Shown here piece by piece: positions 1-64,000 of a stretch of DNA of 64,000 nt. Origin of the DNA: Alistipes sp. (lineage in GTDB: Bacteria; Bacteroidota; Bacteroidia; Bacteroidales; Rikenellaceae); the NCBI GenBank assembly GCA_017621455.1, contig JAGATC010000008.1, forward strand, positions 1-64,000, read 5' to 3'. A model generated the notes under the pieces. It ran no database searches, was not told where the DNA came from, and was given only the letters and a program-made list of their open reading frames with translations. Within the stretch, counting starts at the first letter, position 1, and every line of letters starts with the position of its first letter. The translations under genes and the position numbers were made by a program.

Positions 1-62
1 CCCGTTGTAGCCATCTCTGACGAGGGTGCGTTGCCCACATTTTGGACAAACTTTTTATCCAT
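1..62 (-). pseudogene. 5' end of a transposase-like zinc-ribbon protein, frame broken
   Basis: Reading the minus strand, an ATG at 62-60 is followed after a run of five A's by a segment that, in the next frame, encodes VCPKCGQRTLVRDGYNG. This CxxC zinc-ribbon start resembles the N-termini of IS1-type and related transposases. The ATG and the zinc-ribbon frame differ by one base: one extra A in the A-run would join them as MDKKVCPKCG. The gene is therefore either broken or affected by a sequencing error in the homopolymer. Only about 20 codons are in the window, so the family is a guess. Confidence 0.4.
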
Positions 63-79
63 TTCTAACGCAAATAGTG

Positions 80-87
80 CAAATATA
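80..87 (-). promoter_or_regulatory. -7 box before the transposase-like fragment
   Basis: TATATTTG on the minus strand matches the Bacteroidetes TAnnTTTG box and lies about 18 bases upstream of the ATG at 62. No clear ribosome binding site is present. Confidence 0.4.
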
Positions 88-112
88 TAAAAATCAATTA
101 ATTGCCCCGATT

Positions 113-139
113 TTATCTACTAATTTTGACCAATAAGCC
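113..139 (+). repeat. 27-bp exact direct repeat, copy 1
   Basis: This 27-base stretch is identical to 1580-1606 and mismatches begin on both sides. It contains the box TAATTTTG (121-128) and the first nine bases of the structured RNA that follows. The second copy lies at the 3' end of a broken VanZ-like gene. Confidence 0.85.
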
Positions 140-390
140 CAGAGGTCGTGAGCAAGCGCTCACCTCTGAGCCATCATCCACGAGTGCTACGCACACACCG
201 CAATTGTTTTCGCGGCTTGCTCACCTTTTGATTTAGGGTTGCGGGGATAGTATTATGTTTAATGCTCGGGCTTATGCCCTGCGCCAAGAGGTATCCCCGC
301 GAGTTCGGGATTTCACCCTCACTTCGAATCCGCTTCAGACCTCGATATTGCAGAGCAGACGACTTAAAGTAAGTCGTCTGTTTTTGTTTT
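131..390 (+). ncRNA. Structured non-coding RNA with its own terminator, class unknown
   Basis: There is no convincing reading frame, but there is strong base pairing and a transcription unit. The box TAATTTTG lies at 121-128 and an intrinsic terminator at 356-390. CAATA (131-135) pairs with TATTG (346-350), and GAGGTC (142-147) with GACCTC (338-343), closing a body of about 220 nt. Inside, GTGAGCAAGC (148-157) pairs perfectly with 215-224, and GCGGGGATA (241-249) with 292-300. An alternative local hairpin (148-153 with 158-163) competes with the second helix. I see no tmRNA, RNase P or SRP RNA signatures. It could be a regulatory RNA or a Bacteroidales-specific class. Confidence 0.6.
356..390 (+). 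terminator. Intrinsic terminator of the 131-390 RNA
   Basis: A perfect 10-bp stem (CAGACGACTT with AAGTCGTCTG, five-base loop, 356-380) is followed by TTTTTGTTTT. Confidence 0.9.
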
Positions 391-517
391 GAGGGACTTC
401 TGTGAGCAAGCTACCAACCCCCTCCAACCAACCCCCGCCTAACTTTGCTTCGCAACTCCCTTTAAACGCAGAAAAGCGACCCTCAACACCAACATAACAC
501 ACCGGGCAGCACAACCA

Positions 518-699
518 GACTCGAACTGCGGTCAGCAGAGTGAGAGCAATGGCAAGGTGAGCATACGACCATAGGTCGGAAAAGTGAATGGATAATACTG
601 GGAGTTTACTCACCGAGGTATTATCCATTTGCTTTTCGAGGTTGCGTAGCAATATGCTCACCGCAAAGTATTGCCGAGCTGCCACAGCCAGTGCGAGTC
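518..699. repeat. Imperfect palindrome with arms of about 80 bases
   Basis: The arms are about 518-598 and 618-699 and are separated by about 19 bases. The inner 12 bp (AATGGATAATAC, 587-598, with 618-629) pair perfectly. GGTGAGCATA (555-564) finds its complement around 654-663, and GACTCG at 518-523 mirrors CGAGTC at 694-699. The shape suits a miniature inverted-repeat element or a long-hairpin RNA. No transposase frame is inside. Confidence 0.6.
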
Positions 700-779
700 C
701 CTTTATCTGCACCTCACAAAAAAAGACGAACGACTTAGAAAGTCGCTCGTCTCAAATGAGGTGCGGATAAAGGGACTCG
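693..779. repeat. tRNA-Leu 3' end and its inverted copy around the terminator
   Basis: Bases 693-715 on the plus strand match 22 of 23 bases of the tRNA-Leu 3' end plus flank read from the minus strand (779-757). The single difference is T for C at the acceptor-stem position. The terminator hairpin lies between the two copies, so the whole forms one large palindrome. Confidence 0.8.
717..752 (-). terminator. Terminator downstream of tRNA-Leu
   Basis: The stem AGACGA-CGACTT with AAGTCG-TCGTCT (724-752) is followed on the minus strand by seven T's (724-718). Confidence 0.85.
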
Positions 780-843
780 AACCCCCACGCCTCTCGGCAT
801 CAGATCCTAAGTCTGACGTGGCTACCAATTACACCATATCCGC
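762..843 (-). tRNA. tRNA-Leu (anticodon TAG)
   Basis: The minus strand folds as a class II tRNA. The acceptor stem is GCGGATA with TATCCGC, the D-arm contains TAATTGGTAG, the anticodon stem TCAGA/TCTGA holds the loop CTTAGGA (anticodon TAG), a long variable arm follows, and the T-loop is GTTCGAGTC. The discriminator is A. CCA is not fully encoded (CCT follows). A promoter box lies about 45 bases upstream and a terminator directly downstream. Confidence 0.95.
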
Positions 844-888
844 AGGATCTTGCATCACCGAACACCCGTCCGGGTGAGTTTTGCGCTG

Positions 889-896
889 CAAAGATA
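889..896 (-). promoter_or_regulatory. -7 box for tRNA-Leu
   Basis: TATCTTTG on the minus strand lies 45 bases upstream of the tRNA 5' end, with a TTG on the minus strand roughly 15-20 bases further upstream. It matches the Bacteroidetes housekeeping consensus. Confidence 0.7.
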
Positions 897-972
897 AATA
901 CTTTTTACAATTATTACAAATTATTGCGAAATAATTTTTTTCTAATCGTGGTAACATTATAAACTTTTTTAT

Positions 973-980
973 TAACTTTG
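973..980 (+). promoter_or_regulatory. -7 box for the rod-shaped RNA
   Basis: TAACTTTG matches TAnnTTTG. Predicted transcription starts near 987, at the 5' end of the rod-shaped RNA. Confidence 0.6.
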
Positions 981-986
981 CGATAT

Positions 987-1189
987 CCTTTCGGGGATAA
1001 ATATTTTTAGACGTAAAGCGTAAGCATATCTTCCACGAACGAAATCTGGTAAATTTCAATAACGAAGATGGCTTCTGTTATTACTGCGTCACATCATGTG
1101 GCGTGGTGCTATGTGCTATTTTGTTATTAAGGTTTACCAGAGCCTGTTCGTGAAAATAGTGTTGTAGTTCCACGCTTTCTGTATTTTTT
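987..1189 (+). ncRNA. Rod-shaped RNA, 6S RNA (SsrS) candidate
   Basis: About 200 nt fold into one long rod. AAAGCGT (1015-1021) pairs with 1172-1178, CACGAAC (1034-1040) with 1146-1152, TCTGGTAAA (1045-1053) with 1133-1141, and AATAAC (1058-1063) with 1123-1128. Between the first two helices lies a large asymmetric internal loop (12 against 19 bases), like the central bubble of 6S RNA, which mimics an open promoter and binds RNA polymerase. Six T's (1184-1189) follow the closing helix. An alternative is the long 5' leader of the broken gene at 1196. The fold is seen in the sequence; the 6S identity is inferred from shape and size only. Confidence 0.5.
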
Positions 1190-1195
1190 GATGTG

Positions 1196-1634
1196 ATGCA
1201 CAAGAGAGCCAACATATTAATAATAGCATCGGTGCTACTTCTTTTCGTAGGGATGATATATATCCTCTTCCGCGAGGGGGGTATCTTCACATCGTGGCTC
1301 ACATCGCTCGTCCCCATAGATCTACCATTCTGCGGTAACCTTATCGACCACAGCACATTTGTCGGCTATATCTCCCTCTTTGTGCTTGCCGACTCGTTGT
1401 GGTACGGGGCACTGCTACTCTTCGACTCGCTGCTGCGTAGCGACGCGTGGTACAGCGGTGGGGATGACATTTATGGTGATGGTCCTCCCGTTTATCTGTG
1501 AGCTACTACAGCTGTGTCATATTGTGCCTGATACATTCGACTGGATCGACATTATATTCTATTTATTAACCTTAATAACTTATCTACTAATTTTGACCAA
1601 TAAGCCGAATATCGGTATTAATATTTGCCAATGA
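1196..1634 (+). pseudogene. VanZ-like membrane protein, frameshifted
   Basis: Two overlapping frames form one plausible protein of about 145 residues. The first begins MHKRANILIIASVLLL and runs through two membrane segments to SDAWYSGG. The second continues TFMVMVLPFICELLQL and then PDTFDWIDIIFYLLTL. The E..Q plus TFDW.DI pattern is that of VanZ-like small membrane proteins, whose physiological role is mostly unknown. The break lies in the run GGGG at 1460-1463: removing one G restores the frame. The 3' end overlaps the second copy of a 27-bp repeat. It could be a true pseudogene or a base-calling error. ATG 1196 is preferred over the adjacent GTG at 1193. Confidence 0.55.
1580..1606 (+). repeat. 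27-bp exact direct repeat, copy 2
   Basis: Identical to 113-139. It carries the same box TAATTTTG (1588-1595), which could start transcription about 90 bases upstream of the gene at 1693. Confidence 0.85.
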
Positions 1635-1692
1635 TATGGAGTATCCGAAAAGCCATAAGTGAGTAGGGAAATTTAATAATCTATTATTTGTT

Positions 1693-2049
1693 ATGAAAAA
1701 GTATTTTTTCTTAGCTGTAGCTATCCTGTCTTTTGCAGGTGTAAATGCATCTTCAACAAACGAAGAAAAGAAAACCGAATCAAACACCAATGGTGAGACA
1801 TTGGTAATTTCTGATTCATCTTCTGAGGCTGTCAGAACTATTACAGTCTACAGAGTTGTTGACCTTGGTGGTGGTAGAGCTTCGACATCGCCCAAGACAG
1901 GACAGTTCGATGATTCAGAGATGACGTTGAAAGTTGACGGTAAGGTTGGTCCAGTATTCAAGAACAGAAGAGGAGGTGTTTATAGCTCATATGAGTATTG
2001 TGCAACTATTCCAGAATCAAGAACCCGTAATGTAGACTATTATTTTTAA
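1693..2049 (+). CDS. Small secreted protein, unknown function
   Basis: A 118-residue protein starting MKKYFFLAVAILSFAGVNA, a clear Sec signal peptide with likely cleavage after VNA (residue 19). The mature part begins with a Ser/Glu/Lys/Thr-rich, probably disordered stretch, then a segment rich in Gly, Arg and aromatic residues ending NVDYYF. I recognise no domain. The ATG follows an AT-rich leader without a Shine-Dalgarno, as usual in this phylum. The gene stands alone, with a strong terminator 30 bases downstream. GC is lower than in the following genes. It is probably a periplasmic or exported accessory protein. Confidence 0.7.
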   Translation: MKKYFFLAVAILSFAGVNASSTNEEKKTESNTNGETLVISDSSSEAVRTITVYRVVDLGGGRASTSPKTGQFDDSEMTLKVDGKVGPVFKNRRGGVYSSYEYCATIPESRTRNVDYYF

Positions 2050-2080
2050 TGCATAGTGGCCATACAAAGCTCTATTATAA

Positions 2081-2111
2081 ACGCATAAGGTTCTATCTTA
2101 TGCGTTTTTTT
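2081..2111 (+). terminator. Terminator after the small secreted protein
   Basis: The stem ACGCATAAG with CTTATGCGT, seven-base loop, is followed by seven T's. Confidence 0.9.
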
Positions 2112-2113
2112 CG

Positions 2114-2121
2114 TATATTTG
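2114..2121 (+). promoter_or_regulatory. -7 box for the FAD oxidoreductase gene
   Basis: TATATTTG begins three bases after the preceding T-run and 20 bases before the ATG at 2141. Confidence 0.7.
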
Positions 2122-2140
2122 CGTTGTTAATTGATACTTT

Positions 2141-3706
2141 ATGCCAAAGACCATCACCCTTCAGCTCTCGCCCAAGCAGGCTGCCGACGAGAAGTTTTAC
2201 ATAGCACGTGCTGCCGAGCGCCTCGGTATTCGTCAGAGCGAGATAGCCTTAGCGCGTGTCGTCAAGCGCTCGATAGATGCGCGCCAGCGTATGGCCAAGG
2301 TGAACCTCTCGCTCGAGATATACATCGACAAGGAGCCACAGCCTGCGCCACTACACTTCGACTACCCCGCAGTGGATAATGGCACGGAGGTTATCGTCGT
2401 AGGCTCGGGCCCTGCGGGATTGTTCGCCTCGCTACGCCTTATCGAGCTTGGCTTCAAGCCGATACTTCTGGAGCGTGGCAAGTCGGTGCTATCGCGTAAG
2501 CACGACATTGCGCAGATCAACCGTGGTGGCGACATCAACCCCGACTCGAACTACGCCTTTGGCGAGGGTGGTGCCGGCACCTTCTCCGACGGTAAGCTAT
2601 TCACACGCAGCAAGAAGCGTGGCGACTACAACAAGGCACTCCAAACATTGGTATGGCATGGCGCTAATCCCGCCATCCTCTATGAGGCACACCCACATAT
2701 CGGCACTGACAAGCTGCCACGCATCATATCGAACATCTGTCGCACCATCAGTGAGCATGGTGGCAAGGTGCTCTTCGAGAGCAAGGTTTCGGGCTTTGTC
2801 GTCAAGCGTGGCCGCATCACTGGCGTGAAGGTCGGTGACAACACCATCGAGGGTGCCGCTGTGGTCTTGGCCACGGGACACTCCGCGCGCGATATATATG
2901 AGTTGCTCTATTCGTCGGGCATCGCTGTCGAGGCCAAGCCCTTTGCTATGGGCGTCCGCATCGAGCACCCACAGAGGCTTATCGACTCCATACAGTATCA
3001 CCGCGACGAGCGTGGCGAGTGGCTCCCCGCGGCAAGCTATTCGCTTGTTAGTCAGGAGGCTGGGCGTGGCGTCTATTCGTTCTGCATGTGCCCTGGCGGC
3101 TTTATCGTCCCCGCCATGACCGACCCCACGCAGTCGGTGGTAAACGGCATGTCGCCCAGTGGTCGTAACTCGGCCTTTGCCAACTCGGGCCTCGTTACGG
3201 AGGTGCGCCTCGAGGACTTCGCGCACCTTAGGGCGGAGTGGGGTGAGCTTGCGGGCTTGCGCTATCAGCAGATGTTCGAGGAGCTGGCGCGCCAGCATAG
3301 TGGCGAGAGGCAGGTAGCACCCGCACAGCGAGTCTCTGACTTCGTTCACGGCCGCGAGTCGCACACACTGCCCCGCACGTCGTATATCCCTGGCTTGACT
3401 CCATCGCGTCTCGATAGATGGATGCCCGAGGAGATAGGGGCGCGTTTGCGCAGTGGTATCGCTACGTTTGGCCGCAAGATGAAGGGCTTTGTTTCGGATG
3501 AGGCTATCGTTGTGGGCGTGGAGTCGCGCACATCGACACCTGTGCGCATACCGCGTGACCCTGAGACACTTATGCACACCGAGGTTGAGGGACTCTTCCC
3601 CGCGGGTGAGGGCGCTGGCTATGCCGGAGGTATCGTCTCGGCAGCACTCGACGGTGAGCGTATTGCCGATGCTGTGGCACGCTACTGCAAGGCGCATAAC
3701 TTTTAG
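2141..3706 (+). CDS. FAD-dependent oxidoreductase (COG2509 type)
   Basis: A 521-residue cytoplasmic flavoprotein. An N-terminal domain of about 80 residues (ferredoxin-like in related proteins) precedes the dinucleotide-binding motif GSGPAG at 88-93. NYAFGEGGAGTFSDGKL and a C-terminal FAD contact (PAGEGAGYAGGI, about 488-499) are typical of the COG2509 group of uncharacterised FAD-dependent dehydrogenases. The substrate is unknown. The length is normal for the family and the start has a promoter box just upstream. The gene for a GH5 lipoprotein follows after 27 bases on the same strand, but no functional link is evident. Confidence 0.88.
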   Translation: MPKTITLQLSPKQAADEKFYIARAAERLGIRQSEIALARVVKRSIDARQRMAKVNLSLEIYIDKEPQPAPLHFDYPAVDNGTEVIVVGSGPAGLFASLRLIELGFKPILLERGKSVLSRKHDIAQINRGGDINPDSNYAFGEGGAGTFSDGKLFTRSKKRGDYNKALQTLVWHGANPAILYEAHPHIGTDKLPRIISNICRTISEHGGKVLFESKVSGFVVKRGRITGVKVGDNTIEGAAVVLATGHSARDIYELLYSSGIAVEAKPFAMGVRIEHPQRLIDSIQYHRDERGEWLPAASYSLVSQEAGRGVYSFCMCPGGFIVPAMTDPTQSVVNGMSPSGRNSAFANSGLVTEVRLEDFAHLRAEWGELAGLRYQQMFEELARQHSGERQVAPAQRVSDFVHGRESHTLPRTSYIPGLTPSRLDRWMPEEIGARLRSGIATFGRKMKGFVSDEAIVVGVESRTSTPVRIPRDPETLMHTEVEGLFPAGEGAGYAGGIVSAALDGERIADAVARYCKAHNF

Positions 3707-3733
3707 GCTACTAACATCTTAAATACTACCACT

Positions 3734-4990
3734 ATGAGACGTCTGTTTGCTGTCATTGTCACCTTGTTAACGCTTTCGTGCACTACAACACACCAGGCTG
3801 ATACTGCACTGCAGCCTAATGACTTTGTGCGTGTCGAGGGTGCTAACCTTGTTACGCCCGATGGTGAGGTGCTATTTATTCGTGGTACGAACCTTGGCAA
3901 CTGGCTAAATCCCGAGGGTTATATGTTTGGTTTCCAGAGGGTTAATTCTGCACACTTTATCGACGAAATGCTTCGCGAGGCTGTTGGTCCCGTTGGTGCT
4001 GACGAGTTCTGGGCAAGGTTTAAGGACAACTACATCACCGAGGCCGACATCGCCTTTATCGCCTCGACTGGTGCGAACACCATACGTCTGCCGTTCCACT
4101 ACAAGCTATTTACCGATGAGGACTATATGGGTCTTGCGGCTAATCAGGATGGCTTTCAGCGTATCGACCAGGTTGTGGAGTGGTGCCGCAAGTATGGTCT
4201 ATATGTGATTCTCGATATGCACGATGCTCCTGGCGGGCAGACTGGCGACAATATAGACGACTCGTATGGCTACCCATGGTTGTTGGAGTGTGAGGCGAGT
4301 CAGGCGCTCTATACCGACATCTGGCAGCGCATCGCCGACCACTATAAAAATGAGCCTGTAATCCTTGGCTACGACCTTCTAAATGAGCCTATTGCACCCT
4401 ATTTCGGTGATGATGTTGCTGTGCTTAACTCTAAGCTTAAGGCGCTCTATCGCCGTGGCTTCGATGCCATCCGCGAGGTGGATAAGCACCATATTGTCAT
4501 CCTTGGTGGTGCCCAGTGGAATAGCAACTTCGAGCCACTGGAGGATTGTAATTTCGACGAGCAGGTGATGTACTCGTGTCACCGCTATGGTGGTGACCCC
4601 ACGCCCGAGGCTATAGCGTCGTTTATCGCCTTTAGGGACAAGGTTAACCGCCCGATGTATATGGGAGAGATTGGCCACAACACCTACGAGTGGATGACTG
4701 AGTTTTCGGAGACTATGCGCGCGAATAATATCGGCTACACCTATTGGCCCTACAAGAAGATGGGCTCAAGTTCGTGGGTAGGCTTCGATGCTCCCGAGGG
4801 CTGGCAGAATGTCGTGGCGTTTGCCGAGGGTAATCGCCAGAGTTATAAGGATATACGCGAGGCCCGCGAGGCAGCGGGTGGCAGCGAGGCGCTTCAGGCA
4901 GCTCTCGATGCCTTTGTTGAGAGTGTGCGCATAGAGAACTGCACCATCGACAGGGAGTATATCCGCGCCTTGGGACTTAATGCCGAGTAA
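3734..4990 (+). CDS. GH5-family glycoside hydrolase, lipoprotein
   Basis: A 418-residue lipoprotein: the signal peptide ends in lipobox LTLSC with the lipidated Cys at 16. The (beta/alpha)8 domain carries the GH5 hallmarks: RGTNLGNWL (50-58), LLNEP with acid/base Glu218, and MGEIGHN with nucleophile Glu312. The N-terminal pattern resembles exo-glucanase-like GH5 members, which hydrolyse beta-glucans; the exact substrate cannot be read from sequence. It is probably anchored in an outer membrane leaflet or facing the periplasm. A sodium/solute symporter follows after five bases, so the two likely form an operon for saccharide breakdown and uptake. Confidence 0.85.
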   Translation: MRRLFAVIVTLLTLSCTTTHQADTALQPNDFVRVEGANLVTPDGEVLFIRGTNLGNWLNPEGYMFGFQRVNSAHFIDEMLREAVGPVGADEFWARFKDNYITEADIAFIASTGANTIRLPFHYKLFTDEDYMGLAANQDGFQRIDQVVEWCRKYGLYVILDMHDAPGGQTGDNIDDSYGYPWLLECEASQALYTDIWQRIADHYKNEPVILGYDLLNEPIAPYFGDDVAVLNSKLKALYRRGFDAIREVDKHHIVILGGAQWNSNFEPLEDCNFDEQVMYSCHRYGGDPTPEAIASFIAFRDKVNRPMYMGEIGHNTYEWMTEFSETMRANNIGYTYWPYKKMGSSSWVGFDAPEGWQNVVAFAEGNRQSYKDIREAREAAGGSEALQAALDAFVESVRIENCTIDREYIRALGLNAE

Positions 4991-4995
4991 TAGTC

Positions 4996-6423
4996 GTGGC
5001 AACCAGCACCATCATACTCACCATCGCACTATATGTGGCGTTGTTGTTCGTTGTGGCGTGGCGTAGCAGCCGCCACTCGGACAACGCTACGTTCTTTACT
5101 GGTCGCCGCGCCACGCCGCGCTTTGTGGCTATGGTGGCTATGGTGGGTGCCGCCATGTCGGGTGTTACCTATATCTCGGTGCCGGGCACTGTGGCTACGG
5201 ATGGCTTCTCTTATCTGCAGACATGCCTCGGCTTCTTCGTGGGCTACGCCATCATCGCCTTTGTGCTTATTCCGCTCTACTATCGTTTGGGTGTGGTGTC
5301 GCTGTACGAATACCTCGACCACCGCTTTGGCGTGACTGCGCACCGCACGGGTGCTTGGCTCTTCTTCGTGGCAAAGATTGCCTCGGCATCGTTGCGCGCC
5401 TATGTTGTCTGCGTGGTGTTGCAGAGCCTCCTATACGATGTGTGGGGTGTGCCTTTCTGGGTAAATGCCGCCATTATGATGACGCTCGTGTGGCTCTATA
5501 CGCGTCGTGGTGGCGTGAGGTCGGTAGTATGGGTTGAGATGCTTAAGACCATCATTATGGTGGCAAGCATAGTGCTATGCATCCTCTTCGTTATTAGAGC
5601 TTTAGGCCTCGACTTTGGAGGTGCTATTACTCTTGTTGCCGACGGCGACTATTCGCGCATATTCTTCTTTGACGACCCGCTTGATGGGCGCTACTTCTGG
5701 AAGCAGTTCATCGCGGGCATCTTCCTTGTTGTGGCGATGACGGGCTTAGATCAGGATATGATGCAGACGATGCTCTCGTGCCGCACGGAGCGCGATGCCA
5801 AGCGCGGTATGATGAGCTCCATAGTGGTGCAGATTGTCGTTATCGCGCTCTTTCTATCGCTTGGCGTGCTACTCTACGCCTACGCTGCCAAGCACTCGTT
5901 GACCGATGCTGGCGACAACCTCTTTGGCGCTGTTGCCACCCACTCCGCGATGCCCGCCATTGTAGGCGTTATGTTCCTCTTGGGCCTTATAGCCTCTACC
6001 TACTCCTCTGCAGGCTCGGCACTTACGGCGCTGACCACATCGTTTACGCTCGATATTCTTAAGGGCGATAGGAATGATGAGCATAAACGTAAGCTGTCGC
6101 ATGCACTTATTGCTGTGGCTATCACAGCGATTATCCTCTTGTTTGAGCGTTTCAGCTCGGCAGGGGCTATCACGCTTATTTTCACCATGGCGAGCTACAC
6201 CTATGGTCCTCTTTTGGGACTCTTTGCCTTTGGCATCCTCTCTCGCCGCATGCCCCGCAAGTGGAGTATCGTTGCGGCAGCTCTTCTCTCGCCCCTATTC
6301 TGCTATATGCTTAGCACCCACTCCGAGGCATGGTTTGCGGGCTATCGCTTTAGCTACGAGCTGCTTATCATCAATGCCGCCATCACGCTACTTATTCTAT
6401 ATGCCTTCTCGCGAAAAAAATAG
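4996..6423 (+). CDS. Sodium:solute symporter (SSS family)
   Basis: A 475-residue inner-membrane protein with about 13 hydrophobic segments. ATPRFVAMVAMVGAAMSG near residue 40 and a Gly-rich helix near GLDQDMMQ are typical of Na+-coupled symporters of the SSS/SLC5 family, which take up sugars, sialic acid, amino acids or carboxylates. The start is GTG 4996, five bases after the GH5 stop, with no better ATG near. Its position after the glycosidase suggests it imports a released saccharide. That link is inferred. Confidence 0.85.
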   Translation: MATSTIILTIALYVALLFVVAWRSSRHSDNATFFTGRRATPRFVAMVAMVGAAMSGVTYISVPGTVATDGFSYLQTCLGFFVGYAIIAFVLIPLYYRLGVVSLYEYLDHRFGVTAHRTGAWLFFVAKIASASLRAYVVCVVLQSLLYDVWGVPFWVNAAIMMTLVWLYTRRGGVRSVVWVEMLKTIIMVASIVLCILFVIRALGLDFGGAITLVADGDYSRIFFFDDPLDGRYFWKQFIAGIFLVVAMTGLDQDMMQTMLSCRTERDAKRGMMSSIVVQIVVIALFLSLGVLLYAYAAKHSLTDAGDNLFGAVATHSAMPAIVGVMFLLGLIASTYSSAGSALTALTTSFTLDILKGDRNDEHKRKLSHALIAVAITAIILLFERFSSAGAITLIFTMASYTYGPLLGLFAFGILSRRMPRKWSIVAAALLSPLFCYMLSTHSEAWFAGYRFSYELLIINAAITLLILYAFSRKK

Positions 6424-6454
6424 GTCTACACACATCACGTGCGCAGACCTATTT
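6421..6454 (+). terminator. Terminator after the symporter gene
   Basis: TAGGTCT (6421-6427, including the stop codon) pairs with AGACCTA (6445-6451), followed by TTTT. The next gene lies on the opposite strand. Confidence 0.6.
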
Positions 6455-6474
6455 TATATATAAGGTATAAAGCC

Positions 6475-7071
6475 TTATGCCTCGAACTTATCACCCATAA
6501 ACCAGCGGGGGAGGTTGCAACCTATGTAGTTGCCCACAATCGCCCAGAGCCATGCCCAGAGCATCATCCACTCGAACTTACCCATGAGTAGTGCCGCACC
6601 GTAGTAGAAGGCATCGGCCACGCAGTGGGGTAGTCCGCACATGATAAAGACGGGCACGCCAAATAGCAGTGGTAGGTAGTGACCCTTACGTGCGCCATAT
6701 ACGGCCAGAGTCATAATCACGCCCGTACCTATCGAGGTCACCAGCAGAGCGTGCCACGATGCAGTGAGGCGTGCTGCAAGGATTGCGTCGAGGTTTGCCA
6801 TAACCGCATCGTTAGCTACATAGATAGCTATGCAGGCCGCCGCTACGCATCCCACGGCATTACCCGCAAGCATGGGCACTAAGCGCCACGACTCCTTGTA
6901 TGGTAGGTATCCCGCTTTGCCGGTGTAGAGTTGTGCGCCGCACATCACGACCGACAACAGGCCGAAGGCGAAGAGTACGGCGCCCTCAAGGCCGCCAACG
7001 CGTAGGTATACAAGGCCGGCGATGCCGATCATAAGACCGGCAAACACCGACATTGATAGAAACTGTCGCAT
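6475..7071 (-). CDS. Formate/nitrite transporter (FNT) family membrane channel
   Basis: A 198-residue protein with six predicted membrane helices, shorter than FocA or NirC (about 270-285 residues). The hallmark CGLPHCVADAFYY in the second half corresponds to the conserved His region of the FNT pore, and GNYIGCNLPRW matches the usual GN.xGG segment. FNT proteins are pentameric channels for formate, nitrite or hydrosulfide; the substrate here is unknown. Its ATG overlaps the leuS stop codon by one base (TAATG), so translation is probably coupled to leuS. A C-terminal cytoplasmic tail is lacking. Confidence 0.8.
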   Translation of the reverse strand: MRQFLSMSVFAGLMIGIAGLVYLRVGGLEGAVLFAFGLLSVVMCGAQLYTGKAGYLPYKESWRLVPMLAGNAVGCVAAACIAIYVANDAVMANLDAILAARLTASWHALLVTSIGTGVIMTLAVYGARKGHYLPLLFGVPVFIMCGLPHCVADAFYYGAALLMGKFEWMMLWAWLWAIVGNYIGCNLPRWFMGDKFEA

Positions 7072-9830
7072 TACATCACGATGTTGATAATCTTGCCCTT
7101 AACTACAATAATCTTCTTGGGCTGCTTACCCTCGAGCCACTTCTGCGCACCATCAGTCTCAACGATATGCTTCTGAATCTCAGCCTGATCCATATCCAGA
7201 GGATACTCCTGCTTGAAGCGCAACTTACCGTTAATCATAATGGGGTACTCGAACGAGTTCTCAACCAAGTACTCGGCATTGAACACGGGGAATGCTGCAT
7301 CGCATACGGTTGTTGTCTTACCCAGAGCCTCGTGCCAAAGCTCCTCGGCGATATGTGGCGCGAAGGGTGCGATGAGAGCCACAAGAGGCTCCAAAATCTC
7401 GCGCTTCGAGCAGTCGCCAAGCTCGTTGAGGCATATCATAAAGGCGGCAACCGAGGTATTGAACGAGAAGTTCTCTATATCGTCACCCACCTTCTTGATG
7501 GTCTTATGCAGGGTCTTTAGCTCCGCAGGTGTAGCCTTCTCGTCGTTGACCAGGAGCACGCCATCGCGTGAGTAGAACTTAGCCCAGAGGCGGCGCAAGA
7601 ACTTATGCACGCCGTCGATACCATTTGTATCCCATGGCTTCGACTGCTCCAATGGGCCGAGGAACATCTCGTACATACGGAGTGTGTCGGCGCCATAAGC
7701 CTCGACGATATAGTCGGGGTTCACGACGTTGAACATCGACTTTGACATCTTCTCGATAGCCCAGCCGCAGACATACTTACCATCCTCCAATACGAACTCT
7801 GCGTCGGCAAACTCGGGGCGCCACTTGCGGAATGCCTCGATGTCGAGGATGTCGTTCTTGACGATGTTTACGTCGACGTGAATCTCCTGTGTCTGGTACT
7901 CACCCTTAAGGCCGAGCGACACGAACTTGTTGGTGCCCACGATGCGGTATACGAAGTTCGAGCGACCCTGAATCATACCCTGGTTCACGAGCTTCTTGAA
8001 TGGCTCCTCTTCGCATACGTAGCCAAGGTCATAGAGGAACATGTTCCAGAAGCGTGAGTACATAAGGTGACCCGTAGCATGCTCAATACCACCAACATAG
8101 AGGTCTACATTGCGCCAGTAGTCGTTTGCCTCCTTGCCTACAAGACCCTTGTTATTCTTGGGGTCCATGTAGCGGAGATAGTATGCCGAAGAACCTGCAA
8201 AGCCAGGCATCGTAGATAGCTCGTAGGGGTATCCCTCAGCCGTATGCCAGCCCTCGACACGTGCCAATGGTGGCTCACCCTCCTCGGTAGGTCCGAAGTT
8301 GGCGATGGGGGGCAATGTTAGTGGTAGCTGCTCATCCTTAAGACGGTATGCTACATCATCCTTGTAGTAGATAGGGAAGGGCTCACCCCAGTAGCGCTGA
8401 CGTGAGAAGATGGCGTCACGTAGGCGGTAGTTGATGAGCTTCTTACCCAATCCACGGCGCTCAACCTCCTCGAACATAAAGACGATAGCATCCTTTACGT
8501 CCATGCCGTTGATGATGTCGGAGTTGATGATGTTACCCTCCTTGGCGTCGTACGACTCCACCTCGAGGTTACCACCCTCCACTACGGGGATAATCTCAAG
8601 GCCAAAGTGGCGTGCAAAGGCGTAGTCGCGCGAGTCGTGCGCAGGAACAGCCATGATGGCACCCGTACCGTAGCCCGCCAATACGTAGTCCGAAATATAG
8701 ATAGGAATCTCGTGACCCGAGAATGGGTTGATGGCATAAGAGCCAGTCTTTACGCCACTTACACGCTTGGTGTCGGCGATACGCTCACGCTCCGAGCGAC
8801 GCTTTGTCTCGGCGATATATGCCTCCACAGCCTCGCGGTTCTCGGCCGTTGTAAGCTCCTCCACCCACTCGTGCTCGGGAGCGATTACCATGAACGTTAC
8901 GCCATAGATGGTATCGGGGCGTGTGGTGAAGATCTCGAGCTTGCGCTCCGAGTCCTTAACGTCGAAGAATACCTGAGCACCAACAGAGCGACCAATCCAG
9001 TTGCGCTGAATCTCCTTCAGCGACTCGCTCCACTCGAGCTTCTCAAGACCCTCGAGCATGCGCTCAGCGTATGCCGATACGCGCAACAACCACTGCTTCA
9101 TGCGCTTCTGCTCCACGGGGTGGCCGCCACGTACCGATAGACCCTCCTTCACCTCGTCGTTGGCCAATACGGTGCCGAGTGCAGGACACCAGTTAACCAT
9201 GGTGTCGGCGCGGAAGGCAAGGCGATAGTTTTGAAGCACCTGTTCGCGCTCAGCCTCACTCATTGCATGCCACTCCTCGGCAGTGAATGTTAGGTGTGTG
9301 GTCTCAGCAGCATTGATGCCCTCGGTGCCCTTTGCCTCGAAGTGGGCTACAAGTGCTGTGATAGGCTCAGCCTTTGCGGTTGCATTGTTGTACCAGTGGT
9401 CGAACATCTGGAGAAATGCCCACTGTGTCCAGTGGTAGTACTCGGGCTCGCATGTGCGCACCTCGCGCTCCCAGTCGTACGAGAAGCCTATCTTGTCGAG
9501 CTGCGAACGGTAGCGTGCGATGTTCTCCTCGGTAGTCACCGCGGGGTGCTGACCTGTCTGAATGGCATACTGCTCGGCGGGTAGACCAAAGGCGTCGTAA
9601 CCCATGGGGTGCAACACATTAAAACCCTTCTGACGCTTGTAGCGCGAGTAGATGTCCGAGGCGATATAGCCCAGAGGGTGACCTACGTGCAGACCCGCTC
9701 CCGATGGATATGGGAACATGTCGAGAACATAAAACTTAGGGCGTGAGGGGTCTACGCTAACGCGGTATGTACCCTCCTTCTGCCATCTATCTTGCCATTT
9801 AGGCTCGATGTCTCTAAAATTGTATTCCAT
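7071..9830 (-). CDS. leuS: Leucyl-tRNA synthetase
   Basis: A 919-residue class I aminoacyl-tRNA synthetase that charges tRNA-Leu. The HIGH signature is HVGH at 48-51 inside [18 protein letters not shown], and the KMSKS loop ([11 protein letters not shown]) lies at about 695. Between them are a CP1 editing domain ([35 protein letters not shown]) and a leucine-specific insertion, followed by a C-terminal anticodon-binding helical domain. The length is normal for Bacteroidetes. It sits 51 bases downstream of the hslR-like gene and is coupled to the FNT gene behind it. It is probably transcribed at least partly with the cell-wall cluster. Confidence 0.98.
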
Positions 9831-9881
9831 AACTTAATTATATTGTTTTATTTTGTTGAATTCCAAAGTGTTGCTTTGTTA

Positions 9882-10295
9882 TTAATCCTCATCCTCATCC
9901 CAGTCATCATCTACGAAGAAGCCATCCATCAGTGCGTCGATATTTCGGCGATCCTTCTTCGTGGGGCGTCCCATGCCGCGCTCACGGAAGACAAAGATGG
10001 TCTCGTGTGGCGGGTTAAGTTTGTCTAACTCCTCCTGCGGTGTGCAGTTGAGGCAGTATAGGGGTACGTTCTTTGCGGGCTGGCGGCTCGATACCAGGTC
10101 GAGCACCTTATAGCTGTAGTGCACACGCTCGCGACGCACCGATATCATATCACCCACCTTTACCTCGCGTGAGGGCTTGGCGTACGACTCGTTTACCAGC
10201 ACGCGGTTTTGGCGTATGGCATCTGCGGCATCGCTGCGTGTCTTGAAGATACGTACAGCCCAGAGGTACTTATCTAATCGTATTACATCACTCAT
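9882..10295 (-). CDS. S4-domain RNA-binding protein, HslR/Hsp15-like
   Basis: A 137-residue protein. The N-terminal S4 domain (RLDKYLWAVRIFKTRSDAAD, residues 6-25, then VLVNE and VKVGD) binds structured RNA. In E. coli, Hsp15 recognises stalled 50S subunits carrying peptidyl-tRNA. A basic middle (RERGMGRPTKKDRR) precedes a strikingly acidic tail (DDDWDEDED). The gene overlaps the end of ftsW by eight bases, so the two are translationally linked, although no functional connection to division is known. Confidence 0.85.
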   Translation of the reverse strand: MSDVIRLDKYLWAVRIFKTRSDAADAIRQNRVLVNESYAKPSREVKVGDMISVRRERVHYSYKVLDLVSSRQPAKNVPLYCLNCTPQEELDKLNPPHETIFVFRERGMGRPTKKDRRNIDALMDGFFVDDDWDEDED

Positions 10296-11550
10296 CGTTT
10301 TGGTTTTTGCTCTCGGTTAATGCTTCAAGGTCGTTGCTGCGGCTCACGCTGAGGATTAGTCCAAAGGCGAGGGCTGTGCATAGCAGTGAGGAGCCTCCGC
10401 GCGATATTAGCGGGAGGTTCTGTCCCGTCTCAGGCAGGATATATACCTGCACCAGGATGTGTATCAACGCCTGGCACGTTATTAGAAGTCCTAATCCCGC
10501 TGTCATCAGCGTGGGGAATGCTCGCGTGCAACGTCGGCATATCTCTATTGCTCGGAATGTTATCCACAGGTATAGGAGCATCAATACCAGTGCTGCCACT
10601 ACGCCATACTCCGATGTGAAGAATGCGTAGGCGAAGTCGCTCTCGGGGTGTATGATTACGGCGCGCGACGAGCTATGTCCCGCACCCGAGCCGAAGAGTC
10701 CACCCTCGTGTATCGCAATCATGGCGCGCTCCGTATCCGAGAACTCGTATACCGCCTCATGCTTGCCATCCGTTGTCCAGAACTCTATCCACTGCGAGAA
10801 GCGACCACTTGCCGTGTCGCCACGACCCACTCCTGCTATCGACATTACACCGAGTAGTAGCACTCCCGCTGCGATGGTTATGCCTATGAGCTTGGCCACC
10901 TCACGCAGCGACACACGTCCGATAAAGAGCATGATTACCGAGATTAGGAAGACGATAATTGCCGAGGAGGTGTGTGCAGGGAGGATTACCACGCACGATA
11001 TGAATATCGGTCCGAGCAGTGGCCAGGTGTTCTCTCTGAGTATTTTACGCTGTTTGGGGTCACGCAGTCGCCACGAGGTGGGAAGCAGTGGTATGCGGTC
11101 TATCTCCTTCTGTCGCTTCTCCATGCGTCGTGCCAGCATCATTATGGTGAACACCTTGAGGGCCTCGGAGGGCTGGAATAGGAAGGGTCCGAGTGCTATC
11201 CATCGTGCTGCGCCGTTTGTTGTATCTCCGGTGAAGTATGTCGCCGCGGTGAGCAGCACGAAAAGCCAGTAGAATGTCGGCGTGATGAAGCGCATGGCAG
11301 TGTAGTTGATTTTATGCACCACGAACACTATCATCACGGCGAATATCACGAGCATTATCTGCTGACGTAACGACTCCGTTGTCGAGAGGTCGGAGGTGAT
11401 GTCGTAGGCCATCTTCGCTGTGGATGAGTACACCACGAGTATCGACACGACGATGAGCACTGCGAATATTATCCACAGTGTGCGGTCTCCCTCGAATACG
11501 CGGCGATGCTTCGATAGTAGCTCCTCGGGCGTTGTAGTCTTCTCTGCCAT
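10288..11550 (-). CDS. ftsW: Lipid II glycan polymerase FtsW (SEDS family)
   Basis: A 420-residue polytopic inner-membrane protein of the SEDS family, the septal peptidoglycan glycosyltransferase that works with FtsI. Typical segments are YSSTAKMAYD after the first helix, NGAARWIALGPFLFQPSE (the conserved SEDS loop), ESDFAYAFFTSEYG, and the C-terminal PLISRGGSSL. RodA is the main alternative, but position after murD and upstream of leuS in a cluster with ftsI and ftsL favours FtsW. The last eight bases overlap the hslR-like gene. No murG follows, unlike the classical cluster. Confidence 0.92.
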   Translation of the reverse strand: MAEKTTTPEELLSKHRRVFEGDRTLWIIFAVLIVVSILVVYSSTAKMAYDITSDLSTTESLRQQIMLVIFAVMIVFVVHKINYTAMRFITPTFYWLFVLLTAATYFTGDTTNGAARWIALGPFLFQPSEALKVFTIMMLARRMEKRQKEIDRIPLLPTSWRLRDPKQRKILRENTWPLLGPIFISCVVILPAHTSSAIIVFLISVIMLFIGRVSLREVAKLIGITIAAGVLLLGVMSIAGVGRGDTASGRFSQWIEFWTTDGKHEAVYEFSDTERAMIAIHEGGLFGSGAGHSSSRAVIIHPESDFAYAFFTSEYGVVAALVLMLLYLWITFRAIEICRRCTRAFPTLMTAGLGLLITCQALIHILVQVYILPETGQNLPLISRGGSSLLCTALAFGLILSVSRSNDLEALTESKNQNDE

Positions 11551-11572
11551 CTTCCCTATTATCCTACTCTAA

Positions 11573-12937
11573 TTATTTGAGTACATTATCCTTAACCCAC
11601 TCCTTGAACATGCGGCCACGCTCCTCGTAGTTGCGGAACAGATCGAAGCTGGCACATGCGGGCGATAGTAGCACGGTATCTCCCGCCTCGGCCTCGGCGC
11701 GTGCTGCTGCCATCGCCTCCTCGAAGGTGTGGCAATTGCGTATGATGGGCACTATGCCGTCAAACTCGCGCACAAGTTTTGTGTTGTCCACGCCCATGCA
11801 TATGAGCGCCTTCACCTTCTTGCGTGCAAACTCCTTGATGGGGGTGTAGTCGTTACCCTTGTCCGTGCCTCCTGCAATCCATACCGTGGGGCGCTTCATG
11901 CTCTCCAAGGCGTACCATACCGAGTCGACGTTTGTCGCCTTCGAGTCGTTCACCCACTGTATGTCATCCTTCGTGCCTGCGGGCTCGAGGCGGTGCTCCA
12001 CGGGTGCAAAGTCGTATATCGAGCGCTTTATCTGCTTGGGGTCGATGCCCGCGGCGAGTGTTGCGAGTGCCGCCGACATGGCGTTGTAGATGTTGTGCAT
12101 GCCCTCTATCTGCATCTTGCGCGTGTCGATGGTCACGGACTTCTTACCCACGGTTGCGGTGAAGTGGTGACCCTCGAGTATGGCGTCGCCATCACCACTG
12201 GCTATGGCGGTGTTTATGGCGAAGGGCAGCTGTCGCGCGCGCAGGTCTGAGTCCATCTCCGCGAGCATATTGTTTGTCACCTCGTCGTCTGCCGAGTAGA
12301 TGAAGTAGTCCGATGCGTTCTGATTCTGCGTTATGCGCATCTTCGAGCGTGCGTAGTTTTCGAGTTTGTAGTCGTAGCGGTCGAGGTGGTCGGGGGTGAT
12401 GTTCGTCAGCACACCGATGTCGGCCTTGAACTTGAAGCAGCCATCGAGCTGGAACGAGCTTAGCTCCAACACGTGCCAGAAGTACTTGTCGGTGGCTACC
12501 GAGTAGGCGAAGCTCTCGCCGATGTTACCTCCGAGCGATACCTTACGACCCGCGTCCGACATAATCTTGTAGATTAGCGACGTTGTTGTGGTCTTGCCGT
12601 TCGAGCCTGTTATGCAGATGGTCTTTGCCACGCCCTTGTAGCGCGCTGCAAACTCTATCTCCGAGATTACGGGTATACCGCGCTCACGAATCTTTACTAC
12701 GATGGGTGCTGTGTCGGGGATGCCTGGCGACTTTATTACCTCGTTGGCGTCGAGTATTCGCTCCTCGGTGTGTCCTCCCTCCTCATACTCCACGCCCCAC
12801 TCGTCTAAGCGCTCGCGGAACTTCTGAGCTATCTTTCCCATATCCGTGAGAAATACACTAAATCCCTTCTTTTTGGCGAGTATAGCCGAGCCATAGCCCG
12901 AGATACCACCACCCAAAACTACTATTTTACGTTTCAT
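11573..12937 (-). CDS. murD: UDP-N-acetylmuramoyl-L-alanine--D-glutamate ligase
   Basis: A 454-residue Mur ligase that adds D-glutamate to UDP-MurNAc-L-Ala in the cytoplasm. The N-terminal Rossmann motif is VLGGGISGYG (7-16), the ATP-binding loop GSNGKTTTTS starts at 111, the central domain has NITPDHLDRY, and the C-terminal domain has NDSKATNVDS and SPACASFD. It lies 21 bases after mraY and 22 bases before ftsW in a tight co-directional cluster. Confidence 0.97.
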   Translation of the reverse strand: MKRKIVVLGGGISGYGSAILAKKKGFSVFLTDMGKIAQKFRERLDEWGVEYEEGGHTEERILDANEVIKSPGIPDTAPIVVKIRERGIPVISEIEFAARYKGVAKTICITGSNGKTTTTSLIYKIMSDAGRKVSLGGNIGESFAYSVATDKYFWHVLELSSFQLDGCFKFKADIGVLTNITPDHLDRYDYKLENYARSKMRITQNQNASDYFIYSADDEVTNNMLAEMDSDLRARQLPFAINTAIASGDGDAILEGHHFTATVGKKSVTIDTRKMQIEGMHNIYNAMSAALATLAAGIDPKQIKRSIYDFAPVEHRLEPAGTKDDIQWVNDSKATNVDSVWYALESMKRPTVWIAGGTDKGNDYTPIKEFARKKVKALICMGVDNTKLVREFDGIVPIIRNCHTFEEAMAAARAEAEAGDTVLLSPACASFDLFRNYEERGRMFKEWVKDNVLK

Positions 12938-12958
12938 ATATCTGGAGTTGCTTTTTTA

Positions 12959-14206
12959 TTACTGAATCTTGAGTGTTACGAGTGTAAGGGCGGCCAAGAG
13001 AAGCGATACGATAAAGAAGCGCATCATAATCTTGGTCTCGAACAAGCCCTTCTTCTGGTAGTGGTGGTGGATGGGCGACATAAGCAGTATGCGGCGACCC
13101 TCACCATACTTCTTCTTCGTATACTTGAAGTAGGCCACCTGCACCATCACCGATAAGGCCTCCACCAAAAAGACACCGCACAGCAACGGTAGCAGCAGCT
13201 CCTTACGTATGCAGAGTGCAAATACGGCGATGATACCACCGATGGTGAGCGAGCCCGTGTCGCCCATAAATATCTGCGCGGGGAAGGAGTTGTACCACAA
13301 GAAGCCGATAAGTGCACCCGCAAATGCCGTGGCAAAGACTATAAGCTCACCGCTATCGGGGATATACATGATGTTGAGGTAGTCCGAGTAGATGATATGT
13401 CCCGAGAGGTATGCCAAGATGCCAAGCACCAGCACTATAGGCACCGAGACTCCCGTCAACAGACCGTCGATGCCGTCCGTAAGGTTGGCACCATTCGACA
13501 CTGCGGTGATGATAAATATCGCCACAACGATATAGAGCAACCACGCAAGGGTGTCGTTACCGCCGGTGAAGAGGTTGTAGTTGAGCTGGTAGTCCTTAAC
13601 AAAGGGGATAGATGTTGTGGGGCTCTTAATCTCGGTTGTGCCCACCACAATCTCCTCGTTGTAGCTCTTGACTACGTTGTGTGTCTCCTTATCTACAATC
13701 TCGTAGTGCTTTGTCTCAAACTCCTTCTCGTGCATAACCACATCGCCCGAGAGCCACATGGTTGTGCCCACGATGATGCCGAGGCCCACCTGTCCGAAGA
13801 CCTTAAAGCGGCCATTGAGACCCTCCTTCTTGTGGCGGAAGACCTTGATATAGTCATCCAGACCGCCAATCAAGCCAAGCCATACGGTGGTGATGAGCAT
13901 CAGCTGTATGTAGACATTCTTCAGGTCGCCAAAGAGCAATACGGGGATAAGCACCGCCATAATGATGATGATGCCGCCCATTGTGGGTGTGCCCTTCTTC
14001 TGTAGCTGACCCTCAAGGCCGAGGTCGCGAATATCCTCGCCAATCTGTTTGCGCTTCAGAAAGCGAATAACGTACTTACCAAAGACAATGGCGATAAGTA
14101 GCGATAGGATAATGGCCGCACCGGCACGGAACGAGAGGTAGTCACCCACACGCATACCTGGCAGGTCTGTGGTTCGGCTAAGATAATTGAGTAGTTCGTA
14201 TATCAT
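12959..14206 (-). CDS. mraY: Phospho-N-acetylmuramoyl-pentapeptide transferase
   Basis: A 415-residue inner-membrane enzyme that transfers phospho-MurNAc-pentapeptide to undecaprenyl phosphate, making lipid I. Catalytic-site segments are visible: [38 protein letters not shown] and the His-rich loop [10 protein letters not shown]. An insertion of about 60 residues ([20 protein letters not shown] onward, about 157-215) makes it longer than the E. coli enzyme (360), a known feature of Bacteroidetes MraY. Short AT-rich repeats lie between it and murE. Confidence 0.97.
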
Positions 14207-14213
14207 TGTGTGC

Positions 14214-14264
14214 TACGTTTTAAATAGATGTGTTACGTTTTAAATGGGGTATTACGTTTTTAGC
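14214..14264. repeat. Short tandem repeats between murE and mraY
   Basis: TACGTTTTAAAT occurs at 14214 and 14234, and a degenerate copy (TACGTTTTTAGC) at 14253, a spacing of about 20 bases. The repeats fill the only sizeable gap between murE and mraY. They may be a slipped-strand expansion or a regulatory array; the role is unknown. Confidence 0.5.
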
Positions 14265-14272
14265 GGGTTGTG

Positions 14273-15730
14273 TTATTTGTTGTGTGTTGCGTCGAATGCT
14301 GAGCGTATCTCCTCTCTGTCGTCGAAGTGGTGCTTCTCGGTGCCTACTATCTGGTAATCTTCGTGGCCCTTGCCAGCGATAAGGATTATATCTCGGGCTT
14401 TGGCAAGCATCGCAGCGGTGCGTATAGCCTCGCGGCGGTCGCTGATGCGGAGGTAGTTTGTGGCGCCCTCCACACCCGCAACCATATCGTCGAGGATAGC
14501 CTCGGGGCTCTCGGTGCGTGGGTTGTCGGAGGTGAAGATGGCGGTTGTGGCGTGCTCCACGGCAATCTTTGCCATCTCGGGGCGCTTGGTGCGGTCGCGG
14601 TCGCCACCACAGCCACACACCACGATGAGGCGCTGCTCATCCGAGCGTATCTCCTCGATGGTCTGCAGCACGTTCTCCAAGGCGTCGGGTGTATGGGCAT
14701 AGTCGACGATGGCCATCGTGCGGTCGGTGGCGGTGATTGTCTCGAAGCGTCCCGCCACGGGCTGAAGCATAGAGAGTGTGGTGAGCACCTCTATGGGGTC
14801 GATGCCGAGAAGCGTAGCTGCGGCATATACCGTAGTGAGGTTGTAGGCATTGAACCTACCTGTAAACTTCACCCACACCTCCTTGCCATCCATCGTGAGC
14901 TGCATGCCGTCGGGCATCATCTCCACAATCTTAGTGCGGTAGTCGGCCATCGAGCGTAGCGAGATACGGTAGCAGTGAGCCTTGCAGTTTTGCAGCATCA
15001 CCTCGCCATTGCGGTCGTCGATGTTGACCACAGCCCATGCGTTGGTGTCAAGAGCGTCGAAGAAGGACTTCTTGGCGCGGATATACTCCTTGTAGGTGCC
15101 GTGGTAGTCGAGGTGGTCGTGTGTGAGGTTCGTAAAGAGCGCTCCCGTGAAGTGTAGGTTGTCGATGCGGTGCTGTGCTGCCGCGTGCGATGACACCTCC
15201 ATAAAGCAGTAGTCGCAACCCTCGTCGACCATCTCGCGCATCATGGCGTTGAGGCGTATGGCATCGGGTGTGGTGTGTGTCGAGTGAATGCTACGCTTGC
15301 CTATGCGGTATACCACCGTGGATATGAGGCCTGCGTTGTAGCCCATCGCCATAAACATATCGTAGAGGAGTGTCGCGGTTGTGGTCTTGCCGTTGGTACC
15401 CGTCACGCCCACAAGCTTCAATTCGAGCGTGGGGTGGTCATAGAAGGCTGCCGCCATAGCTGCCATTGCCACGTTGCTATCCTCCACCACGACGTATGCC
15501 ACCTCGGGGCTTACTTCAGCGGGTAGCTCCTGGCATACCACCACCGAGGCTCCGCGCTCCGTGGCTGATGTGATGTAGTTGTGTCCGTCGCTGGCGGTAC
15601 CGCGTATGGCGAAGAAGCATCCTCCGCGCTCCACACGTCGCGAGTCGTACTCCAAGGAGGCGACCTCGGGGTTGCCTCCAACTATCTCAATGGCTCGAAC
15701 ATCGTCGAGCAAATCTTGCAATCTCTTCAT
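14273..15730 (-). CDS. murE: UDP-MurNAc-tripeptide synthetase, meso-DAP adding
   Basis: A 485-residue Mur ligase adding the third peptide residue. The ATP loop GTNGKTTTAT begins at 111, LTHDHLDYHGT follows, and the specificity motif DNPR appears in TSDNPRTESPEAI (near 405). DNPR is the signature of enzymes that add meso-diaminopimelate rather than lysine, agreeing with dapF in this window. It lies between ftsI (39 bases upstream) and mraY (66 bases downstream). Confidence 0.97.
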   Translation of the reverse strand: MKRLQDLLDDVRAIEIVGGNPEVASLEYDSRRVERGGCFFAIRGTASDGHNYITSATERGASVVVCQELPAEVSPEVAYVVVEDSNVAMAAMAAAFYDHPTLELKLVGVTGTNGKTTTATLLYDMFMAMGYNAGLISTVVYRIGKRSIHSTHTTPDAIRLNAMMREMVDEGCDYCFMEVSSHAAAQHRIDNLHFTGALFTNLTHDHLDYHGTYKEYIRAKKSFFDALDTNAWAVVNIDDRNGEVMLQNCKAHCYRISLRSMADYRTKIVEMMPDGMQLTMDGKEVWVKFTGRFNAYNLTTVYAAATLLGIDPIEVLTTLSMLQPVAGRFETITATDRTMAIVDYAHTPDALENVLQTIEEIRSDEQRLIVVCGCGGDRDRTKRPEMAKIAVEHATTAIFTSDNPRTESPEAILDDMVAGVEGATNYLRISDRREAIRTAAMLAKARDIILIAGKGHEDYQIVGTEKHHFDDREEIRSAFDATHNK

Positions 15731-15769
15731 CGTATACTATTGTCGGCCACGACGTGGCCATTAACTATT

Positions 15770-17971
15770 TTAGAGTTTCAGTGTAAGATGTATTGTTTTG
15801 TTGTCACCTATCTCCTCTCCCGCCTTTAGGCTCTGTGTCGCTACGGTGCCGTAGCCGCTGTGTGTCACGCTCAATCCATGTAGCTCCAGCAGGTATAACG
15901 CGTCGGATAGTCCCATGCCCACCACATTGGGTACAATACCCTCGGTGTTGCCGTCAACGTTTTTAACCTTCATGTGTGTAGGGCTATAGGGCGCCTCTGG
16001 CTCATCCACCTTAGCATGTAGCGAGGGGTCGTTGGTGTAGAGGTAGCACATGATGTTATTGGCCACAGGTCCTGCGAGGAGGATGCCGTAGTAGGGGTCG
16101 CCATCGAACATCTTCTGCTTACATACACCCACAAGAATGGTATACTTAGGCTTCTCGGCGGGCATCACGCAGCATATCGAGCCGTAGTAGTACTGGTCGT
16201 CCTTATTTACGCCGTTAAGCATCTGGTTGTAGTCGATTCTGCCGTTCGACACAAAGTTAGACCACATCTGTGCCGTGCCGGTCTTACAGCCAAACGTCGA
16301 GGGGAAGTCCTTGAATTTGTTGCTTGTGCGCGCTGATGCCGCCACCATGCAGCTGTCGAGTAGGTCGAGCGTACGGTCAGAGCAGAGCTTAGGGTTGAGT
16401 GTCACCACAGGCATTCGCTCCACCACCTCGCCATTGCGCTCGATGTGGTCGACAAAGCGCGGTGCCACCATGCGTCCCTCGTTAGCCACGCCATTGTAGA
16501 AGGTGATCATGTGTATGGGAGGTGTCTCCATCTCGTAGCCGTAGGCTATACGTGGCAGACGTGTCGAGGTGCTACCGTCGATATTCCACTCTGGCGTGCC
16601 GGCCATTGGTATCTTTGAGCGCTTCTCGCCATACTCCTCCAGGCCTACGTAGTCGTTGAAGCCGAGGCTTGCAAGGTAGTCGGTATACTCCTTGGGGTTA
16701 TCCTCCCATCGCTCGTATACCGCCTTTGCGAAGTATACGTTCGAGGAGTGGGCAAAGGCATCGAGGAGTGTCACCATGCCGTTAGTCTCCTTGCCCGCAT
16801 CGTGCGTATCCTGCACAAGGGCGTTACCAACCTTTACGGATACTCTTGGTTGCGAATGCTCGGTATTTACCTTGGTGCTAAGGTCGTAGCCACCAATCTC
16901 GAGGAGTGCCATTGTTGTGGCGAGCTTCATTGTCGAGCCAGGCATCATTCTGCTCTTTAGTGCATGGTTCTCCACGCGCTCGGTATACTCGTCGCCACGC
17001 TCTCTGCCCGAGCCGAGGTTTACCATGGCCATGATGTTTCCCGTCGCCACCTCCATCACTATGGCCACACCAAACGAGGCGTTCTGCTCGCGTAGCACCT
17101 CGCGCAGATACTCATCGGCTGCGCGCTGTAGTCCTGCGTCGAGTGTTGTAACCACGTTGTAGCCATCCTCTGGCAGCTTATTGTCGGGGTCCTCTACACG
17201 TGTCCAGAAGCCGTGAGCTATCCACTGCTCCTTTACCGAGCCCTTGCTACCCTTGAGGTAGTGGTTGTAGAAGTGCTCGATGCCCGTGCCGTCAATCTTG
17301 CTGCTGTCGTCAAGGATGATGGGCGTATAGCGGCCGATGGTCTGGCGTGCCACGTCGCCAAGCGGGTATAGTCGCTTCTCCTCGGGGCGTGCACGGTATA
17401 CGAAGCCGAGGTTGCCGTTAAGGATGGGGTAGTTGCGTAGTGTGTTCCACTCGTCGATGGTTACAAGTCGTGGGAAGAGCTTGTAGGCGCGGTTGCGTCC
17501 CGAGGCGCGCCCATCTCGCAATATCTTTAGGAAGCCCTCAGCACTCACATATTTGTAGTTGTTGGCGGCAGCATCCTCGGGGGTGAAGTGTAGCGCGAGG
17601 AGCTGGGCGAGAGAGTCGGCATTTTTGAAGTATGTGTCGTCGTCGGCCTGACGTATGCCCTCTGCTACGAAGTCCATCTCGACGTTGTAGCGTAGGCTCG
17701 ATATGGCTAATGGCTCGCCGTCGAGCGTGAGTATCGCTCCGCGGTGTGCCTCAAGCTCTGTGGTGCGAAATACGCCCTGCTCGAGAATTGTGGCGTTGTG
17801 CCTAACTGCGGGACTCGCCATCTGCACCCAGACAATCACTACCGATATGCCTAAGCCGATAAACATCAGCGTGGCATACAGGAAGCGAACACGCGACACT
17901 ATATCGCGTCGGTGCTGGTGGCCGTTGCCCCCCTTGTTGCTACTATTTTTATCTCCTCGTTTTGTGCTCAT
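15770..17971 (-). CDS. ftsI: Septal peptidoglycan transpeptidase, class B PBP with PASTA domain
   Basis: A 733-residue class B penicillin-binding protein. A short cytoplasmic N-terminus and one membrane helix (FLYATLMFIGLGISVVIV) precede a dimerisation domain and the transpeptidase domain. Its three active-site motifs are STMK (about 344), SSN (about 407) and KTGTAQ (about 563). A single PASTA-like domain closes the protein (GIVPNVVGMGLSDALYLLEL onward). It cross-links septal peptidoglycan in the periplasm with FtsW. It starts nine bases after the ftsL stop. Confidence 0.95.
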   Translation of the reverse strand: MSTKRGDKNSSNKGGNGHQHRRDIVSRVRFLYATLMFIGLGISVVIVWVQMASPAVRHNATILEQGVFRTTELEAHRGAILTLDGEPLAISSLRYNVEMDFVAEGIRQADDDTYFKNADSLAQLLALHFTPEDAAANNYKYVSAEGFLKILRDGRASGRNRAYKLFPRLVTIDEWNTLRNYPILNGNLGFVYRARPEEKRLYPLGDVARQTIGRYTPIILDDSSKIDGTGIEHFYNHYLKGSKGSVKEQWIAHGFWTRVEDPDNKLPEDGYNVVTTLDAGLQRAADEYLREVLREQNASFGVAIVMEVATGNIMAMVNLGSGRERGDEYTERVENHALKSRMMPGSTMKLATTMALLEIGGYDLSTKVNTEHSQPRVSVKVGNALVQDTHDAGKETNGMVTLLDAFAHSSNVYFAKAVYERWEDNPKEYTDYLASLGFNDYVGLEEYGEKRSKIPMAGTPEWNIDGSTSTRLPRIAYGYEMETPPIHMITFYNGVANEGRMVAPRFVDHIERNGEVVERMPVVTLNPKLCSDRTLDLLDSCMVAASARTSNKFKDFPSTFGCKTGTAQMWSNFVSNGRIDYNQMLNGVNKDDQYYYGSICCVMPAEKPKYTILVGVCKQKMFDGDPYYGILLAGPVANNIMCYLYTNDPSLHAKVDEPEAPYSPTHMKVKNVDGNTEGIVPNVVGMGLSDALYLLELHGLSVTHSGYGTVATQSLKAGEEIGDNKTIHLTLKL

Positions 17972-17980
17972 TGGTTACTT

Positions 17981-18556
17981 CTACTCTATAAGTCGACTAT
18001 CGTTCGATAGGTCGACAAGCTCGATGTTATAGCTCTTCAGTCGCTCGGTTATGGCGCTCTTCGACGATAGCCCATAGCGCTGCTCCTCTTTCACTACCGA
18101 GCGCTCATGTAGGAGTGTTATCTGCTTCTCCTTGCGTCGGCACTCGTTGCTGGTATTCAGTGACATGAACGTAAGCATGATGCTCAAGAAGCACATGATG
18201 GCTATGGCAATGAAGTAGCGATAGTATGGTACGGTGCCGTCGGTAAGTAGTGAGCCTGTGATGATGTGCTGAACGAGGCTCTTCTCGCGGGGCTTTCTCT
18301 CTTGCTCCTCGCCACTCTGTTCACCATCACCAATCTCCTCGTCGGCCCCCTCATCAGCCTCCTTATCACTCTCTTCATCGTCCTCCTCCTGGCTACTAAC
18401 AAGCACAACCTCGCGAACGATGCGGCTACGGAGATGCTCATTATCGCTATCCTCCTTGCTCTCGCTCTCGCTCTGTTGTGTGGTAGGCTCCATGCGTCGA
18501 GTCTTGCTTACCACTACCTCTTCCTCCTCGAAGTATGTATCCTTGCGCTGGGTCAT
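17981..18556 (-). CDS. ftsL: FtsL-like division protein
   Basis: A 191-residue single-pass membrane protein. The cytoplasmic N-terminus (about 105 residues) is extremely acidic (EEDDEESDKEADEGADEEIG) and the helix is near YFIAIAIMCFLSIMLTFMSL. A short periplasmic coiled-coil region (RRKEKQITLLHERSVVKEEQ) follows. Sequence similarity to known FtsL is weak, as usual. The call rests on topology and on position between rsmH and ftsI, seven and nine bases from them. FtsL recruits FtsI/FtsW to the divisome in model bacteria. The long acidic tail is unusual compared with the roughly 120-residue proteobacterial protein. Confidence 0.75.
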   Translation of the reverse strand: MTQRKDTYFEEEEVVVSKTRRMEPTTQQSESESKEDSDNEHLRSRIVREVVLVSSQEEDDEESDKEADEGADEEIGDGEQSGEEQERKPREKSLVQHIITGSLLTDGTVPYYRYFIAIAIMCFLSIMLTFMSLNTSNECRRKEKQITLLHERSVVKEEQRYGLSSKSAITERLKSYNIELVDLSNDSRLIE

Positions 18557-18562
18557 AGCTAT

Positions 18563-19480
18563 TTAGGCGTTGTCGGTTTTTTCGGCTACGCGCAGCTTGG
18601 CGCTGCGTGAGCGTGGGTTGCGGGCAATCTCCTCGTCGGTGGGGATAATCGCCTTGCGGCTAATTAACTTAAATGGCGTTGTTGCACGACCAAAGAAGTC
18701 CTTCTCTATGCGTCCCTCAGTGTTGCCGCTGCGCATGAAGTTCTTCACTAAGCGGTCTTCGAGCGAATGGTACGACATGATTACGAGTCGTCCCTCGGGT
18801 GCTAAAAGCTTGAGGCTCTGCTCGAGTGCCATTTTGAGGGCCTCAATCTCTCCATTGAGCTCTATGCGTAGCGCCTGGAAGAGCTTCGTTAGGAACTTAG
18901 CCTCATCCTTGGGTGGTGTACATGGCTTTACCGCCTCGACAAGCTCTGCCGTGGTGGTTATGGGCTTTAAGTCGCGTGCTCGCTCTATGCAGTTTGCTAT
19001 CTTCCATGTTGTGTCCAGCTCACCATATTCTGCAAATATGCGACTTAAGGCATCATTTGTGTATGTGTTGACGATGTCGGCTGCGGTGCGACCGCCGCGT
19101 GTGTTCATGCGCATGTCGAGAAGGGCCTCGCCACGGAATGAGAAGCCGCGGTGCTTGGCGTCGAAGTGGTGCGACGATACGCCGAGGTCGGCAAGGATGC
19201 CATCTACCTGCTCTACGCCGCGCAGACGCATCGCTCCACGCACGAAGCGGAAGTTCGATGCCACGAAGGTGTGACGCTCATCGTCGGGAGCATTGGCCGC
19301 AGCATCGGGGTCTTGGTCCAACGAGTATAGGTGTCCTTTGGGGCCGAGGTGTTTAAGTATCTCGCGGGTATGTCCTCCGCCACCCATCGTGAGGTCGATG
19401 TATGTGCCGTTGGGCTTGATTGCGAGGTGCTCAATGCACTCCTCTAACATCACAGGTATGTGGTATGTTTCCGCTGCCAT
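18563..19480 (-). CDS. rsmH: 16S rRNA m4C1402 methyltransferase
   Basis: A 305-residue SAM-dependent methyltransferase (formerly MraW) that N4-methylates C1402 of 16S rRNA. Motifs are YIDLTMGGGGHT (SAM loop), LYSLDQDPDAA, ILADLGVSSHHFD, RGFSFR and the C-terminal SYHSLEDRLVKNFM. It is the first gene of the minus-strand cluster. No mraZ precedes it; upstream lies a divergent lipid gene. A weak box TATCTTCG is visible on the minus strand about 50 bases upstream. Confidence 0.97.
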   Translation of the reverse strand: MAAETYHIPVMLEECIEHLAIKPNGTYIDLTMGGGGHTREILKHLGPKGHLYSLDQDPDAAANAPDDERHTFVASNFRFVRGAMRLRGVEQVDGILADLGVSSHHFDAKHRGFSFRGEALLDMRMNTRGGRTAADIVNTYTNDALSRIFAEYGELDTTWKIANCIERARDLKPITTTAELVEAVKPCTPPKDEAKFLTKLFQALRIELNGEIEALKMALEQSLKLLAPEGRLVIMSYHSLEDRLVKNFMRSGNTEGRIEKDFFGRATTPFKLISRKAIIPTDEEIARNPRSRSAKLRVAEKTDNA

Positions 19481-19589
19481 TTTCGAGAGTGAATAGTAAT
19501 GCTTTTTACACAGTAAAAAATATCGGGACGAAGATACGAAAAAAACGCTAATTTGCCTAATTTGGACGGGGTAAAAATTTTAATGATTT

Positions 19590-20477
19590 ATGAGGGCTTC
19601 AACGAGAGGTGGTAGAGGGTTGCGCGAGGAGTTGCGCCATGCGGTTTGTGTAGGTCGCGCAACACATTGTAACGCAGATATTTATACATTTGATGGTGCT
19701 CGCTGCCCGAACCTAATGCATGAGGTGTGGCGGTTGCGTCAGCTCTCGTATGGTGGTGTTGGTGTCTCGCTTGGTGGCGATGCGGCGGGCAATCGTGCCG
19801 ATGTCGATGGCACTTGCCGACAGTTGATTGTGTGGGACGATTTGCAGTGTCAGATTGTGGGCGGCTACCGCTATACGCTATGTGCCGAGGTGGCTAAGGA
19901 GCGCCTGTCGCTGTGGCGCTATTTTACGTTTACGCCACACTTCGAGAACGACTACTTGCCGTATGCTGTGGAGCTTGGTAGGTCATTTGTATCGCCTGAT
20001 TATCAGAGTGCTTCATATCGCAATACCATCTTTGCCCTCGATGCCGTGTGGGAGGGTCTGGGTAGGGTAGTTGCTGGGGCGGATGTGCGCTATCTGTTTG
20101 GTCGTGTCACGCTCTACCCCTCGCTGGGTGTGAGGGCACGAAACCTGCTTGTTGGCTTTATGCGCTACATCTTTCCTGCGCGAAAGTTGCTGATGCGAGC
20201 ACGCCGACCTTTTGAGGCGGGTGTAAGCCGCTATCGCTGTGGTCAAATCTTCGTAGGCGAGACGTTGCAAAATAACTATAAAATTCTACTATCGCGGCTA
20301 CGTTCCATGCACCATGTTATGCCGCCGATTCTCTCTTCGTATATGCGTCTGTCACCCTCGATGCAGGCGTTCGATTGCTACCTGAATAACGATTTGGGTG
20401 ATGTTGTTGAGATGGCGATAATGCTCACTGTAGATGACTTTTACGACGATGTTAAGCGTCGATACCTCACCACCTAA
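19590..20477 (+). CDS. GNAT-type lipid N-acyltransferase (GlsB/OlsB-like)
   Basis: A 295-residue member of the hemolysin/OlsB acyltransferase group. WRYFTFTPHFENDYLPYAVELGR and then SFVSPDYQ around 110-140 correspond to the acyl-ACP binding core of ornithine-lipid and glycine-lipid N-acyltransferases. In Bacteroides, GlsB makes the mono-acylated amino acid that GlsA then O-acylates; no glsA is in this window. The enzyme is probably associated with the inner membrane face. The gene is divergent from rsmH and ends in a strong terminator shared with the convergent ROK kinase gene. Confidence 0.75.
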   Translation: MRASTRGGRGLREELRHAVCVGRATHCNADIYTFDGARCPNLMHEVWRLRQLSYGGVGVSLGGDAAGNRADVDGTCRQLIVWDDLQCQIVGGYRYTLCAEVAKERLSLWRYFTFTPHFENDYLPYAVELGRSFVSPDYQSASYRNTIFALDAVWEGLGRVVAGADVRYLFGRVTLYPSLGVRARNLLVGFMRYIFPARKLLMRARRPFEAGVSRYRCGQIFVGETLQNNYKILLSRLRSMHHVMPPILSSYMRLSPSMQAFDCYLNNDLGDVVEMAIMLTVDDFYDDVKRRYLTT

Positions 20478-20484
20478 TAAATAA

Positions 20485-20512
20485 AGCGAGAGACTGCAAA
20501 TGGTCTCTCGCT
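20485..20512. terminator. Bidirectional terminator
   Basis: AGCGAGAGAC pairs with GTCTCTCGCT over an eight-base loop. T-rich sequence follows on both strands, serving the convergent genes at 20477 and 20532. Confidence 0.85.
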
Positions 20513-20531
20513 ATTATGATGTTTTTTTTGA

Positions 20532-21560
20532 TTAGTAGTTTTCGATAACTGCCTCGAGGTGCTGTTTCCAGATAAGTGCTGCGCCACCCAAAATAGCCAC
20601 ATTCTTATCCTGAATACCGCTCATCATAAGCTTAACCTTGCCCTTGAATACGCCGAGCTGGTTCTCCTCCATATACTTGTATGTTGGGCGCATGATGTAG
20701 TCGCCAGCGTTAGCCAAGCCTCCGAAGAGGATGATAGCCTCAGGCGATGTCACTGCCGTGAGGTCGGCAAGAGCCAAGCCGAGTACCTTACCTGTGCGCT
20801 CGAATGCTTCGAGGGCGATAGGGTCGTTCTTAGCAGCAGCATCTGATAGCATCTTTGCCTCAAACTTATCATAAGGAATTGAGCGGAGCTCGCTCTCGCA
20901 TGTCATCGACGCCATAAGGTCGAAGGCTGTACGCTTGATACCCGTTGCCGAAACGTATGCTTCGAGGCAACCCTTACGGCCGCAACCGCACTGACGACCA
21001 GTCTCGCGTGAGTCGACAGCGATGTGGCCATACTCTCCAGCGAAACCGTCGTGGCCATAGACCATCTCGCCATTACATACGATGCCCGAGCCAAGACCCG
21101 TGCCGAGAGTAATCATAGCGAAGTCCTTCATGCCACGAGCATTACCGAAGACCATCTCGCCGATAGCTGCGGCATTAGCGTCGTTGGTAATCATCACCTT
21201 AGCGCCACCCATCAAGCGGCCGAGGTCCTCAACAAAGTTGAAGATACGGATTGAGTCGGGGCGAGGGTCGGCGGGATCCTCAAACTTCCAGAGGTTTGCG
21301 GGGGTCTCGATACGTCCAGAGTGGATGTTAGCGTTGGGTGCACCCACGCCAATACCGATAAGGTCGCACTCGGGCTGTGTGGCGATAAGCTCCTTCATCG
21401 CCGCTGCGAGGGTCTCGATGTATGGTTTGTAGTCATCGAAATACTTAAACTTGTCGGTTGAGATCTTGCTCTCGGCAACTACATTTCCATCCTCGTCAAC
21501 AAGACCAAAGGCCGTATTGGTGCCACCAATATCGATACCCATAGCATATTTTTTCGTCAT
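20532..21560 (-). CDS. ROK-family sugar kinase, probable glucokinase
   Basis: A 342-residue cytoplasmic kinase. The phosphate-binding start GIDIGGTNTAFG (8-19), the phosphate-2 segment ITLGTGLGSGIV and the ROK zinc motif with CGCGRKGCLEAY (about 192-203) are complete. There is no N-terminal helix-turn-helix, so it is a kinase rather than a ROK repressor. It resembles Bacteroidetes RokA-type glucokinases that phosphorylate glucose and related hexoses. A box TAACTTTG lies about 35 bases upstream. The gene is monocistronic. Confidence 0.88.
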   Translation of the reverse strand: MTKKYAMGIDIGGTNTAFGLVDEDGNVVAESKISTDKFKYFDDYKPYIETLAAAMKELIATQPECDLIGIGVGAPNANIHSGRIETPANLWKFEDPADPRPDSIRIFNFVEDLGRLMGGAKVMITNDANAAAIGEMVFGNARGMKDFAMITLGTGLGSGIVCNGEMVYGHDGFAGEYGHIAVDSRETGRQCGCGRKGCLEAYVSATGIKRTAFDLMASMTCESELRSIPYDKFEAKMLSDAAAKNDPIALEAFERTGKVLGLALADLTAVTSPEAIILFGGLANAGDYIMRPTYKYMEENQLGVFKGKVKLMMSGIQDKNVAILGGAALIWKQHLEAVIENY

Positions 21561-21589
21561 GATATTTAGGTTTTTTAAATTTAATTGGT

Positions 21590-21597
21590 CAAAGTTA
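21590..21597 (-). promoter_or_regulatory. -7 box for the ROK kinase gene
   Basis: TAACTTTG on the minus strand, about 30 bases upstream of the ATG at 21560. Confidence 0.6.
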
Positions 21598-21630
21598 CCA
21601 AAATTATTTTAATCTATGCAAAAATTTTAC

Positions 21631-21638
21631 TAATTTTG
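21631..21638 (+). promoter_or_regulatory. -7 box for the polyprenyl synthase gene
   Basis: TAATTTTG followed by GAC, the same core (CTAATTTTGAC) as at 121 and 1588. It lies 40 bases before the ATG at 21678 and rules out any start upstream of it. Confidence 0.6.
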
Positions 21639-21677
21639 ACGCATAATAACAAATATAGGCTAAAACGCATTTGTGAT

Positions 21678-22652
21678 ATGATACATACGAACGAAGAGAT
21701 ACTCGAAATGTTCGAGGCGGCATTGCAACAGGTACAGACCCCCGAGGAACCTGAGTTGCTTTATGCTCCTATCATCTACTCGATGTCGGGTGGTGGCAAG
21801 CGCTTGCGTCCTGTACTTCTGCTCATCACCACCGAGGCCTTTGGCGGCAGTGTCGATAAGGCTATGCCTGCGGCCATGGCTGTAGAGGTATTCCATAACT
21901 TCACGCTACTGCACGACGACATCATGGATAATGCTGCGGTGCGCCGCGGTAAACCCTCGGTATATGCAAAGTGGGGCGAGAATGTGGCCATCCTCTCGGG
22001 TGACGCCATGCTTATCACGGCGTACAAACTAATCTCGGGACTCGATGCCGATCGTCTACCCCGTGCCCTACAAATATTCAACGACATGGCGCTTGAGGTG
22101 TGCGAGGGTCAGCAGTACGATATGGACTTCGAGACTCAGGCTACGGTCACCGTCGAGGACTACATACAGATGATCGAGCGTAAGACTTCGGCGTTGCTCT
22201 CGGGCTCGGCGATGATTGGCGCTACGTTGGCAGGTGCCTCGGATGACGATGTTAGGAAGGTGTATCGCTTTGCCACTGAGCTCGGCCTTGCGTTCCAGCT
22301 TCAGGACGACATGCTCGACAGCTTTGGTGATGAGGCTCTTGGCAAGAAGATTGGTGGAGACATCTTAGAGGGTAAGCAGACCTTCCTCATGGTGCAGGCT
22401 ATGAGTCGTGCCTCGGCCGAGGAGCGCGAGGTGCTGCGCACAACACATAAGAGTGCTACGCTAAGCGATGCCGAGAAGATTGCTACGGTCAAGGCGCTAT
22501 ACGAGAAACTCGATGTTAAGCATGCTACCGAGCAGCAGATTGAGCTACGCTTCGAGCGTGCGTTGTCGGTGCTCGACACCCTCTCTATCGAGAAGGAGCG
22601 CACGGTACGCCTTGTGGAGTTTGCACGTAAACTTATGGGTCGTAAGAAGTAG
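21678..22652 (+). CDS. Polyprenyl diphosphate synthase
   Basis: A 324-residue trans-prenyltransferase that condenses isopentenyl diphosphate with allylic diphosphates. The two aspartate-rich motifs are LLHDDIMDNAAVRRG (first Asp at 80) and QLQDDMLDSFGD (first Asp at 210), with GGGKRLRP at 38-45. The chain length (farnesyl, geranylgeranyl, or the long menaquinone side chain) cannot be fixed from sequence. I place the start at ATG 21678 because a promoter box lies between it and the upstream in-frame codons. trhP follows after five bases. Confidence 0.93.
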   Translation: MIHTNEEILEMFEAALQQVQTPEEPELLYAPIIYSMSGGGKRLRPVLLLITTEAFGGSVDKAMPAAMAVEVFHNFTLLHDDIMDNAAVRRGKPSVYAKWGENVAILSGDAMLITAYKLISGLDADRLPRALQIFNDMALEVCEGQQYDMDFETQATVTVEDYIQMIERKTSALLSGSAMIGATLAGASDDDVRKVYRFATELGLAFQLQDDMLDSFGDEALGKKIGGDILEGKQTFLMVQAMSRASAEEREVLRTTHKSATLSDAEKIATVKALYEKLDVKHATEQQIELRFERALSVLDTLSIEKERTVRLVEFARKLMGRKK

Positions 22653-22657
22653 AAAAG

Positions 22658-23899
22658 ATGATAAAGAGAAGCGATATAGAGATTATGGCCCCTGTGGGGT
22701 CGTACGAGGCGCTGAATGCAGCCATTGCTGCGGGTGCCGATTCGGTATATTTTGGTGTTGAGCAGCTTAACATGCGTGCAGCCTCGAGTGTCAATTTCAC
22801 GCTCGATGACCTCGCCGAGATTGTTAGAACTGCCCATGCCGCAGGCGTTAAGACATACCTTACGGTAAACATCGTCATCTACGATACCGAGATGGACGTC
22901 ATGCGTGCAATCATTGATAGGGCCAAGGCTGAGGGTATCGATGCCATCATCGCCACCGATCTTGCCGCCATCCTCTACGCCCGCGAGGTGGGTATGGAGG
23001 TGCACATATCTACGCAGAGCAACATCTCCAACATCGAGGCTGCAAAGTTCTTTGCCCAGTGGGCCGATGTTGTGGTCTTGGCGCGTGAGCTCTCGCTCGA
23101 GCAGATAGCCTACATATCGAAGCAAATCGAGGAGCAGGATGTGCGTGGCCCACGTGGTGAGTTGCTCAAAATCGAGATGTTTGCCCATGGCGCTATGTGT
23201 ATGTCGATGTCAGGCAAGTGCTACCTCTCGGAGCACGAGTCGCACCACTCGGCAAATCGCGGTGCCTGCCGCCAGATATGCCGCCGTAAGTATACCATCA
23301 CCGATAAGGAGTCGGGTCAGCAGCTCGACATCGATGGCCAGTATGTGCTCTCGCCCAAGGATTTGTGTACTGTCGACTTCCTCGACACCTTTATCGAGGC
23401 GGGTGTGCGAGTGCTCAAGATTGAGGGCCGTGCCCGCGGTGGCGAGTATGTTAAGCGCGTGGTGGAGAGCTACGACGAGGCCATCAAGCTCCTCGAGCGT
23501 GGCGAGTATACGCCCGAGACCGTGGCGCCAATCAAGGAGAAGCTACGTACCGTATTTAACCGCGACTTCTGGGGTGGCTACTATGCGGCAAAGACCATGG
23601 TCGAGCATAGCCAGCACTACGGCTCGTCGGCAACGCTCAAAAAAGTGTATATGGGTAAGGTTACCAACTACTTCAAGCGCATCGGCGTAGCTGAGGTCTT
23701 GGTAGAGGCGTGCGAGGTGATGGAGGGTGACGACCTACTATTTATGGGTGAGAAGACTGGTGTTGTGGAGCAGAAGGCCCTCGGCATTATGCTCAACGAG
23801 AAGCCTGCGGATAGTGCCAAGCAGGGCGACTACATCTCGCTCAAGACCGAGCAGGAGGTGCGTCGAGGTGATAAGGTCTACAAGGAGGTGGAACGATAA
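22658..23899 (+). CDS. trhP: Peptidase-U32-family tRNA hydroxylation protein (TrhP/YegQ-like)
   Basis: A 413-residue U32-family protein. It has an N-terminal TIM-barrel-like half (IEIMAPVGSYEALNAAIAAG) and the U32 signature IEMFAHGAMCMSMSGKCYLS near 170-190, with a Cys cluster continuing as ACRQICRRKY. Members of the YegQ/TrhP branch help hydroxylate U34 of tRNAs (ho5U) using prephenate; older annotations call them collagenase-like proteases. A C-terminal beta domain follows. Its stop codon overlaps the left arm of an inverted repeat. Confidence 0.85.
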   Translation: MIKRSDIEIMAPVGSYEALNAAIAAGADSVYFGVEQLNMRAASSVNFTLDDLAEIVRTAHAAGVKTYLTVNIVIYDTEMDVMRAIIDRAKAEGIDAIIATDLAAILYAREVGMEVHISTQSNISNIEAAKFFAQWADVVVLARELSLEQIAYISKQIEEQDVRGPRGELLKIEMFAHGAMCMSMSGKCYLSEHESHHSANRGACRQICRRKYTITDKESGQQLDIDGQYVLSPKDLCTVDFLDTFIEAGVRVLKIEGRARGGEYVKRVVESYDEAIKLLERGEYTPETVAPIKEKLRTVFNRDFWGGYYAAKTMVEHSQHYGSSATLKKVYMGKVTNYFKRIGVAEVLVEACEVMEGDDLLFMGEKTGVVEQKALGIMLNEKPADSAKQGDYISLKTEQEVRRGDKVYKEVER

Positions 23900-24026
23900 T
23901 TTGTTGTGATAAGGCATCATCTACTGCCGCTAACGAAATATGTTGTCAATGGGCAGTACGCCCAAGTACAGCCCATCGACGCCAATTTCGCCGAGCGTTG
24001 TATCTAATGCCTTCTGACAACAAATT
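23898..24026. repeat. Nested inverted repeat filling the trhP-pepP gap
   Basis: The outer arms 23898-23916 and 24008-24026 match at 17 of 19 positions. Inside, CGAAAT near 23954 finds ATTTCG near 23987, and ATGGGC finds GCCCAT around a GTAC core. The whole 129 bases fold as one rod. It may be a terminator/attenuator or the relic of a small mobile element. The left arm includes the trhP stop codon. Confidence 0.6.
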
Positions 24027-24090
24027 AGGCGTTTTCTTGTGATAAAGGAATACGAAAAATAAAATATAACAAACTAAAACTACAATAACT

Positions 24091-25485
24091 ATGTTCGCAA
24101 AAGAGACTTACATTGGCCGTCGTGCCGAGTTGGCCCGCAGAGTGGGTAAGGGACTTATTCTTCTTCCTGCAAACCCTGAGGTGCCCAACAACTATCCAAA
24201 TAACACTTACTACTACCGTCAGGACTCGACGTTCCGCTACTACTTCGGCCTTGATGTGCCCTCGCTCATAGGTCTTATCGACGCTGAGTCGGGTGAGGCT
24301 ATGCTCTTCGGTGACGACTTCACCGTGGAGGATATCATCTGGACAGGTCCTATGCCTACCATCGCCGACCAGGCTCGCGAGGTTGGCGTGGAGAAGAGCT
24401 ATGCTCGCAACGCCATCCGCGACATCCTCCGCAAGGCTATCGAGCAGAACCGCCCTGTGCACTACCTGCCTCCCTACCGTGCAGAGCTTAAGATTGAGGT
24501 TGCCGACTGGTTGGGAATCCGCCTCGGCATGCTTCACGAGCGTAAGTCTCTCGACCTTATGTTTGCCGTAGCAGAGATGCGCGAGAAGAAGTCGGCAGAG
24601 GAGATTGAGGCATTGGAGCGTGCCTTTAAGATTGGCTACCAGATGCACATGACCGCTATGCGTATGTGTCGTCCTGGCGTTGTTGAGCGCGAGATTGCCG
24701 GCCGCGTTGAGGGCATCGCTAAGTCGTACGGTCAGGGTGTGTCGTTCCCTACAATCGTGACACAGCATGGTGAGATTCTCCATAACCACAACCACGATGG
24801 TGTCTTGGAGTCGGGTCGCTTGTTGTTGGTAGATGGTGGTGGCGAGTCGGTTGAGGGCTACTGCTCAGACCACACTCGTACCTACCCCGTAAATGGTAAG
24901 TTTACCGACGTGCAGCGCGACATCTACAACATCGTGCTCCGCGCACATAGCGAGGTTAAGGATATGATTAAGCCCGGCACTATGTATCCCGAGATTCACA
25001 AGGCGGCATATATGTCGTTGGCAGAGGGCTTGAAGGGTGTGGGTCTCATCAAGTCTACCCCCGAGGTGGCTGTTGAGGCTGGCGCTATGTATATGTTTAT
25101 GCCTCACGGCCTTGGCCACGGCATGGGTATGGATGTTCACGACTGCGAGAATATCGGCGAGCGTTCGTTCGACTTCTCAACTGTTTTGGAGCGTGCCCAG
25201 AAGTCGGCAACCTGCGTGCATCGCGCCACTTGGCGTGTAGAGCCAGGCACCGTGATGTCGGACGAGCCAGGCATCTACTTCATCCCCGCACTTATCGACA
25301 AGATGCGCTCGGAGGGTAAGTTCGAGGGTATCGTAGACTATGCAGCCCTCGATAAGTTCCGCACATTTGGCGGTATCCGCATCGAGGACGATGTATTGGT
25401 TACCGAGAGCGGTAGCCGCTTTATTGGCGACAAACTCTTGCCCCTCACCGTCGAGGAGCTCGAGGCCGTTGTAGGTAAGGAGTAG
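24091..25485 (+). CDS. pepP: Aminopeptidase P family metallopeptidase (Xaa-Pro)
   Basis: A 464-residue two-domain enzyme with a creatinase-like N-terminal domain and a C-terminal pita-bread domain (from about 180). The metal ligands are present: VDGGGESVEGYCSDHTRTY (two Asp), HGLGHGMGMDVHD (His), DEPGIYF (Glu) and GGIRIEDDVLV (Glu). It removes N-terminal residues preceding proline and acts in the cytoplasm with two Mn ions in known members. The gene stands alone between an inverted-repeat element and a weak terminator. Confidence 0.92.
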   Translation: MFAKETYIGRRAELARRVGKGLILLPANPEVPNNYPNNTYYYRQDSTFRYYFGLDVPSLIGLIDAESGEAMLFGDDFTVEDIIWTGPMPTIADQAREVGVEKSYARNAIRDILRKAIEQNRPVHYLPPYRAELKIEVADWLGIRLGMLHERKSLDLMFAVAEMREKKSAEEIEALERAFKIGYQMHMTAMRMCRPGVVEREIAGRVEGIAKSYGQGVSFPTIVTQHGEILHNHNHDGVLESGRLLLVDGGGESVEGYCSDHTRTYPVNGKFTDVQRDIYNIVLRAHSEVKDMIKPGTMYPEIHKAAYMSLAEGLKGVGLIKSTPEVAVEAGAMYMFMPHGLGHGMGMDVHDCENIGERSFDFSTVLERAQKSATCVHRATWRVEPGTVMSDEPGIYFIPALIDKMRSEGKFEGIVDYAALDKFRTFGGIRIEDDVLVTESGSRFIGDKLLPLTVEELEAVVGKE

Positions 25486-25497
25486 TTCTGATAAATG

Positions 25498-25534
25498 TAG
25501 GGCATGTGTAACCAATGTATGGTGGCATGCCCTA
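25498..25534 (+). terminator. Possible terminator after pepP
   Basis: TAGGGCATG pairs with CATGCCCTA over a 19-base loop. Only a short T stretch follows, so termination may be weak. The remaining bases up to 25677 are AT-rich with nothing else recognised. Confidence 0.5.
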
Positions 25535-25677
25535 TTCTAAAGGATACATTATATATTAAGGCTAACAAAATATAGGTTCCCGACAGAGAAAAGTGCATTT
25601 ACCAAATATATAAGAGACTCCTATATAAGCATAAAAATATATTATAAAAATCTGAGACTAAATATCTTCTTTTTATA

Positions 25678-25685
25678 TATCTTTG
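25678..25685 (+). promoter_or_regulatory. -7 box for fhs
   Basis: TATCTTTG, 34 bases upstream of the fhs ATG. The leader ends in a purine-rich AAAGAGAGAG before the start codon. Confidence 0.75.
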
Positions 25686-25719
25686 CCACAGAATAATAAC
25701 AATAAAAACAAAGAGAGAG

Positions 25720-27390
25720 ATGAAAACAGATATTGAAATCGCAAGAGAGACCACGCTCAAGAATATTCGTGAGGTAGCCGCACAGGTCGGCTTCCCCGAT
25801 GATGAGGTATTTAACTACGGTAAGTATATCGCTAAGGTTCCCTACAAGCTAATTGACGAGAAGAAGGTTGCCAAGAACCACCTTATCCTCGTTACGGCCA
25901 TCACCGCAACAAAGGCGGGTGTAGGTAAGACCACGGTAAGCATCGGCCTCGGCATGGGTCTTAACCATATCGGCAAGAAGGCGATTATCGCCTTGCGTGA
26001 GCCCTCGCTCGGCCCCTGCTTCGGTATGAAGGGTGGCGCTACGGGTGGTGGCTACGCTCAGGTGTTGCCCTCGGAGGATATCAACCTTCACTTCACGGGT
26101 GACTTCCACGCTATCACCTCGGCAAACAACCTTATCGCAGCGTTGTTGGATAACTACCTCTACCACAACCGCTCAAAGCAGGTGGGCTTGAAGAAGGTTA
26201 TGTGGCGTCGTGTGCTCGATATGAACGACCGCTCGTTGCGTAACATCGTTTCGGGTCTTGGTGGCTCGGCTAACGGCATACCCACAGAGACTGGCTTCGA
26301 CATCACTCCCGCATCGGAGATTATGGCAATCCTCTGCCTTGCCCGCAATGTCGACGACCTCTACGCTCGTATCGGCCGCATCGTGCTTGGCGTGCGCTAC
26401 GACGACACCCCATTCACGGTCAATGACCTTGGCGTAACGGGCGCTGTTGTAGCCCTACTAAAGGATGCCATCAACCCCAACCTTGTGCAGACCACGGAGC
26501 ACAACCCCGTAATCATCCACGGTGGTCCCTTCGCGAATATCGCGCACGGCTGCAACTCGGTGATTGCCACACGTATGGCGATGACTTGGGCCGACTATAC
26601 CGTAACGGAGGCAGGTTTCGGTGCCGACCTTGGTGCCGAGAAGTTCCTCGACATCAAGTGCCGTCAGGCAGGCCTTAAGCCCGACCTTACCGTCTTGGTA
26701 GCCTCTACCCTCGCACTTAAGATGCACGGTGGCGTGCCCGAGACAGAGATTAAGCTCCCTAACGCTGAGGGCTTGAAGCAGGGCTTTGCTAATCTCGACC
26801 GCCACGTTGCTAACCTCAAGAAGTTCGGTCAGACCGTGCTTGTATGCTTCAACCGCTTCGCAAGCGATACCGACGACGAGATTGCGATGGTTATGGAGCA
26901 CTGCAAGGAGCTTGGCGTACGTTGCGTAATCAACAACGCCTATGCTGAGGGTGGCGCAGGTGCTGCAGAGTTGGCACAGGCAGCTGTTGAGCTTATCGAG
27001 ACTGAGCCTTCGCAGCCTATCAACTACGCCTACGACCTCGAGGATAGCATCAAGGAGAAGATTACGAAGGTGGCAAAGAATATCTATGGTGCCGGCTCGG
27101 TAGTCTTTGGCCCACGTGCCCAGAAGGAGATAGCTTTGTTGGAGAAGTGGGGTATGGGTAACCTGCCCGTATGTATCGCCAAGACTCAGTTCTCGTTCTC
27201 GGCAGATGCTAAGCGCTACGGCTCGGTTGAGGGCTTCGAAATCAACATCAAGGATATCGAGCTTAATGCAGGTTCTGGCTTCGTAGTAGCCCTTGCGGGT
27301 GATATTATGCGAATGCCAGGTCTTAGCAAGACTCCTCAGGCGGGCAATATCCGCTTGGCGGAGGATGGCAATGTTGAGGGTATCGTATAA
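25720..27390 (+). CDS. fhs: Formate--tetrahydrofolate ligase
   Basis: A 556-residue cytoplasmic enzyme forming 10-formyl-tetrahydrofolate from formate, THF and ATP. The ATP loop [17 protein letters not shown] covers 63-79 with GVGKTT at 67-72. [33 protein letters not shown] and the C-terminal [15 protein letters not shown] are family signatures. The length is normal. It has its own promoter and a hairpin behind it. A formate/nitrite-type channel elsewhere in the window could in principle supply or export formate, but that is speculation. Confidence 0.98.
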
Positions 27391-27421
27391 TGCCTTCTAA
27401 CAACCAAGCTGTAAGTTATAA

Positions 27422-27450
27422 AAGGGGTATCCATCCGTTGGCTACCCCTT
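27422..27450 (+). terminator. Hairpin between fhs and mqnB
   Basis: AAGGGGTA pairs with TACCCCTT over a 13-base loop. AT-rich sequence but no true T-run follows, so it may only partly terminate. Confidence 0.5.
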
Positions 27451-27463
27451 AATAATATTAAGT

Positions 27464-27991
27464 ATGAACATCTATCTATTTCCTACGGAGCTTGAGGCCG
27501 CTCCATTTCGTGCGTTGTGTCCCGATGCCAATGTTGTAGTGTCGGGTGTAGGCATGGCTGCCACGGCAGCGACTATAGCTCGATTAGACCGAGAGTGTGG
27601 ATTGTCGGCAGATGATGTAGTGCTGCTATGTGGCATTGCAGGTGCGTATGGCGATAGTGTCGCGGTGGGACAGGTTGTAGAGGTTATGAGCGAGGAGTGC
27701 GTTGAGCTTCCTGCACGCTTCAGGGTGAGATATAGGCATGTTGCACCCTACACTACACTGCCTCTTGTGGCATCTAATACGGTGCACGCTATGAATGTAG
27801 AGCACACAACGGCAGATATAGAGAATATGGAGGGGGCTACGCTCTATGCCATGGCGGAGGCTATGGGCTTTCGCGCTGTTGAGGTGCGCGCCATATCGAA
27901 TCGTGTTCGTGAGAGCTTCAACGCGTGGCGCGTGGATGAGGCGCTGGAGGCGCTTGCTAAGGAGTTAAAAAAGATTGAGTATGCAGAGTAA
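27464..27991 (+). CDS. mqnB: Futalosine hydrolase
   Basis: A 175-residue nucleoside-phosphorylase-fold enzyme, shorter than typical MqnB (about 200-230). SGVGMAATAATIARL near 30, LCGIAGAYGD near 65 and DIENMEGATLYAMAEA near 125 are the catalytic-core signatures. It cleaves futalosine to hypoxanthine and dehypoxanthinyl futalosine in the alternative menaquinone pathway. The pairing with mqnD, whose start lies inside this gene, makes the assignment firm despite the short length. mqnA, mqnC and later genes are not in the window. Confidence 0.88.
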   Translation: MNIYLFPTELEAAPFRALCPDANVVVSGVGMAATAATIARLDRECGLSADDVVLLCGIAGAYGDSVAVGQVVEVMSEECVELPARFRVRYRHVAPYTTLPLVASNTVHAMNVEHTTADIENMEGATLYAMAEAMGFRAVEVRAISNRVRESFNAWRVDEALEALAKELKKIEYAE

Positions 27992-28757
27992 GAGTATTCG
28001 CTTGGCTATCTCGCCATGCCCGAATGATACGTTTATGTTCGATGCTATTGTCAATGGACGCATCGACCTTCGTGGCTTCGATATTAGTGTAGATTATCTT
28101 GATATAGAGCAGCTTAACGCTGCAGCGTTTGAGCGTAGGTACGACATTACGAAGTGTAGTACAGCCATATTGAGTGCCATAGATAAGGAGTACGCCTTGC
28201 TCGATAGCGGCTCGGCACTGGGTCGTGGTAATGGTCCTCTGCTTGTGAGGCGCAAGGGTGACACGACGCCTCTAAAGCGTATAGCTGTGCCTGGAGAGCA
28301 CACGACGGCTAATAGGCTTGTTGCAAGGCTCTTCCCCGACATCGAGGAGCGCCATCCGCTACTCTTCTCGGAGATTGCCGAGGCTGTGGAGCGTGGAGAC
28401 TACGATGGTGGTGTGCTTATCCACGAGGGTAGGTTTGTCTACCATAAGCGCAACCTTGAGCTTGTTGCCGACCTCGGCTTGGAGTGGGAGCGACGCATGG
28501 GGCTGCCTCTGCCGCTTGGCTCTATCGTTGCGGCACGCGATATGGGCGAGGAGATACGAGTGGAGTTCGAGGCGTTGTTACGCCAAAGTATAGAGTATGC
28601 CTTTCGACACCCAATGGCTTCGCGCGACTACGTTAAGGAGCATGCGCAGGAGCTCGACGATAAGGTCATAGATAGCCACATCTCCCTATTCGTCAACGAC
28701 TACTCTCTCTCGCTTGGCGAGGAGGGACGTCGTGCTGTGGAAGCGCTTGCCCGTTAA
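27981..28757 (+). CDS. mqnD: 1,4-dihydroxy-6-naphthoate synthase
   Basis: A 258-residue protein with the periplasmic-binding-protein fold used by MqnA and MqnD. ISPCPNDTFMFDAIVNG near the start is diagnostic of MqnD; DITKCSTAILSAI and GRGNGPLLV follow. It converts cyclic dehypoxanthine futalosine to 1,4-dihydroxy-6-naphthoate. I prefer ATG 27981 to the upstream TTG at 27975; either way it overlaps mqnB by 11-17 bases, so translation is coupled. Confidence 0.92.
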   Translation: MQSKSIRLAISPCPNDTFMFDAIVNGRIDLRGFDISVDYLDIEQLNAAAFERRYDITKCSTAILSAIDKEYALLDSGSALGRGNGPLLVRRKGDTTPLKRIAVPGEHTTANRLVARLFPDIEERHPLLFSEIAEAVERGDYDGGVLIHEGRFVYHKRNLELVADLGLEWERRMGLPLPLGSIVAARDMGEEIRVEFEALLRQSIEYAFRHPMASRDYVKEHAQELDDKVIDSHISLFVNDYSLSLGEEGRRAVEALAR

Positions 28758-28772
28758 TTGGTTGATTATTAT

Positions 28773-29570
28773 CTATTTGAGTATCATGTCGAGGATGGCA
28801 TTGGCGCATAGTTCGGGTTCCTCCATGAAGCCCATATGTCCGGAGTGCTCGAGCCATACTACGCGTGCTGTGGGGTCCTCGGCGATCATCTCCTCGGCAA
28901 CCTCCTCGGGAATGTAGTAGTCGTGGCGGCCAAAGATAAAGAGGTGGGGTATGCCACTTTCGCGGAGCATATCGCCACGGCTCTGACGCTCAATCATGCC
29001 CCCAAGGATGGCGATAACACCCTCATCCTCGGTCATTAGTATAAGCTCGCTAATATCTTCGATATAGTCCTGCAGGCGCTTAACGTTCTCTGGAGCAAAG
29101 CCTGCATGTGGTACCAAACGTGCCAACGTATTCTTCTTGCCCGCCTTGATTAACTCAATCTCGCGACGGCGACGGTCGCATTTCTCCTGGCTGTCGGCCG
29201 AGGTTGTTGAGCTAAGAAGTATTATGTTATCGAGGTGGTCGCGGTAGTCGTCGAGCATCGCTAACGACACATATCCACCCATCGAGTGTCCCACCATCGA
29301 GTAGCGCTCAATGCCGAGGGCTGCCATAGCATCACCCACACACTTCGCTAAGTACTCCATCGTATGTACCTCGCCAATGACGTTGGAGATGCCATGTCCA
29401 GGTAGGTCGAGTGTGACCACACGCACCTTATCCTTGAGCAGGTCGACAAACTCGTCCCACACAATCATCGATTCGAGATAGCCGTGCAATAGCACTACAC
29501 ACTTTTCGCCATGTTCCGTGTCGGCGACATGCAATGGGGTATCACCCGCCATAATAAACTTCTCAACCAT
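28773..29570 (-). CDS. Alpha/beta-fold hydrolase
   Basis: A 265-residue cytoplasmic hydrolase. The oxyanion segment LLHGYLESM is at 28-36, the nucleophile elbow GHSMGGY has Ser96, the acid is Asp217 in GRHDYYIP and the catalytic His245 lies in HSGHMGF. A complete triad means it is probably active, but the substrate (ester, lactone or other) is unknown. It is convergent with mqnD and divergent from dapF. No strong promoter is visible before its start. A short inverted repeat (CTACAAAA/TTTTGTAG) lies about 90 bases upstream. Confidence 0.85.
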
Positions 29571-29722
29571 AGGACGCTACTTCTATTGTTAATGTTTCGT
29601 TATCGTATTACAATATTACAAAAAAATGGTGAGAAATGCAAGTAATAGACCTACAAAACTTCGTTCTGTGCGTCACTTTTGTAGCGAGGTGAAGAAAAAA
29701 TGTTGTTTCTTGCCTTAGAATT

Positions 29723-29752
29723 TTGAATGCCCCAAAATTATTTGTATCTTTG
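29723..29752 (+). promoter_or_regulatory. Promoter of dapF
   Basis: TTG (29723-29725) and TATCTTTG (29745-29752) are separated by 19 bases, a textbook Bacteroidetes promoter. The leader to the ATG at 29804 is about 45 bases. Confidence 0.8.
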
Positions 29753-29803
29753 ACCGAATATATAGTTTATAAAATAGGGTATACAACTTCAGTTTTGTTA
29801 ACT

Positions 29804-30748
29804 ATGACGTGCTTCGAAATCATCAAGTGTCACGGTTCGGGTAACGACTTTATCATGGTCGATACTACGCTTATTGCGCACCCCGAGGCCATCGACTGGT
29901 CGGCATTTGCTCGCATGGCGTGCAACCGCACGAGTGGCATTGGTAGTGATGGCGTCTTGTTGGTGGTTAAGGATGATAGAGGTGTCTATGGTATGGATAT
30001 GCTCAACCCCGATGGTACGCATGCCAAGATGTGTGGCAATGGAATACGTTGCGTGGCGCGTTTGGCTGCGGAGCGTGGTTATCTCAATAGTGGAGTGCTC
30101 TTCTCGGGTGGTCGCGACTTCTTAGCCGAGCGCACGCAGCCCATCACGGAGGGTATCGAGACATTCTCTGTGGAGATACCCATCGGCTATTGGAATCGTA
30201 GCTTCGCCTTCTTTGCTGAGGGGGAGGAGTTCGTGGGTAAGAAAATCGAGGCGTTAGACGACTCGCTGCAATTTACGGCACTCAATTTGGGTAATCCTCA
30301 CATTGTGGCTGCGGTGGAGGAGATAGATATGGAGCACCTTGAGAGGCTCGGTGAGCGCGTCAAGACTCTTACTAACACCTTTACCGAGGGCGTGAATGTC
30401 TCACTATATAAGAGGCTCTCGCCCAGGAGTATATTTGTGGCAACCTACGAGCGCGGCGCCGGCATAACACTCTCGTGTGGTACGGCGATGACCGCTTCGG
30501 CCACGGCAGCGACACTGCTCGGATTGGTAGAGAGCGGCGAGCGTATAGAGGTGTTTAATCGAGGTGGCAAGGTGGCCTGCACAACGCGCATCGACGGTGG
30601 CCATATAATCACCCGTCTCGAGGGTAATGCTACGTTCGAGTGGTGGGGAGGAGCTGAGTTCGATGGCGAAACCTTTAGCTATAGCCGCACTCGCGAAACG
30701 GGCGAGGGAGAGCTGTGGCAGCGCTTTGTTGAGAGCATAAACCGTTAG
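29804..30748 (+). CDS. dapF: Diaminopimelate epimerase
   Basis: A 314-residue PLP-independent epimerase converting LL-DAP to meso-DAP for lysine and peptidoglycan. The catalytic cysteines are Cys77 in KMCGNGIRC and Cys225 in TLSCGTAM; HGSGNDF opens the protein. The start at ATG 29804 follows a clear promoter; codons upstream in the same frame overlap that promoter. It is consistent with the DAP-type MurE here. tamL follows after 21 bases. Confidence 0.97.
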   Translation: MTCFEIIKCHGSGNDFIMVDTTLIAHPEAIDWSAFARMACNRTSGIGSDGVLLVVKDDRGVYGMDMLNPDGTHAKMCGNGIRCVARLAAERGYLNSGVLFSGGRDFLAERTQPITEGIETFSVEIPIGYWNRSFAFFAEGEEFVGKKIEALDDSLQFTALNLGNPHIVAAVEEIDMEHLERLGERVKTLTNTFTEGVNVSLYKRLSPRSIFVATYERGAGITLSCGTAMTASATAATLLGLVESGERIEVFNRGGKVACTTRIDGGHIITRLEGNATFEWWGGAEFDGETFSYSRTRETGEGELWQRFVESINR

Positions 30749-30769
30749 AATATATTGTGTAAATAGCTT

Positions 30770-33160
30770 ATGTACAGCAAGTTGTTGAGATGTCTGTGGT
30801 CGCTACTGATGGTCGTGTTTGCCATCGGCTGTAACGTCACGAGCTCGCTGCCCGAGGGTAGCTACTTGCTGTCGAAGGTGGAGTTTGAGGAGGATAAGTC
30901 GACCCCGCGCGAGGAGCGTATTACGGTGGATAGGGATGGTATTGATATCTACGTGCGTCAATCGCCTAACAAGCGAATTCTGGGCATGGACTTCTATGTG
31001 TGGGTCTACGAGAAGGCAAACCCCGATAAGGATAACTGGTGGAATAACTTCAAACGTAAGATTGGCGAGGAGCCCGTATTACTCGATATGGAGCTTACCG
31101 ACAAGTCGATACAGAACCTCGAGACCTATCTTCGTACGCGTGGCTACTTCAACTCGGAGGTGGGATACCAGCTCGATACCACACGTCGTGCCCGTCGTGC
31201 CGAGATAACCTATACCATTCGTCAGGGTGAGCCCACGCGCGTCAGCAGCCTTAACTATGAGTTCCGCGATAGCTCGCTGCGCAACGTCATCCTTGCCGAT
31301 AGTGCCGAGTGCCTTATCAAGAGTGGTGACATCCTCGATATTACGCTTTTGGATGCTGAGCGCGAGCGAATTGCTGCTAATCTTAACAACCGTGGCTATT
31401 TCGACTTCACGGTGAACAACATATCCTACGATGTGGATACGTTGAATCATCGCTATTCGGCCGATGTGCAGATGATTATACGCCCCACGCTTGCGGGCTA
31501 TAACGAGCGTGGCGTGCCCCAGTGGGAGGATAATGCCGTATATCGTATACGCAACATCAACGTATATCCCACCTACGACCCTATGCTTCGTTCGACGTCG
31601 GGATTTATGCCCAATGCCAACATCGACACTACATACTTGGAGGGACTAAGCATCATCCGCGACCTGGAGTCTACGCCGCAGTTGCGTAATGCTGTATTGC
31701 GTCGCACCATCCCGCTATACCCCAACTATGTATACAACTCCGAGCAGGTGGAGCACACCTATAACGAGTTGATGCTCTTGGGCTTCTTCCGCAATGCTAA
31801 GGTCGACTTTCGACGTGTCGAGGAGGATGAGTCGTATGTGACGTTTATGAATGTGGACGACGCTGGCGCGGAGCTGCTCAACACCCGCGAGCGCTTCCTC
31901 GACTGTAATATCTACTGCACCCCTGCCTTTAAACAGAGTATGAAGGTGGAGTTGGAGGCATCCACAACATCGACGTTCTACGGTCTTAGTGCCACGCTTG
32001 GCTACGGCAATAGAAATGTGTTCCGTGGAGCTGAGTCGTTCGATATTGCCACACGCTTCGGCTTTGAGTTTATGTATGCCCGCGATGTTAAGAAGCGCTC
32101 TGCGATAGAGGTGGGAATCACTGCCGGCCTCTCGTTCCCCCGTTTCTTGGCGCCCTTCCGCCTGCGTCCTGGCATGAATATCTCGCAACCACGTACGCGC
32201 TTAGAGCTCGCCTTCGACTACCAGAATAGACCTTACTACGAGCGTAATATCTTCACTGCACGTTGGGCATATAGCTGGAATCAAGGTGAGCGCTCGTCGT
32301 TTGTGTTGCGCCCCGTGGACATCAACTGGATTGATGTAAATAGTGTGGATGAGGCCTTCCTTGCCGACATCGACAACCGTTATCTGCGTACCTCGTTCGA
32401 GTCGCAGCTAACTGCCGGACTATCAGCATCGTATAGCTACAATACGCAGCGCTCCGACATGGATATGGACGCCACGGTGGTGCGTGCCAACCTCGAAACT
32501 GCAGGTAATCTCATCCACGGCTTGGAGTCTCTCTTCTCGCACCCCGCGCCAGGGAAGGATTACTACGAGATATTGGGTATTCGCTACTCGCAGTATGTGC
32601 GTGCTGAGCTTAGTGCCAGCCATCGTGTATCGCTTGGCCACAACATGGCACTTGCAGGTCGCCTCTATGGAGGTGTTGGTGTCACGTATGGCAACTCACA
32701 CGGCCGTTCTATCCCCTTCGACCGCATGTTCTACTGTGGTGGTGCCAACTCCATGCGTGGCTGGGTGCCACGAACTCTCGGCCCGGGTAACAGGCTGCAA
32801 TCCAACGACACGGCATACCCTGCGCAGGTGGGTGACGTACGCCTTGAGGCCAATCTCGAGTTTCGATTCCCCATCTGGTGGATATTCCACGGTGCAGCCT
32901 TCCTCGATGTGGGTAATGTTTGGTATCTGCGCGACACGGAGGATAGTCACCCCGAGGAGGTGTTCCACTTCAATAGCTTCTATAAGCAGTTGGGATTCAA
33001 CACAGGCCTCGGCTTACGCATAGATGCTACGTTTGTGATTCTGCGCATCGACTGGGGCTTGCAGCTCCATAACCCAGGCATGCCTGCAGGTGAGCGATGG
33101 ATACACAACTTCAAGTGGGATAACATGGCCCTTAATTTCGGTGTGGGCTACCCATTCTAA
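30770..33160 (+). CDS. tamL: Outer-membrane assembly lipoprotein TamL (BamA/TamA family)
   Basis: A 796-residue Omp85-family protein with a lipoprotein signal (FAIGC, Cys21). The N-terminal half contains POTRA-like repeats (for example LETYLRTRGYFNSEVGYQL and RERIAANLNNRGYFDFTV). The C-terminal half is a 16-strand barrel type ending in NFGVGYPF, with the terminal aromatic typical of barrel proteins. The lipidated form of TamA is characteristic of Bacteroidetes, where TamL works with a TamB-like inner-membrane partner; none is visible here. It probably inserts proteins or moves lipids at the outer membrane. Confidence 0.85.
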   Translation: MYSKLLRCLWSLLMVVFAIGCNVTSSLPEGSYLLSKVEFEEDKSTPREERITVDRDGIDIYVRQSPNKRILGMDFYVWVYEKANPDKDNWWNNFKRKIGEEPVLLDMELTDKSIQNLETYLRTRGYFNSEVGYQLDTTRRARRAEITYTIRQGEPTRVSSLNYEFRDSSLRNVILADSAECLIKSGDILDITLLDAERERIAANLNNRGYFDFTVNNISYDVDTLNHRYSADVQMIIRPTLAGYNERGVPQWEDNAVYRIRNINVYPTYDPMLRSTSGFMPNANIDTTYLEGLSIIRDLESTPQLRNAVLRRTIPLYPNYVYNSEQVEHTYNELMLLGFFRNAKVDFRRVEEDESYVTFMNVDDAGAELLNTRERFLDCNIYCTPAFKQSMKVELEASTTSTFYGLSATLGYGNRNVFRGAESFDIATRFGFEFMYARDVKKRSAIEVGITAGLSFPRFLAPFRLRPGMNISQPRTRLELAFDYQNRPYYERNIFTARWAYSWNQGERSSFVLRPVDINWIDVNSVDEAFLADIDNRYLRTSFESQLTAGLSASYSYNTQRSDMDMDATVVRANLETAGNLIHGLESLFSHPAPGKDYYEILGIRYSQYVRAELSASHRVSLGHNMALAGRLYGGVGVTYGNSHGRSIPFDRMFYCGGANSMRGWVPRTLGPGNRLQSNDTAYPAQVGDVRLEANLEFRFPIWWIFHGAAFLDVGNVWYLRDTEDSHPEEVFHFNSFYKQLGFNTGLGLRIDATFVILRIDWGLQLHNPGMPAGERWIHNFKWDNMALNFGVGYPF

Positions 33161-33205
33161 TGTAACAACCCAAATATTAAGTGATTAACCAACTATAGCT
33201 GCATC

Positions 33206-34210
33206 ATGGCACAGCATAAGAATAAGGTAGATTTCCCCGTCGATTTGGTCTATACGTGGGTGGATGGCAACGACCCCGTGTGGCGCGAGAAACGCAATAA
33301 GTATATGCCTGAGCGTCCCACTACGGGCCATGTCCCCAACCATATCAACGATGCCCGCTGGAGGGAGAACAACGAGCTGATGTATTCGCTGCGCTCGGTG
33401 GAGCTGTATGCCCCATGGATTAATCGCATCTATATTGTTACGGATGGTCAGTGCCCTAAGTGGCTCGATAGGAACCACCCTAAGATTCGTATCGTTGACC
33501 ACAGCGAGATACTCCCCGCGGATGCTCTGCCAGTCTTTTCGTCGCACGCCATCGAGAGCTGTATATATCGCATCCCAGGGCTCTCGGAGCACTTTATCTA
33601 TGGCAACGACGACACCTTCTTTGGCTCTCCCACGCAGCCCGAGGACTTCTTTAATGCCGACGGCACGCCCATCGTGCGAGTGAAGGGCACGCGCTTTAAG
33701 CGTGAGCGCGCCCGCAATGGTGGTAACTACTACCGTGTGCTCTATCGCATGCAGTCGCTTGTCGCGGAGCAGTGGGGCAGGCTCGTATGCCATGAGCCAC
33801 ATCACAACATCGATGCCTATCGTAGGAGCGACTTCGAGAGGTGTGTGGCAGCTATGCCCGAAGAGTGGGATGCTACGGCGCATAGTCGCTTTAGGACCAA
33901 CGACGATATGCAGCGCTGCTACGTTAGCTACTACTCAGTAGCTGCGGCGGGTGCTACGTTGCGCAAGGTCAACCGCTACAACCGCATAAATAATCCTGTG
34001 AGCCTTATCAAGGCACTGTTTACGGGGCGCTATGCCGCTGATTCACGATGGATAAAGCTCCATTTGAAGGATTATAATAAGGACTTCAATAAGTATAATC
34101 CGCTGATGTTCTGCATGAACGACAATGCAACCACCTCGGATGAGGACTGCTGTCGTATGGTTGCATTTCTTAGGAGTAAGTTCCCGAATAAGAGCAGCTT
34201 CGAGTTATAG
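33206..34210 (+). CDS. Stealth-family sugar-phosphate transferase
   Basis: A 334-residue cytoplasmic or membrane-associated enzyme. All main conserved regions of the Stealth family are present: DLVYTWVDGNDPVW (13-26), NNELMYSLRSVELYAPWINR (55-74) with IYIVTDGQ, then SSHAIESCIYRIPGLSEHF (112-130) with YGNDDTFFG, and a later HHNIDAYRRSDF. Stealth proteins transfer sugar-1-phosphate groups to make phosphodiester-linked surface polysaccharides. The gene lies 45 bases after tamL and is convergent with the reverse transcriptase gene, ten bases away, without a terminator between. Confidence 0.9.
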   Translation: MAQHKNKVDFPVDLVYTWVDGNDPVWREKRNKYMPERPTTGHVPNHINDARWRENNELMYSLRSVELYAPWINRIYIVTDGQCPKWLDRNHPKIRIVDHSEILPADALPVFSSHAIESCIYRIPGLSEHFIYGNDDTFFGSPTQPEDFFNADGTPIVRVKGTRFKRERARNGGNYYRVLYRMQSLVAEQWGRLVCHEPHHNIDAYRRSDFERCVAAMPEEWDATAHSRFRTNDDMQRCYVSYYSVAAAGATLRKVNRYNRINNPVSLIKALFTGRYAADSRWIKLHLKDYNKDFNKYNPLMFCMNDNATTSDEDCCRMVAFLRSKFPNKSSFEL

Positions 34211-34219
34211 ACCGTGTGA

Positions 34220-35419
34220 TTATTGACCACGCGACTTATAGTACTCGTTCACCAGGCTGCGATAGCCTAACTCCTTCAGCATATCGTAGCTGACTCTGTA
34301 GTTCGCCTTTGTGTGGCGACCTGTGGAGAAAAGTCGTATGCACTGCTGTAGGTAGTGGTCTATCTCTTCGAGCGACTTCTTCTCGGTGATTATTGGGAAG
34401 TACCATCGCGACCATGTGAGGCTGTCGTTGTCGCTGCTATCGAAGAATTTATGGTTGAAGATGGTGATAAGGCGAGCCATAGCACGCTCTTTGGGAGCCC
34501 CTTTGCGCTTCTGCCAGCGTAGGAGCGCTCGTGTCTTGCGGCGTATCTTTCCCTTCATCTTCTCTACGCCCGATGCCGAAACGTCGATATGTCCATTTAA
34601 GCACTCGAATCCCAAGAACTCAAAGGCCTCGTCTGGGGCGTAAATATGCTCTTTTGAGGGGTTGACCTCGAGGTGGCGCTCGGCTAAGAATCTAAGGATT
34701 GTTGCGCGATGTGTTTGTAGCGTGTCGTAGTCCTTGGCGAAGATGATAATGTCGTCGGAGTAGCGTGCATATATCACCCCCTGCTCATGGAAGTAGTGGT
34801 CCATATCCATGAGATAGACATTCGCTAAGAAGGATGCTGTGGGCACGCCCGCCAGCACGCCACGAGCCTCGTGAACAATTTCGCCGTTATACTCGGCACG
34901 GTCGTCCATGAGCATATCTCTAAAGAAGCTTAGTAGCGTGTTGTCATCTCTAAGCAACTCTTCTAACATGCCCATAAGCAGCGGTATATCGACCGAATTA
35001 AAGTAGTTATGGATGTCGACCTTGTAGCCCCATAGATGTTTGTTGCATACCGTGTTGCTTATCTTGAGCACGGCGTCCGTGGCATGTATTCCACGTCGGA
35101 AAGCGTAGCAGTTTGGTGCAAAGGCGTCGTCGTAGTGATATAGTTTGTAGGCCAGGAGTTTGAGTAGCGTCATCGTCTCTTCGTCGTATTGGTAGACGAT
35201 GCGCTTTTTGTTCGACCCCATCTTGTTTATCACCTGCTTGCGAGGTATGCCCACACCATTGCTGAGTATCTGCTCGACAATAGGCTGGTAGGCCTTATCC
35301 TCGATAAAGAGGTCTGCCTTGTCGAACTCATGCCACTTAAAGCGCCTCTTTGTGAGGCGGTAGGCGAGGAACTCTTCCCACGCCTGCTCGGAGTATAGTT
35401 GGTCGATAAGGCTGTTCAT
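34220..35419 (-). CDS. Divergent free-standing reverse transcriptase
   Basis: A 399-residue RNA-directed DNA polymerase with all palm motifs. These are CYAFRRGIHATDAV (about 104-117), the first catalytic Asp in YKVDIHNYF (Asp135), RGVLAGVPTASFLANVYL (187-204) and the active-site box YARYSDDIIIF with Asp222 and Asp223. FEFLGF and a roughly 110-residue helical C-terminus (thumb) follow, ending ELGYRSLVNEYYKSRGQ. There is no endonuclease or maturase domain. The motif before LAN is AGVPTAS, not the retron QGAPTSP nor the DGR-type LTSQ, and no retron VTG is seen. I choose ATG 35419; an in-frame GTG at 35446 lies inside the structured RNA. The layout suggests a retron-like or abortive-infection RT. 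Its exact class is unknown. Confidence 0.88.
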   Translation of the reverse strand: MNSLIDQLYSEQAWEEFLAYRLTKRRFKWHEFDKADLFIEDKAYQPIVEQILSNGVGIPRKQVINKMGSNKKRIVYQYDEETMTLLKLLAYKLYHYDDAFAPNCYAFRRGIHATDAVLKISNTVCNKHLWGYKVDIHNYFNSVDIPLLMGMLEELLRDDNTLLSFFRDMLMDDRAEYNGEIVHEARGVLAGVPTASFLANVYLMDMDHYFHEQGVIYARYSDDIIIFAKDYDTLQTHRATILRFLAERHLEVNPSKEHIYAPDEAFEFLGFECLNGHIDVSASGVEKMKGKIRRKTRALLRWQKRKGAPKERAMARLITIFNHKFFDSSDNDSLTWSRWYFPIITEKKSLEEIDHYLQQCIRLFSTGRHTKANYRVSYDMLKELGYRSLVNEYYKSRGQ

Positions 35420-35427
35420 AGTAGATA

Positions 35428-35569
35428 AAAGAGAGAGGGGAGGCACTTTGACTTAAGCACGTTGCTTAGATACCAGATGGTACATAGCCTGGTCGCCTGT
35501 AAGACACTATTATAGGCTATGCTGCATCCGCCACAGGCGCAGCACGTTGGCTACATCCCCTCTCTCTTT
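35428..35569 (-). ncRNA. Structured RNA directly upstream of the reverse transcriptase
   Basis: On the minus strand a 142-nt segment is closed by a perfect 14-bp stem: AAAGAGAGAGGGGA (35569-35556) with its complement (35441-35428). Inside are TGCTGC/GCAGCA with an inner GCC/GGC, CATAGCCT/AGGCTATG (35521-35514 with 35490-35483), TACCA/TGGTA, and TAAGC/GCTTA. The octamer AACGTGCT occurs twice. The 5' arm begins 11 bases after the stop of the upstream gene and the 3' arm ends eight bases before the RT start. In retrons and ncRNA-dependent defence RTs such a stem-closed RNA is primer and template. By analogy this is the likely template or guide. An attenuator is the alternative. Confidence 0.75.
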
Positions 35570-35580
35570 ATATTTGTTGT

Positions 35581-36081
35581 TTACCTTCTATTGTAGAGGA
35601 AGTCGCGGATGCGCTCTACAACGTAGCTCTTCCTGTTGTGGAACTGAGTGTAGAAGTTGATGTAGGGCACACCCACCTTTTGCGCATATTTGCGCGAGAT
35701 TAGGAACTTAACCTTGCGTTCGTGGCTACGGTTGTCGCCCAACATGACTACACCCTTGACGATGCCATTCTTGTACATCACAAAGCTGTATGGCTGTCCC
35801 CACTCTGCTCGGTAGGCCTGATATGGGCGGGTTGAGTATAGCTGCATAGAGTCGGCAACGTTGCCAACAAGCTCTGTTACAGCAACATTTTCGCGCAGTG
35901 TGTACTCTGGGAATTCTCTTCGTATAATTTCACGGAAGTAGCCCATAAAGCTCTCGGGAGGAGGACACACCGTCACAGTGCAGTTCTGAAAAGCGGGCTG
36001 AGGCTGCTGAGGCTGCTGAGGCTGCTGCTGAGCCGGCTTTGGTTCAGGATTTGAGTTAAACAGTAAGTTAAAAAGTCCCAT
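35581..36081 (-). CDS. RT-associated small protein, unknown function
   Basis: A 166-residue soluble protein. It begins MGLFNLLFNSNPEPKP followed by a Gln/Pro linker (QQQPQQPQQPQP), then a globular domain from about residue 30. The second half (SFVMYKNGIVKGVVML followed by GVPYINFYTQF and YVVERIRDFL) has the strand-helix rhythm of small nuclease-fold proteins that end with GIPY.nFy and a terminal helix. I cannot point to a full PD-(D/E)XK motif, so this is only a hint. It has its own promoter and is the first gene of the cassette leading to the RNA and RT. It could be an effector or accessory factor of the RT. Confidence 0.75.
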   Translation of the reverse strand: MGLFNLLFNSNPEPKPAQQQPQQPQQPQPAFQNCTVTVCPPPESFMGYFREIIRREFPEYTLRENVAVTELVGNVADSMQLYSTRPYQAYRAEWGQPYSFVMYKNGIVKGVVMLGDNRSHERKVKFLISRKYAQKVGVPYINFYTQFHNRKSYVVERIRDFLYNRR

Positions 36082-36117
36082 AGTATTGTGAATATTAGGT
36101 TTGCGGTAGTTGTTCTA

Positions 36118-36125
36118 CAAAGATA
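36118..36125 (-). promoter_or_regulatory. Promoter of the RT cassette
   Basis: TATCTTTG on the minus strand with a TTTG about 20 bases further upstream. The leader to the ATG at 36081 is about 30 bases. No second box is visible before the structured RNA, so one transcript probably spans protein, RNA and RT. Confidence 0.75.
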
Positions 36126-36166
36126 AGTACTTTAGATTACATCTGCAAATAAAAACCAATATTTAA

Positions 36167-37198
36167 CTATTTAGGATCTACTGACTCCTCTATAGCTGTC
36201 GGTTTATACAAGGTTTGCCAATGAGTAATCATTGCAGCCATATTATCCTTGCTTGTTACATTCTTAAGAATCTCATCTGTGCTCATCAGGCACTTATGTT
36301 TTACAAGTTTATTAAAGTCATATTTGTACTTATACTCAACATTGCCATTCTTGTCGCGTATCTCTTCGCGTTTAACCAACTTCTCGTCGTTAATCATGTG
36401 GTATAGCCGCTCCCCATAATTCTGCTTGTCACTCCACTTTAATCCTAAGTTTTCGATAAACTGCTCATAGTCAGCCTTGTCGAATAGCAGCGAGTAATTA
36501 CCATTATCGAGTTTACCCATTCGCCAGAGATAGGCATCGAGTAGGTCGAATTGTTGGTAGCCATCAAGCATATTGTCATCCGTAAATATTGCCTTGCGCA
36601 CCTCGTCTAATAGACATATGTAACTATCTATTGACGTGCTCTCGGTGATTTCCTTAGCCTTAATCTCCAATTTATCACACACTTTTGGATACATCGCTAT
36701 AGCAAGACTGTCATAGATGGGAAATCCCAAAGGATATCTCTTGGGATCCTGCATAAGGGCATAGTAGGCATATTTAGACATTAGCGACATCTGCCTACCT
36801 CCCTCTTTAAGATTCTTGCGAATGCCATATTTTATTGAGAAGAGATTGTCATTATCCCTAATTTTGCCCTCTACCAACTCATAGAAATGGGTCGCTGCAT
36901 CCTCCTCTGTTCCTAAATTCTTTATCGCCTTGGCCATCTCTTCAAATGAGAAGTAGCTATATTCCGCATTTGTAGAGTATAGTGAATCGATGACAACAAG
37001 TCGTAGCATAATCGATTGAATGCCATAGTTTTGAGAGGTGGCTGTAAATATTTGATTAATCATAGCACGCTGCTGCACGTACGAGAAGTCTTGTCCCTCG
37101 AGTGATGATACTGTGCTGGCCTCATAACGCAGGGCGGGGATAATGTGCCCTCGGATTAAATTAAGTATTTCCTCTTTGTTTGGTTGTGTGCTGCTCAT
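36167..37198 (-). CDS. Unknown protein near the RT cassette
   Basis: A 343-residue soluble, mostly helical protein without signal peptide or membrane segment. I do not recognise the family. Visible landmarks are LRLVVIDSLYSTNAEYSYF (about 65-83), SLMSKYAYYALMQDPKRYPLG followed by FPIYDSLA (about 135-165), and FDLLDAYLWRMGK (about 225-237). The SKY..YAL...PIYDS pattern recurs in uncharacterised bacterial proteins. GC is visibly lower than in flanking core genes, suggesting horizontal acquisition. It has its own promoter (37269-37276) and lies 85 bases upstream of the cassette promoter on the same strand. It could be a separate accessory gene or a further partner of the RT. Confidence 0.7.
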   Translation of the reverse strand: MSSTQPNKEEILNLIRGHIIPALRYEASTVSSLEGQDFSYVQQRAMINQIFTATSQNYGIQSIMLRLVVIDSLYSTNAEYSYFSFEEMAKAIKNLGTEEDAATHFYELVEGKIRDNDNLFSIKYGIRKNLKEGGRQMSLMSKYAYYALMQDPKRYPLGFPIYDSLAIAMYPKVCDKLEIKAKEITESTSIDSYICLLDEVRKAIFTDDNMLDGYQQFDLLDAYLWRMGKLDNGNYSLLFDKADYEQFIENLGLKWSDKQNYGERLYHMINDEKLVKREEIRDKNGNVEYKYKYDFNKLVKHKCLMSTDEILKNVTSKDNMAAMITHWQTLYKPTAIEESVDPK

Positions 37199-37268
37199 AA
37201 TTGAGGCTGTAAAGGTTTTGGACTCAATAAAATTGATGGTTTGGTTGTCTTATCAGACAGATTCAATA

Positions 37269-37276
37269 CAAAGTTA
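37269..37276 (-). promoter_or_regulatory. -7 box for the 343-residue protein gene
   Basis: TAACTTTG on the minus strand, about 70 bases before the ATG at 37198. Confidence 0.6.
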
Positions 37277-37360
37277 GAAAATATTTCGTAAACGAGCAAC
37301 GTGCGAGGGAGTGTATTCTACGGTTAAATACAAGGCGCCTATCATCATTGCAGCAGATAA

Positions 37361-37390
37361 AAAAGTGTGGGTAGGCAAAAACCTACCCAC
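37361..37390 (-). terminator. Terminator, minus strand
   Basis: GTGGGTAGG (37367-37375) pairs with CCTACCCAC (37382-37390). On the minus strand the stem is followed after two or three bases by TTTTTT. It is the third hairpin terminator in a row after tRNA-Ser. Confidence 0.65.
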
Positions 37391-37412
37391 AAGATGTTAA
37401 GACACAACGCTA

Positions 37413-37513
37413 TATCAAAGGAGGGGTTTGGGGAGGATTGTAAATATGAGGGGGATTTCATCCCTCCCTTTTCGCCAGATGCAAAAAAAGAGCAGACAAA
37501 AACTGTCTGCTCT
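37413..37513. repeat. Duplicated tRNA-Ser trailer block, distal copy
   Basis: A 101-base block nearly identical to 37581-37682, offset 168-169 bases. It contains an inverted copy of the tRNA-Ser 3' end, a poly-A run and a terminator hairpin (37489-37513). Confidence 0.85.
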
Positions 37514-37580
37514 GCATCGATATACAGATAAATTTATGGACTATAGTCCGCAAGCCGATGGCTTGCAACAAGTCCCTCCT

Positions 37581-37682
37581 TATCAAAGGAGGGGTTTGGG
37601 GAGGATTGTAAATATGAGGGGGGATCTCATCCCTCCCTTTCTGCCAGATGCAAAAAAAGAGCAGACAAAAACTGTCTGCTCT
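37581..37682. repeat. Duplicated tRNA-Ser trailer block, proximal copy
   Basis: It differs from the distal copy by only a few bases and one inserted G. It ends at the tRNA-Ser terminator hairpin, six bases from the tRNA 3' end. Bases 37630-37651 are the inverse of the tRNA 3' end and CCA with one mismatch. Confidence 0.85.
37651..37682 (-). terminator. Terminator downstream of tRNA-Ser
   Basis: AGAGCAGAC (37658-37666) pairs with GTCTGCTCT (37674-37682) and T's follow on the minus strand. Confidence 0.9.
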
Positions 37683-37687
37683 ACATC

Positions 37688-37777
37688 TGGCGGAAAGGGA
37701 GGGATTCGAACCCCCGGAACAGTTGCCCGTTCACCGCATTTCGAGTGCGGCCCGTTCGACCACTCCGGCACCTTTCC
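37688..37777 (-). tRNA. tRNA-Ser (anticodon CGA)
   Basis: The minus strand starts GGAAAGGTGCCGGAGTGG and folds as a class II tRNA. The anticodon stem CCGCA/TGCGG holds the loop CTCGAAA (anticodon CGA), a long variable arm follows, and the T-loop is GTTCGAATC. The acceptor stem GGAAAGG pairs with the 3' strand, the discriminator is G and CCA is encoded. Promoter and terminator are both visible. Confidence 0.95.
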
Positions 37778-37814
37778 AGTTAAAACCATGTAGTGTGGTC
37801 GCTTTTTCAGCGTG

Positions 37815-37822
37815 CAAATATA
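37815..37822 (-). promoter_or_regulatory. -7 box for tRNA-Ser
   Basis: TATATTTG on the minus strand, 38 bases upstream of the mature 5' end. Confidence 0.7.
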
Positions 37823-38037
37823 GCAACTTTTTTCTATCGTTGTCCGCGAGAACTAATTTTTTTTGTTGCTTGTAACAAGATATTGAGCAAAAATAGCGCC
37901 AACACATAAGCCTTTATCGCTACGTATAACCCATTTGTGGCATGGTTTTCGCTCAAGTCTCTCCTCGGTTGTAGAATAAATTTCTTGCTCCGATAAAGAT
38001 TGGGGCGTTTAAGCTTTTATACAATAGAAAAATTTCC

Positions 38038-38045
38038 TATCTTTG
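38038..38045 (+). promoter_or_regulatory. -7 box for the polysaccharide cluster
   Basis: TATCTTTG, 39 bases upstream of the wecA-like ATG. It is the only clear promoter box before the long co-directional cluster to 48699. Confidence 0.7.
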
Positions 38046-38084
38046 TATTTTGTACAAAACTTTAGGGATGTAAAACATCTAAAT

Positions 38085-39242
38085 ATGCTGACAAATATCA
38101 TCGTAGCTTTGGTGGCAGCACTTGTTGCTGTGGTATGGATACACCCTCGCATAGTTAACATCGCGCTATTGAAAAATATCGTGGATAATCCTAATGCTCG
38201 CAAGTTGCAGACGACACCGGTACCTGTGCTTGGCGGCGTGGCGATCTTCTTCGGTATGGTGCTCGGAATAGCGCTCACGTGCAGAAGTGCCGATAGTGGC
38301 TCGCTTCTGCCCATCATGGCGGCGATGCTCATCATGCTCTATATCGGTACCATGGACGACATTGTTAACCTCACGGCACGCCTGCGCTTTGTTCTTGAGA
38401 TTGGCGTGGTGGTGCTTCTTATCTACATCAGTGGCATGTCTATCGACGACTTCCACGGCCTCTGGGGTGTGGGTGTTATCCCCATGTGGGTGGCAGTGCC
38501 GTTGACCATCTTCGCAACAGTGGGTATCATCAACTCCGTAAACCTCATCGATGGTGCCAATGGCCTCTCTTCGGGCTTCTGCATACTTGCAAGCATCGTC
38601 TTTGGCATATTCTTCTACATCACGGGGTGTGAGTCAATGCTGGTGCTTGGCGCAGTCAGCGTAGGTGCGCTCATCCCCTTCCTCTTCCACAACGTCTTTG
38701 GTAGCACCTCGCGAATGTTCTTGGGCGATGGTGGTGCTCTGCTTATGGGTGTGGTGATGGCCACGTTTGTAGTTAATGTTTTAGCCTCAAATGGCGCCTC
38801 GCTCGAGGCTATAGACCCCAACTTCGGAGTTGTGCCCTTTGTTTTGGCAGTGATGGCGGTGCCGGTGTTTGACACTATTCGTGTGATGATTTCGCGTATG
38901 GTTAAGGGCGTGTCGCCCTCGCATCCCGATAAGACGCACCTCCACCACCTCTTTATCGGCCACGGCTTTTCGCATGCGGGCACCACGGTATGTATCCTCA
39001 CGCTCAACGCCATGATTATCGTAGCGCAGTATCTCACATGGTATTGGGGTGGCTCTATAGAGTTGCAGCTATATGTCGTCATCGGCCTGGGTGTGGCCAC
39101 AACATGGGGCCTATTCCACGGTGTGTCATTCCTTCGCGATGACAACCCCATCAAGCGCATGATTCGTGGCTTGGGACGTGCTACACACTTTGAACGAAAG
39201 GGTATCTTCCTCATCTTGCAGAAGATGTCGGACCGTATGTAA
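38085..39242 (+). CDS. Undecaprenyl-phosphate sugar-1-phosphate transferase, WecA/TagO-like
   Basis: A 385-residue polytopic membrane enzyme of the MraY/WecA family. Landmarks are PNARKLQTTPVPVLGGVAIF, GTMDDIVNLTARLRF (Asp-rich substrate motif), SVNLIDGANGLSSG, FLGDGGALLMG and the His-containing loop HPDKTHLHHLFIGHG. It links a sugar-1-phosphate, commonly GlcNAc-1-P, to undecaprenyl phosphate and so starts polysaccharide repeat assembly. I set the start at ATG 38085 because the promoter box covers the earlier in-frame codons. It opens the cluster. Confidence 0.9.
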   Translation: MLTNIIVALVAALVAVVWIHPRIVNIALLKNIVDNPNARKLQTTPVPVLGGVAIFFGMVLGIALTCRSADSGSLLPIMAAMLIMLYIGTMDDIVNLTARLRFVLEIGVVVLLIYISGMSIDDFHGLWGVGVIPMWVAVPLTIFATVGIINSVNLIDGANGLSSGFCILASIVFGIFFYITGCESMLVLGAVSVGALIPFLFHNVFGSTSRMFLGDGGALLMGVVMATFVVNVLASNGASLEAIDPNFGVVPFVLAVMAVPVFDTIRVMISRMVKGVSPSHPDKTHLHHLFIGHGFSHAGTTVCILTLNAMIIVAQYLTWYWGGSIELQLYVVIGLGVATTWGLFHGVSFLRDDNPIKRMIRGLGRATHFERKGIFLILQKMSDRM

Positions 39243-39260
39243 CACTAATACGTTAGCGTG

Positions 39261-40310
39261 ATGAAACGAATACTTGTTACTGGAGCTGCAGGTTTTATTG
39301 GTGCCAACCTCGTCACTCGCCTTCTGAAAAAGTGCCGCGAAGCCACTATCGTGGGCCTCGATAACCTCAGTGCCTACTACGATGTGGAGCTTAAACGCTA
39401 CCGCCTCAAGCTGATAGAGCAGCAGGCGACAACCTCTGCGAATAGCTGGATGTTTGTTGAGGGTAGCATTGCAGATAGGGGGCTTGTTGATAAGCTCTTT
39501 GCCACCCACCGTTTCGATGTTGTGGTGAACCTTGCTGCGCAGGCGGGCGTCCGTCACTCCATAACAGCCCCCGACGAATACATCGAGAGTAACATCCTCG
39601 GCTTCTACAACATCCTTGAGGCGTGCCGTCATAGCTACGATGGTGGCGCCGAGGGTGTCAAGCACTTAGTATATGCCTCGTCAAGCTCGGTCTATGGTGC
39701 TAACGACAAGGTCCCCTATTCGGTCGACGATAAGGTCGATAGCCCTGTGTCGCTATATGCGGCAACCAAGCGCTCGAACGAGCTGATGGCATACGCCTAC
39801 TCGAAGCTATATAATATCCCCACTACGGGTCTCCGTTTCTTCACAGTGTATGGCCCTGCGGGGCGCCCCGACATGGCATATTTCGGCTTTACAGACAAGC
39901 TGCGTCGTGGCCAGACGATTGAGATATTCAACTATGGCAACTGCATGCGTGACTTCACCTATATCGACGACATTGTCGAGGGACTATATCGTGTTATGCA
40001 GCGTGCTCCCGAGGCCTCTGCCTCGCGAGCAGCAGCCACCATCTATAACATCGGCAACTCACAGCCGGTAAATCTCCTTAGCTTTGTGGAGGTGCTTCAA
40101 GAGGAGCTTGTGCGCGCTGGCGTACTACCCTCGGACTACGACTTTGAGCTACACCACAAGCTTGTTGCCATGCAGGCAGGCGATGTGGTTGCCACATACG
40201 CCGATACCACGGCTCTCGAGCGCGACTTCGGATTTAAGCCCCAGACCCCACTACGTGAGGGTCTGCGTCGCTTTGCCGAGTGGTATAAGGCATACTACAT
40301 AATCGACTAA
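39261..40310 (+). CDS. UDP-glucuronate 4-epimerase-like NAD-dependent epimerase
   Basis: A 349-residue short-chain dehydrogenase/reductase. The NAD motif is [10 protein letters not shown] near residue 8, followed by [12 protein letters not shown], the serine region YASSSSVYG, the catalytic YAATK, and [22 protein letters not shown] and YGP.GRPDMA are typical of the UDP-glucuronate epimerase branch that makes UDP-galacturonate. The neighbouring UDP-glucose dehydrogenase would supply UDP-glucuronate. ATG 39261 is preferred to the GTG just before it. Confidence 0.87.
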
Positions 40311-40324
40311 AACATAGCAATAAT

Positions 40325-41626
40325 ATGAAGATAGCAGTAGCAGGAACAGGATATGTTGGTTTGAGCATAGCAACACTCCTTAGCGAGCATAACGACGTGG
40401 TTACGGTCGACATCCTCGCCGAGAAGGTCGATGCCATCAACCGTCGTAAGTCGCCCATTCAGGATGAGTATATCGAGCGCTACTTCGCCCAGAAGAGCCT
40501 GAGGCTCTCTGCCACACTCGACGCACGAGAGGCCTACCGCGATGCCCGCTTTGTGGTTATCGCCGTACCCACGAATTACGACCCCACCTGCAATCACTTC
40601 GATACGCATAACATCGAGGATGTTATCGACACGGTGCTCGAGGTTAACCCCTCGGCAACGATGGTCATTAAGTCGACCATCCCTGTGGGCTACAGCCGTA
40701 GCCTCTATGTGAAGTATGCTGCAAAGGGTGTCGAGCGTCTTAATCTGCTCTTCTCGCCCGAGTTCCTGCGCGAGAGCCATGCCTTGGAGGATAACCTCTA
40801 CCCCTCGCGTATCATCGTGGGCATACCACGTATCATCGAGGGCGCGGCATTTGAGGCTGAGAATGAGGCTATATGTCGCATTGCCGATGTAGCACATCTC
40901 GAGGCTGAGGCTAAGGTCTTCGCCTCGCTACTACAGGAGGGTGCCGTAAAGAGTGATGTCCCCGTGCTTTACATGGGTATTAAGGAGGCGGAGGCTGTGA
41001 AACTCTTTGCCAATACCTACTTAGCACTGCGCGTAAGCTATTTCAATGAGTTGGATACCTATGCAGAGATAAAGGGCCTCGACTCGCAGGCTATTATCGA
41101 GGGCGTGGGTCTCGACCCGCGTATTGGTACGCACTACAACAATCCCTCGTTTGGCTATGGTGGCTACTGCCTGCCTAAGGATACCAAGCAGCTCTTGGCC
41201 AACTACGAGGATGTGCCGCAGAATATGATGACGGCGATTGTCGAGAGCAACCGCACGCGTAAGGACTATATCGCAGACCAAGTGCTGCGCAAGGCGGGAT
41301 ACTACACCGCCTCGAGCATGTGGGATGCGACACGTGAACGTGAGGTGACGGTGGGTGTCTACCGCCTTACGATGAAGGCGGGCTCGGATAACTTCCGCCA
41401 CTCATCCATTCAGGGTGTCATGAAACGCATCAAGGCTAAGGGTGCGAAGGTTATCGTCTATGAGCCTACATTGGCCGATGGCACCATGTTCTTTGGCTCG
41501 GAGGTGGTAAACGACCTTGAGCGCTTTAAGCGTGAGAGCGACGCCATCATTGCCAACCGCTATGACGCTGCGCTTGAGGATGTCGATGCTAAGGTCTACA
41601 CCCGCGACCTCTTCCGTAGAGACTAA
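40325..41626 (+). CDS. ugd: UDP-glucose 6-dehydrogenase
   Basis: A 433-residue NAD-dependent dehydrogenase. The Rossmann motif GTGYVG lies at 7-12, [12 protein letters not shown] and STIPVGYS follow, SPEFLRES lies near 150, and the catalytic Cys sits in [13 protein letters not shown] near 281. It oxidises UDP-glucose to UDP-glucuronate in two steps. It lies 14 bases after the epimerase gene; together they predict uronic acid in the polysaccharide. UDP-GlcNAc dehydrogenases are related, but the short motifs and the partner gene favour UDP-glucose. Confidence 0.9.
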
Positions 41627-41646
41627 GATAACGTAACAACAGAGAG

Positions 41647-42948
41647 ATGTCGAGGCTGTCACAGAGAATAGGGGAGTTGACCCATAGCAGGGATGCACGC
41701 ACCGTGGCCGGCAACTTTATATGGTTGTCGCTGCTACAGGTCGCCAGCTATGTATTCCCGCTTATCACCATGCCCTACCTTGCCCGCGTTATTGGCGTGG
41801 AGGGCTTTGGTAAGATCGCCTTGGCTATGGCAGTGATGGTGTGGATACAGACCATTGCAGACTGGGGCTTCAACCTCACAGCTACGCGCGACGTGGCACA
41901 AAATAGGGACAACCCACAAAAGGTCTCCGAGATATTCTCTAATGTGCTGTGGGCGCGATGCCTGCTTATGGCGCTGGCATTTGTGGTGTTATCGCTGTTG
42001 GTGTCGATAATCCCCACGTTTCGTGAGAACTGGGATATACTCTTGATAAGCTTCCTTATCATTCCAGGTCATATACTCTTTCCCGACTGGTTCTTCCAGG
42101 CTGTCGAGAAGATGAAGTATATCACGGTGCTGAATGTCATCACCAAGCTACTATTTACCGCAGCAGTCTTCGTCTTTATTAACGACTCGGAGGACTATAT
42201 CCTGCAACCGGTGCTCTCAGCCGCGGGCTTTGCGCTTGGAGGCATCATATCGCTATATATCATCCTCGGCAGGTGGAAATATAGGCTGTATGCCCCACGG
42301 TTTAGCGAGGTAATAGGCACGATTAAAGACTCTACTGACGTTTTTATCAACAACTTGGCACCCAACCTATACAATAGCCTCTCGGTGGTGCTGTTGGGCA
42401 TCTTTAGTGGCGGAGTAGCCACGGGTATCTACGACGGCGCAAGCAAGTTTATAAACATCCTATGCAACATCCTCAATGCACTTACCCGTGCATTCTTCCC
42501 CTTCTTGGCACGCAAGAAGGAGCACTTCACCATCTATGTGAGGATAGTGCTTAGCATTGCCATTTTTACGAGTGTGCTTATGTGGGTCTTGGCGCCATGG
42601 CTTGTTCGTACGCTGCTATCGTCCGAGTTCTTGGATTCGGTTATAGTTATTAGAATATTATCTATCTCGTTGATATTCTATGTGTTGTCATCGGCCTATG
42701 GCTCATGCGACCTTATCATCAACAAGCGCGAGAGGGTGCTCCGCCAGCTCACGGTGCTATGCTCCGTGGTGGGCCTAATCATAGCCGTGCCTCTTGTCTA
42801 CTACTACTCGTATGTGGGTGTGGCACTCACGGTAACCATCTCGCGTGCGCTCTTGGGCTTGTCGAGCCGCTATATTGCACACACCGACATAAACGACCTC
42901 TATGCGCGATGGCGCCGTAAACCCATAGCACAACCTTCGAAGCAGTAA
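41647..42948 (+). CDS. Wzx-type polysaccharide flippase
   Basis: A 433-residue membrane protein with about 12 hydrophobic helices. The N-terminal NFIWLSLLQVASYVFPLITM then PYLARVIG is typical of O-antigen and capsule flippases of the MOP superfamily, which move undecaprenyl-linked repeat units across the inner membrane. It begins 20 bases after ugd and ends one base before the next gene. A second, unrelated flippase lies at 57027. Confidence 0.9.
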   Translation: MSRLSQRIGELTHSRDARTVAGNFIWLSLLQVASYVFPLITMPYLARVIGVEGFGKIALAMAVMVWIQTIADWGFNLTATRDVAQNRDNPQKVSEIFSNVLWARCLLMALAFVVLSLLVSIIPTFRENWDILLISFLIIPGHILFPDWFFQAVEKMKYITVLNVITKLLFTAAVFVFINDSEDYILQPVLSAAGFALGGIISLYIILGRWKYRLYAPRFSEVIGTIKDSTDVFINNLAPNLYNSLSVVLLGIFSGGVATGIYDGASKFINILCNILNALTRAFFPFLARKKEHFTIYVRIVLSIAIFTSVLMWVLAPWLVRTLLSSEFLDSVIVIRILSISLIFYVLSSAYGSCDLIINKRERVLRQLTVLCSVVGLIIAVPLVYYYSYVGVALTVTISRALLGLSSRYIAHTDINDLYARWRRKPIAQPSKQ

Positions 42949-42949
42949 C

Positions 42950-43864
42950 ATGGAGAAGACCTTTGCCGATAGGATAAAACTTGCCCTTCGCGAGCCTAAG
43001 CGTGTAGCCATCTACATGCTATGTTGCATTGCGCCCCTGTTACCCGATAGGCTATACCTCAAATGGCTATTTAGGCTACGTATGGGCTATAGGCTCAACC
43101 TCGACAATCCGCAAACTTTTAGTGAGAAGTTGCAGTGGCTTAAGCTCTACAACCGTAAACCAGAGTACACGCAGATGGTCGACAAGTATGAGGCAAAGAG
43201 ATATGTCGCAGGCATCATCGGCGAGGAGCATATCATCCCTACGCTTGGTGTTTGGAACACGGTCGATGACATCGACTTCGATGCGCTACCCAACCAGTTT
43301 GTGTTAAAGACGACCCACGGTGGTGGAAATATGGGCGTTGTTATTTGTCGGGATAAGTCGACATTCGACATTCCCAAAGCAAAGGCTAAGCTTAGGAGCT
43401 CTCTCAATAAGTGTATATATCGCCAATTTAGAGAGTGGCCATACAAGAGTGTTAAACGACGTATTATTGCTGAGACACTCATTGGTGATGGGCAGATTGA
43501 TGACTACAAATTTTTCTGTTTTGAGGGTGAGGTTAAGTTGTGTCAAGTAATATCGGGGCGTGAATCAATAATGTCTATAGATTTTTTTGATAAGGAATGG
43601 AGGCATCAACCATTTCATGAGCCTAAGGAATATCCATTCTCAGTCCATGAAATTACCAAACCTAAACTCTATGATAAGATGTGGGATATAGCTGATAGGC
43701 TATGCAAGGAGCATCACTTTATACGCGTTGATCTTTATGAGATTAGTGGTCGTATATACTTTGGCGAACTAACTTTTTTCCCAACAAGTGGTATGGGAGG
43801 ATTCGACCCCAAGGAGTGGGATTATAGATTTGGCGAATGGATAAAACTACCCATTAGATTATGA
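42950..43864 (+). CDS. TupA-like ATP-grasp protein of polysaccharide clusters
   Basis: A 304-residue protein. LNLDNPQTFSEKLQWLKLY (about 48-66), then VDKYEAKRYV, FVLKTTHGGGNMGVVICRD (ATP-grasp nucleotide loop) and a C-terminal RVDLYEISGRIYFGELTF match the TupA-like ATP-grasp family often labelled glycosyltransferase. In teichuronopeptide synthesis TupA joins an amino acid to a uronic acid, which fits the uronate pathway next to it; here that role is inferred. Base composition shifts to AT-rich from about 43380 to the end, suggesting recombination within the gene. It overlaps the next gene by four bases. Confidence 0.82.
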   Translation: MEKTFADRIKLALREPKRVAIYMLCCIAPLLPDRLYLKWLFRLRMGYRLNLDNPQTFSEKLQWLKLYNRKPEYTQMVDKYEAKRYVAGIIGEEHIIPTLGVWNTVDDIDFDALPNQFVLKTTHGGGNMGVVICRDKSTFDIPKAKAKLRSSLNKCIYRQFREWPYKSVKRRIIAETLIGDGQIDDYKFFCFEGEVKLCQVISGRESIMSIDFFDKEWRHQPFHEPKEYPFSVHEITKPKLYDKMWDIADRLCKEHHFIRVDLYEISGRIYFGELTFFPTSGMGGFDPKEWDYRFGEWIKLPIRL

Positions 43865-44970
43865 TAGACCTATCCACATTGCTGCAAGAGGAGGCGACTC
43901 AAAATCAGTATGTCATCAACTTTGTGATGATGAATATTGTCTTTATCGTTGCCTACTACAACAGAAATAGGAGCTATCCGGTGCAAATCACCTGGATTCT
44001 CGCTCTTATATTCTGCTTGTATGCCTTTTGGGATACCGACTACTTCTCGTTCCGCTATATCTTCCACACCGAGTTGGACGACTTCCGCGACCCGCTGTAC
44101 ACCTATATAGGTATGGTGTCGTTCGAGTCCTACACCATCTTCCGACTGCTTATCTGGGGCACGGCGCTCTATCTGTTTAAGCGTACGGTGGATCGGTTCG
44201 ACATATCCTATAACGTTGCAGCATATATATTTACGGTATTCTTCCTGCTCACGTTCTCCTATGCGCGAGTGTCGCTCGGTATGGCCATGTACTTCTACGG
44301 ACTGAGCTTCCTGTTGCGTCCCAACCAAGAGAATAGATTTTGGAGCATCGTCTGGGGCTTAGCTATGGTTGGTGCCTCCTATTTTGGCCACCGCAGCCTC
44401 TTAGCGCTGATTATGCTTACGCCGTTGGCACTCATAAAGTTGAATAAGAAGTCGTTCTTGGCCATCGTTACGTTAGGTGCCATTGTTGGCGGTCTTGCTG
44501 CGACGCTTCTCGAGGATATTGTCTCGGGAACGGTGATACTTAGCGACGACCTTGGAGCCTTCGGCGAGGCTGCAGAGCAGTATGCAAACATAGAGGTGGA
44601 GATGGAGTATAACTGGAAGTTTGCGCTGATGCGTAATCTGCGCTTCTACTCCTTCTATGTGGCTATGGCCTATATCGTGTGGAAGACAGCATTCTCGTCC
44701 GATGCGAATCGTGTATCCAACGAGATTAAGCGCTTGGCCACGGTGAGCTTAGGCATCCTTATTCTTGCCGTTAGCTTTATGGTGCTGCCGAGCTGGGGTG
44801 CCGAGATTATCGGCTATCGCTACCTCTATATGCTTGGCATTCCTGTGTGCTTGATGCTTGCCTATTTTGCTACAAACGAGATTGCTAAGCCGCGCACCAT
44901 ATTCTGGCTCCTATTGTTGGCGTTGTTATACTCCGAGGCATTCATCTTCGGTAAGATATTGAGCTTTTAG
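43861..44970 (+). CDS. EpsG-like polysaccharide polymerase (Wzy role)
   Basis: A 369-residue protein with about ten membrane helices. YVINFVMMNIVFIVAYYNRN near the start and the region FFLLTFSYARVSLGMAMYFY with FGHRSLLAL are typical of EpsG-family polymerases. Sequence conservation in Wzy-type enzymes is poor, so the call depends on topology and location between flippase and transferase genes. The start overlaps the ATP-grasp stop (ATGA). Confidence 0.75.
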   Translation: MIDLSTLLQEEATQNQYVINFVMMNIVFIVAYYNRNRSYPVQITWILALIFCLYAFWDTDYFSFRYIFHTELDDFRDPLYTYIGMVSFESYTIFRLLIWGTALYLFKRTVDRFDISYNVAAYIFTVFFLLTFSYARVSLGMAMYFYGLSFLLRPNQENRFWSIVWGLAMVGASYFGHRSLLALIMLTPLALIKLNKKSFLAIVTLGAIVGGLAATLLEDIVSGTVILSDDLGAFGEAAEQYANIEVEMEYNWKFALMRNLRFYSFYVAMAYIVWKTAFSSDANRVSNEIKRLATVSLGILILAVSFMVLPSWGAEIIGYRYLYMLGIPVCLMLAYFATNEIAKPRTIFWLLLLALLYSEAFIFGKILSF

Positions 44971-44986
44971 ACTAAACGAGTGACTT

Positions 44987-45442
44987 ATGGCAGGAATTTT
45001 CAAATATATGTCGTTTAAGCGCATCGTTCACATCTTCTTCATGTGGCTCTCGAATGTTTTGCCGCTCCGTGGACACCATCGCTACAAGTTGGTGAAGCTC
45101 GGTGGCGTAAACATCAAGGGTAGGTGCTTCATCTACAGAAATGTATACTTCGATTCTGTTGCACCCGAACTTATTACGATAGAAAAGGGTGCGACTATAA
45201 CGCAGGGCACCACCATCCTCACTCACTATCTCGACCCCAGTCAGCCTGGGCGACACTATCGCCGTGGCGAGGTGCATATTGAGGAGGATGCCTTCGTTGG
45301 CTGCAATGTCACAATATGCAACTCTGTGACCATTGGCAAGGGGAGCATCGTGGGTGCTGGCAGTGTTGTAACTAAGGATATACCACCATATCAGTGCTGG
45401 GCAGGCAACCCCGCGCACTACATTAAAGACCGCGCACACTAA
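44987..45442 (+). CDS. Hexapeptide-repeat sugar O-acyltransferase
   Basis: A 151-residue left-handed beta-helix protein. Hexapeptide units are visible from about 70 on (ITIEKGATITQGTTILTH, VHIEEDAFVGCNVTICNS, VTIGKGSIVGAGSVVTKD), ending CWAGNPAHYIKDR. Such trimeric enzymes transfer acetyl groups from acetyl-CoA to sugars. The length is close to that of capsule O-acetyltransferases. It lies 16 bases after the polymerase gene and two bases before a GT4 gene. Confidence 0.88.
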   Translation: MAGIFKYMSFKRIVHIFFMWLSNVLPLRGHHRYKLVKLGGVNIKGRCFIYRNVYFDSVAPELITIEKGATITQGTTILTHYLDPSQPGRHYRRGEVHIEEDAFVGCNVTICNSVTIGKGSIVGAGSVVTKDIPPYQCWAGNPAHYIKDRAH

Positions 45443-45444
45443 CT

Positions 45445-46503
45445 ATGAAGAATATAGCGATAGTTATACCCTCGTTGAGTGCTGGTGGTGCTGAGAAGCA
45501 GGCTACTCTTTTGGCGGTAACGTTGCAAAAGAGCTACCATGTCGACATCTTCCTATTGCATGGCATCGACTCTATCTCGCCGCAGAATCGTGCCCTGCTT
45601 GAGGGTGGCGATGTTGAGGTGCATCCGCTTCGTGGTACGATGCTCTCTAAGCTGTGTCAACTTAGGCGCGAGCTTAAGCGTAGAGGTGTAGATGTGTTGT
45701 TTAATTACCTCACGAGCTGCAATGTTGTGGGTGCAATTGCTGGGCGCATGGCTGGCGTTAAACGCATATATGGTGGCATAAGAAATACGCGTGTTGAGTG
45801 GTCAAAGATGGTGGCCGACAGGTTTATCCATAACCACGTAGCCACAGGCTCCATCTACAACTGCTATTCGGGTGCCGAATACTTCACCTCAAAGGGGTAT
45901 AAGGCGACACGTAATATCGTCATCCCCAACTGCTTTATGAATATTGCCGAGCCTATGGTAAGGGCCGACCGCGAGGTAAAGCATATAGTAACTGTGGGGC
46001 GTTTCGTGCCACAGAAGGATTACCGCACGCTGATTCGCACGATAGCCTCACTGAGGGCTCTGCGCAAGGAGTTCGTTGTGGACATTGTGGGCTATGGCGA
46101 GCAGGAGCAAAACATCGTGGCGTGGATTAATGAGTTTGGTGTGGAGGATAGCGTAAATATCTACATTAAGCCCGACAATGTCCAAGATATTCTCCGTGAT
46201 GCCGACATATACCTCTCGACCAGCCTCTTTGAGGGTACGAGCAATAGCATTATGGAGGCCATGAATTGGAGCCTGCCGGTTGTAGCAACTGATGTGGGTG
46301 ATAATAGCCATCTTATTGCTGATGGGGTCAGCGGCATGCTTCATCCGATAGGCGATGCCGAGGGTATGGCACAGTCGCTCGCGAGACTCATAGATAGCGC
46401 CGATATGCGTAATAGTATGGGCGCTAATGGTAACAACAACCTGCATGAGAACTACACTATGAAGCTCTTCGAGCAGCGATATGTCGACTTGATAGAGAGT
46501 TGA
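45445..46503 (+). CDS. GT4-family glycosyltransferase (first)
   Basis: A 352-residue GT-B fold enzyme. N-terminal IVIPSLSAGGAEKQATLLA (6-24), then a C-terminal donor domain with IVTVGRFVPQKDYRTLI and the EX7E-type segment STSLFEGTSNSIMEAMN. It transfers a sugar from a nucleotide donor to the lipid-linked repeat on the cytoplasmic side; donor and acceptor are unknown. Next gene in the same direction with six bases between. Confidence 0.9.
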   Translation: MKNIAIVIPSLSAGGAEKQATLLAVTLQKSYHVDIFLLHGIDSISPQNRALLEGGDVEVHPLRGTMLSKLCQLRRELKRRGVDVLFNYLTSCNVVGAIAGRMAGVKRIYGGIRNTRVEWSKMVADRFIHNHVATGSIYNCYSGAEYFTSKGYKATRNIVIPNCFMNIAEPMVRADREVKHIVTVGRFVPQKDYRTLIRTIASLRALRKEFVVDIVGYGEQEQNIVAWINEFGVEDSVNIYIKPDNVQDILRDADIYLSTSLFEGTSNSIMEAMNWSLPVVATDVGDNSHLIADGVSGMLHPIGDAEGMAQSLARLIDSADMRNSMGANGNNNLHENYTMKLFEQRYVDLIES

Positions 46504-46508
46504 TATTT

Positions 46509-47606
46509 ATGAAGATAGTGCTTATAGGAGGACAGTCTATCCCTGGCATTGGGGGCATTGAGTCATACCTTTTTAATATGGCTCAGGCACTTCGTGCGCG
46601 TGGCCACGAGCCGGTGATTATCTGTAGCGACCGCCACTCATTCACCAGCATGGTTGAGGGCGTAGAGATTATCCATAAGCGCTGCCCACGCTCCAATATG
46701 GTAGCCATGCCGTTGCTCTTCTTGCTCTCGTTGGGCTATATCTTCCGCAACCGCAGGAGCATCGACGTGGTCAACTTCCAGTCCATCTTCTTCGCTTTCT
46801 TTCCGGGGTGGCTGGCTGCGCTTGTTGGCTGCAAGGTCTGTTACACCATTCATAGCTTGGCGGAGGATAATCCTAAGCATGGCCCCTTTATGAGGTTTGT
46901 GCTAAGAGTGGCGGCATTCATATCTATATGGCTCTGTGGTCGACGCCTAATTACTATCAGCCGCTCTAAGGCCGAGGAGATTAGGGCTCGCTATGGTCGG
47001 CGCTGCACGATTATCCCCTGCGGTGTAAACCTCCCTGTCGCTGCTGCGGAGTCCGATATCTTGGCGCGCTTTAGTCTTGTGCCTGGCTACTACTACCTAT
47101 TTATTGGACGCATCGACCCCATTAAGAATATCGACACACTTGTCGAAGCATATATTAGCCATGAAAACCCTGAATATAAGTTAGTTATAGCGGGCAATTA
47201 TGATAACGACTACGGCGCCAGCTTACGCCTAATGGCTAAGCATAGCCCCAATATTATCTTTGTTGGCAGCGTTATGGGTGCCGATAAGGATGCGCTACTT
47301 CATGGGTGCTTTGCCAGCTGCTTGGTATCATCCTCCGAGGGTATGCCCATATCGTTGTTGGAGGCCATGGCATACGCCAAGCCATGCATCGTCAGCGACA
47401 TCGCTGCCATGCACGAAGTGGTGCAGCCCGAATGGGTGCTGTGGTGTAGGGTGAGGGATGTAGCATCGCTGGCTAATCAGATGCAATACGCTGAGGATAA
47501 CCGCGATAGGCTCATGGAGGCTGGCAAGCAGATGTCCTCGTTCATCGCCACAAACCACACCTGGGATAACATCGCAAAACAGTATATAGACTACTTAACG
47601 GCTTAA
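46509..47606 (+). CDS. GT4-family glycosyltransferase (second)
   Basis: A 365-residue GT-B enzyme. GGQSIPGIGGIESYLFNMAQ near the start is the acceptor-domain loop. CTIIPCGVNLPV, YLFIGRIDPIKNIDTLVEAY and SSEGMPISLLEAMAYAKP form the nucleotide-sugar site. I prefer ATG 46509 over the upstream TTG at 46500, which overlaps the previous gene. Its substrate is unknown. Confidence 0.9.
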   Translation: MKIVLIGGQSIPGIGGIESYLFNMAQALRARGHEPVIICSDRHSFTSMVEGVEIIHKRCPRSNMVAMPLLFLLSLGYIFRNRRSIDVVNFQSIFFAFFPGWLAALVGCKVCYTIHSLAEDNPKHGPFMRFVLRVAAFISIWLCGRRLITISRSKAEEIRARYGRRCTIIPCGVNLPVAAAESDILARFSLVPGYYYLFIGRIDPIKNIDTLVEAYISHENPEYKLVIAGNYDNDYGASLRLMAKHSPNIIFVGSVMGADKDALLHGCFASCLVSSSEGMPISLLEAMAYAKPCIVSDIAAMHEVVQPEWVLWCRVRDVASLANQMQYAEDNRDRLMEAGKQMSSFIATNHTWDNIAKQYIDYLTA

Positions 47607-47634
47607 ACCTACTAACAGCCTTCGACACTAACTC

Positions 47635-48699
47635 ATGACACTATTCTTCGAACTCATACAGGTTGCATTGGGGCGTAAGGCTTCGCTTTCGCACACGCCA
47701 TCTGCCGAGCAGTGGCAGGAGCTGTATGTCCTATCTAAAAAGCAAGCACTGCTGGGTATCAACTATGCCGCAATTGAGCGCCTACCAAAGGAGCAACGCC
47801 CTCCGCGCAAGTTGCTGCTACAATGGTGCTTGGCTGCAGAACGTATCAAAGAGCGTAACACCGAACTAAATAATAAGATACCCGAAATATCTCGTCGCTT
47901 CGCAAATGATGGCTTCCCAAATATAATTCTCAAGGGGCAAGGAGTTGCTCAGTACTATGCCGTAAGCAATTTAGAACAGTATAGGACTCCAGGCGATGCC
48001 GATATATGGCTAAAAGGCGACAGAAAGGATATTATTGCATACGTTCGCAAATACTCACCAAGTTGCCATGCCGTATATCACCATGTAGATTTCCCCGAGA
48101 CAGATAACGTACACATAGAGCTACACTTCACACCCTCGTGGATGAATAGCTACTTTACTAACCGCAGGCTACAACGCTTCTTTGCCGCGAGCCGTGAGAT
48201 TGATAGTGCCTCGGGCGATATTCCTGTGCCGAGCGTGAAGTTTAATAGGGTCTATATCTTGTTGCACACCTACCGCCATCTCTTTCACGAGGGTGTGGGG
48301 CTAAGACAGATTCTGGACTACTACTTCGTTCTGTTGCAGGGTTTTACAGCGGAGGAGCGCACAGAGACGATGACTATTATCAAGTCGCTTGGGATGAAAC
48401 GTTTCGCTGCGGCCGTAATGTGGATACTGAGCGAGGTGCTTGGCATTAAGGAGTGTTATCTGCTTACGGCGCCCAGTGAGAAGTATGGTAGATTCCTGCT
48501 CGAGGAGATTATGCTCGCGGGCAACCTTGGTCAGCACGATAGGCGTATCTCGCATCGCGATAATGAGTCGGACCTCGTGCGAGGCATGCGTAAGGTGAAA
48601 CGAAACTTCCGATTTTTATTTAGCTACCCATCAGAGGTGTTGTGGAGCCCATGGTTTAAGCTCTGGCACTACTTCTGGCGTAGGCGTGCAAACTCATAA
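47635..48699 (+). CDS. Nucleotidyltransferase-family protein
   Basis: A 354-residue protein of the uncharacterised nucleotidyltransferase family (NTP_transf_5 type). IILKGQGVAQYYAVSNLEQ then GDADIWLKGDRKD (about 98-130) carries the paired acidic residues of the pol-beta-type active site, and VDFPETDNVHIELHF a third. Members occur in polysaccharide and peptide-modification clusters, mostly without known substrate. It ends the co-directional cluster. The 5' half is somewhat AT-richer than neighbours. Confidence 0.8.
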   Translation: MTLFFELIQVALGRKASLSHTPSAEQWQELYVLSKKQALLGINYAAIERLPKEQRPPRKLLLQWCLAAERIKERNTELNNKIPEISRRFANDGFPNIILKGQGVAQYYAVSNLEQYRTPGDADIWLKGDRKDIIAYVRKYSPSCHAVYHHVDFPETDNVHIELHFTPSWMNSYFTNRRLQRFFAASREIDSASGDIPVPSVKFNRVYILLHTYRHLFHEGVGLRQILDYYFVLLQGFTAEERTETMTIIKSLGMKRFAAAVMWILSEVLGIKECYLLTAPSEKYGRFLLEEIMLAGNLGQHDRRISHRDNESDLVRGMRKVKRNFRFLFSYPSEVLWSPWFKLWHYFWRRRANS

Positions 48700-48731
48700 C
48701 TTTTCAACCACAGCTAATCCAAATTAAGACT

Positions 48732-49589
48732 ATGACCAAACACAACCACACCTATATATTATTATCTACGCTTGTCGAGAGCGAGGAGATGGCCGAGATA
48801 CTCACCGCCTTCCTTGCCGACTACCCCTTCGAGAGCTTTGCCGTAAACCCCTCGGGTGAGAGCTACCGTCTCGATGCACATATCCGCCGTGAAGAGTGGG
48901 CAGAGTGTCGCACGGAGGTCATTGCCATCGCCCAGGAGTATGGCACAATCGCAGCCGAGCAGGAGATCAAAGATGAGAACTGGAACGAGCAGTGGGAGAG
49001 GGAGAGCTTTCAGCCTGTAGTTATTGACAATCTGATGGTTATACGTTCGGCATATCACACTCCGCCTGCCGAAGGCGACGTGCTCGATGTGGTAATATCT
49101 CCCTCGATGTCGTTTGGCTCGGGCTACCACCAGACAACACGCATGATATGTCGTATGATTTACAATCTCAAGCCCCAGGGTGACATCCTCGATATGGGTT
49201 GTGGCACGGGTGTACTCTCGATTGTGGCACTTAAGTGTGGCGCGAATCATGCCGACGCTGTAGATATAGACCCATGGTCGGCAGAGAGTGCTGAACGTGC
49301 TGTGGAGCTGAACAACCTAAGTGGTAGGATGAGGGTGATAACAGGCACGGTGGACGACATCGCCGAAAACCGCTACGATGCAATCTTTGCCAATATCAAC
49401 CGCAACATCATCCTCGCAAGCATGGCGCAGTATGCGGCGTGTCTCAAGTCGGGAGGAAGACTCTTAGTGAGCGGCTTCTTAGAGGAGGATATTGACATTA
49501 TTTTGGCCTCTGCTGCGCAGTATGGCATAACCCCAACGGCCACCATTAAGGATGAGGGTTGGGTGGCAATATCACTAATCAAGGCTTAA
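48732..49589 (+). CDS. prmA: Ribosomal protein L11 methyltransferase
   Basis: A 285-residue SAM methyltransferase. NWNEQWERESFQPVVI, SMSFGSGYHQTTRMIC and the SAM loop ILDMGCGTGVLSIVALKCGA (about 155-174) with ANINRNIIL (catalytic NPPY-like position) are typical of PrmA, which methylates lysines and the N-terminus of L11. The length is normal. It ends 11 bases before the WbqC-like gene. Confidence 0.92.
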   Translation: MTKHNHTYILLSTLVESEEMAEILTAFLADYPFESFAVNPSGESYRLDAHIRREEWAECRTEVIAIAQEYGTIAAEQEIKDENWNEQWERESFQPVVIDNLMVIRSAYHTPPAEGDVLDVVISPSMSFGSGYHQTTRMICRMIYNLKPQGDILDMGCGTGVLSIVALKCGANHADAVDIDPWSAESAERAVELNNLSGRMRVITGTVDDIAENRYDAIFANINRNIILASMAQYAACLKSGGRLLVSGFLEEDIDIILASAAQYGITPTATIKDEGWVAISLIKA

Positions 49590-49600
49590 AACAATTGACT

Positions 49601-50203
49601 ATGACTATTCTACCTTCTGTGTATTATGGCTCGGTGGAGTACTGGGCGGCACTTGTTCAGGCGGGCGACGATGCCATTATCGACCTTGGCGAGAACTACA
49701 TCAAGCGTTCGGAGCGTAACCGCACCGAGATAATGACTTCAGGTGGTGTTATGCAGCTCTCGGTGCAGCTTGCCCATGCTAACCGTCCTCGTCAGCCTAT
49801 GCGCACCATGCGAGTAGACTACTCGAAGCGCTGGCAGCATCAGCACCTCATAGCCATTGAGTCGGCATACCGCTCATCGCCCTACTACGACTACTATGCG
49901 CACCACTTCACACCCCTCTACGAGCGGGAGTGGGAGCATCTCGTGGAGCTTAATATGGCGACGATGGAGGCGATATGTAGAGTCCTAAAAATAGGCATGC
50001 CGAAGATGTCCGAGACCTACATTAGTGCTGCACCCTCAGACCTCGACATGCGAGATAAAAAGAGAGGCTCGACACTATGTGCCGAGCCATATATCCAGGT
50101 GTTTGACGACCGTTTCGACTTTGCCCCTAACCTCTCGATTTTCGACCTAATCATGTGCGAGGGTCCTGCGGCCATCGACTATCTCAGACGCGCTAAGCTT
50201 TAG
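49601..50203 (+). CDS. WbqC-like family protein
   Basis: A 200-residue protein of the WbqC-like family. MTILPSVYYGSVEYWAAL at the start, then NYIKRSERNRTEIMTSGG and the middle YRSSPYYDYYAHHFTPLYE are typical. Biochemical function is poorly known; homologues occur in O-antigen loci. I place the start at ATG 49601, after the prmA stop. Its TAG stop overlaps the stop of the convergent GH2 gene. Confidence 0.85.
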   Translation: MTILPSVYYGSVEYWAALVQAGDDAIIDLGENYIKRSERNRTEIMTSGGVMQLSVQLAHANRPRQPMRTMRVDYSKRWQHQHLIAIESAYRSSPYYDYYAHHFTPLYEREWEHLVELNMATMEAICRVLKIGMPKMSETYISAAPSDLDMRDKKRGSTLCAEPYIQVFDDRFDFAPNLSIFDLIMCEGPAAIDYLRRAKL

Positions 50204-52212
50204 TTGCATAGGGTGATGCTGTCCTTGTGGGTGCGCTGGGCATCGTAGGCGCGGATGGTTGTGCGGCCACGCACAACAACCGAGTCGGCACGATAGTGGC
50301 ACTTGCCTACCTGTCGTAGTGTAACGCTCTTATTATCAACCTCTAATACGGGCATGTCAACGGAACTGTATACATCTATTGTATGCAGCGTATCACGACG
50401 CACCTTCCAGCCTCTGTCGGCTATATGGAGTGTTGGTGAGGAGCTATTCCAGCGTGCGCGATAGAGGTAGTAGGCATCCTTCGGGCGGCTGTGTGAGTAG
50501 TCTACCATGCCAGCGAAGTTCATGCCGTAGGCACGATGCGACGAGGCGTAGTCGAACATATTATCGAGCCATACGCCCCAGAATATGCCCTCCTGGTCAA
50601 TCTGCTCGATATAGCGCTCATGCATCTCGCTCTGGCGGCGCTCGGGGAAGTGGCGAGTATTACGTGTGGCACGCTCTAAGAGTTCGGTGTTATGTCCTCT
50701 CACGCCCGCCTCGCCGTAGCTTACGCCATAGTGTAGTGTCGACCATGTCTTATTCGAGCGTAGCTGCTCGCACCATATATCCACATCCTCAATCGAGCCC
50801 TTCATCCAGCCTACGTTCTGACGCAATACCACAAGGTCGGTGATGAAGTTTATGGCACCATCGCCATTGCTGCACGCCACCGTGGGGCGCGACACATCGA
50901 GACTATGCGCCATGTCGTTAAGTTCGCCGATGTAGCTTATCACGTCGTCGCCACGCTGCCACACCAACGAGAATAGTCCCCACATAACCACTGAGGGGTG
51001 GTTGTAGTTCTGTGCTATAATCTCGCGCAATTGCTCGAAGCCGTTGTTGCGAAGTGCCGGAGTGGGGTAGTATACGATGTCCGAGAGCGATAGCTCGGAG
51101 CGGGTGAGTGGAATATCTATCCAAACAAGCAGACCTTTGTTGTCGCACATGGTGTAGAGGCTGTCGGCGTGAGGCCCTACGAGTGAGCGTATGGCATTGG
51201 CACCCATATCCTCGACCATATTAATATCCGCGGTTAGCTCTTCGTGGCTTATGGCTATACCCACGCCCTCGCGATCGTGAGGCATGCTTACACCTCGTAC
51301 ATCTACGGGTATATCGTTGATACACAGCCTGTTGTTATCGTTTATCTTGATTGAGCGGAATCCTGTCTTAACAACCACCTTATCTATCGGGTTCTTCTCG
51401 TCGCCGAGCATCACTTCCACGTTGTACATCGTCCTACGCTCGGGGCTCCACAGCGAGGGATTCATAAATTCGAAGGGTATCTCCACGGCGCGTTCGGGAG
51501 ATATTTTCGTTGCCTTTACCGTGCGGTGTGTCACCTCATATCCCTCCTCGTCGACAATGCGCATTGTCACCGTTGTGTGGTCGATGTCGGGTGTTGAGAG
51601 GTATACTCTCACCGTGCCCGACACGCTCTCGGCGGATACCTCGTGCTGCTCGACAAGCACACCTTCAGTGGCGTAGTATAGGGGGGAGATAATGTTGCGT
51701 GGTGCGGTTATAAGCTCCACATCGCGATAGATGCCACCCATAAGGTTGAGGTCAGTCGAGAGGGGCAACACATCGCTACGCTGGCTGTTCGACACCACCA
51801 CACGCAGATAGTTGCGTTCGCCATAGCGCACAAAGTCGGTAATCTCGAATATGAATGCCGTAAATCCTCCGTGGTGTTCGCCGACGTAGCGACCATTGAC
51901 GAAGAGCTCTGTTACGGTCTGTGCTCCACCGAAGTGTAGGAATATACGACGTCCCTGCCAATCTGCCGGTATCTCCACCTCGCGCAGGTAGTTTGCCGAG
52001 GTGCGCAGATATTTACCCTCCTCAACCACACAATTCCACGTGTGTGGCAGCGTTATATAGTCAGCATTGGCACCATCCGCAGCATCGGCGTAGTAGAAGC
52101 GCCAGTTGTCGTTGAGACTGTAGCTGTCGCGGTTAGGTGATGCAGCGTATGAAGTTAGCGTGCTGAGGAGCATCGCCAAAAGTAGTAATACGAAATGGGG
52201 TCGTCTGCACAT
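50200..52212 (-). CDS. GH2-family glycosidase-like protein lacking the usual acid/base
   Basis: A 670-residue exported protein with a signal peptide ending near SYAAS. Domains in order: sugar-binding jelly roll (about 30-170), Ig-like (180-290), TIM barrel (295-570) and a C-terminal beta domain. The expected catalytic acid motif after HPSVVMWGLF is NE in active GH2 enzymes, but here it is Ser415-Leu416. A candidate nucleophile Glu501 remains in VSYGEAGVRG. It may be inactive, act by another residue, or only bind glycans. A box TATCTTTG lies 22 bases upstream. It is convergent with the WbqC-like gene, without a terminator. Confidence 0.85.
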   Translation of the reverse strand: MCRRPHFVLLLLAMLLSTLTSYAASPNRDSYSLNDNWRFYYADAADGANADYITLPHTWNCVVEEGKYLRTSANYLREVEIPADWQGRRIFLHFGGAQTVTELFVNGRYVGEHHGGFTAFIFEITDFVRYGERNYLRVVVSNSQRSDVLPLSTDLNLMGGIYRDVELITAPRNIISPLYYATEGVLVEQHEVSAESVSGTVRVYLSTPDIDHTTVTMRIVDEEGYEVTHRTVKATKISPERAVEIPFEFMNPSLWSPERRTMYNVEVMLGDEKNPIDKVVVKTGFRSIKINDNNRLCINDIPVDVRGVSMPHDREGVGIAISHEELTADINMVEDMGANAIRSLVGPHADSLYTMCDNKGLLVWIDIPLTRSELSLSDIVYYPTPALRNNGFEQLREIIAQNYNHPSVVMWGLFSLVWQRGDDVISYIGELNDMAHSLDVSRPTVACSNGDGAINFITDLVVLRQNVGWMKGSIEDVDIWCEQLRSNKTWSTLHYGVSYGEAGVRGHNTELLERATRNTRHFPERRQSEMHERYIEQIDQEGIFWGVWLDNMFDYASSHRAYGMNFAGMVDYSHSRPKDAYYLYRARWNSSSPTLHIADRGWKVRRDTLHTIDVYSSVDMPVLEVDNKSVTLRQVGKCHYRADSVVVRGRTTIRAYDAQRTHKDSITLCN

Positions 52213-52233
52213 ATATTTTGACTTTTATAGTTG

Positions 52234-52241
52234 CAAAGATA
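52234..52241 (-). promoter_or_regulatory. -7 box for the GH2-like gene
   Basis: TATCTTTG on the minus strand, about 22 bases before the ATG at 52212, giving a very short leader. Confidence 0.65.
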
Positions 52242-52262
52242 CGAATAAAGAAAAAAAATTCG

Positions 52263-52270
52263 TATCTTCG
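52263..52270 (+). promoter_or_regulatory. -7 box for cvpA
   Basis: TATCTTCG lies in mirror image to the minus-strand box: AAGATACGAA (52236-52245) and TTCGTATCTT (52259-52268) are perfect complements around an A-rich centre. The divergent promoters therefore share a palindrome that may bind a regulator. Confidence 0.55.
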
Positions 52271-52308
52271 TGCAAATAATTTTACAATAACTTAAATACC
52301 CGAACAGT

Positions 52309-52977
52309 ATGATTATTGACATTATTCTTCTGGTAATTCTACTTATAGCAGCGGTTATAGGCATGCGTCAGGGTCTTATAACTCAGATTTGCTTGTTTTT
52401 GGCTGTGGTGCTCACCACGATTATTGCACCTATTATTGCTGAGCCATTGGGAACATTATTCACTGATAGCGAGATACTTGCTTATATCGCAGGTTTCTGC
52501 ATTATGCTCCTTGTTACGGTGATTCTTGTGTGGGTTATAGCTCCCATTATTAAGAAACACGTGCTCGGTGACTCGTTGCGCAAGATTAATGCTATAGTTG
52601 GTGCTATCGTAGCTGTGGTAACAACGTTGCTTATTATGTCGGTGGCGTGCTCAGCGCTCAATACCTACAATATTGGCGAGGTTAACCACGAGAAGATTGG
52701 CAAGCTTATCGCGGAGTGTGACGATAAGGATGAACTTGAGGATAAGTTCAATAAGATTCTTGATAAAGACTCGGAGATGCGTGACTACTACGAGCCACGC
52801 TTTATTGCCTATGAGACTCTCGACGACTCGTTCCTCTTTGGTGCCTTTGTATGGGTGGGTGAGACCATCTGCCCCAGCCTCGATGAGTTCCGCGAGGATA
52901 TGGCTGTAGGCCTTCAGTCTACTGTTGCAGAGAGCATGACAGAAAGCATCACTGGTGATGGCGGCGACGAGTGGTAA
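52309..52977 (+). CDS. CvpA family membrane protein
   Basis: A 222-residue inner-membrane protein. Four helices occupy the first 125 residues; IDIILLVILLIAAVIGMRQG is the CvpA signature start. A cytoplasmic or periplasmic tail of about 95 charged residues follows. CvpA proteins are linked to colicin V production and envelope stress tolerance; the mechanism is unclear. The last 20 bases overlap rsgA. Confidence 0.85.
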   Translation: MIIDIILLVILLIAAVIGMRQGLITQICLFLAVVLTTIIAPIIAEPLGTLFTDSEILAYIAGFCIMLLVTVILVWVIAPIIKKHVLGDSLRKINAIVGAIVAVVTTLLIMSVACSALNTYNIGEVNHEKIGKLIAECDDKDELEDKFNKILDKDSEMRDYYEPRFIAYETLDDSFLFGAFVWVGETICPSLDEFREDMAVGLQSTVAESMTESITGDGGDEW

Positions 52978-53902
52978 CGACATAACACGCATCGAGGGCA
53001 CCGTTGTCAGCTCCACAGGTAGCTGGTACGAGGTGGCAACTGCCTTGGGCACACTCAACTGCCGCATACGTGGACGCTTGAGGCTCAAGGGTGTGCGCTC
53101 CACAAACCCCGTTGTTGTGGGCGACCACGTCATGGTAGAGCCCGATGGCGACAATAGCGCCATTGTGGAGATTCTGCCACGCCGCAACTACGTCATACGT
53201 CGCGCCTCGAACCTCTCGAAGGAGTCGCATATTATCGCCGCCAACCTCGACCGTGCACTGCTACTTGTCACGTTGCACTCGCCAACAACGCCACGCGAGT
53301 TTGTCGACCGCTTCCTTGTGACCTGCGAGGCATATAAGGTTCCCGTGGTTATCGTCATCGGCAAGGCCGACACGCTTAGCGAGGAGTGGGCTGCCGAAGC
53401 CGAGGAGTTTACTGCGATATACGAAGATGCCGGCTACGAGGTTATGCGCCTATCATCCACCACGGGTGAGGGTGTCGACGAGATACGTGCTATGTTGCGT
53501 GACCACACCACGCTTGTTGCGGGCAACTCGGGCGTAGGCAAGTCGACGCTTATAGGCTCCATCGACCCCACCTTGGATATCCGCACGGGCGAAATCTCGG
53601 ATAGCCACCAGCAGGGCAAGCATACCACGACATTTTCGACAATGTACCCCCTTGAGGGTGGCTATATCATTGATACCCCAGGCATTAAGGGCTTTGGCCT
53701 TATCGACATCGACGATAAGGAGCTCTGCCGCTACTTCCCCGAGATGATGCGCATTGCCCCCGACTGCCGCTTCTACAACTGCACGCACACGCACGAGCCT
53801 GGCTGCGCCGTCACCGAGGCCGTTAAGGAGGGTTTGGTGGCGTGGTCGCGCTATGAGAGTTACCTGAAAATATTAGACGAAGATGACAAATATCGCAAGT
53901 AG
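52958..53902 (+). CDS. rsgA: Ribosome small-subunit biogenesis GTPase RsgA
   Basis: A 314-residue circularly permuted GTPase. An N-terminal OB domain (GTVVSSTGSWYEVATALGTL), then G4 (VIGKADTL), G5, G1 (GNSGVGKSTLIGSI, about 188-201), G2 and G3 (IIDTPGIKGFG) in the permuted order. A C-terminal zinc region (CRFYNCTHTHEPGC) follows. It checks late 30S assembly. I prefer ATG 52958 to the GTG just before it. It overlaps both neighbours by 20 bases. Confidence 0.96.
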   Translation: MAATSGNDITRIEGTVVSSTGSWYEVATALGTLNCRIRGRLRLKGVRSTNPVVVGDHVMVEPDGDNSAIVEILPRRNYVIRRASNLSKESHIIAANLDRALLLVTLHSPTTPREFVDRFLVTCEAYKVPVVIVIGKADTLSEEWAAEAEEFTAIYEDAGYEVMRLSSTTGEGVDEIRAMLRDHTTLVAGNSGVGKSTLIGSIDPTLDIRTGEISDSHQQGKHTTTFSTMYPLEGGYIIDTPGIKGFGLIDIDDKELCRYFPEMMRIAPDCRFYNCTHTHEPGCAVTEAVKEGLVAWSRYESYLKILDEDDKYRK

Positions 53903-54605
53903 ACTGCGCACCGAGGAGCATAGCGACGAGTGGCTGCGCGAGAGGCTTGACTATATGACCCAGTTCCTTACGGAGGAGCGCAAGGAGGTGTTGCGTCGCA
54001 CGGTGGCGCAACGCACTCATTATATGCGCATTATGACCGAAAATATGTTTCACCCGCAGAATGCCAGCGCCATTATGCGCCACTGCGAGGCATTCGGCAT
54101 ACAGCAGATACACACCGTCGAGGATCGCTGCAAATTCGACCCCTCGGTGAATATCGTGCGAGGCACCCAGAAGTGGGTAGATGTCGAGCACCACGAGACT
54201 ACGGCCGAGGCACTCGCCGCGCTTAAGAGCGAGGGCTACCGCATCGTGGCCACCACACCCCACCGTTGTAGCTCCACGCCCGAGACATTCGATGTCACTA
54301 AGGGTAAGTTCGCCCTTGTCTTTGGCACCGAGCACGCGGGCATCTCGGAGGAGGTCATCGAGGCTGCGGATGAGTTCTTGATGATTCCGATGTGCGGTAT
54401 GGTCGAGAGCCTCAATGTCTCGGCTTCGGCCGCCATCCTTATATATATGCTCTCGGAGCGTATCCGCCAAACGGTTGATGGTTGGCAACTTAGTGATGCC
54501 GAGCAACTTAAGCTACTCACACGCTGGACAATGTCGTCGGTACGCGACTTCGAGGGCATCCTCCGCCGCGCCGAACAGAGTGGAAAGTTGACGGTGGAAT
54601 ATTAA
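53883..54605 (+). CDS. trmH: TrmH-family RNA 2'-O-methyltransferase
   Basis: A 240-residue SPOUT methyltransferase. NMFHPQNASAIMRHCEAFG (motif 1), FALVFGTEHAGISEEVIEAA (motif 2) and MIPMCGMVESLNVSASAAIL (motif 3, trefoil knot) are complete. The N-terminal extension and the length fit TrmH proper, which modifies G18 of tRNA, although rRNA-specific paralogues exist. An AT-rich insertion begins directly behind it. Confidence 0.9.
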   Translation: MTNIASRLRTEEHSDEWLRERLDYMTQFLTEERKEVLRRTVAQRTHYMRIMTENMFHPQNASAIMRHCEAFGIQQIHTVEDRCKFDPSVNIVRGTQKWVDVEHHETTAEALAALKSEGYRIVATTPHRCSSTPETFDVTKGKFALVFGTEHAGISEEVIEAADEFLMIPMCGMVESLNVSASAAILIYMLSERIRQTVDGWQLSDAEQLKLLTRWTMSSVRDFEGILRRAEQSGKLTVEY

Positions 54606-54622
54606 ATGAATTACTCCCTAAC

Positions 54623-55393
54623 ATGAATTTACATTTCGATACTTCCATCACAGAGGGATATAAAAGTGCCAGCCAAATAACTAGAATAATTACGGAAGAT
54701 TGGCTAACACGCAATCTTTATTGCCCTGTGTGTGGAGAATTGTCCTTAATAAAGGCTGAAGCCAATTCCCCAGTAAAGGATCATATCTGTAAAAAATGTA
54801 AATCTCAATATGAGCTAAAAAGTAAAAGAGCTAACACGGACAAGTTCGATACAAAAGTAACGGATGGCGAATACAAAACCATCATAGATCGTATCACCTC
54901 ACTGGATAATCCAAGTTTCTTTTTTTTACACTACGATAATTACCAAGTAAACAATCTGATCATAGTCCCCAATTGTTTCATTGTTCCTGAGATTATAGAA
55001 AAGCGTAAGCCGTTAGCGAACAATGCAAGAAGAGCTGGTTGGACAGGATGTAACATTCTAGTCGGCAAAATACCTCAATTTGCCAAGATAGCTATTATTC
55101 AAAATGGCAACATAATAGACCCCGAGTTTGTTTCTAAAGAGTACAATAGAGTACACTCTTTACAAACTTCTAGCTTAGAAAATAGAGGATGGCTTTTTGA
55201 TGTTCTAAAATGTATCGACAACTTAAATACAACATTCTCTCTAAAAGACCTTTATAAATTCACCGATTTACTCCGCATAAAACACCCTAAAAACAACCAC
55301 ATAGAAGCTAAAATTAGACAACAATTGCAGTTTTTGCGAGATAAAGGCTTAATGGAGTTTAAGGGTAATGGTATTTATAAAAAGAACATATAG
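54623..55393 (+). CDS. dpnI: DpnI-type methyl-directed restriction endonuclease
   Basis: A 256-residue protein colinear with R.DpnI over its full length. The zinc cysteines C34, C37, C56 and C59 and the catalytic triad D53, E64, K66 (in YELKSK) occupy the same positions as in DpnI. A winged-helix domain (about 180-256; NNHIEAKIRQQLQFLRDKGL) binds a second methylated site. DpnI cleaves GATC only when adenine is methylated, so no partner methyltransferase is required and none is seen. GC is far lower than in flanking trmH and aminotransferase genes: a recent acquisition. It should restrict Dam-methylated phage or plasmid DNA. Confidence 0.93.
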   Translation: MNLHFDTSITEGYKSASQITRIITEDWLTRNLYCPVCGELSLIKAEANSPVKDHICKKCKSQYELKSKRANTDKFDTKVTDGEYKTIIDRITSLDNPSFFFLHYDNYQVNNLIIVPNCFIVPEIIEKRKPLANNARRAGWTGCNILVGKIPQFAKIAIIQNGNIIDPEFVSKEYNRVHSLQTSSLENRGWLFDVLKCIDNLNTTFSLKDLYKFTDLLRIKHPKNNHIEAKIRQQLQFLRDKGLMEFKGNGIYKKNI

Positions 55394-55394
55394 T

Positions 55395-55637
55395 ATGCTA
55401 ATTTACATTCTGCATTTTGGCTATATATCAAGCGAGGGTGAATTATCAATTGGTTGTGATAAGCCTTACACTAACCTCAACACAGCACTCGAACGGCAAC
55501 GAGCTCTACTTCAAAACTGGAAAGCAGAAAACTCATCCAAAGATATCGTGCACTTTATGATAGGGAACTATGAAAGTTTGTCAGTAAAAGATGGTATAGC
55601 CGAAATACAAACTCACATAGAAGAATATAATTTGTAA
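55395..55637 (+). CDS. Small protein downstream of dpnI, unknown
   Basis: An 80-residue soluble protein beginning MLIYILHFGYISSEGELS one base after the dpnI stop, so the two are very probably one operon. It shares the AT-rich composition of dpnI and ends where core-like composition returns. No known domain is recognised; the N-terminal strand pattern and amphipathic helix (NTALERQRALLQNWKAEN) suggest a small alpha/beta fold. It could be an accessory of the restriction unit, as extra small genes occur in Dpn cassettes, but that is inferred only from location. Confidence 0.65.
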   Translation: MLIYILHFGYISSEGELSIGCDKPYTNLNTALERQRALLQNWKAENSSKDIVHFMIGNYESLSVKDGIAEIQTHIEEYNL

Positions 55638-55674
55638 GACCAACACATTAAATACTCCATTAGCAATTTCATCT

Positions 55675-56868
55675 ATGATACTACGTAAGCAATTTTTGGA
55701 GCATGTGGGGCAGACCTCGCCATCGCCGATGCTCGTTGAGGTGGCACGTGCCGAGGGCTCGTTCTTCTATACGCCTGAGGGCAAGCGATATTTCGACCTT
55801 GTGGCGGGAGTCTCGGTGAGCAATGTTGGCCACGCCAACCCTGTGGTTGTCAAGGCTGTACAGGAGCAAGCAGCAGACTATATGCACGTTATGGTCTATG
55901 GCGAGATGGTCGAAAGACCCCAGGTGGAGTATGCCCGCCGCATTGCCGAGTTGCTCCCAGGCGACCTCGACTGCGTCTACTTCGTAAACTCGGGTGCCGA
56001 GGCTGTTGAGGTGGCTCTGAAGCTCGCAAAGCGCCATACCGGTCGCACCGAGCTCGTCTCGATGCGTCGTGCCTACCACGGCTCGACACACGGCGCTATG
56101 TCGATGATGGGAACGCCCGAGGGCGAGGAGTGGAAGGCGGAGTTCCGACCCCTGCTTCCTGATGTTAAGTCCATCAATTTCAACTCTTTTGACGACCTAA
56201 GCCTTATCACCGAGCGCACCGCAGGAGTATTGTGCGAGGTGGTGCAGGGCGAGGCGGGAGTAAGACTCCCCAACCCCGAGTGGCTCAAGGCTCTGCGTAG
56301 TCGTTGCACGGAGGTTGGCGCGATGCTTATCTTTGACGAGATACAGACAGGTATGGGTCGCACAGGCGCAATGTTCGCCTCAACGAAGTATGGTATCGAG
56401 CCCGATATTATCTGCTTGGCCAAGGCCTTTGGTGGCGGTATGCCCCTTGGTGGCGTAGCCTCAAAACGCACAATATTGGAGGATTTCACCCATCACCCCT
56501 GCCTCGGCCATATCACCACATTCGGTGGCCACCCCGTATGCTGTGCCGCAGGCCTTGCAGCACTTAACTACCTAACGGACAACCATGTTGTTGAGAGCGT
56601 TGAGCATAAGGGAGCGATGTTCGAGGAGCGTCTAAAGAGGCATCCTCGCGTGTTGGAAATTCGTCGCTCTGGACTTTTACTCGCCCTGGAGCTTGGCAAG
56701 GCCGAGTACCTCTATCGCCTGATGGAGATCTTCAAGGAGGAGGGCATTATGAGCGACTGGTTCCTCTACTGCGATACCGCCTTCCGCATCTCACCACCGC
56801 TCACCATTTCGGAGTCGGAAATCGACGAGTGCTGCGCCATTATCGAACGCTCGTTGGATAGACTGTAA
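55675..56868 (+). CDS. Class III aminotransferase
   Basis: A 397-residue PLP enzyme. YFDLVAGVSVSNVGHANP near 40, FVNSGAEAVEVALKLAKR near 105, the Asp in LIFDEIQTGMGRTGAMF and the PLP lysine in CLAKAFGGGMPLGG (about 250) are complete. The group includes acetylornithine, ornithine, 4-aminobutyrate and diaminobutyrate aminotransferases, and the substrate cannot be chosen with confidence. No arginine genes are adjacent. It lies directly after the AT-rich dpnI insert. Confidence 0.88.
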   Translation: MILRKQFLEHVGQTSPSPMLVEVARAEGSFFYTPEGKRYFDLVAGVSVSNVGHANPVVVKAVQEQAADYMHVMVYGEMVERPQVEYARRIAELLPGDLDCVYFVNSGAEAVEVALKLAKRHTGRTELVSMRRAYHGSTHGAMSMMGTPEGEEWKAEFRPLLPDVKSINFNSFDDLSLITERTAGVLCEVVQGEAGVRLPNPEWLKALRSRCTEVGAMLIFDEIQTGMGRTGAMFASTKYGIEPDIICLAKAFGGGMPLGGVASKRTILEDFTHHPCLGHITTFGGHPVCCAAGLAALNYLTDNHVVESVEHKGAMFEERLKRHPRVLEIRRSGLLLALELGKAEYLYRLMEIFKEEGIMSDWFLYCDTAFRISPPLTISESEIDECCAIIERSLDRL

Positions 56869-56914
56869 GATCCAAGACACGGTGATACTGTAGCTTCAAG
56901 ACATACCATTAGAG

Positions 56915-56967
56915 ACTAAAACGGCAAAAAAATAGCGCTACAATGCTATTTTCTTTGTCGTTTTAGT
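56915..56967. terminator. Long hairpin, terminator after the aminotransferase gene
   Basis: The arms of about 22-23 bases (ACTAAAACG...AATAGC with GCTATT...CGTTTTAGT) match with one mismatch and one bulge, with an eight-base loop. An AT-rich tail follows. The right arm covers the -33 element of the next promoter. Confidence 0.7.
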
Positions 56968-56984
56968 ATTTTATACTAACTTTG
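56954..56984 (+). promoter_or_regulatory. Promoter of the flippase-holB-folK run
   Basis: TTTG (56954-56957), 19 bases, then TAACTTTG (56977-56984), matching the Bacteroidetes consensus. The upstream element lies within the right arm of the terminator hairpin. Confidence 0.75.
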
Positions 56985-57026
56985 TCGCGATATGCGCATA
57001 TATAAACGAGGTGCGCAGCGAGGACA

Positions 57027-58505
57027 ATGTTAGAGAAATTAGCGAAACAGACTGCCATATACGGTATTAGCACGATAGTCGTCAGGTTTCTGAACTACCT
57101 GCTGACACCCTACTATACCCGCATCTTCGACCAGGGTGAGTATGGCATAATCACTGATATATACGCACTTATACCCTTCGCACTCGTTCTGCTATCGATG
57201 GGTATGGAGTCGAGCTACTTTCGCTTTACCACACGCGCCGAGGAGGCGGGTGGCGATGTAGCAGCAGGTAAGCGCAAGGTATTTGCCACAACGTGGGGCA
57301 TTACAGCATTAGCAGCAATCCTCTTCTTCGCGGTGGTATGGCTACTCAACGCCCCCATATCTAAGGCGATGGGTGCCGACTATGTGGCACACCCCGAGTA
57401 TGTGACCATCGTTGCCGCCATCGTTATGGTCGACGTCTGGACGATGATTCCCTTCTCGCGCCTTCGTGAGCAGGGACGCGCTGTGCGTTTCGTACTGCTA
57501 AAGGCGCTGAGCGTACTTCTAAACGTGGGTCTCGCCATAGGCTTTGGTGTGGCAGGGCTCTACAGCACAACGTTCGGTGTGGGCTGGGTACTTATAGCCA
57601 ACCTCGCAGCAAGTGTCATAACCCTCATTGCTTTGCTCCCCACAACAAATGGCATCGTGCCTCGCATCGACTTTCCGCTACTGCGCAAGATATTTGTCTA
57701 CTCATTGCCGTTGCTTATCAGTGGCATTGCGGGCACGGCAAATGAGTTTGTCGACAGGCAGATGATCAAGTACCTCGCACCTGGCGACGACGCCATGGAG
57801 CAGTTGGGCATCTACGGCGCCATAGTTAAGATCGCCGTGGTGATGACCCTCTTCACGCAGATGTATCGCCTCGCGGCCGAGCCATTCTTCCTCTCGAGCT
57901 TCAAGAAGGAGGAGTTCAAGGAGGCCAATGCAGCCTCGATGAAGTACTTTGTGATGGCCTCAATGGTGATATTCCTCGGCATAGTGCTCTTCCGCGACCT
58001 CTTCGCACTAATCGTAGGCAGGAGCTTCCGCGAGGGCATCGACATACTGCCTATAGTGTTGGCATCGAACGTATTGGCGGGAATATGGTTTAACCTATCG
58101 TTCTGGTACAAGCGCGAGGAGAAGACCAAGTATGCCGCCTACATCACCTTCTTGGGTCTTGCCGTGACGCTCGGACTCAGCTTCTTGCTCGTTCCGAAGA
58201 TGGGCTACCGCGGTGCTGCGTGGGTACGCCTCATTGCCGAGGCGGCGATGGTGGTATGGAGCTACATCCTCTGCCGTAGGCACTACCCTATACCCTACGA
58301 CCTAAAGCGCATAGGGGAGTATGTACTACTCTCGGCGGCGATATACTGCGCCTCGGAGTTCGCCTTTGTGGGAGTGAACGCCACTATCCACACGGCACTC
58401 AACGGGGTGCTATTTATGGTGGCCATAGCCTACGCCATCTGGCGCGAGAAGATTGATGTTAGAGGGCTCATAAGGGCTGTAACGAGTAAGCTATTAAGAC
58501 GATGA
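57027..58505 (+). CDS. Polysaccharide/lipid flippase (MOP superfamily)
   Basis: A 492-residue membrane protein with about 14 helices. LAKQTAIYGISTIVVRFLNY then LLTPYYTRIFDQGEYGI at the start is typical of oligosaccharide flippases found as single genes in Bacteroidales, outside variable polysaccharide loci. Its position before holB and folK with a four-base overlap suggests a conserved core role, perhaps moving a general undecaprenyl-linked glycan or lipid II. The substrate is unknown. Confidence 0.87.
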   Translation: MLEKLAKQTAIYGISTIVVRFLNYLLTPYYTRIFDQGEYGIITDIYALIPFALVLLSMGMESSYFRFTTRAEEAGGDVAAGKRKVFATTWGITALAAILFFAVVWLLNAPISKAMGADYVAHPEYVTIVAAIVMVDVWTMIPFSRLREQGRAVRFVLLKALSVLLNVGLAIGFGVAGLYSTTFGVGWVLIANLAASVITLIALLPTTNGIVPRIDFPLLRKIFVYSLPLLISGIAGTANEFVDRQMIKYLAPGDDAMEQLGIYGAIVKIAVVMTLFTQMYRLAAEPFFLSSFKKEEFKEANAASMKYFVMASMVIFLGIVLFRDLFALIVGRSFREGIDILPIVLASNVLAGIWFNLSFWYKREEKTKYAAYITFLGLAVTLGLSFLLVPKMGYRGAAWVRLIAEAAMVVWSYILCRRHYPIPYDLKRIGEYVLLSAAIYCASEFAFVGVNATIHTALNGVLFMVAIAYAIWREKIDVRGLIRAVTSKLLRR

Positions 58506-59647
58506 AATTTGCGGATATCATAGGACACGACGACCTCAAGCGACGTCTCGCGGCACAGATAGATGCTGGGCGCGTGAGCCATGCACAGCTATTCTCAGGC
58601 TTGGCGGGCTACGGCACGCTACCCTTGGCATTGGCCTATGTGCAGTATCTCTTCTGCCCCAACCGCCACGATGGCGACTCGTGTGGTGAGTGCCCCTCGT
58701 GCCGTCAGGTAGAGGCTTTGGCACACCCCGACCTGCACTTGGTATACCCCGTAAACAAGCAGGGTAAAAAGGCGGGTGAGGCTGTGACGAGCGATATGTT
58801 TATCGACCGCTGGCGCGAACTATGGAGCGAGAAGCAGGGCATATTCTCTGCCGACGACTGGTACTCGAAGCTCGACCTCGGCAAGACGATGAAGGGACTA
58901 ATCACAGCCAAGGAGTCGGAGGAGATAATTAAGAAGTTATCGTTCAAGAGCTACTCGTCGGAGTATAAGGCGATGATTATATGGCTACCCGAGGCGATGA
59001 ACCAGGAGGCGGCAAACAAGATACTCAAAATCCTTGAGGAGCCCTGGGAGAAGACCCTCTTTATCCTTGTCTCGGAGCGTCCCGAGCAGCTTTTGGCGAC
59101 CATTACCTCACGAACACAGGAGGTGGCTGTAGCGCGCATCGACGTAGAGTCGCTAAAGCGCGTGGCGTGCAATGAGGGAAAGGTGTCAGATGAGGCGCTT
59201 ACGATGGCACGCCTTGCGGGAGGCTCGATATTGGAGCTACGCGAGCTGCTTAATGGTGTGGCTGATGACGTGCGTGCGCAGTCGTTCGAGCTATTCACGC
59301 GCCTTATGCGCCTCTCGTACAACGACAAGCACCTCGAGCTCTTCGAGTGGGCAGACGACATCGCGGCGCTCACGCGCGAGGGTCAGCGCCAGTTCTTCCT
59401 ACACTCTGTGCGCCTCTTACGCGAGAGCTATATGATACACGCAGGACTCGCCTCGATAAGCTACCTGTGGGGTGAGGAGCTGAAATTCTGCCGTAACTTT
59501 GCCCCATTTATCGGCAACCAGAACATCGAGATACTGGTCGAGGAGATTGAGCGCGCCATGTTGCAGATACAGCAGAATGGCTCGCCACGCATAGTATTCA
59601 CCCACTTCGCACTCGCCGTGTCGAAGCAGATAAACCGCCTAAAATAG
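58502..59647 (+). CDS. holB: DNA polymerase III subunit delta'
   Basis: A 381-residue AAA+ clamp-loader subunit. FADIIGHDDLKRRLAAQI starts the protein. The P-loop is degenerate (GLAGYGTLPLA), as expected for delta', which does not hydrolyse ATP. A zinc module CPNRHDGDSCGECPSC (about 52-67) and EAMNQEAANKILKILEEP followed by FILVSERPE are typical. It loads the beta clamp with gamma/tau and delta. It starts in the flippase stop codon (ATGA). Confidence 0.9.
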   Translation: MKFADIIGHDDLKRRLAAQIDAGRVSHAQLFSGLAGYGTLPLALAYVQYLFCPNRHDGDSCGECPSCRQVEALAHPDLHLVYPVNKQGKKAGEAVTSDMFIDRWRELWSEKQGIFSADDWYSKLDLGKTMKGLITAKESEEIIKKLSFKSYSSEYKAMIIWLPEAMNQEAANKILKILEEPWEKTLFILVSERPEQLLATITSRTQEVAVARIDVESLKRVACNEGKVSDEALTMARLAGGSILELRELLNGVADDVRAQSFELFTRLMRLSYNDKHLELFEWADDIAALTREGQRQFFLHSVRLLRESYMIHAGLASISYLWGEELKFCRNFAPFIGNQNIEILVEEIERAMLQIQQNGSPRIVFTHFALAVSKQINRLK

Positions 59648-59652
59648 TGGCT

Positions 59653-60150
59653 ATGGAGGTGACACTACTACTCGGCTCGAATGATGAGCGTGCGAAGCAG
59701 CTGGTCGATGATGCTACGGCTATAATAGACATCGCCGTGGGTCGCATCGTGCGCCGCTCCGATGACTACACCAGCGAGCCTTATGGCTTTAGTGCCGAGC
59801 GAGGATTTATCAATCGCGCAGTGGTAGTGGAGAGCGAGTGCGGGGCGTATGAGGTGTTACGCCGCATAAACCTTATCGAGGCTCTTTTGGGGCGCGATAG
59901 AGAGGAGGAGGCACGCATAAAGAGCGCAAAGGGTGAGGCTTATGCCTCACGTCCGATAGACATAGACATAATTTTCTATGGCACCGAGACGTTTGATGAT
60001 GAGCGCCTTACCATACCTTACCACTTTCTGGCCGAGCGTGGCTACGCCCTACGCCCCGTGGTGGATGTGGCAGGAGAGTTCAAGCACCCAGCATTGGAGA
60101 GGACTCCGCGTGAGATACTCGAATTATTAGACTGCAATACAAAGGGTTGA
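59653..60150 (+). CDS. folK: Hydroxymethyldihydropterin pyrophosphokinase
   Basis: A 165-residue enzyme of folate synthesis transferring pyrophosphate from ATP to 6-hydroxymethyl-dihydropterin. MEVTLLLGSNDER opens the protein; YGFSAERGFINRAVVVES and SRPIDIDIIFYG (Mg/ATP-binding aspartates) are the key motifs. The start could also be GTG 59647, which overlaps the holB stop; ATG 59653 gives the better N-terminus. Confidence 0.92.
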   Translation: MEVTLLLGSNDERAKQLVDDATAIIDIAVGRIVRRSDDYTSEPYGFSAERGFINRAVVVESECGAYEVLRRINLIEALLGRDREEEARIKSAKGEAYASRPIDIDIIFYGTETFDDERLTIPYHFLAERGYALRPVVDVAGEFKHPALERTPREILELLDCNTKG

Positions 60151-60152
60151 TT

Positions 60153-60674
60153 ATGAAGTATATAACAAGGATATTGGTGACGATAATGGCGCTGACCGTG
60201 GCTGTGGGCTGCTTCAAGGATGAGAAGCAGGGAACAAGCCTCTGGATTGCGCTATACTCACAGGCAACAACAGATGATGAGGTGGTTAAGACCACGGCAG
60301 ACACCGACATTGAGGGCTATGCCTTCTATGTGCCGAAGGGCTCGAAGTGGATGGTGCAGTCGTGGCAGGATGCCCTCGATAGGCGCATAGTGAACAAAGA
60401 CAAACCCGGCGAGGTGCGCACCAACCCCGATGTTACAGCCGTATTTGACCCCGAGACTGAGTATCAGCTAAAGTTCGAACTATGGTCGCATACAACCTTC
60501 CTGGTGATTGTAGATCGCACAAACGAACTATATGCCACGCGCCTCTATGAGACGCCATTGAACCTGCCCATAACCTATACGCAGCTGCACCTCTACGCAT
60601 GGAAAAAGAGCGGCTCGGTAAATGGCTGGGATATGGTTAACCCCGAGCAGGAGACACCCGAAGTGACAGAGTAA
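60153..60674 (+). CDS. Small lipoprotein, unknown
   Basis: A 173-residue lipoprotein: the signal peptide ends LTVAVGC, with the lipidated Cys near 20. The mature part is a beta-rich domain (GYAFYVPKGSKWMVQSWQDA; EYQLKFELWSHTTFLVIV) without recognised family. It lies 18 bases before an Ig-like lipoprotein gene and is probably co-transcribed with it and the following barrel gene, suggesting a cell-envelope role. ATG 60153 is preferred over the TTG at 60147. Confidence 0.78.
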   Translation: MKYITRILVTIMALTVAVGCFKDEKQGTSLWIALYSQATTDDEVVKTTADTDIEGYAFYVPKGSKWMVQSWQDALDRRIVNKDKPGEVRTNPDVTAVFDPETEYQLKFELWSHTTFLVIVDRTNELYATRLYETPLNLPITYTQLHLYAWKKSGSVNGWDMVNPEQETPEVTE

Positions 60675-60692
60675 GATAGTCAACAGCATATA

Positions 60693-62816
60693 ATGAGACG
60701 AATAGATAGTACGATAGGACGTGCTGCCACGGCAGCAGTAGTGGCGGTAGTTATGCTCTTTGGGGCGTTGCTTCTCACGAAGTGCGCCTCGACAATGGTG
60801 CCCACAGGTGGCCCGAAGGATACGCTGCCCCCAGTAATCGTGTACATGGAGCCCGACAACTTCACCACGAATGTGGATACACTGCGCCCACCTAAAATCT
60901 ATGTGGAGTTCAATGAGTATGTGCAGATCAAGGACCAGCAGAAGGAGCTATACACGTCGCCCGCGATGAAGAAAAAGCCCTCGGTGGCGCGTCGTGGTCG
61001 TGGCATCGTGGTAACCATCAAGGATACGCTACGCCCCAATACCACCTATGCTATCAATTTTGGCTCGTCGATTCAGGATAATAACGAGTCGAACCCGCTG
61101 CACTCTATGCGCTACGTATTCTCGACAGGTCCTGAGATTGACTCGATGTACATGTCGGGATATACGGCAGACTCGTATAAGGCCGACTCGGTAAGTAAGT
61201 CGTTCATCTACTTCTTCATTGCCGACAGCGTGGAGCAGCCCCAGGAGTGGGACTCGACGATGTTCAAGTATAAGCCACAGGTTATCGCTCGTGCCGAGAA
61301 GAATGGTATCTTCATCGCACAGAACCTTAAGCCTGTAAACTATCGCATCTACGCCTTTGAGGATACGAATGGTAATATGGAGTATGAGCCCTCGGTGGAC
61401 CAGATAGGCTTCCTCGACACCACCTACAACCCCATGTATATGCCGGGCTTCACCATCTGGTACGACTCGCTGCGTCACTACCCCTCGGCAGAGCCACAGC
61501 TATACTTCCGCATGTTTATGGATCGTCGCTTTGCACGCCAGGTGCTCTCCGGCCAGGAGCGTGTAAACCGCCACAAGGCTTTGATATACTTCGGAGCGCC
61601 CAATCCCGAGGTCACGAAGATTGAGTTTGACTCTATCCCCTCGGATAAGGTTATCTACGACCCGCAGACCGTAGGTAAGGATACTGTGGCGCTATGGTTC
61701 AACATCCCCGCAGAGGAGCTCCCCGATACCATCAAGGGACGCATCACCTACTTCAAGCACGACTCTATCAACAACCTCGTCGAGAGCGAGGATAAGTTGC
61801 GCTTAGCGTGGGTTAAGACCGAGTCGAAGAGTGAGCGCGAGGAGCGTGAGAAGCTCGAAAAGGAGCGTGAGAAGGCTGAGCGTGAGGGCCGCGAATGGGA
61901 AGAGCCAGAAAAGAAGAACCCATTCAAGGTGACTATACCATCGTCTGGTGAGGTGAACAAGTATAAGCATGTCGACTTCGAGTTCGACTATCCCTTGACC
62001 AAGTTCGACACTACGGCGCTCTTGTTCACCATGACCACGGAGACCATCACCGAGCCCCAGAACGTAAAATATACGATTCTGCGCGACACGCTAAATAGGC
62101 GCAAGTTCCAGCTGAGGGCCGAGTGGGAGCCTAAGGCTAAGTATGAGCTTGTGATGCCTGCTGGTATGTTCGAGAACATTGCGGCGGAGACAAACGACAC
62201 CATAAAGTGCACATACACAGCCTCCGATCCCGAGAAGTATGCCATTGTAAACATCAAGGTGCGAGGCACACATCCTCGTGCTCGCTACATACTGCAAATC
62301 ACCAATGCGCAGGGTAGGGTGCAGAGGGAGCTTGCCGACGTTACCCCCGGAAGCTACACGTTTGAGTATGTCTCGCCTGGAGACATTATGCTTCGTGTGG
62401 TGGAGGATATGAACGCTAATGGTAAGTGGGATACGGGCGACATGGTGCTTATGCGCCAACCCGAGCGTACCGAGATTTACAAAAACGACGACGGCATTGA
62501 GACCATCACCACGAAGGAGAATTGGGAGTTTGACATCGACGTAGACATGGATAAGCTCTTTGCGCCAGTGACCATGGAGTCGGTAGTAAAGATGCTCAAC
62601 GACCGCGAGGATGAGCGCCTGAAGAAACTTGCCGAGGAGCGCGCTAAGAAGCGCCAGGAGGAGCAGAATAAGAAGAACCAGAACTCTGGCAATATGGGCA
62701 TGGGCGGCATGGGCGGCCTCGGTGGTCTCGGTGGCATGGGCGGCGGCACAACAGGAGGTCTACGCTCTGGTACCTCGTCAGGTATGGGTGGCATGGGTGG
62801 CAACCTACGCAGATAA
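60693..62816 (+). CDS. Ig-like domain lipoprotein
   Basis: A 707-residue lipoprotein. Lipobox LLLTKC follows a hydrophobic segment (Cys31). TGGPKDTLPPVIVYMEPDN leads into a bacterial Ig-like domain (Big_5 type, about 42-140: PPKIYVEFNEYVQIKD and TTYAINFGSSIQD). Long beta-rich regions follow, with one highly charged helix (REEREKLEKEREKAEREG) near 385. The C-terminus is a Gly/Met-rich low-complexity tail (GMGGMGGLGGLGGMGGG). Such proteins are widespread in Bacteroidetes and face the periplasm or surface; function is unknown. Confidence 0.82.
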   Translation: MRRIDSTIGRAATAAVVAVVMLFGALLLTKCASTMVPTGGPKDTLPPVIVYMEPDNFTTNVDTLRPPKIYVEFNEYVQIKDQQKELYTSPAMKKKPSVARRGRGIVVTIKDTLRPNTTYAINFGSSIQDNNESNPLHSMRYVFSTGPEIDSMYMSGYTADSYKADSVSKSFIYFFIADSVEQPQEWDSTMFKYKPQVIARAEKNGIFIAQNLKPVNYRIYAFEDTNGNMEYEPSVDQIGFLDTTYNPMYMPGFTIWYDSLRHYPSAEPQLYFRMFMDRRFARQVLSGQERVNRHKALIYFGAPNPEVTKIEFDSIPSDKVIYDPQTVGKDTVALWFNIPAEELPDTIKGRITYFKHDSINNLVESEDKLRLAWVKTESKSEREEREKLEKEREKAEREGREWEEPEKKNPFKVTIPSSGEVNKYKHVDFEFDYPLTKFDTTALLFTMTTETITEPQNVKYTILRDTLNRRKFQLRAEWEPKAKYELVMPAGMFENIAAETNDTIKCTYTASDPEKYAIVNIKVRGTHPRARYILQITNAQGRVQRELADVTPGSYTFEYVSPGDIMLRVVEDMNANGKWDTGDMVLMRQPERTEIYKNDDGIETITTKENWEFDIDVDMDKLFAPVTMESVVKMLNDREDERLKKLAEERAKKRQEEQNKKNQNSGNMGMGGMGGLGGLGGMGGGTTGGLRSGTSSGMGGMGGNLRR

Positions 62817-62833
62817 CGACAACAAATAGTGTT

Positions 62834-63703
62834 ATGAAAAGTAAGCGATATTACATACATGGTTTAATCGCGGTGCTGATGATTCTCGTGGGTACGTTTA
62901 CCTCGACATCGGTATCGGCACAGCATACTCTCACCCTCACTGGAGGTACGGGTGTGTCGATGGCACGCTTCTATCCCGCCGAACAGACAAAGATGCTGTG
63001 GGGCTCGGAGACGTTCGGTCTCTCGTGGCGTTTCTATAGCCCCAAGCCACGCTTTGTGGGCGCCGTGGGTGTCGACCTGGAGTATCTTGAGCGAGGTTTT
63101 CAGCTGGGCTACACCTACACCTCGGAGTTTGTCGACGACAAGGAGATACGCCACTACCAGTACTACACGCGAAGGATAAACTCGGTGATGCTACCCATAG
63201 TGTGGCAGCCACACATCTACGTCGCGAAGAACCACCTGCGTATCTTTATAGAGGCGGCCTTTGTGCTCTCGTACAACATATCGTCGTCGTACGAGTATGA
63301 GAACAATCGCTACCCTGGGGGTAAGTATGAGTGGAAGATACCACGCGATAACCGCTTCGGCTATGGACTCTCGGCGGGTGCTGGTTTTGCCCTGCTCTTT
63401 GGACAGGTGGAGGTGGGAATCAAGGCTAAGTATAACTTTGGCTACTCCGACATTGTAAAGAACAGAAACAAGTACTACTCCAACACTACTGATGGTCGCG
63501 AAAACCCCTTCTTCTACTCGCCCTTGCGTTCGCCTCTTGACAACATCAACGTGATGCTCACGGTGGGCTGGCGCTTCAATAAGCGAGGCTTCGATTCGTG
63601 GTATGTGGTGCGCCCAAAGAAGGAGAAGGCCCTCAAGGAGTTCAACTTCTCGGAGCAGTCGGGACAGAATAACGCTGGTGCATCAAGCGCCCATCGACAC
63701 TAA
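62834..63703 (+). CDS. Outer-membrane beta-barrel protein
   Basis: A 289-residue exported protein with a signal peptide ending STSVSAQ. Alternating hydrophobic strands (FVGAVGVDLEYLERGFQLGY; FGYGLSAGAGFALLF; VEVGIKAKYNFGYSD; INVMLTVGWRF) indicate a small barrel of 8-10 strands, akin to PorT/OmpW-like Bacteroidetes proteins. The last 40 residues after the barrel are charged and probably disordered. It is co-directional with the Ig-like lipoprotein (17 bases) and rbfA (36 bases). Confidence 0.78.
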   Translation: MKSKRYYIHGLIAVLMILVGTFTSTSVSAQHTLTLTGGTGVSMARFYPAEQTKMLWGSETFGLSWRFYSPKPRFVGAVGVDLEYLERGFQLGYTYTSEFVDDKEIRHYQYYTRRINSVMLPIVWQPHIYVAKNHLRIFIEAAFVLSYNISSSYEYENNRYPGGKYEWKIPRDNRFGYGLSAGAGFALLFGQVEVGIKAKYNFGYSDIVKNRNKYYSNTTDGRENPFFYSPLRSPLDNINVMLTVGWRFNKRGFDSWYVVRPKKEKALKEFNFSEQSGQNNAGASSAHRH

Positions 63704-63739
63704 TTATTATATTGCTAATATATTGAATTTAAGATTAAT

Positions 63740-64000
63740 ATGGATTCTACAAGACAGCAGAAGATTGCGCGCCTATTGCAGCGCGACATAGCCGAAATCG
63801 TACAGAAGGAGATGGCCGATGTCACACGTGGCTCGCTTGTTACCATTACAAACGTGCGAGTATCTCCCGACTTGGCATACGCTAAAATCTACGTGAGCGT
63901 ATTCCCATTCGAGCGTAGCGAGGCGATGCTCGAGGCAATAAACAGCGAGAGCTGGCTCATACGTAAGATGCTCGGCGCACGCATACGCAACCAGCTCAAG
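63740..64000 (+). CDS. rbfA: Ribosome-binding factor A, 3' end outside the window
   Basis: The first 87 residues are present. MDSTRQQKIARLLQRDIAEI, then VTITNVRVSPDLAYAKIYVS and VFPFER are the KH-fold signature of RbfA, which matures the 5' end region of 16S rRNA on the 30S subunit. The ATG at 63740 follows an AT-rich leader. The gene runs off the right edge. Confidence 0.93.
   Translation, partial: MDSTRQQKIARLLQRDIAEIVQKEMADVTRGSLVTITNVRVSPDLAYAKIYVSVFPFERSEAMLEAINSESWLIRKMLGARIRNQLK

Follow-up and report, generated by a model that had tools for sequence, protein, structure and literature searches.

Repeat units with direct and inverted copies of the tRNA 3' end lie in arrays behind Alistipes tRNA genes

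Results

Tail units in the analysed stretch of DNA

The 64,000-nt stretch of Alistipes DNA analysed here (the window), on contig C3 of a 2.1-Mb draft genome, carries a tRNA-Ser(CGA) gene followed by two near-identical tail blocks, a tRNA-Leu(UAG) gene with a tail of its own, and a third unit that belongs to tRNA-Cys (Table 1). The tRNA-Ser blocks (37413–37518 and 37581–37687) share 42 identical nt and a further 69 nt at 94% identity; the original prediction gave their offset correctly (168; the starts are 168/169 apart) but made them about 101 bases long instead of 106/107. Each block contains an inverted tRNA 3' end (X'), a terminator (H1) and a 37-nt motif, motif A, and the inverted end and terminator that had been predicted are indeed found in both: X' of unit 1 is 88% complementary to positions 37684–37715 over 32 nt, and X' of unit 2 is 84% complementary. 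Both copies hold a single mismatch across CATCTGG..GGGAT and then lose the T-loop (TCGAA changed to GAGAT or GAAAT). The tRNA strand of 37450–37715 folds at -74.9 kcal/mol, against -29.9 ± 4.0 kcal/mol for dinucleotide shuffles (z = -11).

Table 1. Features of the tRNA-Ser, tRNA-Leu and tRNA-Cys tails in the window
Feature	Position	Strand	Basis
tRNA-Ser(CGA) gene, anchor	37688–37777	minus	ARAGORN, Rfam
X1, T-loop-to-CCA part of tRNA-Ser(CGA)	about 37688–37711	minus	
H1 of tRNA-Ser unit 1, terminator hairpin GAGCAGAC..GTCTGCTC + T7	37652–37681	minus	
X' of tRNA-Ser unit 1, inverted 3' end (trailer, CCA, acceptor, T-stem), T-loop to GAGAT	37619–37650	minus	
Motif A copy 1 (TCATATTTACAATCC..CTCCTTTGATA), Alistipes intergenic repeat, tRNA-Ser tail	37581–37617	minus	
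Small hairpin GCAAGCCATCGGCTTGC preceding tRNA-Ser unit 2	37550–37566	minus	
Small hairpin GGACTATAGTCC preceding tRNA-Ser unit 2	37538–37549	minus	
Both small hairpins before tRNA-Ser unit 2, combined	37538–37566	minus	
Start of tRNA-Ser unit 2, direct trailer copy (GATGCA) + H1 (37483–37512)	37483–37518	minus	
X' of tRNA-Ser unit 2, inverted 3' end, T-loop to GAAAT	37450–37481	minus	
Motif A copy 2, tRNA-Ser tail	37413–37449	minus	
tRNA-Leu(UAG) gene, second anchor	760–843	minus	ARAGORN
H1 of tRNA-Leu tail	718–751	minus	
X' of tRNA-Leu tail, inverted 3' end with CGAG retained and a single C-to-T change	694–716	minus	
T-arm-like end of tRNA-Leu unit, GACCGCAGTTCGAGTCTGGTTGTGCTGCC	505–533	minus	inference in part
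B hairpin module, tRNA-Cys unit	238–300	plus	model R1 match, 70.6 bits
Small hairpin GAGTTCGGGATTTCACCCTCAC between B and X2, tRNA-Cys unit	301–322	plus	
X2, direct copy of tRNA-Cys 3' end from the T-loop, TTCGAATCCGCTTCAGACCTCGAT	323–346	plus	
Terminator-like H1 of next tRNA-Cys unit	353–388	plus	

The tRNA-Leu(UAG) tail has the layout that had been likened to that of tRNA-Ser, with X (757–786), H1 and X' in the same order; its T-arm-like end, GACCGCAGTTCGAGTCTGGTTGTGCTGCC, is probably a decayed direct copy of the 3' end (X2), and a similar end lies behind tRNA-Ser in another species (L043). The tRNA-Cys unit occupies 238–388 and its gene lies at the end of contig C4; the tRNA-Cys array probably spans the contig break. 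Taken with the units described below, the inverted copy on which the original prediction rested proves to belong to a larger unit, whose direct copy of the tRNA 3' end and hairpin module had gone unnoticed; at the start of tRNA-Ser unit 2 the tRNA part of X2 has been lost. The C-to-T mismatches remarked upon in the tRNA-Ser and tRNA-Leu copies are real, but they follow no general rule: across 36 X' copies G>A (0.048) and C>T (0.047) occur at equal rates and most changes are transversions (G>T 30, G>C 21), and a recurrent C-to-T change is not supported as a signature.

Anatomy of the units

In tRNA orientation a unit reads X – H1 – (hairpins) – X' – hairpin module – X2 – next unit, where X comprises the T-loop, the 3' strand of the T-stem, the acceptor, CCA and the trailer, and H1 is the tRNA terminator. 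Many units have two more hairpins, H2, formed by pairing of the U-tract with an A-tract and bearing a GCAAGC-like tip, and H3; an outer arm pairs with the trailer and continues into X'; and a small variable hairpin separates the hairpin module from X2, after which H1 follows again. The 90 units with module B, behind tRNAs of 24 isoacceptors, are 226–395 nt long (median 286). Class A units, those of Ser(CGA), Met and Thr(GGU), are shorter (164–169), with motif A replacing B, and X2 is largely lost in their tails, that of tRNA-Ser(CGA) included. The units are non-coding, strongly palindromic, about 165–395 bp long and directly behind tRNA genes, with direct copies of the 3' end of the tRNA concerned as their boundaries; no gene was found inside the units of 226–395 nt, and hence they encode no integrase.

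The two kinds of copy have different borders. X' was found in 36/90 B units and in 0/90 shuffled ones, and its identity runs to the T-loop and usually stops there, the T-loop being altered in most copies. The left edge of X2 lies at T54, the first base of the T-loop, with identity extending only 0 or 1 nt further in 90/90 units and all 24 isoacceptors; X2 was located by its T-loop pattern, and it is this sharp edge, not the position of X2, that counts as independent evidence. A copy of the T-stem 5' strand stands just before B and pairs with the T-stem 3' strand of X2 (212/265 positions paired versus 175 ± 5 in shuffles, with 0/2000 shuffles as high), which places B and the small hairpin within the T-loop of a duplicate T-arm.

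Distribution among tRNA genes and genomes

Our survey of the window's own genome listed 42 tRNA matches and read their tails; the sequences compared were stretches around tRNAs and around matches. Copies of the tRNA's own 3' end, direct and/or inverted, are present in about 17 of 41 tails, roughly 4 in 10. Tails with such copies include those of Ser(CGA), Ser(UGA), Ser(GCU), Leu(UAG), Leu(CAA), Leu(CAG), initiator Met, Thr(GGU), Thr(CGU), Val, Asp, His, Lys(UUU), Pro(GGG), Gln(CUG) and Cys, some of them weaker. At a strict threshold (score >= 28), X2 or X' was found in 13 of the 40 tails tested, to which Leu(UAG), Ser(UGA) and Cys are added; the threshold was reached in 0/39 upstream flanks of the same genome, in no shuffled sequence, and in 0/33 tails of three control genomes, namely a B-less Alistipes, a member of another genus of the family and a member of another family (G007, G137 and G031). 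Chance is rejected as the origin of the copies by the shuffles, the upstream flanks and the folding z-score. The original prediction of a recurrent process, perhaps a tRNA-tail element, is thereby borne out: the genome-wide search for inverted tRNA 3' ends that it called for gave many more cases than tRNA-Ser and tRNA-Leu, so that the possibility of only two cases in the genome is rejected, and the tails are conserved, with varying copy number, in dozens of sister species.

Sister records with module B are Alistipes MAGs, mostly from ruminant hindgut. A tRNA-Ser tail from another family (L064, genome G031) has a similar outer stem and three hairpins with no clear X' or X2, and on this basis the hairpin body may predate the tRNA-copy arrays. 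Our literature searches, which were of partial coverage, yielded no description of such tRNA tails.

The hairpin modules

Module B is a covarying 66-nt hairpin shared by tails of 24 isoacceptors and found only in Alistipes tRNA tails. A covariance model, R1, was built from alignment A3 (two of its ten sequences had the variable loop shortened by hand), and a second alignment, A4, holds 54 unedited matches. R1 matches number 12 in the window's own genome, every one in a tRNA tail; B copies occur in 15/25 genomes of the genus, and 198 genomes of the order gave only two extra matches, both marginal. A same-strand tRNA lies 140–640 nt upstream of 48 of the 54 B matches, the other six being near contig ends or behind an integrated element. 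In a larger set searched by pattern, 87 of 105 matches are no more than 700 nt from a tRNA; of the others, some are truncated where the fetched DNA ends, some are slightly more distant, and some are chance matches of a loose pattern in unrelated organisms. The B pattern had no matches in plasmid and phage collections and its matches in viral contigs were not R1 matches, and mobile carriers of B were accordingly rejected.

The stems of B are 98.6% paired and show 117 two-sided changes versus 37 in shuffles, and its loop has conserved unpaired bases. Within an isoacceptor, different species often have the same stem type and small hairpin, a pattern that speaks for long residence by vertical descent, broken by occasional turnover. 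Motif A (CTCCTT..AAAGGAGGGTTTGGG.GGATTGTA) is a general Alistipes intergenic repeat (L004, L078, L080, L081, L085, L086, L088), many copies of which have no tRNA within about 1.5 kb; it was rejected as the defining element and is a passenger or module. In some tails (L005, L042, L093, L115) the place of B is taken by a module C (GGCGTTAAGCG – hairpin – GTAGCC AATCCC), which is similar to the end of the tyrT unit of E. coli, GGGCGAAGCG..AGTAATCC.

Strand preference of the stems

Stem mismatches were counted in 90 distinct units after folding without G·U pairs. H1 holds 29 G·T against 2 A·C, as expected of RNA, whereas all stems after H1 together hold 24 G·T against 47 A·C and thus have no sense-strand wobble preference; the stems of B have three G·U and four A·C out of 769. 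The slight antisense excess (p = 0.009, with phylogeny ignored) is suggestive only. The T-stem copies (29 G·U versus 6 A·C) count toward the RNA side, although part of their G·U excess comes from G·U pairs that tRNA T-stems already hold. Folding energies of the sense and antisense strands did not differ (24/41, p = 0.13). Structured regulatory RNA tolerates G·U pairs on the sense strand, and the conserved stems after H1 lack this tolerance. These results indicate that H1 acts as RNA and that whatever shaped the remaining stems acted on DNA, or at any rate not on a sense transcript; the suggestion of a "regulatory trailer", taken in the RNA sense, finds no support past the terminator.

Gain and loss of units, and neighbouring enzymes

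Copy number differs between genomes at the same tRNA: the Asp tail has one unit in the window's own genome and in G004 and two units in both G022 and G017, B being the same while the hairpin arms are unrelated, and the Thr(GGU) array has two units in the own genome, four in G006 (at an exact spacing of 168) and one in G004. A B unit of about 250 nt behind the initiator tRNA-Met of L154 and L059 is absent from L066; the three share the DNA behind it, and the unit ends at X2. Arrays may mix kinds of unit, as at Pro(GGG) and at Ser(UGA) in G011. Neighbouring units of one array tend to be near-identical; homologous recombination by itself suffices to explain this, a point against the explanation favoured below.

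The only direct link between units and a recombinase is L095 (3–1311), where a Phage_int_SAM_5 integrase ends at a copy of the tRNA-Met 3' end that shares the T-loop border and is followed at once by a B unit; here an integrative element has come to lie between a tRNA and the tail that belongs to it. An att-like duplication of the tRNA 3' end is present in the units themselves. Directly behind the tRNA-Thr(GGU) array, L006 (731–1444; G000:C1) has a 237-aa ORF that, judged by eye, looks like a serine recombinase of the resolvase/invertase type. Downstream of the tRNA-Ser array, the window carries an RT_UG26 reverse transcriptase (PADLOC, 8.6e-160) in 34220–37198 on the minus strand, with an RT-5 RNA (35439–35542) and a weak match to an RTasCOG2852-like protein (35581–36081) beside it and a 343-aa protein of unknown kind in the same region, a candidate anti-phage system. 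The 24 sister genomes searched gave no comparably strong match to this RT_UG26; B units occur in 15 of 25 genomes, and a role of the reverse transcriptase was rejected.

Discussion

Our analysis of Alistipes tRNA tails reveals a common layout with a sharp X2 border, differences in copy number, presence or absence of whole units at orthologous tRNA genes, and an anatomy that matches that of E. coli tyrTV, together with a clade-specific module conserved through Watson-Crick covariation across 24 isoacceptors, and pairing that points to the DNA level. The repeats behind the E. coli tyrosine-tRNA gene tyrT have long passed for an isolated curiosity. Under the same analysis, the tyrTV tail of E. 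coli K-12 has three X2 copies (AATCCTTCCCCCACCACCA) at a period of 178, against 164–169 for class A units of Alistipes; three X' copies (GGGGAAGGATGAGAAGCTTCG, T-loop altered), one per repeat; and a copy of the T-stem 5' strand (AAGGTTCGA) followed by hairpins or a hairpin module before X2, as in Alistipes. Direct 3'-end copies that start in the T-loop, by which tyrT/rtT repeats are recognized, are thus present in Alistipes, and the inverted 3' end with an altered T-loop is present in both; we found no discussion of the inverted copy of tyrTV in the literature searched, older literature lying outside the search. The two differ in that E. coli has one such tRNA locus and Alistipes many, in that module B and the three-hairpin body (226–395-bp units) are absent from tyrTV, and in that tpr is annotated in the tyrT repeats whereas Alistipes units have no gene. 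The Rfam RtT covariance model (RttR/rtT, RF00391) matched 0/25 Alistipes genomes with a positive E. coli control; it is by anatomy, and not by sequence, that the Alistipes units work like tyrT/rtT repeats.

We consider it somewhat probable that the tails are tRNA-anchored DNA repeat units of the tyrT/rtT kind, changed by recombination across the duplicated 3' end, perhaps with the help of integrases. Arrays would grow, shrink and exchange units as DNA: RecA-type exchange between repeats would probably account for most copy-number change, unequal crossing-over being sufficient for tandem copies, and T-loop-specific tyrosine integrases, whose attachment site is the T-loop boundary, may act in trans to insert units or excise them. 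H1 is simply the tRNA transcription terminator, and X' would keep the arms foldable as DNA hairpins, its altered T-loop avoiding an inverted core. The spread of B to 24 isoacceptors, each with a tRNA end of its own, requires either ancient vertical descent during which X and X' were repaired locally, or a process able to capture the end of the tRNA at hand. Against recombination units stand the lack of any enzyme tied to them, the units being gene-free, B being absent from viral, phage and plasmid collections and the reverse transcriptase near tRNA-Ser not being shared with other carriers, the fact that simple att duplication explains neither X' nor the hairpin module, and the loss of most X2 from class A tails. 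ICEs, phages and tycheposons (tRNA-targeting tyrosine-recombinase elements) have the same T-loop boundary and duplicated tRNA 3' end, whereas the units lack integrase and cargo and those elements lack X' and hairpin modules.

Integron attC sites are palindromic sites in arrays whose paired arms leave the crossover region unpaired. The Alistipes units are likewise palindromic and in arrays, with the T-loop of X' altered in most copies, although their core sequence is unrelated. By this analogy they could be gene-free mobile DNA with the tRNA T-loop as core, moved in trans by a tRNA-specific tyrosine recombinase, of which tyrTV would be an isolated example: in single-stranded or cruciform DNA, X' and X2 would form a duplex with the T-loop unpaired and the hairpin module at the tip. 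Its appeal lies in the unpaired crossover region; no enzyme supports it, and we regard it as unlikely. REP/RAYT and IS200/IS605 elements are also short intergenic palindromes in many copies, but module B, unlike them, is restricted to DNA behind tRNA genes; hairpin transposition of that type was rejected, the Y1 transposase (PF01797) being found in 0/25 Alistipes genomes with positive controls.

Three further explanations compete with repeat units changed by recombination. The tails could be read through into a structured RNA in which X' pairs either with X1, so that the tRNA 3' end is masked, or with X2, which releases that end, and so acts as a switch tuning tRNA maturation, or they could be a source of rtT-like small RNA. 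H1 as a sense-strand terminator, the two exclusive pairings that X1, X' and X2 permit, the conservation of the B hairpin down to its loop bases, the RttR RNA annotated at the corresponding position in E. coli and the G·U excess of the T-stem copies all point this way; yet stems after H1 have no sense wobble preference of the kind seen in H1, folding energies are alike on both strands, a strong terminator precedes most of the unit, and the tails match no known Rfam family, so that we doubt this explanation. Scars of ordinary integrative elements (ICEs, phages) that have decayed, with the tRNA T-loop as attB, would share the T-loop boundary and would fit the Phage_int_SAM_5 integrase beside the tRNA-Met copy, but scars would decay independently, whereas the units are gene-free, of similar size, built from common modules and maintained in their stems; such an origin seems to us very improbable.

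It is also conceivable that the units are a neutral by-product of replication: terminator hairpins would provoke template switching, from which backward (X') and forward (X2) copies of the tRNA 3' end would arise, quasi-palindrome correction would maintain the complementarity of the arms, and unequal crossing-over would build the arrays. Every tRNA-derived part matches the local tRNA, X – hairpin – X' is the expected product of snap-back copying, covariation by Watson-Crick pairs only fits DNA-level correction, and the arms diverge completely between species. A by-product would not, however, be expected to bring B, which is not derived from tRNA, keeps unpaired bases and occurs at 24 isoacceptors but not elsewhere, nor to start at T54 in every X2, nor to leave nothing in three other genomes; we judge it a little less probable than a structured RNA.

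A tyrT-like anatomy at many tRNA genes in another phylum suggests that the E. coli curiosity belongs to a wider class, and turns it into a question for comparison: by what process do forward and backward copies of a tRNA 3' end arise, and why do they have the T-loop as their border? Many natural replicates, a searchable hairpin model and pairs of loci with and without a unit are now on hand for testing. The arrays occupy docking sites of integrative elements and coincide with contig breaks in these assemblies, and may thus affect both the insertion of genomic islands and the assembly of genomes.
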